Assembly (NCBI RefSeq): GCF_018860665.1
Contig: NZ_JAHKPK010000025.1
Location: 1-37,518 of the forward strand
Origin: Pacificibacter marinus
GTDB lineage: Bacteria > Pseudomonadota > Alphaproteobacteria > Rhodobacterales > Rhodobacteraceae
DNA length: 37,518 bases
Direction: 5' to 3'
Below the pieces are notes generated by a model. The model did not search any database. It was given only the letters and a program-made list of their open reading frames with translations, and was not told the origin of the DNA. Positions 1-37,518 of this stretch are shown piece by piece; the first letter of the stretch is position 1; each line of letters opens with the position of its first letter. The position numbers and the translations under genes are program-made.

Positions 1-658
1 CAGTCTGAGCGGACTGCCCCTCACCGGCCATGCGCGCTTGCCACCACCGCTTGAATTTGCGTGCCTCTGCGCCACCGACATCAACCACGTTCAGGTCCTC
101 GCCAAGAGCCGCAATCAAATTGTTGACAGACCGCAGGCGAGGCGAGCGCCACAAGCGCATTTGTTCGCTGTTTTTGAAGCGATTGTCATGGGCCGCAAGC
201 GTTTCGACATGGCCGACAAGGTCTGACAGCCGCAATTGCGGTGCCTCAACCACCCCCAACAGAGCCGATGCGATCACCTCGTCAGGCACTCCATCTGCAG
301 TCTGCGTCGCTTCAACGCGCCGCAAAACCTCATCCAACGGTGCCTGTGTAACGCTATCAATTGATAAAAATTGAAACCCACGCAGAGCTGCCAACTGTTG
401 CGCTGCGCGAAACTTTTCTGCCGCATCGCCATCCCGCCCAGCGAGACACGCTTCCCAGCCTTCGATATACGACAGCCAGACCCCAGCCATTTTTTGCACC
501 GCAACACCATAGGAATCGGTTTTGAGGCTATGCCAAACAACAGGCCGCGGCTCGACTGACGCATACCGTTTTGGGACACGTCGTTTTAAATACCAAATCG
601 TTCCACGCAGGACAGGTTTTGACAGACTGGCGCCCCCAACATTCGCTTTATGTAGCAA
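1..658 (-). CDS. Site-specific tyrosine integrase, N-terminal part (runs off the left edge)
   Basis: About 219 codons read without a stop from a TTG at 658 to the window edge. The start of the protein has the sequence TIWYLKRRVPKRYASVEPR, followed by VWHSLKTD. This is the usual opening of rhodobacteral prophage or island integrases (a DUF6538-like arm-binding domain). Next come a helical stretch and a SAM-like core-binding region (LSDLVGHVETLAAHDNRFKN, then KFKRWWQ). The catalytic domain would lie outside the window. The start is uncertain: the frame is open back to a TAA near 745, TTG at 670 and GTG at 706 are alternatives, and none has a clear ribosome-binding site. The gene points away from the tRNA-type attachment core at 760-773, as expected if it belongs to another element inserted at the same tRNA. 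Integrase identity is inferred from motif resemblance. Confidence 0.82.
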   Translation of the reverse strand, partial: MLHKANVGGASLSKPVLRGTIWYLKRRVPKRYASVEPRPVVWHSLKTDSYGVAVQKMAGVWLSYIEGWEACLAGRDGDAAEKFRAAQQLAALRGFQFLSIDSVTQAPLDEVLRRVEATQTADGVPDEVIASALLGVVEAPQLRLSDLVGHVETLAAHDNRFKNSEQMRLWRSPRLRSVNNLIAALGEDLNVVDVGGAEARKFKRWWQARMAGEGQSAQT

Positions 659-759
659 AATGGGGTGCAAATCAAGGGAGGTAAGATCGGCACCATCGAC
701 GACCACAGCGTTAAGCCATTGATTTCGCGCGAAAATAAAAAATTACGCGTGAAATATAA

Positions 760-773
760 TGGCGGAGGAACAG
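760..773. repeat. Left attachment core: displaced copy of tRNA-Ser 3' end
   Basis: The 14 bases TGGCGGAGGAACAG are identical to the last 14 bases of the tRNA-Ser(UGA) gene at 5928-5941, read on the plus strand and including the encoded CCA. A direct copy of a tRNA 3' end facing an integrase gene is the expected footprint of integrase-mediated insertion. Identity ends after base 773. Shortly downstream, GGTTTGAATCCCTA resembles a tRNA T-arm in the opposite orientation, which may be chance. Confidence 0.8.
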
Positions 774-882
774 TCCGCAGGTTTGAATCCCTATACATAC
801 CCAAAAGACCCCAAAACTGTTTATTTTCAAGGCATTTAGGCACCACATGGGCTTGTAAGGTCTCATGTATTCCCATAAAATA

Positions 883-902
883 TGTGGGGCAGAATGTGGG
901 GC
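883..902 (+). promoter_or_regulatory. Paired TGTGGGGC boxes, left end (probable integrase arm sites)
   Basis: TGTGGGGC occurs at 883-890 and again at 895-902, a 12-bp period. The same octamer pair with the same period and orientation lies at the other end of the element (5852-5871). The second box ends 4 bases before the preferred integrase start at 907, so its GGGG may also act as the ribosome-binding site. Integrase binding here could then repress its own expression. The site role is inferred from symmetry and position. Confidence 0.6.
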
Positions 903-906
903 TAAC

Positions 907-2112
907 ATGTCAGAAAACTCAATTCCTGAAGGCAAGAAAACCAAGAAACCGCTCACAGCGGCCTTTGTGCGCACTGTCAAAGAAGCGGGGCGATATGGGG
1001 ATGGAAACGGCTTAATTTTGAGAGTCGAACCCTCTGGCTCTAAACGCTGGATTCAGCGCATCGTCATTCGGGGCAAACGCACCGACATTGGCCTAGGGTC
1101 TGCATCCCTTGTGACGCTCGCACAGGCTCGCGAGCTTGCACACAACAATCGCAAACTGGCCCGCGCAGGTGGTGACCCGCTTGCAGTCAAGCGCAGAGCC
1201 AAAGCTGTCATGACCTTTGAAGAAGCTGCGCGCGAAGTCCACCGCATCAATTTGCCAACTTGGCGCAACGCCAAACACGGCGCGCAATTCATATCGACGC
1301 TGCAAACCTATGCTTTCCCCCGCCTTGGCTCTACGAAGGTGTCAGAAATCACCACCGCCGATGTACTGGCCGTGCTGCAACCCATTTGGTTGAAAAAACC
1401 TGAAACTGCGCGCCGCGTTCGTCAACGCATTGGGACCGTGCTTAAATGGGCCATAGCGCAAGGATGGCGACAAGATGATCCAACTTTGGTCATCACTCAA
1501 GCCCTGCCCAAACAGGACCGTACTGTTAAGCATCGCGTCTCAATGCCCTATGGTGACGTTGCCGCCTTTTTGGAGGTGATGAAAAACAGCGGCGCGGGAC
1601 GCACAACCAAGCTGGCCCTTGAGTTTCTAATCCTCACAGCCACCCGATCAGGTGAGACGCGCAACGCCGTTTGGTCTGAAATTGATTTGAACACTGCAAC
1701 GTGGACCATTCCCGCCCAGCGCATGAAAGCCAAGAAAGAACATCGCATTCCATTATCAAACCGTGCGCTTGAGATATTGGCAGAGGCAAAGGCACTCAAT
1801 GACGGGTCCGACCTGATCTTTGCAGGTACGCGCTATGGCAAACCTCTTTCCGACATGACGCTATCGAAATTGGTCAAAGAGAACGGCTTTGCCGCTGACA
1901 TTCATGGTTTCCGCACATCGTTCAAGACATGGACCCAAGAGCGCACGACCACCGCACGCGAAGTGTCAGAGGCCGCACTGGCCCACACCATCCAGAACAA
2001 AGCCGAAGCAGCCTATGCGCGGTCTGATCTATTTGAAAAGCGGCGCGGACTTATGGACCTCTGGCAGAATCACCTCTGTGCAAAAACGGCACAAATCCAT
2101 CAAATCGGATAA
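907..2112 (+). CDS. Tyrosine integrase, DUF4102/P4-like family
   Basis: The 401-aa protein has the family's usual length. Residues about 10-95 match the N-terminal DUF4102 arm-binding domain (the sequence GNGLILRVEPSGSKRW, then a GLGSASLVTLAQARE turn). A core-binding region follows to about 210, then the catalytic domain. The catalytic residues are visible: R247 in TATRSGE, H333 and R336 in HGFR, H360, and the nucleophile Y370 in AAYARSD. It would excise and integrate the 760-5941 element at tRNA-Ser. The frame is open back to an ATG at 865, but those extra 14 codons are mostly the translated TGTGGGGC repeats (CGAECGA), so the ATG at 907 is preferred. The gene is intact. Confidence 0.93.
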   Translation: MSENSIPEGKKTKKPLTAAFVRTVKEAGRYGDGNGLILRVEPSGSKRWIQRIVIRGKRTDIGLGSASLVTLAQARELAHNNRKLARAGGDPLAVKRRAKAVMTFEEAAREVHRINLPTWRNAKHGAQFISTLQTYAFPRLGSTKVSEITTADVLAVLQPIWLKKPETARRVRQRIGTVLKWAIAQGWRQDDPTLVITQALPKQDRTVKHRVSMPYGDVAAFLEVMKNSGAGRTTKLALEFLILTATRSGETRNAVWSEIDLNTATWTIPAQRMKAKKEHRIPLSNRALEILAEAKALNDGSDLIFAGTRYGKPLSDMTLSKLVKENGFAADIHGFRTSFKTWTQERTTTAREVSEAALAHTIQNKAEAAYARSDLFEKRRGLMDLWQNHLCAKTAQIHQIG

Positions 2113-2304
2113 TTCCTTTCCAGAAAACGCCATTTTAATGCCGAGTCTCCAAATTTTTTCTTAAAAAATCACTTCACATTTTTGCCGATAACAGTCGTGA
2201 CTTCCGACTTTGACGCAAACAGCTTTGTGACCAAGAGCGTTGATCAGTATTTTCGGATTAAAAGTGAGAGACTTAACTAAAAGGCCGAACACAAAAATGG
2301 CGAA

Positions 2305-2361
2305 TTACCGATATTAAAGAGACGTCAAAATACCGGTAAAATCCCTGCAACACATCGGTAA
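2305..2361. promoter_or_regulatory. Three CGGTAA-type repeats in the 537-bp control region
   Basis: The region between the integrase (ends 2112) and the AlpA-like gene (2650) is AT-rich and holds no convincing gene. It contains TTACCGAT (2305-2312, inverted), ACCGGTAA (2332-2339) and ATCGGTAA (2354-2361). The last two are 22 bp apart, about two helical turns. They could be operators for the AlpA-like or winged-helix proteins, or iterons of an excised replicating form. Function is inference only. Nothing else recognisable was found in 2113-2649. Confidence 0.35.
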
Positions 2362-2649
2362 AAACTCTCTACAAAACGTGCGTTAATGTCACAAAACATG
2401 TTTCAACTCAGAAGGTTAACTGCTGTGCCGCCGCACTTTTTTGCACTGAAGTACCCAACAACCCCTTTGCACTTTGTGGGACTGCAAGTACAGTTGTCAC
2501 AAGGCTTAAGACAGCCCCAGAAAGAGCACGGGCGCCGAGAATAATCCCAGCGTCCGCACAAATGGAAAAAACTTTCCCGAGTCAATTTCCATGTTCTTTC
2601 TAACATGCCGCAAGCAAAAAAAAAGCGGCAATATTTAGAAAGGTCTTTG

Positions 2650-2829
2650 ATGACTGAACATCTCTTGAGACGCTACGGCGTAGAGCAGATCACAGGCATG
2701 AGCAAAAGCGGGCTTTACCGCGCCATGTCTGAAGGCAACTTCCCCCGTCCCGTTAAAATCGGAAAACGAGCTGTAGCGTGGCGCGCAAGCGACATTGCGC
2801 TTTGGCTTGAATCCCGAACCACGACCTAG
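2650..2829 (+). CDS. AlpA-like transcriptional regulator
   Basis: This 59-aa protein is a compact MerR/excisionase-type helix-turn-helix: a GVEQITGMSKSGLYRAM helix pair, then FPRPVKIGKRAVAW and SDIALWL, the standard AlpA pattern. AlpA proteins activate or control integrase and excision genes of P4-like elements. The ATG at 2650 is chosen because AGAAAGG lies 6 bases upstream; an in-frame ATG at 2605 would add a lysine-rich tail without a clear site. It begins a run of five same-strand genes ending at 4326, all overlapping or closely spaced, so they are probably co-transcribed. Confidence 0.85.
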   Translation: MTEHLLRRYGVEQITGMSKSGLYRAMSEGNFPRPVKIGKRAVAWRASDIALWLESRTTT

Positions 2830-2842
2830 GGGATCAACCGAC

Positions 2843-3163
2843 ATGACAATTTTTGAACACACCGCTTGGGCGGAACGGCGGAGCTATGTCATCACCAATG
2901 CAGGCTGCGCCCCCTTCACAGTACAAGCCAAAGGCCGCACAGCGTGGCTTTTGGATATTTTACGGCTCACCAAAGGCAAAGGCGTCACCACGGCGGAACT
3001 CCCCGCTGGCATCCGCTTTTCGTCGGCGCTGCACCTCTTGCGCAAAAAGGGCGTGATGATCGAAACCGTCATGGAACCGCATGAGGGCAAATATGCAGGG
3101 AACCATGGACGCTATTTCTTGGTGAGCAAGGTTCACCCCGTGTTTGGGGAGGCTTCGCAATGA
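2843..3163 (+). CDS. Small winged-helix domain protein
   Basis: The protein has 106 aa. Residues about 30-100 read as a winged helix: WLLDILRLTKGKGVTTAELP, then SSALHLLRKKGVMIET, then a basic wing ending GNHGRYFLVSKV. Similar small winged-helix proteins are common in rhodobacteral islands, with no fixed function. The start is the ATG at 2843, after the AlpA stop. The frame extends back to 2795 only by overlapping alpA. It overlaps the next gene by 4 bases (ATGA). A role in regulating or copying the element is inferred from context. Confidence 0.7.
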   Translation: MTIFEHTAWAERRSYVITNAGCAPFTVQAKGRTAWLLDILRLTKGKGVTTAELPAGIRFSSALHLLRKKGVMIETVMEPHEGKYAGNHGRYFLVSKVHPVFGEASQ

Positions 3164-3429
3164 CTGTTATACCATCACATAAAGAAACGGGCGACCAATA
3201 CGCGCGCGTGGTAGCCCTTGGCGTAGTTACCCGCGTCATCGTTTGCCGTCACGACCAGCAATGGATCATCCAGCGCAAGAAAGGCGGGACACAACCGCGC
3301 TGGCTGTCTTTGGGGTACTGCTTATCCAAAGATACTGTTTTGCGACTGTGGGCGGGTCTAGGTGAAGCGCCTTGCCCTGCCCTTACCGCTTTACCTGATC
3401 GCAAGAAGGGGCCGAACCATGGGGCGTAA
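3160..3429 (+). CDS. Hypothetical protein of the island
   Basis: The 89-aa protein is not recognised. It has a beta-rich N-terminal half (ARVVALGVVTRVIVCRHDQQW), then a basic segment with QRKKGG and a PRWLSLGYC stretch. It starts with ATG overlapping the previous stop by 4 bases, and its end overlaps the next gene, so it is embedded in a translationally coupled run. This tight packing, rather than any domain, is the reason to call it real. Confidence 0.6.
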   Translation: MTVIPSHKETGDQYARVVALGVVTRVIVCRHDQQWIIQRKKGGTQPRWLSLGYCLSKDTVLRLWAGLGEAPCPALTALPDRKKGPNHGA

Positions 3430-3955
3430 ACCGTACAAGCACGGCAAGCGGCGCAACAAGGAGCGCTTCCTAATGCTCTATGAGTGGATGACAGAAAGCC
3501 CAGCATGGCGGGATATGTCGCCCACGGCGCGCAGTCTCTACTGTGAAATGAAAACACGCTTCAACGGCTCCAACAATGGCAAGATAACTTTGAGCCACCG
3601 CGAAGCCGCTGAGCGCCTCAATCTCAACCGCAACACGATGGGGCGTTACTTTGCAGAGCTTGAAGAACACCAGTTCATTCGCGCAGCCCAGAGGCATCAC
3701 CTTGGACCAAGCGGCGTAGGGCAAACAACCCGATGGATTTTAGAAGAAGAAGAACTGCACGGGCAAAAAGCAACAAAGGCGTTCATGTCTTGGAGGAAAG
3801 GTTTTCCTGAAGCCACGAAACAAAAGCCCCGCCCAAAACCCAAGCCACCGCGTCCTAGAATAGAGGACACAGCACCTCCCAACGCCTCACCGCATTGCCC
3901 AGCCGTCATAGAATTCGGGACGTATCTGGCAAAACCCAGAAAGGCGGCGTCATGA
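3419..3955 (+). CDS. Helix-turn-helix protein, possible replication-type factor
   Basis: The protein has 178 aa. A basic N-terminus (MGRKPYKHGKRRNKERF) leads into a winged-helix-like domain at about 20-100: SPAWRDMSPTARSLYCEM, then ITLSHREAAERLNLNRNTM and FAELEEHQFI. The same layout is found in plasmid and phage replication or partition regulators. A proline/lysine-rich linker (PRPKPKPPRPRI, about 136-148) follows. The ATG at 3419 overlaps the previous gene; the longer frame from 3362 lies entirely inside that gene and is rejected. The stop overlaps the next start (ATGA). Confidence 0.65.
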   Translation: MGRKPYKHGKRRNKERFLMLYEWMTESPAWRDMSPTARSLYCEMKTRFNGSNNGKITLSHREAAERLNLNRNTMGRYFAELEEHQFIRAAQRHHLGPSGVGQTTRWILEEEELHGQKATKAFMSWRKGFPEATKQKPRPKPKPPRPRIEDTAPPNASPHCPAVIEFGTYLAKPRKAAS

Positions 3956-4326
3956 TATTTGGGACAGTATCAGAATACACCATAGGGGCTGTGTCACCAT
4001 TGCAGATGTTTTGGTTTGCAGACGTTTGCCTGCCAAACTTTAGCTGGGCAATCTGGGCAGCTTACGGGTTTGGTCATATTGCGCTGGGCGTAGGCATCAA
4101 GTGGATTGGCTTTTTCAAGGGATGGTGGCTGTTCCTTTGGGCCGCATCCCGCGCCCTGATCGCCAAAGAGATATTGCTGGATCAACACACCTGCGCTGAT
4201 CCCGCTATACCGATTTGGTTAGACAGCATCGCAGACATGGGGTTCGTATTTTTGGGCTTTGCTGTGGCGAGTTACCTTTGGGGAATCTTAGGCTGGCGAC
4301 ACCCGAACACTGACCTCAAACCTTAA
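3952..4326 (+). CDS. Small membrane protein of unknown function
   Basis: The 124-aa protein has about three hydrophobic segments: around residues 20-50 (ending GFGHIALGVGIKWIGFF), 53-70 (WWLFLWAASRALIA) and 90-115 (DSIADMGFVFLGFAVASYLW). It has no recognised domain. The ATG at 3952 shares bases with the stop of the previous gene, so translation is probably coupled. It is the last gene of the run and is followed by a strong hairpin. In satellites and defence islands such small membrane proteins are sometimes effectors or superinfection factors; nothing in the sequence proves this here. Confidence 0.65.
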   Translation: MIFGTVSEYTIGAVSPLQMFWFADVCLPNFSWAIWAAYGFGHIALGVGIKWIGFFKGWWLFLWAASRALIAKEILLDQHTCADPAIPIWLDSIADMGFVFLGFAVASYLWGILGWRHPNTDLKP

Positions 4327-4339
4327 CATTTCTCAACAT

Positions 4340-4367
4340 GCTGGGCGGGGAACTAAAACCGCCCAGC
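4340..4367. terminator. Bidirectional terminator between convergent island genes
   Basis: GCTGGGCGG (4340-4348) and CCGCCCAGC (4359-4367) form a perfect 9-bp stem with a 10-base loop, between the plus-strand membrane protein and the minus-strand nuclease-like gene. The flanks are A/T-rich on both sides without a long uninterrupted T-run. Confidence 0.7.
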
Positions 4368-4398
4368 TTGCAAAAACTTATTAAAAAGCTGGGAAAGC

Positions 4399-5757
4399 CT
4401 ATGGCTCAAAGCCCTCAGAATCTTCTTCTAAAGCCTCGGTAGAAACATCTTCGCTATCATCGCGCCCTTGTTTGATCTGAGGAGCCTTGCGTTGCCAAGC
4501 AGAAATGTTTGAACCGAAGTCGCCATAAAACTTAGGAACCAAAACTTCCAACTCAGCGATAAAGTTAGTTTGCTGGGTAAATTTGGCCCCAAGCCGTTCA
4601 GACACAAAGAGATGAAAGCCATGGGGAACAAGGTGTTCTTTGCCCTCACTTGCCAAGTCGGGGTCATTGCGCAAGTCTTGAAATGCGTGCTGTGTTGCCT
4701 CGCTTGCACCGGGCCAAAGCAGTCGCAAAAACAAACCGTCAACACTTTCAGCTTTGACTTGGCGCAACAACCAATTCACTCGCGCCTTTGTGGTTTTTTT
4801 ATCTTCAGGCGCGCGCAAGGTCATCCCAACGTCGATACTACGGCGCGGAATGTCAGCGACAACATCAATTGTTGCAGCGGCATCAGGCACGCTCAGCGAA
4901 CACTTCAAGCAATGAGCATCGCGCAAATCTTGCAATTCGTCCTTTTGACGATTGGCAGGGTCAGCGGCGTGTTTTCGTGGAAGGCGCTCAGACACATTCG
5001 CCCCCGTCATACGGCTTAAAATAAGCGATAGGTCACGCGTTTCTTGATGCCACGCCTGCAAAACAGGCAGAACCAAAGGTGAGCGTGCTGGAATGCTACC
5101 TCCACTTGAAACGAGTTTATTCAACTCTGCCCATTCGCGCGGCATTCTATCAAAGCCCTTAACCCCCGCGCTTTCGTGGGTTAGAAATCTTCGCAATTCA
5201 TTCAGCAATATTTTCTGATCGGTATCTGCAACCCCCTCGCTAGACAAAAGCAAATCTGCAATCGTCAAAATATGCATCCATGACCAGTGATAAACTGGTA
5301 TTTTCGAGCGGCTTTTTCGAACATCATCTAGCGGGTGAACCATTGGGCTAGTGGCGAACTGATTTGAAATAGAAATCACACAATCCGCGCCGTTCTCTTT
5401 TGCCAAGGCACGATATCGCTCTAATTGGCTTGCATCCAAATCATTGTTGCCGACCTTCGCTTCGATCAAGGCCACCCATTCACGACTGCCTGTCTTTAGG
5501 GTTATCAATCCATCTGGGCGGTCATTGACTGACCCACTTTGTTTTTCAAAACAAACTTCGGTGTATGTTGCGACCTTAGTCCTCTTCCCAAGCTTTTGCC
5601 CAACACTAGACAGCAATTCTGAGCCAAACTCTTCGACCTTAGATACACAGGCCAACACAATAGACGTTGTTCGCCCTTCTTTTGATGTCGTCGAGAGAAC
5701 GGGAAACAGGCGCGCCGCTTCACCTTGCTTAAGATACTCAGGTAATTGTTCGGACAT
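4399..5757 (-). CDS. PD-(D/E)XK nuclease-like protein, island cargo
   Basis: The protein has 452 aa and no named family that I can assign. The N-terminal 140 residues carry a PD-(D/E)XK pattern: E67 (TYTEV), D82 (RPDGLI), E99-A-K101 (ALIEAK) and a downstream Q111LERY, like the QxxxY motif of RecB-type nucleases. The remaining 300 residues have no obvious motif, include a short beta-rich module around 290-330, and end in an acidic tail (DDSEDVSTEALEEDSEGFE). ATG at 5757 follows GAGGTGGGG. It is the only gene on this strand in the element, lies at the tRNA end and does not overlap the replication-like run, which is the usual cargo position in small integrative elements. Nuclease activity and a defence role are inference. 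Confidence 0.8.
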   Translation of the reverse strand: MSEQLPEYLKQGEAARLFPVLSTTSKEGRTTSIVLACVSKVEEFGSELLSSVGQKLGKRTKVATYTEVCFEKQSGSVNDRPDGLITLKTGSREWVALIEAKVGNNDLDASQLERYRALAKENGADCVISISNQFATSPMVHPLDDVRKSRSKIPVYHWSWMHILTIADLLLSSEGVADTDQKILLNELRRFLTHESAGVKGFDRMPREWAELNKLVSSGGSIPARSPLVLPVLQAWHQETRDLSLILSRMTGANVSERLPRKHAADPANRQKDELQDLRDAHCLKCSLSVPDAAATIDVVADIPRRSIDVGMTLRAPEDKKTTKARVNWLLRQVKAESVDGLFLRLLWPGASEATQHAFQDLRNDPDLASEGKEHLVPHGFHLFVSERLGAKFTQQTNFIAELEVLVPKFYGDFGSNISAWQRKAPQIKQGRDDSEDVSTEALEEDSEGFEP

Positions 5758-5851
5758 GTCCCCACCTCAAAAATTATTAAAATACTGAGGTATGAAAGCC
5801 CAATGCAGAACCCTACGTCAACAATAAGAGAGGCGATGACTATGATTTAGC

Positions 5852-5871
5852 TGTGGGGCAATATGTGGGGC
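5852..5871 (+). promoter_or_regulatory. Paired TGTGGGGC boxes, right end (probable integrase arm sites)
   Basis: TGTGGGGC at 5852-5859 and 5864-5871 repeats the left-end pair exactly, with the same octamer, 12-bp period and strand. It lies 57 bp inside the right attachment core. Two identical pairs at opposite ends of one element are unlikely by chance. Integrase arm-type sites are the simplest explanation. Confidence 0.6.
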
Positions 5872-5927
5872 AAAAAACGACACACCTACCCTAAATATTT
5901 GATTTAATGCAAAAATTTAGGGTGATG

Positions 5928-5941
5928 TGGCGGAGGAACAG
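5928..5941. repeat. Right attachment core within tRNA-Ser 3' end
   Basis: These 14 bases are the 3' end of the intact tRNA-Ser gene and equal 760-773. Insertion kept the tRNA functional, because the element supplies or preserves the same bases including the CCA. Confidence 0.8.
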
Positions 5942-6017
5942 GGATTCGAACCCTGGGAGGACTTTCACCCTCGTCGGTTTTCAAGACCGGTGCATTCGAC
6001 CACTCTGCCACTCCTCC
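5928..6017 (-). tRNA. tRNA-Ser (anticodon UGA)
   Basis: Read on the minus strand, the gene begins GGAGGAGTGGCAGAGTGG and ends TTCCTCC-G-CCA, giving a 7-bp acceptor stem with one G-U pair. The anticodon loop CTTGAAA carries TGA. A long variable arm (GAGGGTGAAAGTCCTC) marks a type II tRNA, as expected for serine. The T-loop GGTTCGAATCC is standard. The gene is 90 nt with CCA encoded. It reads UCA (and, by wobble, UCG) codons and is the insertion target of the adjacent element. Confidence 0.97.
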
Positions 6018-6300
6018 GACGCGCTCTCTCTAGCGCCCTCTTTTCGATTCTAAAAGACATGTAACGAAAAAAAATCAAAACAATTTCGCTTAGCACAAAT
6101 TTTCCAATCCTATGCGGGTGTTGCAAGCTGGAAAACATGCCGTTTTTTGCCCATTGCCACATGCAGGGCTTTCCAGCGCAAGGGCAAGCCGCTAGACTGC
6201 AAAAAAATAAAACCGCATCAATGCCCAAAGTGGCAAAGCGGCCTAGGCAGAGCAGATCATTCGCGGATAAAACGCGGCACAAGTTCAAGGGGCATAGAGC

Positions 6301-7218
6301 ATGCAATCGACGGGCACTCACACATCAATCCATCGCCTAAAACCGCAGATCAAAAGCCGCCTCGTCATGCGCGCGATGTTGATGCTGACCAGTGCAACAT
6401 TTTTGGTGGCCTGCGATGACGGGCAAGGTGTCAACCTCTTTCAGAAAAAGCCGAGTGTTTCGGCAGACGGCACGGTACAGCAGCAAACATCGACCAAAAT
6501 CGTTGAGCGCGACATCGAAGCACCGGATGTGTTTCAAGTCACAGCCAGCGGGCTTTGGGATGGCCGGCCCTCTTTGGGCGGCGTTTGGGTCGCGCATTCT
6601 GATGTCACAGACCCAGAGCGCGTCATCATCCGAAATTCTAAAAACGGCAAGTTCGTGATCGGTGCCTTGTTCAAACGCGAACGCAGCACGCCCGGCCCTG
6701 AAATTCAAGTCTCCTCGGATGCCGCCGAAGCCTTGGGCCTTTTGGCTGGCAGCCCCGCTGAGTTGAACATCACCGCATTGCGCCGCGAAGAGGTCCCCGT
6801 TGCGACAGCCCCCGAACAGGTAGAGACACTCGCCCCCGCAGAAACGATCGAGGCCGCCCCACTTGATCCCATCGCTGACGCAGCTGCCACATTGGATGCG
6901 ATTGCCCCTGCAGCATCCAGCGCACCGACTGCCAAACCCGTCGCGCCCCCCAAGACGACAGCCCCGAAGGCTGCGGCGGCAAATCTGAGCAAGCCGTTCA
7001 TCCAAATCGGAATTTTTTCGGTCAAAGACAACGCAGACCGCACGGTAGCAATGCTTGGGTCGCAAGGTCTTGTCGCGATCGTGAAAGACGGTGAAACGTC
7101 GGGCAAGGCGTTTTGGCGCGTGGTCGTCGGACCTGCCTCCAATGCAAATGAACGCAAAGATCTTCTCGCAAAAGTGAAGTCAGCGGGCTTCACTGATGCG
7201 TATTTTGTGACACATTAA
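6301..7218 (+). CDS. SPOR-domain lipoprotein
   Basis: The protein has 305 aa. A long basic N-region and a hydrophobic stretch end in the lipobox LVAC with Cys38, followed by DD. The middle region holds a folded part, then a low-complexity Ala/Pro/Thr linker (about 165-225). Residues about 230-305 form a SPOR domain (FIQIGIFSVKDNADRTVAML, then FWRVVVGP). SPOR domains bind septal, denuded peptidoglycan, so a role in division or cell-wall remodelling is likely. The ATG at 6301 has AAGGGG upstream; 6367 is an alternative with no visible site. It precedes a DD-carboxypeptidase. The 283-base gap between tRNA-Ser and this gene shows no further gene and presumably holds both promoters. Confidence 0.88.
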   Translation: MQSTGTHTSIHRLKPQIKSRLVMRAMLMLTSATFLVACDDGQGVNLFQKKPSVSADGTVQQQTSTKIVERDIEAPDVFQVTASGLWDGRPSLGGVWVAHSDVTDPERVIIRNSKNGKFVIGALFKRERSTPGPEIQVSSDAAEALGLLAGSPAELNITALRREEVPVATAPEQVETLAPAETIEAAPLDPIADAAATLDAIAPAASSAPTAKPVAPPKTTAPKAAAANLSKPFIQIGIFSVKDNADRTVAMLGSQGLVAIVKDGETSGKAFWRVVVGPASNANERKDLLAKVKSAGFTDAYFVTH

Positions 7219-7312
7219 GGCGTTACATATCTGCGCAGGTTTTCTGCGCATTCAATTTACGTTGGTCTGCGCGCCACCGTTTGACGCCAGAGACGAAAAG
7301 GATTGCATATCT

Positions 7313-8497
7313 ATGCCCCATCTCTTGTCCCGCCTTGCCTGTGTTGTTGCGGCCTCCTGTGTGATGGTCACATCAGCCCTGCCCGCCTTTGCCTTTGATA
7401 CCCATGCGCGGGCCGCTTGGGTTTATGACCTGACGACTGATACGCTGTTGTTGGAAAAAGAAGCCGATACGCCGCTTCCGCCTGCTTCGATGTCCAAATT
7501 GATGACACTCAACATGTTGTTCGAGGCCCTGCGCGATGGCCGCGTCACGCTTGACACACGGTTTTCTGTCTCGACACGGGCGAAAAATATGGGCGGTTCA
7601 ACGATGTTTCTGGATGAAACAGATCGCCCCACCGTCGAAGAGTTGATCCAAGGTATTATCGTATTGTCTGGCAATGACGCCTGTGTCGCGGTGGCCGAAG
7701 GGCTTGCTGGCACGGAAGACAATTTCGCACGGCTGATGAATGAGCGCGCGCAGGCTTTGGGAATGGACAATTCGACCTTTGCCAATGCCTCTGGCTGGCC
7801 AAGCCCCGCGCAACGCATGTCGATGGAAGACCTCGGCATTTTGGCAACGCGCCTGATCAAGGATTTCCCTGAATATTACGGTTACTTTGGACAGCTCGAA
7901 TTCCCTTACGACAATCGCGCACCGCAAAACCGTAACAATCGCAACCCTTTACTGAAACTCGGTATCGGCGCGGATGGGCTTAAGACCGGCCACACCCAAG
8001 AGGCGGGCTACGGGCTTGTCGGCTCCGCGATGCAGGGCAATCGTCGTTTGGTTTTCGTTATAACGGGCCTCTCTTCAGAAGCAGAGCGCGCTCAAGAGGC
8101 CGAACGTATTGTCAGCTGGGGCTTTCGCCAATTCGCGCAAAAAACAATCGCGACATCAGGGCAAGAATTCGCCCGCGCCGATGTCTGGATGGGCAGCGAG
8201 ACCAACGTAGGTCTTGTCGCGGCACAAGACATGTCTTTGTTGCTGCCTGCGCCAATGTTGCAAGATGTCACCGGAACAGTCGTCTATTCCGCCCCGCTAC
8301 AAGCGCCAATTCTGCAAGGCGATAAGGTTGCGGAACTCGTGATCGATCGCGGCGATATGCCTGAAGCGCGCTTGCCGCTGGTGGCGGACCGCACGATTGA
8401 ACGTGGCGGCGTTGGCCCTCGGTTGCGCACAGCCTTTAGCGTGCTGCGCACCAAGCTGACCACGCCATCCGACGCCCCTGATACCGTGGCGCAATAG
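7313..8497 (+). CDS. D-alanyl-D-alanine carboxypeptidase (S11 family)
   Basis: The 394-aa protein has a Sec signal peptide ending near ALPAFAF (about residue 28). All three active-site motifs of penicillin-binding proteins are present: S59-M-S-K62, S119-G-N121 and K224-T-G226 (DGLKTGHTQ). A C-terminal beta domain of the PBP5/6 kind follows. The enzyme trims the terminal D-alanine of peptidoglycan pentapeptides in the periplasm. The ATG at 7313 is chosen because it begins the signal peptide directly; the frame opens earlier at 7262 with no signal-like sequence. It follows the SPOR gene by 94 bases and precedes tmk by 9, so it is probably in one operon with both. Confidence 0.95.
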   Translation: MPHLLSRLACVVAASCVMVTSALPAFAFDTHARAAWVYDLTTDTLLLEKEADTPLPPASMSKLMTLNMLFEALRDGRVTLDTRFSVSTRAKNMGGSTMFLDETDRPTVEELIQGIIVLSGNDACVAVAEGLAGTEDNFARLMNERAQALGMDNSTFANASGWPSPAQRMSMEDLGILATRLIKDFPEYYGYFGQLEFPYDNRAPQNRNNRNPLLKLGIGADGLKTGHTQEAGYGLVGSAMQGNRRLVFVITGLSSEAERAQEAERIVSWGFRQFAQKTIATSGQEFARADVWMGSETNVGLVAAQDMSLLLPAPMLQDVTGTVVYSAPLQAPILQGDKVAELVIDRGDMPEARLPLVADRTIERGGVGPRLRTAFSVLRTKLTTPSDAPDTVAQ

Positions 8498-8506
8498 GAC
8501 CTATAT

Positions 8507-9136
8507 ATGTTCATCAGTTTCGAGGGCATTGACGGCTCTGGCAAATCCACCCAAGCGCGTCTTTTGGCGGATTTCCTACGCAATCAAGGTCATGACGTGA
8601 TCTTGACCCGCGAACCTGGTGGATCGGCTGGCGCCGAAGAAATCCGCGCGCTGGTGCTGGAAGGCGACCCAGATCGTTGGTCGGCTGAAACCGAGCTTTT
8701 GTTGTTCACCGCCGCGCGCCGCGACCATTTGGAAAAGACCATTCGCCCTGCGCTGAAGGCTGGACAAATCGTGATCTGTGATCGCTTTGCCGACAGCACA
8801 CGGGTCTATCAAGGCACCACACGCGGCGATTTGTTGGAGCGTGTGAATGCGTTGCATGCGGCGATGATCGGGGTGGAACCTGACATCACGATTCTGGTCG
8901 ACATCGACCCCAGCGTTGGATTGTCGCGCGCCAAGTCACGTCAGACAGCAGAAGAGCGGTTCGAAGATTTCGGCGTTGAGATGCAAATCAAGATGCGCAG
9001 CGCGTTTATGGAACTGGCAAAAAATGCCCCCCGTTTTGTTGTCATCGAGGGCGCGCAAAGCATGGATGATGTGGCCAGTGATATTGCCGAGGCCATTCTG
9101 CCGCGCTTGGCCGCAGCCGAAGGCCCACACGCATGA
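8507..9136 (+). CDS. tmk: Thymidylate kinase
   Basis: The 209-aa protein is the usual length. It has the P-loop GIDGSGKST (7-15), the TREPGG dTMP-binding motif, a DRF motif (VICDRFADS) followed by YQG, and a LID region around SRQTAEERFE. It phosphorylates dTMP to dTDP with ATP in the cytoplasm. Its stop overlaps the start of holB by 4 bases. The tmk-holB pairing is conserved in many bacteria. Confidence 0.97.
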   Translation: MFISFEGIDGSGKSTQARLLADFLRNQGHDVILTREPGGSAGAEEIRALVLEGDPDRWSAETELLLFTAARRDHLEKTIRPALKAGQIVICDRFADSTRVYQGTTRGDLLERVNALHAAMIGVEPDITILVDIDPSVGLSRAKSRQTAEERFEDFGVEMQIKMRSAFMELAKNAPRFVVIEGAQSMDDVASDIAEAILPRLAAAEGPHA

Positions 9137-10287
9137 GAGCCCCCGCCGGAGACATGGAGCTAGAGCCGGAAGCAGACCGCGCCCCCGGCGCGCCGCATCC
9201 GCGTGAAACATTGCATTTATTTGGTCAATCCAAAGCCGAAGACGCGTTTTTGGAAGCCTTCAACACGGGGCGCTTGCACCATGCTTGGTTGATCACGGGA
9301 CCGCGCGGCGTGGGCAAAGCGACGCTGGCGTGGCGGATCGCGCGGTTTTTACTGTCTCAACCTGTGGGCGAGGCTGACGCTGGCCTGTTTTGGGACGCCC
9401 CCCCTGCCCCGACCAGCCTTGAGATTGGCCACGATACACCCGTCTATCGCCGCTCCGCACAATTGGCTGAACCCCGCCTGTGTTTGATCCGGCGCGCCTA
9501 TGATGCAAAGAAAAGTAAACACACCGCACAGATTTCCGTCGAAGAGGTGCGCAAACTGGGCGCGTTTTTTCATATGTCGGCCACGGATGGCGGACGTCGC
9601 GTGGTGATCGTGGACAGTGCGGATGAAATGAATGTGTCCTCGGCCAATGCTTTGCTAAAAATGCTCGAAGAGCCCCCCAAAGATGCTGTGCTTTTGCTCG
9701 TGTCCCACCAACCCTCGCGGCTTTTGCCAACCATCCGGTCGCGCTGTCGCGAGTTGCGCTTGGGGCATTTGGGCGGCGAAGATGTCCGCCAAGCCCTTGA
9801 CGCGGCAGGCTTTGATGCGGCAGACCAAAGCGACGCTCTTGCTGAATTGGCAGCAGGCTCGGTTGGGGAAGCCTTAAGATTGACGAATTTGGACGGAATG
9901 GACGCGTATCGCGAAGTTGTTGCCTTGTTCGCAACGCTGCCCAAACTGGACCGCCCGCGTGCGCTCAAACTGGCGGAAAGCTGTGTGGGCGCTGCCAATG
10001 TCGATCGCTATGAGCTTATTTTGGGGCTCATTGATCGGTTCTTGACCCGCATGGCACGCACAGGCGCAGGCCGTCCGCCACTTGTCGAAGCGGCCAAAGG
10101 CGAGGCCGAGGTCATGACGCGTTTGGCCCCTGACAGCATGGCGGCCAAAGACTGGGCCACAGTGCAACAAGAAATATCGGCCCGCGCGGCTCATGCCAAG
10201 GCGGTCAACCTTGACCCTGCCGCGTCGATCCTTGATATGGTATTTAAGATTAATGACACGGCGTCTCGCGTAGCCCGAACTCGATAA
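9133..10287 (+). CDS. holB: DNA polymerase III subunit delta'
   Basis: The protein has 384 aa. An N-terminal extension of about 25 residues precedes the AAA+ domain, which has a Walker A GPRGVGKAT (56-64), a Walker B-like VVIVDSADEM, the SANALLKMLEEPP helix and the SRC sensor motif (TIRSRCRELRL). It is a clamp-loader subunit that helps load the beta sliding clamp. The start overlaps tmk. A helical C-terminal collar domain follows the AAA+ part. Confidence 0.95.
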   Translation: MRAPAGDMELEPEADRAPGAPHPRETLHLFGQSKAEDAFLEAFNTGRLHHAWLITGPRGVGKATLAWRIARFLLSQPVGEADAGLFWDAPPAPTSLEIGHDTPVYRRSAQLAEPRLCLIRRAYDAKKSKHTAQISVEEVRKLGAFFHMSATDGGRRVVIVDSADEMNVSSANALLKMLEEPPKDAVLLLVSHQPSRLLPTIRSRCRELRLGHLGGEDVRQALDAAGFDAADQSDALAELAAGSVGEALRLTNLDGMDAYREVVALFATLPKLDRPRALKLAESCVGAANVDRYELILGLIDRFLTRMARTGAGRPPLVEAAKGEAEVMTRLAPDSMAAKDWATVQQEISARAAHAKAVNLDPAASILDMVFKINDTASRVARTR

Positions 10288-10322
10288 ACCGCTGCGCGCC
10301 GCCACAGTTTAGAGCACCCGTA

Positions 10323-11135
10323 ATGTCCGCATCCGATATGACGTCTGAAGCCACGCCTTTGATCACCGACAGCCATTGTCACACGGACTTTCCCGACTTT
10401 GCAGATGAATTGCCGCAAGTGATTGAACGGGCTGTGGACGCTGGCGTGCACCGGATGGTGACGATCTGCACCAAGCTGAAAAACGTACCGCAGGTGCAGG
10501 CTATTTCTGAGGCCCATGCACCGGTATTTTGGGCGGCAGGCACCCACCCTATGTCAGCGGCAGAGGAACCTTTGGCCAGCGTTGAAGATTTGGTCAAACT
10601 GGCAGACCATCCGAAATTCGTCGGGATTGGCGAGACAGGTCTGGATTATCACTACAGCGTCGACAGTATGAGCATTCAACAGGAAAGCCTGCGGGTTCAT
10701 ATTGAGGCGGCGCGTCAAACCGGCCTGCCTTTGATCATTCATGCGCGTGCTGCGGATGATGATATGGCGCGTATTTTGACGGAAGAATTTAAGGCGGGCG
10801 CCTATTCTTGCGTTATGCATTGTTTTTCCAGCTCACGCGCATTGGGCATGGCGGCACTCGAGTTGGGGTTTTACCTGTCGATGTCTGGCATCACGGCGTT
10901 TCCTAAATCATCTGAACTGCGCGAAATTTTCTGCGATGTGCCCAAGGATCGCATTTTGGTGGAAACAGACGCGCCCTATCTTGCGCCGCCACCCTTTCGC
11001 GGACGTCGTAACGAGCCGTCTTATGTCGCCCATACAGCGCGCAAAGCGGCCGAGACTTTCGGCATGGATTACGCTGATTTCGCGGCCCAGACAGAAGCCA
11101 ATTTTGAACGTCTGTTCACCAAGGCCGTGCTTTGA
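10323..11135 (+). CDS. TatD family metal-dependent hydrolase
   Basis: The 270-aa TIM-barrel protein has all the TatD signatures: DSHCHTDF, GTHPM, GIGETGLDYHY, IIHARAADDD, VMHCFS and VETDAPYLAPPPFRGRRNEP. Members are metal-dependent DNases (3'-5' exonuclease or AP endonuclease activity reported for E. coli TatD). It follows holB by 35 bases and overlaps the next gene, the common tmk-holB-tatD order of alphaproteobacteria. Confidence 0.94.
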   Translation: MSASDMTSEATPLITDSHCHTDFPDFADELPQVIERAVDAGVHRMVTICTKLKNVPQVQAISEAHAPVFWAAGTHPMSAAEEPLASVEDLVKLADHPKFVGIGETGLDYHYSVDSMSIQQESLRVHIEAARQTGLPLIIHARAADDDMARILTEEFKAGAYSCVMHCFSSSRALGMAALELGFYLSMSGITAFPKSSELREIFCDVPKDRILVETDAPYLAPPPFRGRRNEPSYVAHTARKAAETFGMDYADFAAQTEANFERLFTKAVL

Positions 11136-11926
11136 GCCTGACCTTTACCATATTGGGCTGCGGGTCCTCCGGTGGCGTGCCGCGCATTGGCGGCATTTGG
11201 GGGGCCTGCGATCCCAAAAATCCAAAAAACACACGCCTGCGCTGTTCTGCTTTGGTTGAAAAAACCGGTTCAGGCGGTACCACAAAAGTGTTGATCGACA
11301 CCTCGCCCGATATGCGCAAACAATTGCTGGATGCAAATGTCAGCCATTTGGACGGGGTGATTTACACCCACGCCCATGCGGATCATGTCCACGGCATTGA
11401 TGATCTGCGCCAAGTGGTGTTTTCCATGCGCGAGCGGGTGAAAGTCTGGGCCGACAAAGACACGCAAAACGATCTTATTTCGCGTTTTGGCTATGCCTTC
11501 GTGCAGCCTGAGGGCTCGAATTATCCCGCCATTTTGGACCTGCACGCCATCTCTGGCCCTGTGACGATTGATGGCGCTGGCGGGCCGATCACCTTTGATC
11601 CGATCAAAGTGAACCACGGCCAAATCGACGCGCTTGGGTTTCGCATTGGGTCATTGGCCTATATCCCTGATGTTTTAGAGATTTTTGAAGACAGCTGGCC
11701 CAAACTTATGGGGCTCGGCACATTGATCATCGATGCCTTGCGTTATGAACCGCACCCCTCGCACGCGCATTTGGCACGAACACTGGAGTGGATCGAACGC
11801 GCCGCGCCCAGCACAGCCGTTCTCACAAATATGCACATTGATCTTGACTACGAGACCCTGCAAGCTGAGACCGAAGATCACATCACACCCGCATTCGACG
11901 GTCTGACGATCCCCTTTAAGGACTAA
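11132..11926 (+). CDS. MBL-fold metallo-hydrolase (PhnP-like)
   Basis: The 264-aa protein opens with FTILGCGSSGGVPRIGG, the typical N-terminus of PhnP-like enzymes. It has the metal-binding motif H-A-H-A-D-H (THAHADHVHGIDDL), a downstream NHGQIDALGFRI strand and a late NMHIDLDYE segment supplying further metal ligands. PhnP itself is a cyclic phosphodiesterase; the substrate here is unknown. The start is TTG at 11132, embedded in the tatD stop (TTGA), which implies translational coupling. Confidence 0.9.
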   Translation: MSLTFTILGCGSSGGVPRIGGIWGACDPKNPKNTRLRCSALVEKTGSGGTTKVLIDTSPDMRKQLLDANVSHLDGVIYTHAHADHVHGIDDLRQVVFSMRERVKVWADKDTQNDLISRFGYAFVQPEGSNYPAILDLHAISGPVTIDGAGGPITFDPIKVNHGQIDALGFRIGSLAYIPDVLEIFEDSWPKLMGLGTLIIDALRYEPHPSHAHLARTLEWIERAAPSTAVLTNMHIDLDYETLQAETEDHITPAFDGLTIPFKD

Positions 11927-11931
11927 AATCT

Positions 11932-12870
11932 ATGCAAGCGCTGCTTCAAGTCATTATGCCCGTCTTTTTGGTTGTGGGGTATGGCTATCTTTCGCGGGTA
12001 CGGGGTTGGATTTCTGACGATGCCGTGGCGATGTTGATGAAATTCGCCCAGAACTTTGCCGTGCCATTGTTGTTGTTTTCAGGCATTGCGCAGATAGATT
12101 TGGGCGAAACCTTTCACCCGCCGTTGCTGCTTTCATTTTATATCGGCGCATTCTCGGGGGGCGCTTTTGCCTTTTGCGGCGCGCGCTATTTGTTCAAACG
12201 CAGCCTGACGGACTCTGTCGCCATCGGTTTTGTCGGTCTATTTTCAAACTGTATGTTGCTGGGCATCCCGATCACTGAGCGCGCCTATGGGATTGATGCT
12301 CTAGGGTGGAACTTTGCGATCATTTCGATCCACGCGCCATTGCTTTACGCAGTTGGGATCACCGCAATGGAGCTCGCCCGTGCCCAAGGACAGAATATAT
12401 CGGCGATAAAACTGGCCAAACAGGTCAGTTCGTCTATTTTGAAAAATCCTTTGATCATCGGCATTTCAGCGGGCTGGATCGTTAATGTGACGGGCCTATC
12501 TTTGCCCCTGCCTCTTTGGGACTCGATCAATCTCATGAAAAGCGCAGCTATTCCTGTTGCATTATTCGGATTGGGTGGCGTCTTGGTGCGCTACCGTCCA
12601 GAGGGCGACATGCGTATCATCGCTTGGACTGTCACGGCATCACTGTTGGTACATCCTTTGATCACCTATGGCTTGGGTCATTTTGTCTTTCATCTAGAGG
12701 TTGGCCCGCTCAGGTCTGCTGCGCTTACAGGAGCAATGGCCACAGGCGTTAATGGCTATTTGTTTGCAGACATGTACGGTTCGGCAAAACGCGTGGCGGC
12801 CTCGTCTGTGTTGATCGGTACGGGGCTTTCTGTGCTTACCATTTGGTGTTGGCTTGCGATCCTGCCCTAA
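11932..12870 (+). CDS. AEC family transporter
   Basis: The 312-aa membrane protein has about ten hydrophobic segments. The first half ends in a signature-like FVGLFSNCMLLGIP; the second half begins around ISAGWIVNVTGLSLPLPLW and contains SAAIPVALFGLGG. These are the two repeated halves of the auxin-efflux-carrier fold. In bacteria such proteins export or import organic acids; the substrate is not predictable here. It starts 6 bases after the MBL gene, so it is the last gene of the operon. The 294-base gap that follows shows no gene and probably holds the promoter of the RTX/Hint gene. Confidence 0.88.
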   Translation: MQALLQVIMPVFLVVGYGYLSRVRGWISDDAVAMLMKFAQNFAVPLLLFSGIAQIDLGETFHPPLLLSFYIGAFSGGAFAFCGARYLFKRSLTDSVAIGFVGLFSNCMLLGIPITERAYGIDALGWNFAIISIHAPLLYAVGITAMELARAQGQNISAIKLAKQVSSSILKNPLIIGISAGWIVNVTGLSLPLPLWDSINLMKSAAIPVALFGLGGVLVRYRPEGDMRIIAWTVTASLLVHPLITYGLGHFVFHLEVGPLRSAALTGAMATGVNGYLFADMYGSAKRVAASSVLIGTGLSVLTIWCWLAILP

Positions 12871-13164
12871 GAGGCGCACCTCACGTTTTGGCAAAGTACA
12901 GGCTTAGACGTGGCGCATAGTCATAAAAACTAGGGGCAAAAATCTCATTTAAGGGCCTCAATACGATCCCTAGCTTGCGCCCCAGCGGGATACCCACGGC
13001 GAAAAAACACGGCATATTTTGTAAACAGTGCCTTTAAAAACCCCTTATTTTTCACGTATGGACCTCAAACCTGCCCAATTTGAGCCTCAATCCTCCGTCA
13101 TTTCATCGATCAAGACGATCGAACTGCGCTCTGTGGTTTGATCTGTAGTTTTGAGGTGATTGAT

Positions 13165-15975
13165 ATGCCAGTATTCGACGTAAGATTTTATAACATTGAT
13201 CCGGCATCCTTTTTGGGAGAAACGGGATCCTTTTCCACCTATACTGGCCCTCAAATTGCCGCAGGCGTTGCCGCAATCACCGACAACGGTACAGGGGCCG
13301 ATGGGTTGGGCTTGGATGACGACAACGCTGGCGACGGCGCCACGACTGCGGTTGTGTCACTCGATGGCGACACCTCAACCAATGCGACTGTTGATGCAGA
13401 ACGTGTGTGGACCGTTCAAGACACCACAACAGGTGAAATTTTTCAAATCGCGCAGTTCGATGTTGAAAGCGGCGATGCGCAAGGGCTTTACACTCTATCT
13501 GAGGTGCCCCTTGTTGTGGGGCATACCTATGAAGTCCTGAACAATGACACTTTCGCGGTTATTGCTGACGGTGAAGAAGCCTTTACCTATGCCGATTACC
13601 AAGACGACATTGTCGAGGGCACAAGCGGAAATGACACGATAGATTCCTCATACGTTGAACCAAATGGCGGTGATGTGATCGATGGCGAAACCGCAACGTC
13701 TAACGTTTTCTCATGGGACGATTACGCCGAAGACGGCGTCGATCTTTCAAATTCAGATGGCTCTATGGTTGTTGGCGGCATCGAGGTTTCCATCAGCTAT
13801 AATGATGAGGGCCCTGGCTACTCTGTCGCGGTCTCTGACGATACGATTTATAGTGATACAGGTGAAACTTTTGACACCGACAGCTCTCTTTTGCTGCTCG
13901 GAAACAACCGAAACGGCGAAGGCTCCGGTTCCGACACCTCTACCCTGACCATCGATTTTGATCAGGCGGAAGGGTCGAACCTAAACCCAGAAGTCGAAAA
14001 CGTAAGTTTCCGTATCTCCGATATCGATGTGTCCAGATTTATCGACACCATCACGGTCACCGCTTATGACAGCGAGGGCCAACCCGTTAACGTTGTGATT
14101 ACATCCGCCGGAGACGTGTCCGTCGTTGGGGACACAGCAACGGGCACCTCAAGCACCTCTTCTGCTGACGCGGATGGGTCCATTCTTGTGACCATAGAAG
14201 GCCCTGTTTCGTCTATCGAGATTGACTACGGCAATGATGGCAGGGGCAACCAAGGCGTCAACATTTCTGATATTCATTTTGACAGCGTCTACGGCGATTA
14301 CGACGACACGGTCGAGGCAGGCGACGGCGACGATTTTATCGAGTCTGGTCTTGGCGATGATGTTGTCTCAGCTGGCGCTGGTGATGACACTGTGTCGGGT
14401 GGTGAGGGTGATGATATCCTGTTCGGCGACCAAAATACCGAACCATCGACCACAACGGTGGGATCAAATCTGATCACAAATGGCACCATGGAGGCGACAG
14501 GCACCAAGGTAAACGGAGCCGTCGACACGAATGTATCAGGATGGACGAGTATCCTTGACGGGGATGTCGTAAGCAAGTCTGAGGTCTGGAACGGATCTCT
14601 TGACGGGGTCAGCAATGCCGTCGGCGACACCTATGTCGAATTGGACAACGATACCGGCGTCGACGCCATCAGCCAGACAATCGCGACAACAGCGGGCACG
14701 TCCTATGTCCTAAGCTTTGACGCAGCCTTGCGTAACACTGCGGGTGACGATGGGATTGAAGTCTACATTGACGATGAACTTGTCGATGTGATCAGACCGG
14801 GCGATGCAACCTGGGATACCTATACGGTCGAATTCACAGGAACCGGCGATGACACCACCATCGAATTCCGTGAAATCGCCAGCGAAGACGACAAACGGGG
14901 TGTGCTGTTAGACGATGTCTCTGTCATGGAAGTGGCCTACGTTGTTGACCCCGATGCGGTCACAGACGGTGACGACATCATGGACGGCGGCGACGGCAAT
15001 GACACGATCTACGGTCAAGGCGGCAATGATACGCTGAGCGGCGGCGCGGACAATGACTTCATCGATGGCGGCAGCGGCGACGACACGATTTACGGTGGCA
15101 CTGGCGAAGACACGATTTACGGCGGTGAAGGTGATGACACCATCTACGCTGGCAGCGGTGATACGATAGATGGCGGCGACGGTGATGACACCTTCATCAT
15201 TGATCCTTCCCAGCTTGAAGGCAATGCAGACCCGCTCAACCCAGATGTGATCACCATCATCGGCAGCGAATCTGGCGAAGACGGTGGTGGCGATACTTTG
15301 GACATGAACGGCCTTATGGTGCCCGGATCCGTCGTGCGTGATGCTGGCGACAATGAAAGCGGGTATGCCACACTGACAGATGGGACGATCATTCGGTTTG
15401 AGAATATCGAAACCTTGATCTGCTTTGGTCGAGGCACCCGCATCGAAACCCCTTATGGCTCACGCCGCATCGAGACGTTGAAGGTGGGCGATCTGGTTAT
15501 TACCCGAGATCACGGCCCTCAGCCACTGCGCTGGATCGGGTCGCGCGGCGTTGAGGCCAAAGGCGATTTTGCCCCGATCCAGATCAAATCTGGCGTATTG
15601 GGCAACACAGCCGATCTGATTGTATCACCGCAACATCGCATGGTCTTGGACGGGTGGCGCGCTGAGATGTTGTTTGGCGCGAATGAAGTTTTCGCAGCCG
15701 CCAAGCACCTGATCAACGACACCACCATTGTGCGGCGCGAGGGCGGGTTTGTGGAATATTTCCACATGATGTTCGATGCCCATGAGGTTGTTTTTGCTGA
15801 AAGCGCTGCCTCTGAAAGTTTCCACCCCTCTGATTTGTCTTTAACCGGGGTGGCTGACGAGGCACGCGAGGAATTGTTCAAACTGTTTCCAGAACTTCGC
15901 ACGATGCCAACGGGACACGGGCCAACAGCACGCCTATGCTTGAAAGCACATGAAGCGCGGTTGTTGATGACCTAA
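13165..15975 (+). CDS. RTX calcium-binding protein with C-terminal Hint domain
   Basis: The very acidic 936-aa protein has no signal peptide, as expected for a type I secreted protein. Residues about 1-140 are a leading domain. A first block of RTX nonapeptides (GDGDDFIESGLGDD and similar) lies at about 380-425. A carbohydrate-binding-like beta sandwich follows (about 430-590; NLITNGTMEA to LLDDVSVMEV). A second, longer RTX block (GGDGNDTIYGQGGND) covers about 605-680. A Hint_2 domain starts at Cys753 (CFGRGTRIETPYG, IETLKVGDLV, then VSPQHRMVL) and fills the C-terminus. Hint domains cleave or splice polypeptides; whether this one self-processes is unknown. The ATG at 13165 follows GAGGTG. No type I exporter genes lie in the window. 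Confidence 0.9.
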   Translation: MPVFDVRFYNIDPASFLGETGSFSTYTGPQIAAGVAAITDNGTGADGLGLDDDNAGDGATTAVVSLDGDTSTNATVDAERVWTVQDTTTGEIFQIAQFDVESGDAQGLYTLSEVPLVVGHTYEVLNNDTFAVIADGEEAFTYADYQDDIVEGTSGNDTIDSSYVEPNGGDVIDGETATSNVFSWDDYAEDGVDLSNSDGSMVVGGIEVSISYNDEGPGYSVAVSDDTIYSDTGETFDTDSSLLLLGNNRNGEGSGSDTSTLTIDFDQAEGSNLNPEVENVSFRISDIDVSRFIDTITVTAYDSEGQPVNVVITSAGDVSVVGDTATGTSSTSSADADGSILVTIEGPVSSIEIDYGNDGRGNQGVNISDIHFDSVYGDYDDTVEAGDGDDFIESGLGDDVVSAGAGDDTVSGGEGDDILFGDQNTEPSTTTVGSNLITNGTMEATGTKVNGAVDTNVSGWTSILDGDVVSKSEVWNGSLDGVSNAVGDTYVELDNDTGVDAISQTIATTAGTSYVLSFDAALRNTAGDDGIEVYIDDELVDVIRPGDATWDTYTVEFTGTGDDTTIEFREIASEDDKRGVLLDDVSVMEVAYVVDPDAVTDGDDIMDGGDGNDTIYGQGGNDTLSGGADNDFIDGGSGDDTIYGGTGEDTIYGGEGDDTIYAGSGDTIDGGDGDDTFIIDPSQLEGNADPLNPDVITIIGSESGEDGGGDTLDMNGLMVPGSVVRDAGDNESGYATLTDGTIIRFENIETLICFGRGTRIETPYGSRRIETLKVGDLVITRDHGPQPLRWIGSRGVEAKGDFAPIQIKSGVLGNTADLIVSPQHRMVLDGWRAEMLFGANEVFAAAKHLINDTTIVRREGGFVEYFHMMFDAHEVVFAESAASESFHPSDLSLTGVADEAREELFKLFPELRTMPTGHGPTARLCLKAHEARLLMT

Positions 15976-15997
15976 GCCAACCACGCACTGAAACGTC

Positions 15998-16025
15998 AAA
16001 ACGCCCAACTGATGTTGGGCGTTTT
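15998..16025 (+). terminator. Rho-independent terminator after the RTX/Hint gene
   Basis: AAAACGCCCAAC (15998-16009) and GTTGGGCGTTTT (16014-16025) form a perfect 12-bp stem with a TGAT loop, ending in T's. It lies 22 bases after the stop at 15975. Confidence 0.9.
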
Positions 16026-16092
16026 CGGGTGCAAATTGAGAGCTTGCTTTGCACAATCGCCGCATGCCTGACCATATTCAACAGGGCCAAAC

Positions 16093-16108
16093 GGGGCATA
16101 TATGCCCC
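16093..16108. repeat. Perfect 16-bp palindrome GGGGCATATATGCCCC
   Basis: An uninterrupted self-complementary 16-mer in the gap between two convergent genes. It has no loop, so it is not a usual terminator. A protein-binding site or chance are both possible. Confidence 0.4.
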
Positions 16109-16128
16109 ATGGAAATGTTGTTTTGTGA

Positions 16129-16148
16129 GGCGGACAGGCATGCCCGCC
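16129..16148 (-). terminator. Hairpin after the redoxin gene
   Basis: On the minus strand, GGCGGGCA and TGTCCGCC pair over 8 bp with one G-T pair around a TGCC loop, 8 bases after the redoxin stop. It has no clear T-run, so termination is plausible rather than shown. Confidence 0.4.
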
Positions 16149-16156
16149 CCTATCGC

Positions 16157-16684
16157 TTAGACAACAACTGTTCCGCGAAACGGCAGGTTGTTTGCAATCG
16201 TGAACTTCATACCATCGAGCAATTGAACCAGATCAGGGCGCGCAGATGGCGCGTTTGAAATGGCCGCGACGACGATATTGCCAGCTGGATCAAGGCAGAA
16301 AATGCCTGGCTCAGCAAAACGCGCAATCGCGTCGCCGTTGTTTGCAGGTTCGGTGATGTACAGCCCCAGTTCGACCATTTGATCGACAGTCAGACCATAA
16401 CCTACATCCATGCTCCATTTGTACTCGGCAATATCTGCTGCAGCGCGTTCTTCAGTGTCTGCGGACACCACTTTGATCGTGAACCCCGCCTCTTCCCATT
16501 CGGATTTCATCGCTTCCAAACCGTTAAGGTAGTTTTTGCAACGGCCACAATGGCGGCCACGGTACACGATGAACAAGGTCCACCCTTCGGTCGCCCCGCC
16601 AATATTCATGGTTCCACCACCGAGTTGTGGAACAGAAATGGCAGGGATAGGCGCCCCAACGGTTGGTTTCGCATGTGCGTTCAT
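16157..16684 (-). CDS. Peroxiredoxin/thioredoxin-like redoxin
   Basis: The 175-aa protein has the AhpC/TSA-type fold. LFIVYRGRHCGRCKNYL places the redox motif C46-G-R-C49 after the first beta strand; FTIKVVSADTEERA and GIFCLDPAGNIV are later conserved strands. It probably reduces peroxides or disulfides in the cytoplasm; the electron donor is unknown. The ATG at 16684 is chosen (GAGAG upstream). An upstream extension to 16783 would read through the promoter/operator. It is divergent from a GntR regulator, with a palindrome in between. Confidence 0.82.
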   Translation of the reverse strand: MNAHAKPTVGAPIPAISVPQLGGGTMNIGGATEGWTLFIVYRGRHCGRCKNYLNGLEAMKSEWEEAGFTIKVVSADTEERAAADIAEYKWSMDVGYGLTVDQMVELGLYITEPANNGDAIARFAEPGIFCLDPAGNIVVAAISNAPSARPDLVQLLDGMKFTIANNLPFRGTVVV

Positions 16685-16780
16685 AGCGTGCAATCTCTCA
16701 TATAAAGTAATGTTGTCTGCCTCAGCGGCAGGATCTTGACCCGTCTTTGAGTATACAGCGCTCCCTCTTGAGTCAACAGT

Positions 16781-16803
16781 CATATGATGTCATACGTCAT
16801 ATG
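16781..16803. promoter_or_regulatory. Probable GntR operator between redoxin and regulator genes
   Basis: CATATGA (16781-16787) and TCATATG (16797-16803) are perfect inverted arms of a 23-bp near-palindrome. It lies 97 bp upstream of the redoxin start and 108 bp upstream of the GntR gene, where it could control both. Inferred from symmetry and position. Confidence 0.55.
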
Positions 16804-16910
16804 TAAGATGCAGTCAGCCTGAGCCTGTGATAACACTGGTCACAAGTATGAAACCTCCTAATGCATGACCCAAAGCCATCGCAATCGGAGGACCCAGTAG
16901 GAGAATTACG

Positions 16911-17621
16911 TTGCAAGACCAACCGTCGCCAACCACATCAAAACGTCCGCGTCTGAGTGTCGATGTCGCCAATCGACTGCGTAAAATGATTGATGATCGT
17001 CAATGGGTTGCCGGACAGCAGCTTCCCACCGAACTCAAGTTGATTGACATGTTTGGTGTCAGCCGCACTGTCATCCGCGAGGCCATTTCAGCCCTTGGTG
17101 CTGAAGGACTGGTCCAACCCCAACATGGTCGCGGCGTGTTTGTGGCTGAACACCTACCCACCCGCCCTTTTCGCTTTGGTGACACAAGTATCGATGAAAC
17201 CACACACATCCGCCAAAGCATGGAATTGCGGCTTGGGATCGAAACAGAGGCCGCAGCTCTGGCTGCAGCCCGCCGCACAGATGCAGAACTGGCCGAAATA
17301 AAACGCGCCCTAGACGCCATCAACCAGTTGAACGCTGAAAGCGTCGGAGGTGCCGCCGAAGACTTTCATTTCCATGTCAAAATTGCCGAAGCCACCCACA
17401 ACAGCTATCTTGTGGACTTCATGAATTTCTTAGGCACGCCCATCATCCCGCGCGTGGTTCTGCGCCTTGATTTTGGCGCAGAACGCGATGCCTTTTTTGA
17501 AGAGTTAATTGAACATCACAACGCGATCTATGATGCGATTGAGGCCCAAGATCCAGAAGCCGCAGCAACAGCGATGCGGGTTCATCTGTCACGTGGCTTG
17601 GTTGTAAACCGCGCAGTATAA
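16911..17621 (+). CDS. GntR family regulator, FadR/FCD type
   Basis: The protein has 236 aa. The N-terminal winged helix spans about 15-80 (LRKMIDDRQWVAGQQLPTEL, SRTVIREAISALGAEGLVQ, GRGVFVAE). The C-terminal all-helical FCD ligand domain has metal-binding histidine positions in FHFHVKIAEATHN and ELIEHHNAIYDAI. Such regulators sense small organic acids. The start is TTG at 16911 after AGGAG. It is divergent from the redoxin gene, its most likely target. The 189-base gap to the GST gene shows only a 45-codon open stretch on the minus strand that I could not assign. Confidence 0.9.
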   Translation: MQDQPSPTTSKRPRLSVDVANRLRKMIDDRQWVAGQQLPTELKLIDMFGVSRTVIREAISALGAEGLVQPQHGRGVFVAEHLPTRPFRFGDTSIDETTHIRQSMELRLGIETEAAALAAARRTDAELAEIKRALDAINQLNAESVGGAAEDFHFHVKIAEATHNSYLVDFMNFLGTPIIPRVVLRLDFGAERDAFFEELIEHHNAIYDAIEAQDPEAAATAMRVHLSRGLVVNRAV

Positions 17622-17810
17622 CGCAACGCCGCAGGCCCTCTTTCGAAAACACAGCCTCCCTTACAAAAGCGGCTGCATCACGTCGATAATGGCAGAACGT
17701 GCGGTACGCCCGCGTGTCACATGACGCAATGCCGCGACGCCGATCCAATAGCGCCGCGGCGAGAGTATGACACCTGTGCTGCCCAAAAGTTTAGCTCAGG
17801 TGCCATAGTG

Positions 17811-18434
17811 TTAAGCTGCAGCCATCAACGCGTCTTTGGCGCGCGCCTCATAGGCTTGCAAGGCAGGACCATCGATCGCTTCCCCCACGCGTTTGAGCCA
17901 CGCTTTGACTGTATCAAAGTCAGGCGTCAAATGCGGCGCCCATTGAAATGCAGAGGCCATAATCAGATCAGCCACAGTGATTTTATCGCCCACCAAGAAG
18001 GGCTTATCACCCAAACCTGTGAGGATTTGATCGCCCACTTCTTTCATTGTACGAAAGTTACTGACCATAATCGGATGGTCGATTTCGGCAAAATGCGTCA
18101 CCATCGCGGGCTCTAAAACGCCGCAATAATAGGTCATCCATGACAAGAATGTACCGCGCCCCGGCTGGCCAGATGCCACCCCCAAAGGACAGCCGTAAAG
18201 CTCGTCAAGGTACATCATGATGGCAGCGCTTTCGCGGATATGTTCGCCATCATCTGTGATCAAGTAAGGCACTTTGCCTTCTGGATGCGCGTTGCTTGGG
18301 TCAACATGACCAGAGCCGTCAGCTTTCACAACATCGACGTTGATCACTTTGATATCATCAAGTTTTCCCATCATCATAAGTTGGGCGATGACACGTGTCG
18401 CGCGGGTCTCTGGGGTGTAGTAAAGTGTTGGCAT
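17811..18434 (-). CDS. Glutathione S-transferase family protein
   Basis: The protein has 207 aa. The N-terminal thioredoxin fold begins MPTLYYTPETRATRV and has the cis-proline segment GKVPYLITDD followed by RESAAIMMYL, the glutathione-binding region. The C-terminal helical domain contains FLVGDKITVADLIMASAF, the usual GST capping motif. The substrate is unknown. The ATG at 18434 has GAGAGG upstream; longer forms reach into the divergent operator. It shares its promoter region with a WYL regulator. Confidence 0.9.
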   Translation of the reverse strand: MPTLYYTPETRATRVIAQLMMMGKLDDIKVINVDVVKADGSGHVDPSNAHPEGKVPYLITDDGEHIRESAAIMMYLDELYGCPLGVASGQPGRGTFLSWMTYYCGVLEPAMVTHFAEIDHPIMVSNFRTMKEVGDQILTGLGDKPFLVGDKITVADLIMASAFQWAPHLTPDFDTVKAWLKRVGEAIDGPALQAYEARAKDALMAAA

Positions 18435-18482
18435 GATTTGGCCTCTCATTTTTGGCTTTGCGTTATGTCGCCGTTGTGACAC

Positions 18483-18510
18483 CTTACTGCTGACAATTCC
18501 TGTCAGTAAG
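18483..18510. promoter_or_regulatory. Operator-like inverted repeat between GST and WYL genes
   Basis: CTTACTG (18483-18489) and CAGTAAG (18504-18510) are perfect inverted arms, with a nested CTGACA/TGTCAG pair. The repeat sits 49 bases upstream of the GST start and 19 bases before the regulator start, so one bound protein could block both. The regulator at 18529 is the obvious candidate. Confidence 0.6.
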
Positions 18511-18528
18511 TTTATGCGATAAAACCCT

Positions 18529-19251
18529 ATGGCCAAATCAGATCGACTGTTCAGATTGCTTCACCTTATTCGCGGATTGACTCCGCCAGTGACGGCCTCG
18601 CGATTGGCCGCCGCGATGGAGGTATCAGAGCGCACGATTTATCGCGACATCGACAGCCTGCGCGCAGCAGGGGCACAGATCGAAGGCGAGGCGGGATTGG
18701 GCTACACCATGACCGAAGACATCGCCTTGCCGCCGCAAACCTTTACACAATTGGAAATCGAGGCGCTGACTTTGGCCTTGTCAGATGTGAATCAACGCTG
18801 TGATCCCGCTTTGGCGGCGGCGGCCTCGGATGCTTTGACAAAAATTCTAGCCACCCTGCCTGAGCGCCAGCAACGCCAAGCCGCTCATGCCGTGAATTTG
18901 GTGCACCGGCTGCACCGTCCCGCGCCCCCTGCCATCGACATGAGCGTATTGCGCGAGGCGATGTGGGCCGAGGAGGCGCTGGATCTAACCTACACAGACG
19001 CAAAGGAAAATGTCACTCAGCGGCGCATTTATCCGCTGACGCTATCCTATCACGACCAAGCGGTCATGGTGCTGGCATGGTGCTGTACACGCCAAGATTT
19101 TCGCATGTTTCACACCACACGCATCTCGACCTACGCGCGCACCAGCGAAAGCTTTCGCCCCCGCCGCGTGCCGCTGTTGCGAGACTACATCACCCAGCTG
19201 CGGGCCCGTGATGCCAAACATGGCGTCAGGCCGCTACCAGATCGTCGGTAA
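18529..19251 (+). CDS. YafY-type HTH/WYL transcriptional regulator
   Basis: The protein has 240 aa. The N-terminal DeoR-like winged helix (RLFRLLHLIRG, SRLAAAMEVSERTIYRDIDSLRAAG) is followed by a helical linker and a WYL domain in the C-terminal half (LDLTYTDAKENVTQRRIYPL, VMVLAWCCTRQDFRMF). WYL domains bind nucleotide or small ligands. The ATG at 18529 lies right after the operator repeat, suggesting autoregulation. It is divergent from GST, its likely target, and convergent with arsH. Confidence 0.9.
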   Translation: MAKSDRLFRLLHLIRGLTPPVTASRLAAAMEVSERTIYRDIDSLRAAGAQIEGEAGLGYTMTEDIALPPQTFTQLEIEALTLALSDVNQRCDPALAAAASDALTKILATLPERQQRQAAHAVNLVHRLHRPAPPAIDMSVLREAMWAEEALDLTYTDAKENVTQRRIYPLTLSYHDQAVMVLAWCCTRQDFRMFHTTRISTYARTSESFRPRRVPLLRDYITQLRARDAKHGVRPLPDRR

Positions 19252-19260
19252 AATGTGCTG

Positions 19261-19989
19261 TTAGCTTACCGCTTGCTTTAGATTGACGCGGTCAATCAAG
19301 GCCTGCGCGCTTTCCACACGTTCGGAATAGCGATCCGTCAACGCAGGACGCGCACGGGTCATATAGGTAAATTTGACCAGCTCCTCCATCACATCTGTGA
19401 TCCGCATCAAATAGGGCGAAGGCTTCATCCGCCCCGCTTCGTCGAATTCATTCCATGCCTTGGCCACAGAGGACTGATTGGGAATGGTCACCATCCGCAT
19501 CCAGCGCCCCAAAATGCGCATTTGATTGACTGCGTTAAAGCTTTGCGAGCCACCACAAACCTGCATCACCGCCAGCGTTTTGCCTTGGGTTGGTCGCACG
19601 GCGCCCATGGATAGCGGAATCCAGTCGATTTGTGCCTTTAGAATACCTGTCATCGCGCCGTGGCGTTCAGGGCTAGACCAGACCATACCTTCAGACCATT
19701 CGGCCAATTCGCGCAGCTCAACCACTTTCGGATGATCGGGATCGCAAGCATCAGGCAGAGGCAGATCGCGTGGGTCAAAGATTTTGACCTCGCAACCATA
19801 CCACCGCAACAAACGTGCCGCTTCTTCGGCGGCCAAACGCGAAAAGGACCGACCCCGCAGGGAACCGTAGAGCACCAAAATACGCGGCGCATGGCCGTCG
19901 TCTTTCGCTCCAGCATAGTCACGCCAGTCAATCGACTTGAGTTGAGCTTCATCAACGGCGGGCAAAGTATCAGTTGCGGTCATTGTCAT
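19261..19989 (-). CDS. arsH: Arsenical resistance flavoprotein ArsH
   Basis: The 242-aa protein is the usual length. The NADPH-dependent FMN-binding fold shows [20 protein letters not shown] for the flavin phosphate, then [21 protein letters not shown] and [17 protein letters not shown], characteristic of ArsH. It oxidises trivalent organoarsenicals such as methylarsenite to the less toxic pentavalent form. It is the last gene of arsR-arsC-arsH and overlaps arsC by 4 bases. Confidence 0.95.
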
Positions 19990-20381
19990 GGTGTCACGAC
20001 CTCGCCGTCTTCTTTTGTGTAGCTCGCAGGCGGGTTTTCCATAATTGTAAAGACTTTTTCAGAAGGTCGGCACAGCGCGGTACCTTTTGATGTGACGACA
20101 AATGGTCGATTGATCAAAATCGGGTGCTGCATCATCGCGTCTAAAATCACCTCATCCGAAACGCTTCCATCGCGTAGACCCAAGTCTTCGGCCTCTTTCT
20201 GTTTGGCGCGCATCGCAGAACGTGGTGTTTCGCCAGCCTCTTTGATCATCGCGACCAATTCTTCCCGCGTTGGTGGTGTTTTCAGATATTCAATCACCTC
20301 GATCTCTTCGCCTGCGCTTTGCAATATTGCGAGCGTATTACGCGAAGTGCCGCATCTTGGATTGTGGTATATTTTAGTCAT
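19986..20381 (-). CDS. arsC: Arsenate reductase, glutaredoxin-coupled
   Basis: The 131-aa protein has the catalytic Cys10 in [15 protein letters not shown], the classical ArsC signature. Later come [14 protein letters not shown] and [21 protein letters not shown], which hold the conserved arginine-rich anion site. It reduces arsenate to arsenite with glutathione and glutaredoxin. It overlaps both arsR and arsH, so the three are one transcript. Confidence 0.95.
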
Positions 20382-20749
20382 GATTTCAGGTCCTTAGGCG
20401 AATTATTTGATGTTACACCACAACAAGGCGCAACCATATTGATCACAGGGGCGCAAGCCTCTGGCGCGCCACCGCAGCAGTCTTCCAGCATGAACCGCAG
20501 CAGGGCATTTAACCCATCCATGTTCGAACGATAAATGATGCTGCGCCCAGCCCGCGTGCTGGTGATCAGCCCCGCTTGCGCAAGGTGCGACAGGTTTTGC
20601 GAGGTGGTGTTGGCCTTGGCGTTCAGCGCTGTGGCGATATCGCCGGCCGCCATACCTTGAGGGCCGGCTTTGATAAGCAGCCGGAATGCCTCAAGTCGTA
20701 AGGGCTGGCTGAGAGCTGCGAAGGCTGTGAGAGCTTGATAAGTATCCAT
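20378..20749 (-). CDS. arsR: ArsR family repressor
   Basis: The 123-aa winged-helix protein has its recognition region at NTTSQNLSHLAQAGLITS and a wing at RAGRSIIYRSN. It lacks the ELCVCDL metal site of the E. coli repressor. Instead it has a cysteine-rich C-terminus (C91, C92, C99, C109, C110; DCCGGAPEAC and PCCG), which probably binds arsenite or another thiophilic metalloid. An inverted repeat starts 2 bases upstream of the start codon. Confidence 0.93.
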   Translation of the reverse strand: MDTYQALTAFAALSQPLRLEAFRLLIKAGPQGMAAGDIATALNAKANTTSQNLSHLAQAGLITSTRAGRSIIYRSNMDGLNALLRFMLEDCCGGAPEACAPVINMVAPCCGVTSNNSPKDLKS

Positions 20750-20751
20750 AC

Positions 20752-20767
20752 TTCATGAAATAATGAA
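20752..20767. promoter_or_regulatory. Probable ArsR operator
   Basis: TTCAT (20752-20756) and ATGAA (20763-20767) form a short inverted repeat just upstream of arsR, the standard position for autoregulation of ars operons. Short arms keep the confidence moderate. Confidence 0.5.
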
Positions 20768-20840
20768 TTGACGCCAATTTGGCAAGGCATCTTTTGCGCT
20801 GTTTAGAGATTTTCAACACATAACTGCCACCCTATGGCTT

Positions 20841-20930
20841 ATGAAAACCCTGCTGCCAGCGATTCCCTTACCAACCACAGAGCTCTTGATCGGCCTGCCC
20901 CTTATCTTGATGTTGATATTGGGCACCTGA
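20841..20930 (+). CDS. Possible 29-aa hydrophobic peptide or metY leader peptide
   Basis: A short ATG-to-TGA frame encodes a peptide with an N-terminal lysine (MKTLLPAIPLP), then TTELLIGLPLILMLILGT, which could form one membrane segment. The ribosome-binding site is poor. The last third of the ORF lies in a predicted hairpin: GGCCTGCCC (20892-20900) can pair with GGGCA and GGCC (20921-20934), with the stop-codon region bulged out. It ends 61 bases before metY. It may be a small protein, a leader peptide, or not translated. Confidence 0.3.
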   Translation: MKTLLPAIPLPTTELLIGLPLILMLILGT

Positions 20931-20991
20931 GGCCATTGTAATGCCTTCATCTGTGACCTAGTTTTACGCGACCGTCATTGAGGAGGACACC

Positions 20992-22269
20992 ATGACAGAA
21001 CGCAAACAAGGCTTCGACACCCTACAGGTTCACGCAGGCACAGGCCCCGATCCAGCCACCGGCGCACGTCAAGTGCCGATTTACCAAACCACAGCCTATG
21101 AATTTCGTGATGCAGACCACGCAGCGAAATTGTTCAACTTGGAGGAAGTCGGCTACATCTATTCGCGCCTGACCAATCCAACAGTGGCAGCATTGCAAAA
21201 CCGCATCGCAGCGCTTGAAGGCGGTGTGGGCGCTGTTTGTTGCTCATCTGGCCACGCGGCACAAATTATGGCGCTGTTCCCGCTCATGCAGCCAGGAACA
21301 AATATCGTTGCATCTACAAGACTTTATGGTGGCACGTTGACGCAATTCAGTCAGACATTCAAACGCTTTGGCTGGTCTGCGACATTTGTGGATTTCGACG
21401 ATCTGGACGCCGTGAAAGCAGCGATTGACGACAACACCCGCGCGATTTTCTGTGAAACCATCGCCAACCCCGGCGGCTATATCACCGACCTTGATGCAGT
21501 GTCCGTAATCGCTAAAGACGCAGGCATTCCACTGATCGTCGACAACACCACCGCCACGCCTTACTTATGTCGCCCGTTTGAGCATGGCGCCACTTTGGTA
21601 GTGCATTCGACCACGAAATACATGACCGGCAACGGCACTGTGACCGGCGGTTGTGTGGTGGATTCGGGCAATTTCGACTGGATGGCTTCCGACAAATTCC
21701 CGTCCCTTAGCCAGCCTGAGCCTGCCTACCACGGCTTGTGCTTTGGCGCGGCTCTAGGCCCTATGGCATTCACCTTCCACGGCATCGCCATCGGTCTGCG
21801 CGATCTCGGCATGACCATGAACCCCCAAGGCGCACATTACACGCTGATGGGCATTGAAACTCTGTCCTTGCGCATGCAACGCCATGTGGAAAACGCCGCT
21901 CAAGTCGCCGAATGGCTGGAAAAAGACCCCCGTGTTGAGGCCGTGACCTACGCAGGACTGGACTCGTCGCCCTATAAAGAGCGCATGTCACGCATCTGTC
22001 CCAAAGGCGCAGGCGGGCTGTTCACCGTGGCGCTCAAAGGCGGCTATGACGCTTGTGTGGCGACCGTGGATAAAATGGAGCTGTTCTCCCACGTGGCCAA
22101 CTTGGGCGACACGCGGTCTTTGGTGATCCACCCAGCGTCCACAACGCACCGCCAACTGTCCGAGGCCGAGCAAGTGAAAGCCGGAGCCTCACCAAATGTC
22201 TTGCGCCTGTCCATCGGCATTGAAGATGTGGCGGATATTATTGCGGATTTGGATCAAGCTATGGCGTAA
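20992..22269 (+). CDS. metY: O-acetylhomoserine aminocarboxypropyltransferase (sulfhydrylase)
   Basis: The 425-aa PLP enzyme belongs to the Cys/Met metabolism family. It has the family N-terminus FDTLQVHAGTGPDPATGARQVPIYQTTAY, the YSRLTNPT motif, SSGHAA, IVDNTTATPYLCRP, and the PLP-binding lysine K209 in VVHSTTKYMTG. The SHVANLGDTRSLVIHPASTTH segment is typical of this subgroup. It makes homocysteine from O-acetylhomoserine and sulfide, or methionine from methanethiol. The start has GAGGAGG 5 bases upstream. No classical SAM-II aptamer was recognised in the leader by eye. Confidence 0.95.
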   Translation: MTERKQGFDTLQVHAGTGPDPATGARQVPIYQTTAYEFRDADHAAKLFNLEEVGYIYSRLTNPTVAALQNRIAALEGGVGAVCCSSGHAAQIMALFPLMQPGTNIVASTRLYGGTLTQFSQTFKRFGWSATFVDFDDLDAVKAAIDDNTRAIFCETIANPGGYITDLDAVSVIAKDAGIPLIVDNTTATPYLCRPFEHGATLVVHSTTKYMTGNGTVTGGCVVDSGNFDWMASDKFPSLSQPEPAYHGLCFGAALGPMAFTFHGIAIGLRDLGMTMNPQGAHYTLMGIETLSLRMQRHVENAAQVAEWLEKDPRVEAVTYAGLDSSPYKERMSRICPKGAGGLFTVALKGGYDACVATVDKMELFSHVANLGDTRSLVIHPASTTHRQLSEAEQVKAGASPNVLRLSIGIEDVADIIADLDQAMA

Positions 22270-22289
22270 GCTCCTAGCTTAGAAACAAC

Positions 22290-22320
22290 AAAACCCGCTC
22301 TCATCTTGAGGGCGGGTTTT
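22290..22320 (+). terminator. Rho-independent terminator of metY
   Basis: AAAACCCGC (22290-22298) pairs with GCGGGTTTT (22312-22320), with CTCA/TGAG continuing the stem around a 3-base loop, and T's follow. It is a strong hairpin and isolates metY from the next gene. Confidence 0.92.
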
Positions 22321-22438
22321 TCCATTTGGATTTAGAACACTTCTGTAGACTTTTGTGATTTCATCTGAGTCAGCGATATTGACCGCTCAGCTGACTAATA
22401 ATCCATGTTATGGTATGATTGTAGACAAAGGGGATTAC

Positions 22439-23338
22439 ATGTCTGAACCAATCTATCATCACTATATTTCAAACTTTTACTTGAAACAGTTTGCCCGACC
22501 AGCTGGAAAAAAAAGCTTTAAGATACATGAATTTGATAAATTATTAGGCAAGATTAGTCCCAAAAAACGTACTTCCGAAACAGGTGGGAAGGATCACTTT
22601 AATAAGTCATTTTCAAAAACTGATCCCAATGACATAGAAAAAATTTACGCTCGAAAGATCGAGACACCTGCAGGAGCAGCACTTAAACGAATATTGGATG
22701 CCAAGGCAATTACGTCCGAAGTAGATTTAAACGACGTACTACTATTTTTCGCCATGACTACGGCACGCAATCCTAAGCGGCGGAGTCAGAATGAGGACCC
22801 TATGCGTAAACTAGATGGGCTCCTAATCAGGTCGGCACTGGGCGAAGACGGCGCTAGTATATTGGAACAGCGGGTGAGCAGAGATCTCTTATCAGAAGAG
22901 CATGTTGAAATGGAGTTGTCACAAATTCTCCCAATTTTTCAAAGTCTAACTTCCAAGAGTTGGACACTCCTAGAGTCTGAGGGTGGTGAGTTCATAACTT
23001 CTGACGACCCGTTGCAGATCATTCATGCCAACGAAGCCCCGCCATGGGGTTTTAAGAGCAATGGGGCCGTCCTATATGCACCGCTCAGCGCTGAGTTTGC
23101 TATTATGGGACTGAGCAACAAAGTTGGCCCCCCAAAAATGCCGTTCAGTAAGCGGCATGTTGCGGGGCTTAACCTGCAAACCGTTCTTTCAGCACATCAC
23201 TACGTTTACTATAAATCAGATAACTTCTATATCGTTGAAGATAGTCTGAATAAGGTCACCAGGTGGTCAGAAAATATGGCTAACCGGTACATTGAAAAAT
23301 TGGATTTTGACGCACACGGAAATTCATCCGCTATCTAA
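22439..23338 (+). CDS. DUF4238 protein, probably acquired
   Basis: The 299-aa protein has the N-terminal signature of the DUF4238 family: EPIYHHYISNFYLKQFAR (residues about 3-20), followed by a KIHEFDK strand. Later features are a helical region with FFAMTTARNPKRR and a FITSDDPLQIIH segment followed by YAPLSAEFAIMG, also typical. Biochemical function is unknown for the family. The ATG at 22439 is chosen (AAAGGGG 6 bases upstream) over an in-frame start at 22355. The gene is visibly more AT-rich than its neighbours, uses rarer codons and stands alone between metY and the ccm cluster, so recent transfer is likely. Confidence 0.78.
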   Translation: MSEPIYHHYISNFYLKQFARPAGKKSFKIHEFDKLLGKISPKKRTSETGGKDHFNKSFSKTDPNDIEKIYARKIETPAGAALKRILDAKAITSEVDLNDVLLFFAMTTARNPKRRSQNEDPMRKLDGLLIRSALGEDGASILEQRVSRDLLSEEHVEMELSQILPIFQSLTSKSWTLLESEGGEFITSDDPLQIIHANEAPPWGFKSNGAVLYAPLSAEFAIMGLSNKVGPPKMPFSKRHVAGLNLQTVLSAHHYVYYKSDNFYIVEDSLNKVTRWSENMANRYIEKLDFDAHGNSSAI

Positions 23339-23404
23339 TCGATACTGAATATCTTTTCACCAAATACAGCATTCGCAAATCTTTGCCGCTTGCAACCTAT
23401 CCCC

Positions 23405-23944
23405 CTACTCAGCCGCCTTGGCAATCTCGGACTTGATATACTTGTCCATGATCTCAACTGTAATCGGCCCTGCAAAGCGGTAGGTGATTTCGCCCTCGGC
23501 ATTCAAAATATAGGTCTCTGGCACGCCGTAGAGGCCCCATTCAAGCGCTGTGCGGCCCGGTTCATCTGCGCCGATGGCGGTGTATGGATTGCCGAGGTCA
23601 GCCAAGAACCCAACAGCCGCATCGGCTTTGTCTTTGTAGTTGATGCCATAGATCGTCACGCCCTCGCCCGCCATGGTCTCAAGCTGCGGATGCTCGGCAC
23701 GGCAGGGCGCGCACCAAGAGGCCCAGTAGTTCACGAGTTTGACGCCACCCGTGCGCAGCATGTCATCACTCAGCGGCGCGAGATCGCCAAGGCGCGTCAC
23801 TTGCGCAATAGAGGGCGCGTCTTTGCCCGCTTTGGCAGAGGGCAGCTGATCTGGGTCTTCGCGGTTCATGCCATAAATAAACAGGCTGGCCAGCCCAACG
23901 AATAAGACGGGCGGCAAGGCCATGAGAGGGGAAAATTTAGCCAT
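23405..23944 (-). CDS. ccmG: Thiol:disulfide interchange protein CcmG/DsbE
   Basis: The protein has 179 aa. An N-terminal membrane anchor (about 7-25) is followed by a periplasmic thioredoxin domain with the redox motif W77-C-A-P-C81, then YGINYKDKADAA, the acidic-loop segment typical of CcmG, and GVPETYILNAEG with the cis-proline. It keeps apocytochrome c or CcmH thiols reduced for haem attachment. It overlaps ccmD and ends the ccmABCDG run; ccmE, F and H are not in the window. Confidence 0.95.
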   Translation of the reverse strand: MAKFSPLMALPPVLFVGLASLFIYGMNREDPDQLPSAKAGKDAPSIAQVTRLGDLAPLSDDMLRTGGVKLVNYWASWCAPCRAEHPQLETMAGEGVTIYGINYKDKADAAVGFLADLGNPYTAIGADEPGRTALEWGLYGVPETYILNAEGEITYRFAGPITVEIMDKYIKSEIAKAAE

Positions 23945-24095
23945 TGGTTTTGCGGCGCTCCTCGGCAGCTTGTAGACGTTTTTTGATACGGGCAGCGCGG
24001 ATCAGCGACAGCGCGATCAGCCCCCCCAGCAACACGAATGTGATCCCGTAGGCGGCGAAAACATCGCCTGCGTATTTCCCCAGATCAGGCATCAT
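23937..24095 (-). CDS. ccmD: Haem exporter protein CcmD
   Basis: This short gene encodes 52 aa: MMPDLGKYAGDVFAAYGI, one membrane helix (TFVLLGGLIALSLIRA), then a basic cytoplasmic tail (RIKKRLQAAEERRK). This is the standard CcmD pattern. CcmD holds haem-loaded CcmE to the CcmABC complex and helps release it. It overlaps ccmC at its start (ATGA) and ccmG at its end; a second ATG one codon downstream (24092) is equally possible. Confidence 0.9.
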   Translation of the reverse strand: MMPDLGKYAGDVFAAYGITFVLLGGLIALSLIRAARIKKRLQAAEERRKTNG

Positions 24096-24826
24096 CCTTG
24101 AACCCTTTCGCGCATCTCAATAGCGTGCAGGCGGCGCGCGCGAATTTCTGTGCGCGTGCGCAGCAATACCAGCGCCAAGAACAATAATACAAAGCCCGCG
24201 AGCGCCACCAAGGCTGGATACCAAAACACATCTGCGACGTTTTCCGCCTTGTCCAACGACAAGGACGCACCTTGATGCAAGCCTTGGTTCCAGAAATTCA
24301 CAGCATAGCGTGACAGAACGGCAAAGACAGACCCGACAAGGCATAGGACTGAGGTGAGATCAGCGGCTGTGTCGGGGTCTTCGATGGCTTCCCAGAGCGC
24401 TAAGTAGCCGACATAAAACAAAAATAGGATCAAAAAGGACGTCAGACGCGGATCCCATTCCCAATAAGTGCCCCACATTGGCTTGCCCCAAATCGCGCCG
24501 GATGCCAGCGCGATTAAGGTCATCACCATGCCCACAGGGGCCGCGGCCTTGGCTGCCAGTACAGACACATGATGACGGCGTATCAGCCAGATCAAGGAGG
24601 CAATCAGCATCATCAGCCATGCATTGATGGCGATCATGGCAGAGGGCACATGGATATAGAAAATCTTCACAGTGGCGCCTTGGCGGTAATCATCAGGGGT
24701 GAAAAAGAACCCCCAAATAAGCCCCGCTAAAAACAGCACAGCCGCAAAAATGGAGATGACAGGCAAAGCCTTGTCCGTCCAAGTCATAAACTTGCGCGGA
24801 TTTGCCCATTCCCAAAGTGACGCCAT
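24092..24826 (-). CDS. ccmC: Haem transporter permease CcmC
   Basis: The 244-aa protein has six membrane segments. The WWD-domain motif WGTYWEWDPRLT lies at about 118-129, between periplasmic histidines (HVPSA near 59, and in a later loop) that bind haem. CcmC presents haem to CcmE. It follows ccmB after a 111-base gap that shows no other gene. Confidence 0.95.
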   Translation of the reverse strand: MASLWEWANPRKFMTWTDKALPVISIFAAVLFLAGLIWGFFFTPDDYRQGATVKIFYIHVPSAMIAINAWLMMLIASLIWLIRRHHVSVLAAKAAAPVGMVMTLIALASGAIWGKPMWGTYWEWDPRLTSFLILFLFYVGYLALWEAIEDPDTAADLTSVLCLVGSVFAVLSRYAVNFWNQGLHQGASLSLDKAENVADVFWYPALVALAGFVLLFLALVLLRTRTEIRARRLHAIEMRERVQG

Positions 24827-24937
24827 GTGTTTCTCCCCGATTTGACGCTCACCTTAGGGGGTCGCGCCGGTGTTCTCAACTCAACATCGCGTTATAGCGT
24901 TTTGTCGCATTCCTGCTCAGATATAAGGCAGAATGCT

Positions 24938-25594
24938 TTAACGCAATGATATGCGAATGGCTGCGGCTGCGGCAAAGGGCAGCAAAGCAATCGCCCCCGC
25001 CGAGATCCCGCCTTGCATCAACAAAGGTGTCATGACGTCAAAGCCTTGCGCGCCACGCCGGACGACCTCAGCCCCGAAAATCAATGTCGGAATATAAAGT
25101 GGCAACACAAGCAAGCTCATCAATAGCCCACCGCGTTTGAGCCCCACAGTGATCGCCGCCCCAAAAGCCCCGATGAAGGACAAAGCGGGCGTGCCGATCA
25201 ACAGCGTGACGATCAGCCAAGTATAAGCCGCCCCATCAAGGTGCAGCAAAACACCCAACATAGGGGCCGCGACCACCAAAGGCAGACCCGTGGTGATCCA
25301 ATGCGCCAAGGCTTTCATCGCGACCAAACCTTCGAGCGGCACAGGGGCCGTAGCCAAAAGGTCGAGCGAGCCGTCCTCATAATCAAGCGCAAAAATACGG
25401 TCCAACGACAGCAGACAGGCCAGCAATGCCCCCACCCAAAGCACCCCGGGGGCGATGGCAGAAAGGCGTTCGGAATCGGGACCGACCCCAAAGGGCACAA
25501 GCGTCACGAGGATCAAAAAGAACCCCAAGCCAAGGCCAAATCCGCCCCCTGCTCTAAGCGCCAAAATGAGATCGCGCATCAACAGCCGGATCAT
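24938..25594 (-). CDS. ccmB: Haem exporter permease CcmB
   Basis: The 218-aa membrane protein has six hydrophobic segments. [24 protein letters not shown] is the conserved cytoplasmic region after helix 2, and [12 protein letters not shown] and [23 protein letters not shown] are typical later segments. It is the membrane partner of CcmA. Its start overlaps the ccmA stop by 4 bases. Confidence 0.95.
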
Positions 25595-26211
25595 AAAAAG
25601 GCCTCGTCAAAAGCGCCGGACATGACTTGGGGGTCGGCGCGAAACGGGGCGACATCCAAGACCTGCGCGTCAAATCCAAGATCGATATGGGTGGCCACGA
25701 TCAAAGCACCCCCTTGAGCGATATGATTGGCGACAGCCGCGGCGAACAAAGCGACCGATGCCGCATCAAGCGACACCGTAGGTTCATCCAAAATCCAAAC
25801 AGGGCGGCCCGTGACCAATAACCGCGCCAGACCCAAGCGACGTTTTTGCCCAGCAGACAGATTGCCCGCAAGCCGGTCCGCGAGGGCCGCCAGATCAAAG
25901 GCTTTAAGCGCAGGTTCAATATCGCCGCCGCCATAAACGCCTGCCCAAAATTTCAGATTTTCAGCAGCCGTCAGGGTCGATTTCAACCCATCCGCATGGG
26001 CGGCATAGGCCACGGCATCATCTGCGCAGGTGACAGTGCCAGACAACGGTGGTTGCAGCCCCGCCAATGTGCGCAACAATGTGGTTTTGCCTGCGCCATT
26101 GGGACCGCGCAGCACCAAGACTTCGCCTGTCCCGACAGCAAAATTAAGGCCTTCCAAAACAGGAATACCGCCGCGCGCAATGCTAAGATTGGTGACAGAT
26201 AGGATGCTCAT
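25591..26211 (-). CDS. ccmA: Haem exporter ATP-binding protein CcmA
   Basis: The 206-aa ABC ATPase has Walker [10 protein letters not shown] (about 36-44), signature [15 protein letters not shown], Walker [13 protein letters not shown] and a switch histidine in IVATHIDL. It powers release of holo-CcmE from CcmC. It is the first gene of the ccm run, 30 bases after the Mth938-like gene. Confidence 0.95.
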
Positions 26212-26241
26212 AAGGTCAACCTACAGGCATTTATGCCGGCA

Positions 26242-26598
26242 TCAAACAGGTAAGAGCGCCACAGCCACACGGCGACCCTCTGAGGCCAAAATATTGTAAC
26301 TGCGGCACGCAGTTGGCGTGGCCATAACTTCGGCCCCTATGCCCGCTTCATCCAGCGAACGCCGCAAGTCTGCTGGCAAATAAGCCAACTGTTCACCGGT
26401 GCCAAAGACGATAAAATCAATCTGACCTTTGAGGGCCAACAAAGGTGCAGCGTCATCAAAGCCACCCCAAGAAGACACATCCGCCGCCATCATCAACATC
26501 GCGCCCGTATGCACTTCGCCTTGAACCCGAAAGAACCCCGGGCCGTAGCTGTCAATCGGCACAGCGCCCTCAAAGGCCATCTCATTAATATGCATCAT
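26242..26598 (-). CDS. Mth938-like domain protein
   Basis: The 118-aa protein belongs to the Mth938/NDUFAF3-like family: INEMAFEGAVPIDSYGPGFFRVQGEVH at the start, then DFIVFGTGEQLAYLP and GIGAEVMATPTACRSYNIL. The mitochondrial relative NDUFAF3 is a complex I assembly factor; the bacterial role is not established. It lies 49 bases downstream of secDF, a frequent alphaproteobacterial neighbour. GGAG precedes the start, and the next codon is also ATG. Confidence 0.85.
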   Translation of the reverse strand: MMHINEMAFEGAVPIDSYGPGFFRVQGEVHTGAMLMMAADVSSWGGFDDAAPLLALKGQIDFIVFGTGEQLAYLPADLRRSLDEAGIGAEVMATPTACRSYNILASEGRRVAVALLPV

Positions 26599-26647
26599 GC
26601 GCTCCGTTTATGGCGTGTGATTTGTCAAAGTGGTGAGCAGAGCGGGA

Positions 26648-29275
26648 TTAAACCGCGCTGCCGTCTGTTTGAATACCAGGGGTTGGGTCTTTCTTTTCCC
26701 AATCGCGTTTCACGCCGAGCCACAGCAAGATGTTAGATGCCACAAAGACCGATGACCACGTCCCGACAACGACACCCAAAGTCATGGCGAAGACAAAGCC
26801 ACGGATCACATCACCGCCCAAAACCAATAGCGCGATCAAGGCGATCAAAGTGGTGCCAGAGGTCATGATTGTACGTGCCAAGGTGTCGTTGATCGACAGG
26901 TTCAAAATGCCAGACAGCGGCATCTTTTTATACTTGCGCAGGTTTTCACGCACGCGGTCAAACACAACAACTGTGTCATTGAGCGAATAGCCCACGATGG
27001 TCAAAAGCGCCGCGATGATCGTTAAATCGAACTGGATTTTGAAAATCGCGAAGATACCGATGGTGATGGCCACGTCATGGACCAAGGCCACCACAGCGCC
27101 CACGGCGAACTGCCATTCAAAGCGCAACCAGATGTAGAACAGCACCGCGCCAATGGCTGCCATAACAGCCAAAACAGCTGTCGTGATCAACTCACCCGAC
27201 ACTTTAGGACCCACAGATTCCACCGATGGGAAAGTGATTGTTGGGTCAACGGTTTGCAATGCTTCTTCGACAATGGCGATGGTTTCAGGCGTGACAGCTT
27301 CGACCTCGTCTTGCGCCTCAATCCGAACCATGGCCACATGTTGGTTTTCGTCAAAGGTTGGATCGAACACTTCGGTGATGGTTATATCGCCAAGCCCTAA
27401 AGGCTCCATCGCGGCACGATAATCCGAGACGCTGACAGCGCTTTCAGACTGGGTACGAATGGTTGTGCCACCACGGAAATCGATGCCAAAGTTCAGCCCG
27501 AACATAAAGAACGCAACCACAGCCGCGATCACCATAGCCCCTGACAGGCCAGAGGTGTATTTGCCCAATTTGAAAAAATCGACGGTGGTATCGTCACGCA
27601 CAAGTTTGACACCTTTGAGCGTCCAGCCTTTGCGGTTCTTGCGGTGATACCAGATCGCCACCATCGCGCGTGTCACATAGATCGCGGTGAACACGGATGT
27701 CAAAATGCCCAAGGCCAATGTCACAGCAAAGCCTTTCACCGGACCAGATCCCATAACGAACAAGATAGCCGCGGTGATAAAGGTTGTGATATTGGCATCG
27801 ACAATCGCCGACAGGGCTTTCTCGTAACCAAGCTCAATCGCGCGCCCCGGCCCTTTCGAGGTTTTCAATTCTTCTCGAATACGCTCGAACACCAACACAT
27901 TGGCGTCCACGGCCATACCCACGGTCAAAACGATCCCAGCGATACCGGGCAAGGTCAGCGTCGCGCCGATGGCGGACAAGAACCCAAACAAGATCGCCAC
28001 GTTGATGATCAAGGCGATATTGGCGAACATGCCAAACAACCCGTAAGCCAGCCCCATGAACACAAGGACAGCGGCAAAGGCGACCATGGTCGCGATCTTA
28101 CCCGCGGCGATGGAATCCGCGCCAAGCTCTGGCCCGATGGTGCGTTCCTCAAGGAAATTGATCTTGGCAGGCAAAGCCCCGGCGCGCAGCAAAACGGCCA
28201 GTTCGGTGCTTTCCTCGATGGTGAAATTGCCCGAAATCTGACCAGAGCCGCCACGAATGGCCTCGTTGATCACAGGGGCAGAAATCACTTCGTTGTCCAA
28301 CACAATCGCAAAAGGCGCGCCAACATTTGCCGCAGTGTAGTCGCCAAATTTGCGGGCCCCCGATGGGTTGAACCGGAAGGTCACAGCAGGTGCGCCGTTT
28401 TGGTCAAAGGCTGGTTGGCTGTCGGTCAATTCGTCGCCGGTCACGACAGGCGTATCTTCCAACACATAGTAAACGCCGTTGCCCGAAATATCAGCGGCAA
28501 GGAAATTGCGCGCGCCGGGGGCTTGGTCAGGGTTCGATGTTTGCCCCACAACAGGGTGGAACGTCAGTTTGGCGGTGGTGCCGATCAAGGACTTCAGCTC
28601 TGCTGCCGATCCGATCCCTGGCACCTGAATAAGAATACGATCTTCGCCTTGGCGCTGAATCGTTGGTTCGCGTGTGCCGACCTCATCCACACGACGGCGA
28701 ATGATCTCAAGCGATTGCTGCATGGTGCGATCGTCTGTTGCGGCACGTTCGGCCTCTGACAGCTCAATCGAAATCACGTCATTATTGGCACTCACCACGA
28801 TGTCGTTTTGTCCTGCTGCGGTCAAAGACACCACAGGCGTAGCCAAAGCGCGCACGGTGCGCAGCGCTGTTTCCATTTGATCCGCGTTGGAAATACGCAC
28901 CCGCAACAAACCATCAGGCGCGTCTAGGCGGCGGATCGTACCGACAGTGGCGCGTTCATCGCGCAAAGCGTCGCGCACCTCGGGCCAATAGCCGTCCATA
29001 CGTGTCGCGTAGACCTCGTTCACATCCACTTCGCCCAACAAATGCGCCCCGCCGCGCAGATCAAGCCCGAGATTAACCACATTAGACGCCAACCATGACG
29101 GCCAAGCGTCACGTTCGGCGGCCAAGATTTCAGTCTCTCCAGAGGTTTCAATCGTGGCTATCGCCTGATTGTGGGCGTCAACGCGATTGTAAAACCCGTT
29201 GGGCAAGGCTGCATAAAGACCGAGGGCCACAAGGCCCCAAATTACGATCCGTTTCCAAAGAGAGAAGTTGAGCAT
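26648..29275 (-). CDS. secDF: Fused protein translocase subunit SecDF
   Basis: The 875-aa protein joins SecD (about 1-530) and SecF (about 560-875). SecD has a first helix, a large periplasmic part with GLDLRGGAHL and the P1 fold, then AVLVFMGLAYGLFGM and TVGMAVDANVLVFERIREE. SecF has FGIDFRGGT, GYSLNDTVVVFDRVRENL and the final helices. It uses the proton gradient to pull secreted proteins through SecYEG. Fusion is a known arrangement in Rhodobacteraceae. It lies downstream of yajC, with a terminator-like hairpin between them. Confidence 0.96.
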   Translation of the reverse strand: MLNFSLWKRIVIWGLVALGLYAALPNGFYNRVDAHNQAIATIETSGETEILAAERDAWPSWLASNVVNLGLDLRGGAHLLGEVDVNEVYATRMDGYWPEVRDALRDERATVGTIRRLDAPDGLLRVRISNADQMETALRTVRALATPVVSLTAAGQNDIVVSANNDVISIELSEAERAATDDRTMQQSLEIIRRRVDEVGTREPTIQRQGEDRILIQVPGIGSAAELKSLIGTTAKLTFHPVVGQTSNPDQAPGARNFLAADISGNGVYYVLEDTPVVTGDELTDSQPAFDQNGAPAVTFRFNPSGARKFGDYTAANVGAPFAIVLDNEVISAPVINEAIRGGSGQISGNFTIEESTELAVLLRAGALPAKINFLEERTIGPELGADSIAAGKIATMVAFAAVLVFMGLAYGLFGMFANIALIINVAILFGFLSAIGATLTLPGIAGIVLTVGMAVDANVLVFERIREELKTSKGPGRAIELGYEKALSAIVDANITTFITAAILFVMGSGPVKGFAVTLALGILTSVFTAIYVTRAMVAIWYHRKNRKGWTLKGVKLVRDDTTVDFFKLGKYTSGLSGAMVIAAVVAFFMFGLNFGIDFRGGTTIRTQSESAVSVSDYRAAMEPLGLGDITITEVFDPTFDENQHVAMVRIEAQDEVEAVTPETIAIVEEALQTVDPTITFPSVESVGPKVSGELITTAVLAVMAAIGAVLFYIWLRFEWQFAVGAVVALVHDVAITIGIFAIFKIQFDLTIIAALLTIVGYSLNDTVVVFDRVRENLRKYKKMPLSGILNLSINDTLARTIMTSGTTLIALIALLVLGGDVIRGFVFAMTLGVVVGTWSSVFVASNILLWLGVKRDWEKKDPTPGIQTDGSAV

Positions 29276-29356
29276 GTCACAGCCTATATGCGGGGGCGCG
29301 GGAGCAAAAAAGATCGCAAGGTGCGCGGATTATTTTAGAGGTTTTAAAATGATCGT

Positions 29357-29407
29357 CTTAAAGCGGTCGCGTTTAAACAACCCTTAAAACAGTCGCCTTA
29401 AAACAAT
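29357..29407. repeat. Imperfect tandem repeat, two 25-base units
   Basis: Units 29357-29381 and 29383-29407 agree at 20 of 25 positions (CTTAAA-x-C-x-GTCGC then TT-x-AAACAA). They lie between yajC and secDF beside a hairpin. Function is unknown. Confidence 0.5.
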
Positions 29408-29435
29408 CAAAGGCCCGCAGTTTCGCAGGCCTTTG
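29408..29435 (-). terminator. Terminator after yajC
   Basis: CAAAGGCC and GGCCTTTG (8-bp arms, 29408-29415 and 29428-29435) form a hairpin 18 bases after the yajC stop. On the minus strand T-rich sequence (ATTGTTTT) follows. Some readthrough must serve secDF, or secDF has its own promoter. Confidence 0.7.
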
Positions 29436-29452
29436 TGTACTATTTCAGACGC

Positions 29453-29776
29453 TTAGGACGCTGGCTCTGTTTTGGAAACCACATTGGCCAATGTGCCTTT
29501 GAGAACGCGCACTTTAACGCCTTCAGCGATTTCGACTTCCAATTCGCCGTCTTCTTTCACTTTGGTCACTTTGCCCAAAAGCCCGCCTGCTGTCACAACC
29601 GTATCGCCGCGACGCACCGCTTCGATCATCGCTTTGTGCTCTTTGGCTTTTTTCTGCTGTGGGCGGATCATAAGGAAATACATGATCGCGAAAATTGCAA
29701 TCAACGGCACGAATTGCATAATTGGGTTTGCGCCTGCGCCGCCTGCGGCTTGTGCATATGCTGGAGTTACGAACAT
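29453..29776 (-). CDS. yajC: Preprotein translocase subunit YajC
   Basis: The 107-aa protein has one membrane helix (about 19-36, IMQFVPLIAIFAIMYFLM) followed by the family motif IRPQQKKAKEHKAM, then GDTVVTAGGLLGKVTKV. It associates with SecDF at the translocon. The start at 29776 follows AAAGGA; a longer frame to 29803 has no support. Confidence 0.96.
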   Translation of the reverse strand: MFVTPAYAQAAGGAGANPIMQFVPLIAIFAIMYFLMIRPQQKKAKEHKAMIEAVRRGDTVVTAGGLLGKVTKVKEDGELEVEIAEGVKVRVLKGTLANVVSKTEPAS

Positions 29777-29969
29777 TAAGTCGTCCTTTTGGTAGCTGCA
29801 CAAAGGCCATCCCTTGTGCGAAAATTACAAAGCAAGAGGCAGATTCCACCCCCCAAGTCGACGCGCACCCTAAGCGCCTGTGCAAGGCTTGGCAAGGCAG
29901 TGACAACTGCTTTTGAATGCTGTTTTATACAACTGATTTTAGCCGTCGAATTCTAAGGGACCTATTGCC

Positions 29970-31262
29970 GTGACCACCCAATTTCAAGAGTTGCTCACAC
30001 AGCCATTCGTCCCATGGATCATTTTATTAGTTATTGCTGTGGCTTGGGTGATCAATCAGACTGGTGCAAAGCCAATTGAAACAGTTCGATCCAAAATGAA
30101 ACCCATCCATATGGTTTTCGTTCTAGGCGGTCTGTTTTGGCTCATCCTTGCGCTTATCCTATTTGCTGGACTGTGCACACTCATCTATGATCTTGTTTGG
30201 CAAACCGATCTCAAAACCTGTTTGAACGACCAGAGCAATTGCCGTTTTCTTCTGACCAAGACCGCCGCACTCACAGCAGTGCTAGGCGCGCTTGTCGCCC
30301 TGCCCTTTACCATCTACCGCCTCAAGCTCACCACCGAGCAAAACAGGCATAATGAAGATGTGTTGTTCAATGAAAAACTGCATCAGGCGAATACCGACCT
30401 GCATACGATGCGGCAGGTGACCAAGGATGGAGAAACAATTTGGGAAGACGACATCATCCGCCGAAATGGCGCGATTGATCGGCTTGAAGCATTAGCAATT
30501 GAGCGCCCAATCATGGCCCCGCGCATAGCGCGAATGCTCTGTGTCTACCTACGCGAAATGACGCGGGACTATCCTGCTGCAGAAATCCCCGAGGGGCAAG
30601 ATGTAAATCAAAGCAGGGAATGGGCGTACAGGCTTTCAGCAAAGCGTTCAGACATGGAGACAGCTGCGCAGGTTTTGGGCCGCTTGCATGAAAAAACCGG
30701 CGTGCCCGCTGAAGAATTGGCCATTGATCTCACGGGTGTCAATTTACAGGCCATGAACCTAAGCGGTGGAGATTTCCAATCAGCGGACTTTAGCTTCGCT
30801 GACTTGAGCGGGGCAGTTCTTCAAAACAGCAACTGTGAGAAGGCTTCGTTCACCCGCACCAATATGGTGGGTGTCCATGCTCTACACATCAAGCTAAAGC
30901 GTGCACATATTGAACAAGCCAACATGACTGAAGCATCGTTATGCGGTGCTGACCTAAGTCAAACCTCACTTCACACTGGACGAATCTACGGCGTAGATTT
31001 TTCCTTTGCAAACTTCGACGGAACGTATTTTTTAGAAGGCTCTAAATTTGCCAATGTAGAATTGAGAAAATCCGCCATGAAAGACATCGACCTTTCAGAA
31101 ATTCATGTCTCCGCTGAAGACCTCGAAAACACATTTGGGGACGCATCCGTGTTTTTAGATGACAATATTGCTCCAAAGCATTGGCCAAAAGTCGAATTGG
31201 ATGACAAAGAGTTTCTAGAGCAATGGCGACAGTTTCAGACCCGCCTACCACCTTATGGATAG
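29970..31262 (+). CDS. Membrane-anchored pentapeptide-repeat protein
   Basis: The protein has 430 aa. Three hydrophobic segments lie in the N-terminal third (about 14-29, 47-73, 98-115); the second and third flank a short loop with two cysteines (84 and 91). A helical cytoplasmic part follows, containing RNGAIDRLEALA. From about 253 to 375 come degenerate pentapeptide repeats (A(D/N)LxG type: DLTGVNLQAMNLSGG, ADFSFADLSGAVL). The repeats would form a right-handed beta helix on the cytoplasmic side. GTG at 29970 has AAGGGA upstream. Similar proteins recur in roseobacters, with no known function. It is divergent from yajC and precedes serS by 89 bases. Confidence 0.8.
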   Translation: MTTQFQELLTQPFVPWIILLVIAVAWVINQTGAKPIETVRSKMKPIHMVFVLGGLFWLILALILFAGLCTLIYDLVWQTDLKTCLNDQSNCRFLLTKTAALTAVLGALVALPFTIYRLKLTTEQNRHNEDVLFNEKLHQANTDLHTMRQVTKDGETIWEDDIIRRNGAIDRLEALAIERPIMAPRIARMLCVYLREMTRDYPAAEIPEGQDVNQSREWAYRLSAKRSDMETAAQVLGRLHEKTGVPAEELAIDLTGVNLQAMNLSGGDFQSADFSFADLSGAVLQNSNCEKASFTRTNMVGVHALHIKLKRAHIEQANMTEASLCGADLSQTSLHTGRIYGVDFSFANFDGTYFLEGSKFANVELRKSAMKDIDLSEIHVSAEDLENTFGDASVFLDDNIAPKHWPKVELDDKEFLEQWRQFQTRLPPYG

Positions 31263-31351
31263 CGCGCAAGAACCAAACAAGTCGGCGTTGATCCCTTTGA
31301 AGCAGTAAGGCATAAGCAGCACAACAGATTTCCAATCCAAGGACTCCCCCG

Positions 31352-32644
31352 ATGCATGACATCAAAGCCATTCGCGAAAATCCTGATGCTTTTGACGCCG
31401 CTATGGCGCGCCGTGGGCTGTCTGGGCTGTCATCGCAAATCTTGGACATCGATACTGCGCGCCGTGCCTTGATTGCTGAGGCCGAAGAGGCAAAAGCCAC
31501 GCAGAACAAGTCGTCCAAAGAAGTGGGCGCGGCGAAAGCCCGTGGCGACGAAGACGAATTCCAACGTCTGCGCGCACTTGTGTCCGAGAGCAAAGCCAAT
31601 ATCGCGCGACTGAATGATGAGGCCAAAACCAAAGACGCCGAGTTGACGGATTTCTTGGCCCGCATCCCCAATGTGCCAGCGGACAACGCGCCAGACGGTG
31701 CGGATGAGAATGAGAACGTCGAGGTCAAGACTTGGGGCGATGTGCCGTCTTTCGATTTTGACGCGAAAGAGCATTTCGAAATCGAAGCGGTCAAAGCCTC
31801 GATGGATTTCGAGACAGGTGCGAAACTGTCTGGCACCCGTTTTGTGGTGCTCAAAGGCGGCGTGGCCCGCATTCACCGCGCTTTGGCGCAGTTCATGATC
31901 GACACCCATGTGGACGAAAACGGCCTAACGGAAGTGAACACTCCCGTGATGGTGCGCGACGAGGCCATGTATGGCACAGATAAGCTGCCGAAATTCGGCG
32001 AAGACAGTTACCAGACCACAAACGGCTGGTGGTTGATCCCCACATCAGAAGTGCCGCTAACATATTCAGTCGCAGGCGATGTTTTGGACGAAAGCGCCCT
32101 GCCGATCCGCATGACAGCGCATTCATTATGTTTCCGCTCGGAAGCAGGATCAGCGGGTCGCGACACATCGGGCATGCTGCGCCAACACCAGTTCGAGAAA
32201 GTCGAAATGGTGTCGATCACCCACCCCGACGAATCTGATGCAGAACAAGCGCGGATGCTGGGCTGCGCAGAAGGCATTTTGGAAAAACTCGGCGTGGCCT
32301 ATCGCACTGTCGATCTGTGCACCGGCGACATCGGCTTTGGCGCTAAGCGCACATTTGACATTGAGGCTTGGTTGCCCGGTCAAAATGCCTATCGCGAGAT
32401 CTCAAGCGTATCCACCACAGGCGATTTCCAAGCGCGCCGCATGAACGCGCGGTTCAAACCTGCGGACGGTGGCAAGCCTGAGTTCGTGCACACGCTCAAC
32501 GGCTCAGGCTTGGCAGTTGGTCGCACCTTGATTGCAGTGTTGGAAAATGGTCAACAGGCTGACGGTTCTGTCACCCTGCCAGCCGTTTTGGCGCCTTATC
32601 TGGGCGGCAAGCTGACCTTGGGTGTTGACGGCAAATTGAGCTAA
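31352..32644 (+). CDS. serS: Seryl-tRNA synthetase
   Basis: The 430-aa protein has an N-terminal coiled-coil arm (about 30-100) that grips the long variable arm of tRNA-Ser. Class II motifs follow: motif 2 [21 protein letters not shown] and motif 3 [24 protein letters not shown] is the serine-binding loop. It charges all serine tRNAs, including the one at 5928-6017. Confidence 0.97.
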
Positions 32645-32670
32645 GACCAGCGCTATCGCAAAGTTAAAAA

Positions 32671-32696
32671 CGGCGTCCTTTTCACAAGGGACGCCG
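32671..32696 (-). terminator. Terminator between serS and the nudix gene
   Basis: CGGCGTCC and GGACGCCG arms (32671-32678 and 32689-32696) form a strong hairpin. On the minus strand it is followed by TTTTTAA, so it best terminates the uvrA-nudix transcript, and perhaps serS from the other side. Confidence 0.75.
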
Positions 32697-32722
32697 CTCA
32701 CAATTAGGGGTAAGCCTTAGGT

Positions 32723-33148
32723 TTACCTTGCCAGAAAAGCCGCAGCCATACGCGCCACATCATCGACCTTAACGGACATAGGCAAGCGTTTGGCATAGAT
32801 ATCATCGAGTGGCACCCAAGCGGCATCAAGCGCATCATCATCAGCCACGGGGTCCCCTGACACATAGTCACATAACACAGCACCAAGCACAAAGTGATGG
32901 GTCACAATACCACCCGCATCACGGTGAATAAACTCAGCAGTCTCAAGCAGTTGCACGGGCTTGGCGATCACACCCGTTTCCTCAAACAACTCGCGTATCG
33001 CAGCCTCGGCAAAACTCTCGCCGAACTCCACATGCCCGCCCGCAAAGCCCCAAGTGCCTGCGTCTGGCGGATTCTTGCGCTGCACCAAGAGCGCGCAACC
33101 GTCGCGCAGAACAACCGCCAAAGCGCCAAGTTTTGGCACTTGCATCAT
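32723..33148 (-). CDS. NUDIX hydrolase
   Basis: The 141-aa protein contains a complete Nudix box, G38-x5-E44-x7-R52-E53-L-F-E56-E57-T-G59 (GGHVEFGES then RELFEETG). It hydrolyses a nucleoside diphosphate linked to another group; the substrate is not predictable. The ATG at 33148 overlaps the uvrA stop (TGATG), with ATG 33145 as an alternative; coupling to uvrA suggests a nucleotide-pool or repair role, by inference. Confidence 0.92.
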   Translation of the reverse strand: MMQVPKLGALAVVLRDGCALLVQRKNPPDAGTWGFAGGHVEFGESFAEAAIRELFEETGVIAKPVQLLETAEFIHRDAGGIVTHHFVLGAVLCDYVSGDPVADDDALDAAWVPLDDIYAKRLPMSVKVDDVARMAAAFLAR

Positions 33149-36030
33149 CACTCAGCCGCCTTGCGTGCCGCTATTTTTTCCAACATCGGTTTGAGGTAGC
33201 GCCCTGTGTGCGAGGCGTCAATTTGGGCCACTTGTTCGGGCGTGCCCGTGGCCACGATCATGCCACCGCCATCGCCGCCCTCTGGCCCGATGTCGATGAT
33301 GTGGTCAGCGGTTTTGATCACATCCAAGTTGTGTTCAATCACAATCATCGAATTGCCTTGATCCACCAGCTCGTGCAACACTTCGAGCAGCTTTTTCACG
33401 TCTTCGAAATGCAGGCCTGTTGTGGGCTCATCCAGAATATAAAGCGTGCGTCCCGTCGACCGTTTCGCCAGCTCTTTGGACAGCTTCACCCGCTGTGCTT
33501 CGCCCCCCGACAGGGTCGTCGCCTGTTGGCCAACTTTGATATAGCCAAGCCCCACACGCATCAGCGCATCCATCTTGTCGCGGATGGCTGGCACGGCTTT
33601 GAAAAACTCTTGCGCGTCTTCAACAGTCATATCAAGAACGTCTGCTATGCTTTTGCCTTTAAAGCGAACTTCCAGCGTTTCGCGATTGTAACGCTTGCCT
33701 TTACAGGTCTCACATTCAACGTAAACATCGGGCAAAAAATGCATCTCGACCTTGATCACGCCATCGCCCGTGCAGGCCTCGCAGCGTCCGCCTTTGACGT
33801 TGAACGAAAAGCGGCCTGGCTTATATCCCCGCGCTTTCGCCTCTGGCAGGCCAGCGAACCATTCACGGATCGGTGTAAACGCGCCTGTGTATGTCGCAGG
33901 GTTGGATCGCGGCGTGCGCCCGATGGGGCGTTGGTCGATATCGATGACTTTATCGAGGTGTTCCAAACCTTTGATCGTCTCGCAAGGCGCAGGAGTCTGG
34001 CGCGCGCCGTTCAGACGCATCGAGGCGGTTTTGAACAGGGTTTCCAAGGTCAAAGTCGACTTGCCGCCGCCCGAGACACCTGAGACCACAACAAACATCC
34101 CCAGCGGAAATTCCGCCGTGACGTTTTTCAGGTTGTTACCTGTGGCTTTGACCACTTTGATCTTTTTCTTATTGCCCTTGCGACGCACCTCAGGGACGGG
34201 AACCTCGCGTTTGCCAGTCAGGTAGTCGCCGGTGATGGAGCCTTCGGCCTGTTCAATTTCCAAAGGCGTGCCCTTGGCGACCACCTGACCGCCATGCACC
34301 CCTGCCCCCGGACCGATGTCGAAAACGTAATCCGCCTCGCGGATCATGTCTTCGTCATGTTCGACCACAATCACTGTATTGCCTTGGTTGCGCAGATTTT
34401 TCAGCGTCCCGATAAGGCGGTCATTGTCGCGTTGGTGCAACCCGATAGAAGGCTCGTCCAACACATAAAGCACGCCTTGCAGGCCAGAACCGATCTGAGA
34501 TGCGAGACGAATGCGTTGGCTTTCCCCGCCAGATAGAGTGCCCGAATTGCGCGACAACGACAGGTATTCAAGGCCAACATTGTTCAAGAACCCAAGCCGT
34601 TCACGAATTTCTTTGATGATGGCTTTCGCGATCTCTTGCTTTTGCTTGCTCAACGATTTGTCGATGCCATCGATCCAATCAAAGGCTTCTTTGATCGACA
34701 TTTGCACCACTTCGCCCGCGTGTAACCGTTGACCTTCAGGGCCGATCTTTACTGCCAAAGCTTCGGGGCGCAGACGGAAACCATTACAATGGCCGCAGTG
34801 GCGGTTGTTTTGATAACGTTCAAATTCTTCGCGAATCCAGTTGGAATCGGTCTCGCGGTAGCGGCGTTCCATATTGGGGATCACGCCCTCGAATGCACGC
34901 GTCACCTCGTAGACGCGGCCACCCTCGTCATAGCGGAATTTGATTTCTTCTTCGCCAGACCCGCGCAAGAATACCTCTTTCACGTGATCAGGAATGTCTT
35001 TCCAAGGGGATGAGGCTTTGAATTCATAGTGCTTTGCAATCGCTTCAATCGTCTGCAAGAAATACGGCGTTTTGCCTTTGCGCCACGGCGCGATGGCCCC
35101 GTCTGCGACTTTCAAACTGGCATCTGGCACCACAAGACGTTCATCGAAAAACAGCTCGACCCCAAGCCCATCACAATGCGGACAGGCCCCAAAGGGGGCG
35201 TTGAACGAAAACAGACGCGGCTCGATTTCAGGGATGGTAAAGCCCGACACCGGACAGGCAAAGTTTTCGGAAAACGTCAGACGCTCGACCTCGCCTTCCC
35301 CCTCTCGCGGGGCGGTTTCTAAAATGGCGATGCCATCGGCCAAATCCAATGCGGTACGCAGGGAGTCCGCCAAACGGGTTTCCAAACCTTCGCGCACCAC
35401 GATCCGATCCACAACAACATCGATGTCGTGGCGAAACTTTTTGTCCAACGTGGGCGGCTCGTCCAGCTCATAAAACTCACCATCGACTTTAACACGTTGA
35501 AAGCCCTGCTTGCGCAACTCAAGGAACTCTTTGCGATACTCCCCTTTGCGGTCGCGCACGATGGGCGCCAGCAAGAACCCACGCGTGCCCTCGGGCAGTG
35601 TCATGACGATATCGACCATATCTTGGACCTGTTGCGCCTCAATCGGGTCGCCCGTCGCGGGGCTATAGGGCGTGCCTGCGCGGGCAAACAACAGACGCAG
35701 GTAGTCGTAAATCTCAGTCACAGTACCGACAGTTGAGCGCGGGTTTTTCGAGGTGGTCTTTTGCTCGATTGAAATCGCAGGCGACAGACCCGCGATGTGA
35801 TCCACATCAGGTTTGCCCATCATATCAAGGAATTGACGGGCATAGGCGCTCAGGGATTCAACGTAACGCCGCTGTCCTTCGGCATAGATCGTATCAAAGG
35901 CCAACGAAGATTTGCCCGACCCCGATAGGCCCGTGATCACCACAAGTTGGTCACGCGGAATATCCACATCGATGTTCTTAAGATTGTGCTCGCGCGCACC
36001 TCTGACTTCGATCGATTTCAGCTCTGCCAT
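33148..36030 (-). CDS. uvrA: Excinuclease ABC subunit A
   Basis: The 960-aa protein has two ABC ATPase modules: Walker A GLSGSGKS (34-41) and GVSGGGKST (about 648-656), with [12 protein letters not shown] and [12 protein letters not shown] signatures. The C-terminal zinc module is complete ([17 protein letters not shown]). The first one begins CPVSG, with serine in place of the second cysteine of the usual CPxCG, then [10 protein letters not shown]. UvrA finds bulky DNA lesions and loads UvrB. An SOS box lies 88 bp upstream. The nudix gene follows with overlapping codons. Confidence 0.97.
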
Positions 36031-36117
36031 ATGCCTGCCACCCGTATAAATTCACCCAAAGCGCAACGCTTTTGACATATCTAGCGGGCTAAGCCGCATG
36101 TTCCAACACAAAAACGA

Positions 36118-36132
36118 GAACATTAAGCGAAC
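36118..36132 (-). promoter_or_regulatory. LexA (SOS) box upstream of uvrA
   Basis: On the minus strand this reads GTTC-GCTTAAT-GTTC, an exact match to the alphaproteobacterial LexA consensus GTTC-N7-GTTC. It is 88 bp before the uvrA start, so uvrA and the coupled nudix gene are probably SOS-induced. It also lies upstream of no other gene on its left side. Confidence 0.8.
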
Positions 36133-36259
36133 ACATGAAATATATAGAGGAGCATCACCGTATTTTGAGCAAAGCTGCCCAGAGCTACTACCGTTGACCG
36201 CAAGTGGCTAACAAATTATCCAATGGTTTGATCTGGCCCAGAATGTCGACACAAAGCCC

Positions 36260-37228
36260 TTACTCGGCAGGCTCTGTCACATCACCATCGAAAGGTGCCT
36301 GCTCTGCGCTGGCCATGATACCGCCCGCGCTCAACTCATCTGGCCCGAAATAGATCTCGCGCCGCGCGGAAAACCGTGCTGCGATAAAGCGCATGAATTC
36401 GGTCACACGCGGGACATGGCGCAAATCAGGATGAGTCAAAATCCATATCGGAAAGTGATCATCAAGCGCAAACTGTGGCACACGCACCAGTTTCGCATCA
36501 CCGCTGCCCACCAAATGCGTACATCGCACTGCGCCGATTCCCAAATGCGCCGCCGAAATGGCCGAGATCATATCATCGGTTTTCAGTGCGATTTTACAGC
36601 TGGGCATATTGGCAAATAGCGTCGGCGGGCAAACATTGTCCCAAGCCGTAAAGCCGATATAGGGCAGCGGCCTATCCATATCTTTGCCGTCCAAGACATC
36701 GGCGTATTCTTCGATAAAGTCAGGCGAGGCAAACCAGCCAGCACGTTGCTGCACCATCATTCTGCCCCAAAGACTTTCCTCGGGCGATCCGCTGACTCGA
36801 ATGGCGATATCCGCCTCGCGTTTGTGCAGGTTCAATATATCGGTCGAGCCGCGAATTTGGATATCGATTCCCGGATGCAAGCGCTTGAATTCTTTAAGGT
36901 CTTGGGCAAAGTGATCTTCTGCGACAAGCGGCGGAATGGTGATCCGTAATTCGCCTTCTTCGGTCTCATCGCGCGCCGCCAATGCGATGTCGAGGGCGAC
37001 CATGCGTGCTTCAACTTCTTCGGCATGAGCGATGGCAACCTTGCCCGCTTCTGTCGCTTGAAGGCCAGAGGCCAAACGGGTGAAAAACCGCACGCCCGAG
37101 GCGTCTTCAACGCGCGACAATTGTCGCGACACGGTGGCGTGATTGACCCCCAAGACACGGGCAGCACCAGACAGCCCCCCTTCTCGAGCGACGGCCAAAA
37201 TATAGCGTAAGGAATCCCAATCAGTCAT
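36260..37228 (-). CDS. LysR family transcriptional regulator
   Basis: The protein has 322 aa. The N-terminal winged helix DWDSLRYILAVAREGGLSGAA, then GVNHATVSRQLSRVEDASGVRFFTR, is followed by the periplasmic-binding-like effector domain (LRITIPPLVAEDHF and so on). A short tail (about 290-322) is atypical and lacks a known motif. The ATG at 37228 precedes the HTH directly; the frame opens earlier at 37285. No divergent target is visible in the window, so its regulon is unknown. Confidence 0.9.
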   Translation of the reverse strand: MTDWDSLRYILAVAREGGLSGAARVLGVNHATVSRQLSRVEDASGVRFFTRLASGLQATEAGKVAIAHAEEVEARMVALDIALAARDETEEGELRITIPPLVAEDHFAQDLKEFKRLHPGIDIQIRGSTDILNLHKREADIAIRVSGSPEESLWGRMMVQQRAGWFASPDFIEEYADVLDGKDMDRPLPYIGFTAWDNVCPPTLFANMPSCKIALKTDDMISAISAAHLGIGAVRCTHLVGSGDAKLVRVPQFALDDHFPIWILTHPDLRHVPRVTEFMRFIAARFSARREIYFGPDELSAGGIMASAEQAPFDGDVTEPAE

Positions 37229-37334
37229 TAGGTGACCATATGAGTGCGCGTATTTATGCACAAGCCCCGCGCGCGTATATAACAATTAAGAACACCTAAT
37301 GAACTCATGCAAGCCACGACATTACAAACGCAAA

Positions 37335-37357
37335 GCGCCGCCCCAATGGGACGGCGC
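37335..37357 (-). terminator. Terminator after lpdA
   Basis: GCGCCG (37335-37340) and CGGCGC (37352-37357), with CCC/GGG inside, form a hairpin 27 bases after the lpdA stop. On the minus strand TTTGCGTTTG follows. Confidence 0.75.
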
Positions 37358-37384
37358 AGTGTTTGGTTTTGACCTAGAAAGATA

Positions 37385-37518
37385 TTAGATATGCAAGGCA
37401 CGCCCATAAGCATCCAGCACGGATTCATGCATCATTTCTGACATGGTTGGATGCGGGAAAACGGTTTGCATCAGGTCTTCTTCGGTGGTCTCAAGTTGAC
37501 GTCCGATGACGTAGCCTT
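37385..37518 (-). CDS. lpdA: Dihydrolipoyl dehydrogenase, C-terminal end
   Basis: Only the last 44 codons are inside the window: GYVIGRQLETTEEDLMQTVF, then HPHPTMSEMMHES and the terminal LDAYGRALHI. The HPHPTxSE segment and the AxGRAxHI ending are characteristic of dihydrolipoamide dehydrogenase (E3 of 2-oxoacid dehydrogenase complexes). HPHP holds the catalytic histidine that acts at the partner subunit. The rest of the gene lies to the right. Confidence 0.92.
   Translation of the reverse strand, partial: GYVIGRQLETTEEDLMQTVFPHPTMSEMMHESVLDAYGRALHI

Follow-up and report, generated by a model that had tools for sequence, protein, structure and literature searches.

The window analysed here is a stretch of 37 518 nucleotides from Pacificibacter marinus (contig NZ_JAHKPK010000025.1, positions 1 to 37 518), and close to its left end an intact integrative element occupies the interval between two copies of the 3' end of a tRNA-Ser(UGA) gene. 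The features of this region are as follows.

1..625, minus strand: gene fragment for the N-terminal portion of another integrase-like protein (DUF6538), belonging to a neighbouring element B and cut by the contig end
760-5941: integrative element of ~5.2 kb at the tRNA-Ser(UGA) 3' end, between two 14-bp cores
760..773: left att core, a copy of the tRNA-Ser 3' end by sequence identity, TGGCGGAGGAACAG
883..902, plus strand: predicted left integrase-arm pair, TGTGGGGC twice with a 12-bp period, ~110 bp inside the core
907..2112, plus strand: tyrosine integrase, 401 aa (Pfam Arm-DNA-bind_3, Phage_int_M and Phage_integrase)
2113..2649: gap between int and alpA with no called gene, where relatives often have a variable gene overlapping int
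2650..2829, plus strand: AlpA regulator/excisionase, 59 aa (PF05930, 1.2e-18)
2843..3163, plus strand: HTH_91 winged-helix protein, 106 aa (Pfam; phrog_25676)
3160..3429, plus strand: conserved small protein, 89 aa (phrog_22090, 2.8e-5; no Pfam match)
3419..3955, plus strand: wHTH replication-initiator-like protein, 178 aa, the family marker (Pfam matches below cut-off only)
3952..4326, plus strand: hydrophobic protein, 124 aa (no Pfam match; no convincing relative in the family)
4399..5757, minus strand: cargo gene, predicted PD-(D/E)XK-like nuclease of 452 aa (Pfam VRR_NUC below cut-off)
5852..5871, plus strand: predicted right integrase-arm pair, TGTGGGGC twice with a 12-bp period, ~75 bp before the core
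5888..5923: inverted repeat adjoining the tRNA 3' end, terminator-like, with a putative function of that kind
5928..5941: right att core within the tRNA gene, TGGCGGAGGAACAG by sequence identity
5928..6017, minus strand: target gene, tRNA-Ser(UGA)

Because the tRNA-Ser(UGA) gene is encoded on the minus strand, the right copy of TGGCGGAGGAACAG is the tRNA 3' end itself, and the left copy is identical to it. An earlier sequence-only reading had described a compact, att-bounded element at this tRNA gene, and our analysis confirms its main components: both cores, an intact integrase with arm, middle and catalytic domains, the AlpA-like gene, four coupled small genes that overlap successively by 4, 11 and 4 nt, and a single cargo gene. 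The same reading held that structural genes are absent, and indeed none of the seven element proteins matches a phage structural family; on this ground the idea of a remnant of a larger prophage was rejected. The element has no DNA similarity to phages and no convincing iteron-like repeats within it. Nor were its genes found to be fixed at this position in all relatives: an integrase search of the other 19 genomes of the genus (threshold E 1e-60) gave best matches of at most 46% identity. The tRNA-Ser(UGA) site varies between relatives, with a right arm pair in 8 of 20 picked genomes as against 87 of 4000 random windows from the same loci. A core repeat at a tRNA 3' end, an integrase and a site variable between relatives are the features of a tRNA-integrating element, and the window element has all three.

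In the whole genome assembly of 3.89 Mb, the motif TGTGGGGC-N4-TGTGGGGC is present at two places only, 883-902 and 5852-5871, and its reversed control has no match there. These two pairs had been described as identical in sequence, spacing and orientation; the TGTGGGGC words, their spacing and their orientation are the same, but the spacer bases differ (AGAA versus AATA). Their symmetry is likewise real, although it is not peculiar to this element and is the conserved attP arm arrangement of its relatives. Of 46 att-bounded elements, 43 have a G-rich pair with a 12-bp period at each end, and no other spacing between 7 and 18 is present at both ends in more than five of them. The left and right arm words match each other within an element to a degree reached by none of 2000 permutations. 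Chance repeats were rejected in view of the two sites in the assembly and the 12-bp period in the 43 elements, and the most plausible interpretation of the TGTGGGGC pairs is that they are integrase-arm sites.

Among the PDB matches of the element integrase is a CP4-like integrase. The gap downstream of int contains no trace of a decayed overlapping gene better than E 0.011. The 178-aa wHTH protein may have the winged-helix N-terminal domain of RepA_N or DnaD-like initiators, its candidate families. The 124-aa protein had been called a three-helix membrane protein; just one region (residues 85-116) rises above a threshold of 1.4 in a 19-residue hydropathy window, so that this description holds in part only. 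A conserved partnership of this protein with the nuclease was rejected, the protein's sole match being a weak one of 29 residues in one related locus (L091).

In the 452-aa cargo protein, residues E27, D82, E99-x-K101, Q111 and Y115, which include those of the putative D...ExK catalytic motif, are invariant in all 15 aligned sequences. Its structure model is confident, and its PDB matches are weak ones to restriction enzymes, none under E 0.001. The cargo gene likely encodes a nuclease, as judged from the model and these residues. Distant relatives of the protein (<60%) reside on 11 actinobacterial plasmids. At 10 loci viewed by eye, the nuclease homologues look like single genes amid host genes, bar one, and this exception adjoins a GTA-type tail gene.

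The DUF6538 gene of element B lies at the left border, where the earlier reading had missed it and where plain chromosome might have been assumed. A PDB sequence search spoke neither for nor against this gene being an integrase. The window element and element B appear to stand in tandem at a tRNA hot spot. A search of the genome for a helper prophage of its own, in which PF05065 (Phage_capsid) was the sole capsid family sought, gave a single match, on contig C14 and 7 kb from a GTA_TIM gene.

Relatives were found at 103 loci other than the window element itself, mostly in Rhodobacterales; an integrase lies upstream in 84 of them and a tRNA-end repeat was recognized in 45, with sizes ranging from 3.8 to 12.9 kb. 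Eleven of the 45 measure 3.8-4.42 kb and the other 34 exceed 4.42 kb. Loci with tRNA-end repeats share the gene order int-alpA-wH-p89-rep, although not every gene is present in each. The gene set that the earlier reading could not match to any described satellite forms a backbone common to a large family, which is found mostly in Rhodobacterales and includes dozens of elements at many tRNAs. This family of very small bacterial elements is apparently undescribed, and its members may replicate their own DNA and spread with phage assistance. The wHTH initiator-like gene and the Toprim/DUF3987 primase module exclude each other in the 84 loci: 74 have only the former, seven only the latter, three neither and none both. 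A called gene follows int in 29 of the 46 elements, and in 13 it overlaps the int stop by 1, 4 or 8 nt. Genes of the relatives were called with a simple script based on codon usage rather than with a standard gene finder; among the 29, that of L183 lies at a distance of 1.1 kb and is perhaps the winged helix, and that of L111 is transposase-like by eye. Of 72 cargo genes no shorter than 120 aa, 62 were scanned; the other 10 belong to primase-type elements and for the most part make up the primase modules. Circular short contigs, to be recognized by exact overlaps of 15-399 nt between their ends, were not found among 10 whole-contig loci (two of them possibly representing one contig), and no mini-element was retrieved from IMG/VR by scans with rep, wH and p89.

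The integrase clade of the window element also drives an IMG/VR element of ~18 kb, which has head and packaging genes together with some for the tail. This relative (L248/L249) and L246 have the integrase clade and alpA in common with the window element, and carry portal, protease-capsid and terminase genes as well as tail proteins. In a tree that covers 79 of the 84 locus integrases (sequences interrupted by stops or shorter than 330 aa were left out, and long branches were flagged), the two capsid-bearing elements fall within the 26-row clade of the window element (98/97), where they group with a 4.0-kb mini-element in a four-row set (99/94). One capsid-bearing contig has a joined attP, in which a tRNA-Ser-type core is preceded by an arm pair at 76 bp and followed by another at 121 bp, and a 99%-identical contig has its left end unjoined.

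We hold it fairly probable that the window element is a minimal integrative element under AlpA control, non-autonomous and most likely with the lifestyle of a phage satellite. The DNA itself shows the integration at the tRNA-Ser 3' end with a 14-bp core, the two 12-bp-spaced repeats per side at family-typical distances and the backbone common to dozens of elements; a helper and packaging are inferred. The conserved gene order, the arm geometry and matching arm words, the genes that overlap int, the mutual exclusion of initiator and primase module, the position of the capsid-bearing elements in the integrase tree, the joined attP and the frequency of the right arm pair at tRNA-Ser(UGA) also speak for this reading. 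Phage infection would lead to the production of AlpA, the integrase and AlpA would excise the element as a circle, and the wHTH initiator would start its replication. The helper phage would then package the element DNA, perhaps as concatemers as in phage-inducible chromosomal minimalist islands (PICMI), and the nuclease might shield host or satellite from other phages.

The general layout of integrase, regulator, small replication-like gene, cargo and tRNA site, and the absence of a phage packaging gene, would also suit an integrative mobilizable element that excises by its own integrase and AlpA and is transferred via a short oriT, with a co-resident plasmid or ICE supplying the machinery for conjugation. 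We regard this as unlikely, because none of the seven proteins is a relaxase, the integrase clade also occurs in elements with head and terminase genes, and the int-overlapping slot and the exchange with a DUF3987 module are PICMI-like. An old satellite-derived island, immobile and retained for its nuclease after the loss of excision, is also improbable: the integrase and AlpA genes, the core and arm pair of each side and the four overlapping genes are all open and complete, and the low integrase identity within the genus and the variable site speak against it too, even though the int-overlapping slot is empty of genes and the left neighbour is another element, so that the window element is buried in tandem. 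Gene transfer agent particles have a payload of about 4 kb, and elements of ~4 kb could fit whole into those of the host, to be integrated afterwards by the integrase. The 11 smallest of the 45 elements and the position of the single PF05065 match, one capsid family having been sought, accord with such hitchhiking; however, the window element is 5.2 kb long, most of the 45 are above this size class, and the lower limit of 3.8 kb may merely equal the length of the backbone, and we hold this explanation to be very improbable.

Returning to the satellite reading, we tentatively suggest that these elements, most of them in Rhodobacterales, are possibly a separate, undescribed class of phage satellite. 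A single integrase/AlpA/attP chassis with a fixed 12-bp arm geometry would house interchangeable interiors, namely a lone wHTH initiator (in the smallest elements, of as little as 3.8 kb), a Toprim/DUF3987 primase module or a block of head and packaging genes, and would offer two slots for cargo, of which one is coupled to int and the other adjoins the tRNA. If so, PICMI-type minimal satellites extend beyond Vibrio and have a large counterpart in Rhodobacterales, whose chassis also drives capsid-bearing elements. The fixed geometry of the arm pairs would provide a sequence signature for element ends and occupied sites that is independent of gene content, and the family would be a source of many candidate defence genes beside tRNAs.

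P4-like satellites have an alpha primase and psu/sid/delta-type genes, none of which is among the seven proteins of the window element; membership in that group was therefore rejected, and of the P4-like or phage-inducible-island layout previously proposed, the satellite-like arrangement remains but the P4-like gene content does not. The cfPICI-like satellites have capsid, portal and terminase genes of their own, which are absent from the window element and present in two relatives of its integrase clade. Tycheposons and VEIMEs are marine, satellite-like, integrative elements with other hosts and other replication genes than the window element. PMC11389934 gives these two names and that of the capsid-forming (cfPICI-like) satellites. 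L248/L249 and L246 resemble the latter in their portal, protease-capsid and terminase genes and differ in also encoding tail proteins. P4-like satellites (PMC8628076) share with the window element an integrase of the CP4/P4 kind and AlpA. The tmRNA islands moved by a jumbo phage (I55 type) likewise combine a tyrosine integrase and AlpA with repeats of 14 bp where an RNA gene ends, and they carry defence genes but no transfer genes; they are larger, occur in Pseudomonas and have other core genes (RadC, YqaJ), according to PMC12595487.

The nearest described system is PICMI, islands of about 6 kb in Vibrionaceae that, in the available text of PMC10803314, consist of int, alpA and a few small genes without capsid-remodelling or packaging genes. 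The window element is alike in its tyrosine integrase, AlpA, few small genes and lack of packaging genes. The variable (iolg) genes of PICMI, which overlap the int stop by 1, 4 or 13 nt, are resembled by the int-overlapping genes of our relatives, and PICMI115 has a defence system (both from the same part of PMC10803314). Going by that text, PICMI differ in their hosts, in their position next to fis rather than at tRNA-Ser(UGA) or, as in our relatives, other tRNA genes, and in their DUF3987/DUF5906 primase. In place of this primase, whose family DUF3987 was found in seven of the 84 relatives, the window element, like most of them, has the wHTH initiator-like gene.

The integrated element in the window is 5,182 bp long; at each border the same 14 bp of the tRNA-Ser(UGA) 3' end are present. 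The features concerned are as follows.

760-5941, integrated element
5928-6017, minus strand, tRNA-Ser(UGA), target gene
1-625, minus strand, 5' part of a second integrase-like gene (element B; DUF6538, E 6e-7), cut by the contig end

By Pfam and PHROGs, the element encodes a complete tyrosine integrase, AlpA, an HTH_91 winged-helix protein, an 89-aa protein, a 178-aa winged-HTH protein whose PHROG hits include DnaD-like helicase loaders (1.5e-6) and replication initiators, a hydrophobic protein of 124 aa and, on the opposite strand, a 452-aa cargo protein. PDB sequence matches of the integrase include a CP4-like integrase. PADLOC gave no match below E 3e-4 for the element proteins, and NCBIfam gave only integrase models below cut-off and chance-level matches. 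The four small genes overlap by 4, 11 and 4 nt. Repeats, domain matches and overlaps agree with the sequence-only reading, which had placed an intact integrase, an AlpA-like gene and coupled small genes between copies of the tRNA 3' end; that reading soundly describes one representative of a large family of minimal elements directed to tRNA genes.

The 178-aa protein was found in 31, and the winged-helix protein in 25, of 248 genomes of the same bacterial family (own included). A profile scan of named genomes yielded 75 loci, 69 of which belong by record title to Rhodobacterales or to genera that we in part take to be members of that order; the other six are from Phyllobacterium, Mesorhizobium, Filomicrobium, Devosia, a Flavobacteriia MAG and an unplaced alphaproteobacterium. 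These loci and 40 stretches picked from the matches in those 248 genomes, less duplicates and hitless loci and excluding the window, make a set of 103, selected for holding one of the element proteins, so that the counts (integrase upstream in 84, AlpA in 55, winged helix in 36) are not frequencies in nature. In 45 of the 103 loci, a tRNA-end repeat of at least 12 bp delimits an element of 3.8-12.9 kb; no such repeat was found in the other 58, part of which are truncated by contig ends. The 45 target the tRNAs for Leu (16), Ser (16), Thr (7), Phe (2) and Arg (2), and also Ala and Glu. A distinct clade holds 13 of the 83 integrases in the tree; in the four loci of this clade with a tRNA listed (L109, L113, L118 and L127), the tRNA lies just upstream of int, an arrangement that the design of the repeat search did not take in.

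The genome assembly holds just two copies of TGTGGGGC-N4-TGTGGGGC, one at each element end, bearing out the paired end repeats reported earlier. Generality was examined in 46 elements (the 45 with a tRNA-end repeat plus that of the window), using as criterion a direct pair of G-rich 6-mers with at most one mismatch. Of the 46, 45 have such a pair with a 12-bp period on the left, 44 have one on the right and 43 have both; for any other spacing from 7 to 18, these counts reach at most 7, 13 and 5, respectively (highest at 10, 11 and 13). An exact 7-mer common to both ends occurs in 15 elements, always at spacing 12, and in none of 100 rounds of dinucleotide shuffling; in these 15, a distance of 110-129 bp separates the left core (the tRNA 3'-end copy) from the left pair inside the element, and 64-77 bp separate the right pair from the core that follows. 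The arm word varies among elements and agrees between left and right within an element (mean mismatch 0.74 vs 1.89 to other elements), an agreement reached in 0 of 2000 permutations. We take the end pairs to be arm sites for the integrase within a conserved attP; judging from the integrase family, the N-terminal arm domain would bind them.

Scanning IMG/VR with the window integrase revealed four contigs at 56-62% identity. Locus L248 and its near-copy L249 encode an integrase, a 298-aa protein whose gene abuts int, AlpA, an AAA protein, portal, protease-capsid, HNH, TerS and TerL; L246 has int, alpA, a primase gene, DNA matching the L248/L249 head block and terL at 55%. PHROGs also recognized connectors, tape measure and tail proteins; tail-tip and lysis families are absent from the 20 proteins scanned (part of the ORFs; six matchless). 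The integrases of these elements fall with good support inside the 26-row clade of the window integrase, in a midpoint-rooted tree with a long-branch warning. Contigs G504 and G505 represent one element (identity 99.3% over 7.8 kb and 100% over 6.5 kb), although terL follows int in one and precedes it in the other. In the joined attP of G505, the core TGGCGGAGAGACAG follows the right pair by 76 bp and precedes the left pair by 121 bp; the small family member L090 uses this core at tRNA-Ser(CGA). Thus, an excised or concatemeric relative displays the arm geometry deduced from mini-elements in their integrated state. The G505 contig ends leave 283 bp uncovered, giving a circle or repeat unit of about 18.0 kb; IMG/VR classes both contigs as linear. 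Contigs G504, G505 and G506 (L246, L248, L249, L253 and L254) carry elements that share the integrase clade and AlpA and have head and terminase genes as well as some of the tail genes. On a 42-kb IMG/VR phage contig (L142:10007-11934), a relative of the 178-aa protein stands directly beside an integrase, with an endolysin gene some kilobases off.

The region 3' of AlpA holds the 178-aa protein in 74 of 84 loci (a figure affected by the fact that these loci were mostly recovered by that protein itself), Toprim plus DUF3987, the family of the PICMI primase model (PICMI, phage-inducible chromosomal minimalist islands of Vibrionaceae), in seven, neither in three and both in none. In the 36 winged-helix loci, the corresponding counts are 26, seven, three and none. 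Furthermore, two loci of one genome (L092 and L099), with distant integrases, have 1.28 kb of DNA in common at 87% identity, comprising the winged-helix end, the 89-aa gene and the 178-aa gene. From this exclusion and this shared block, the interiors of family elements appear to have been swapped as blocks.

Among 20 genus genomes, the window integrase is present at 100% in its own genome only; matches in the other 19 at E 1e-60 reach at most 46%, and fixation of the same genes at this position in all of these relatives was not found. In G262, a full-length relative of the element B gene, and in G249, a 258-bp match to its start, are situated 100-150 bp away from tRNA-Ser(UGA), with the window element missing in between. 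Both show the form of the site that lacks that element. By eye, full-length relatives of the element B gene (G262, G264) resemble tyrosine recombinases, and element B has arm-like repeats of its own. A 12-bp arm pair stands at tRNA-Ser(UGA) in 8 of 20 genomes (own included), hand-picked nearly all from one earlier set of matches, vs 2.2% of random windows from the same loci; one of the eight, G256, has no second core and no integrase in the stretch examined.

Window 1-625 and contig C14 of the same genome (1-696) carry 96% near copies of the start of the second integrase-like gene, adjoining different tRNA-Ser genes (UGA and GGA), each at a contig end; by eye, the C14 copy has a frame break in this assembly. 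On contig C6, 68 bp (78110-78177) with an att-like core are 91% identical to window 711-778, possibly a relic site; the surrounding 16 kb contain no tRNA gene, and this is the sole DNA match there to the first 6.6 kb of the window. The tRNA-side element ends (window 5888-5923 and, by eye, G249, C14 and C6) have differing AT-rich inverted repeats, as if each element supplied a terminator anew next to the tRNA.

Of 240 genomes of the class, 16 (that of the window among them) have a homologue of the 452-aa cargo protein, and in G163 a family member of 7.3 kb, located at tRNA-Ser(GGA), carries the same cargo at 70%. Residues E27, D82, E99, K101, Q111 and Y115 are invariant across 15 aligned sequences and, by inspection, would form a PD-(D/E)XK pattern. 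The predicted structure is of good quality (mean pLDDT 88.5) but has weak PDB matches, PaqCI and BamHI among them. When 62 other cargo proteins were scanned together, no PADLOC model matched more than three of them (mads_2 three, type IIG restriction two, DrmMI two, reverse-transcriptase/protease one); no capsid or terminase is among the first 25 listed of their 42 Pfam and of their 37 PHROG families. A defence role of the cargo is likely. At L167:5234-10291, a homologue of the cargo nuclease adjoins a GTA_TIM/Rcc01698-type tail gene in opposite orientation.

No satellite family of Rhodobacterales was found in titles and abstract starts among the matches listed from the open literature, a body that mostly leaves subscription journals uncovered and novelty unproven; by term counts, the main text of a Rhodobacteraceae prophage study mentions neither satellites nor AlpA. 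An additional gene was called between int and the backbone in 29 of the 46 elements (17 sequence groups) and overlaps the int stop by 1, 4 or 8 nt in 13; in the window element this slot has no called gene. According to the PICMI report (PMC10803314), iolg or icg genes (13 families) likewise overlap the int stop, and that of PICMI115 is required for excision; its authors describe no complete PICMI from outside Vibrio. A probable satellite lifestyle is the best reading of the window element, which is like PICMI in architecture and departs from two PICMI criteria; a post-integrase gene overlapping the int stop, missing from the window element, is common to PICMI and those 13 family elements.
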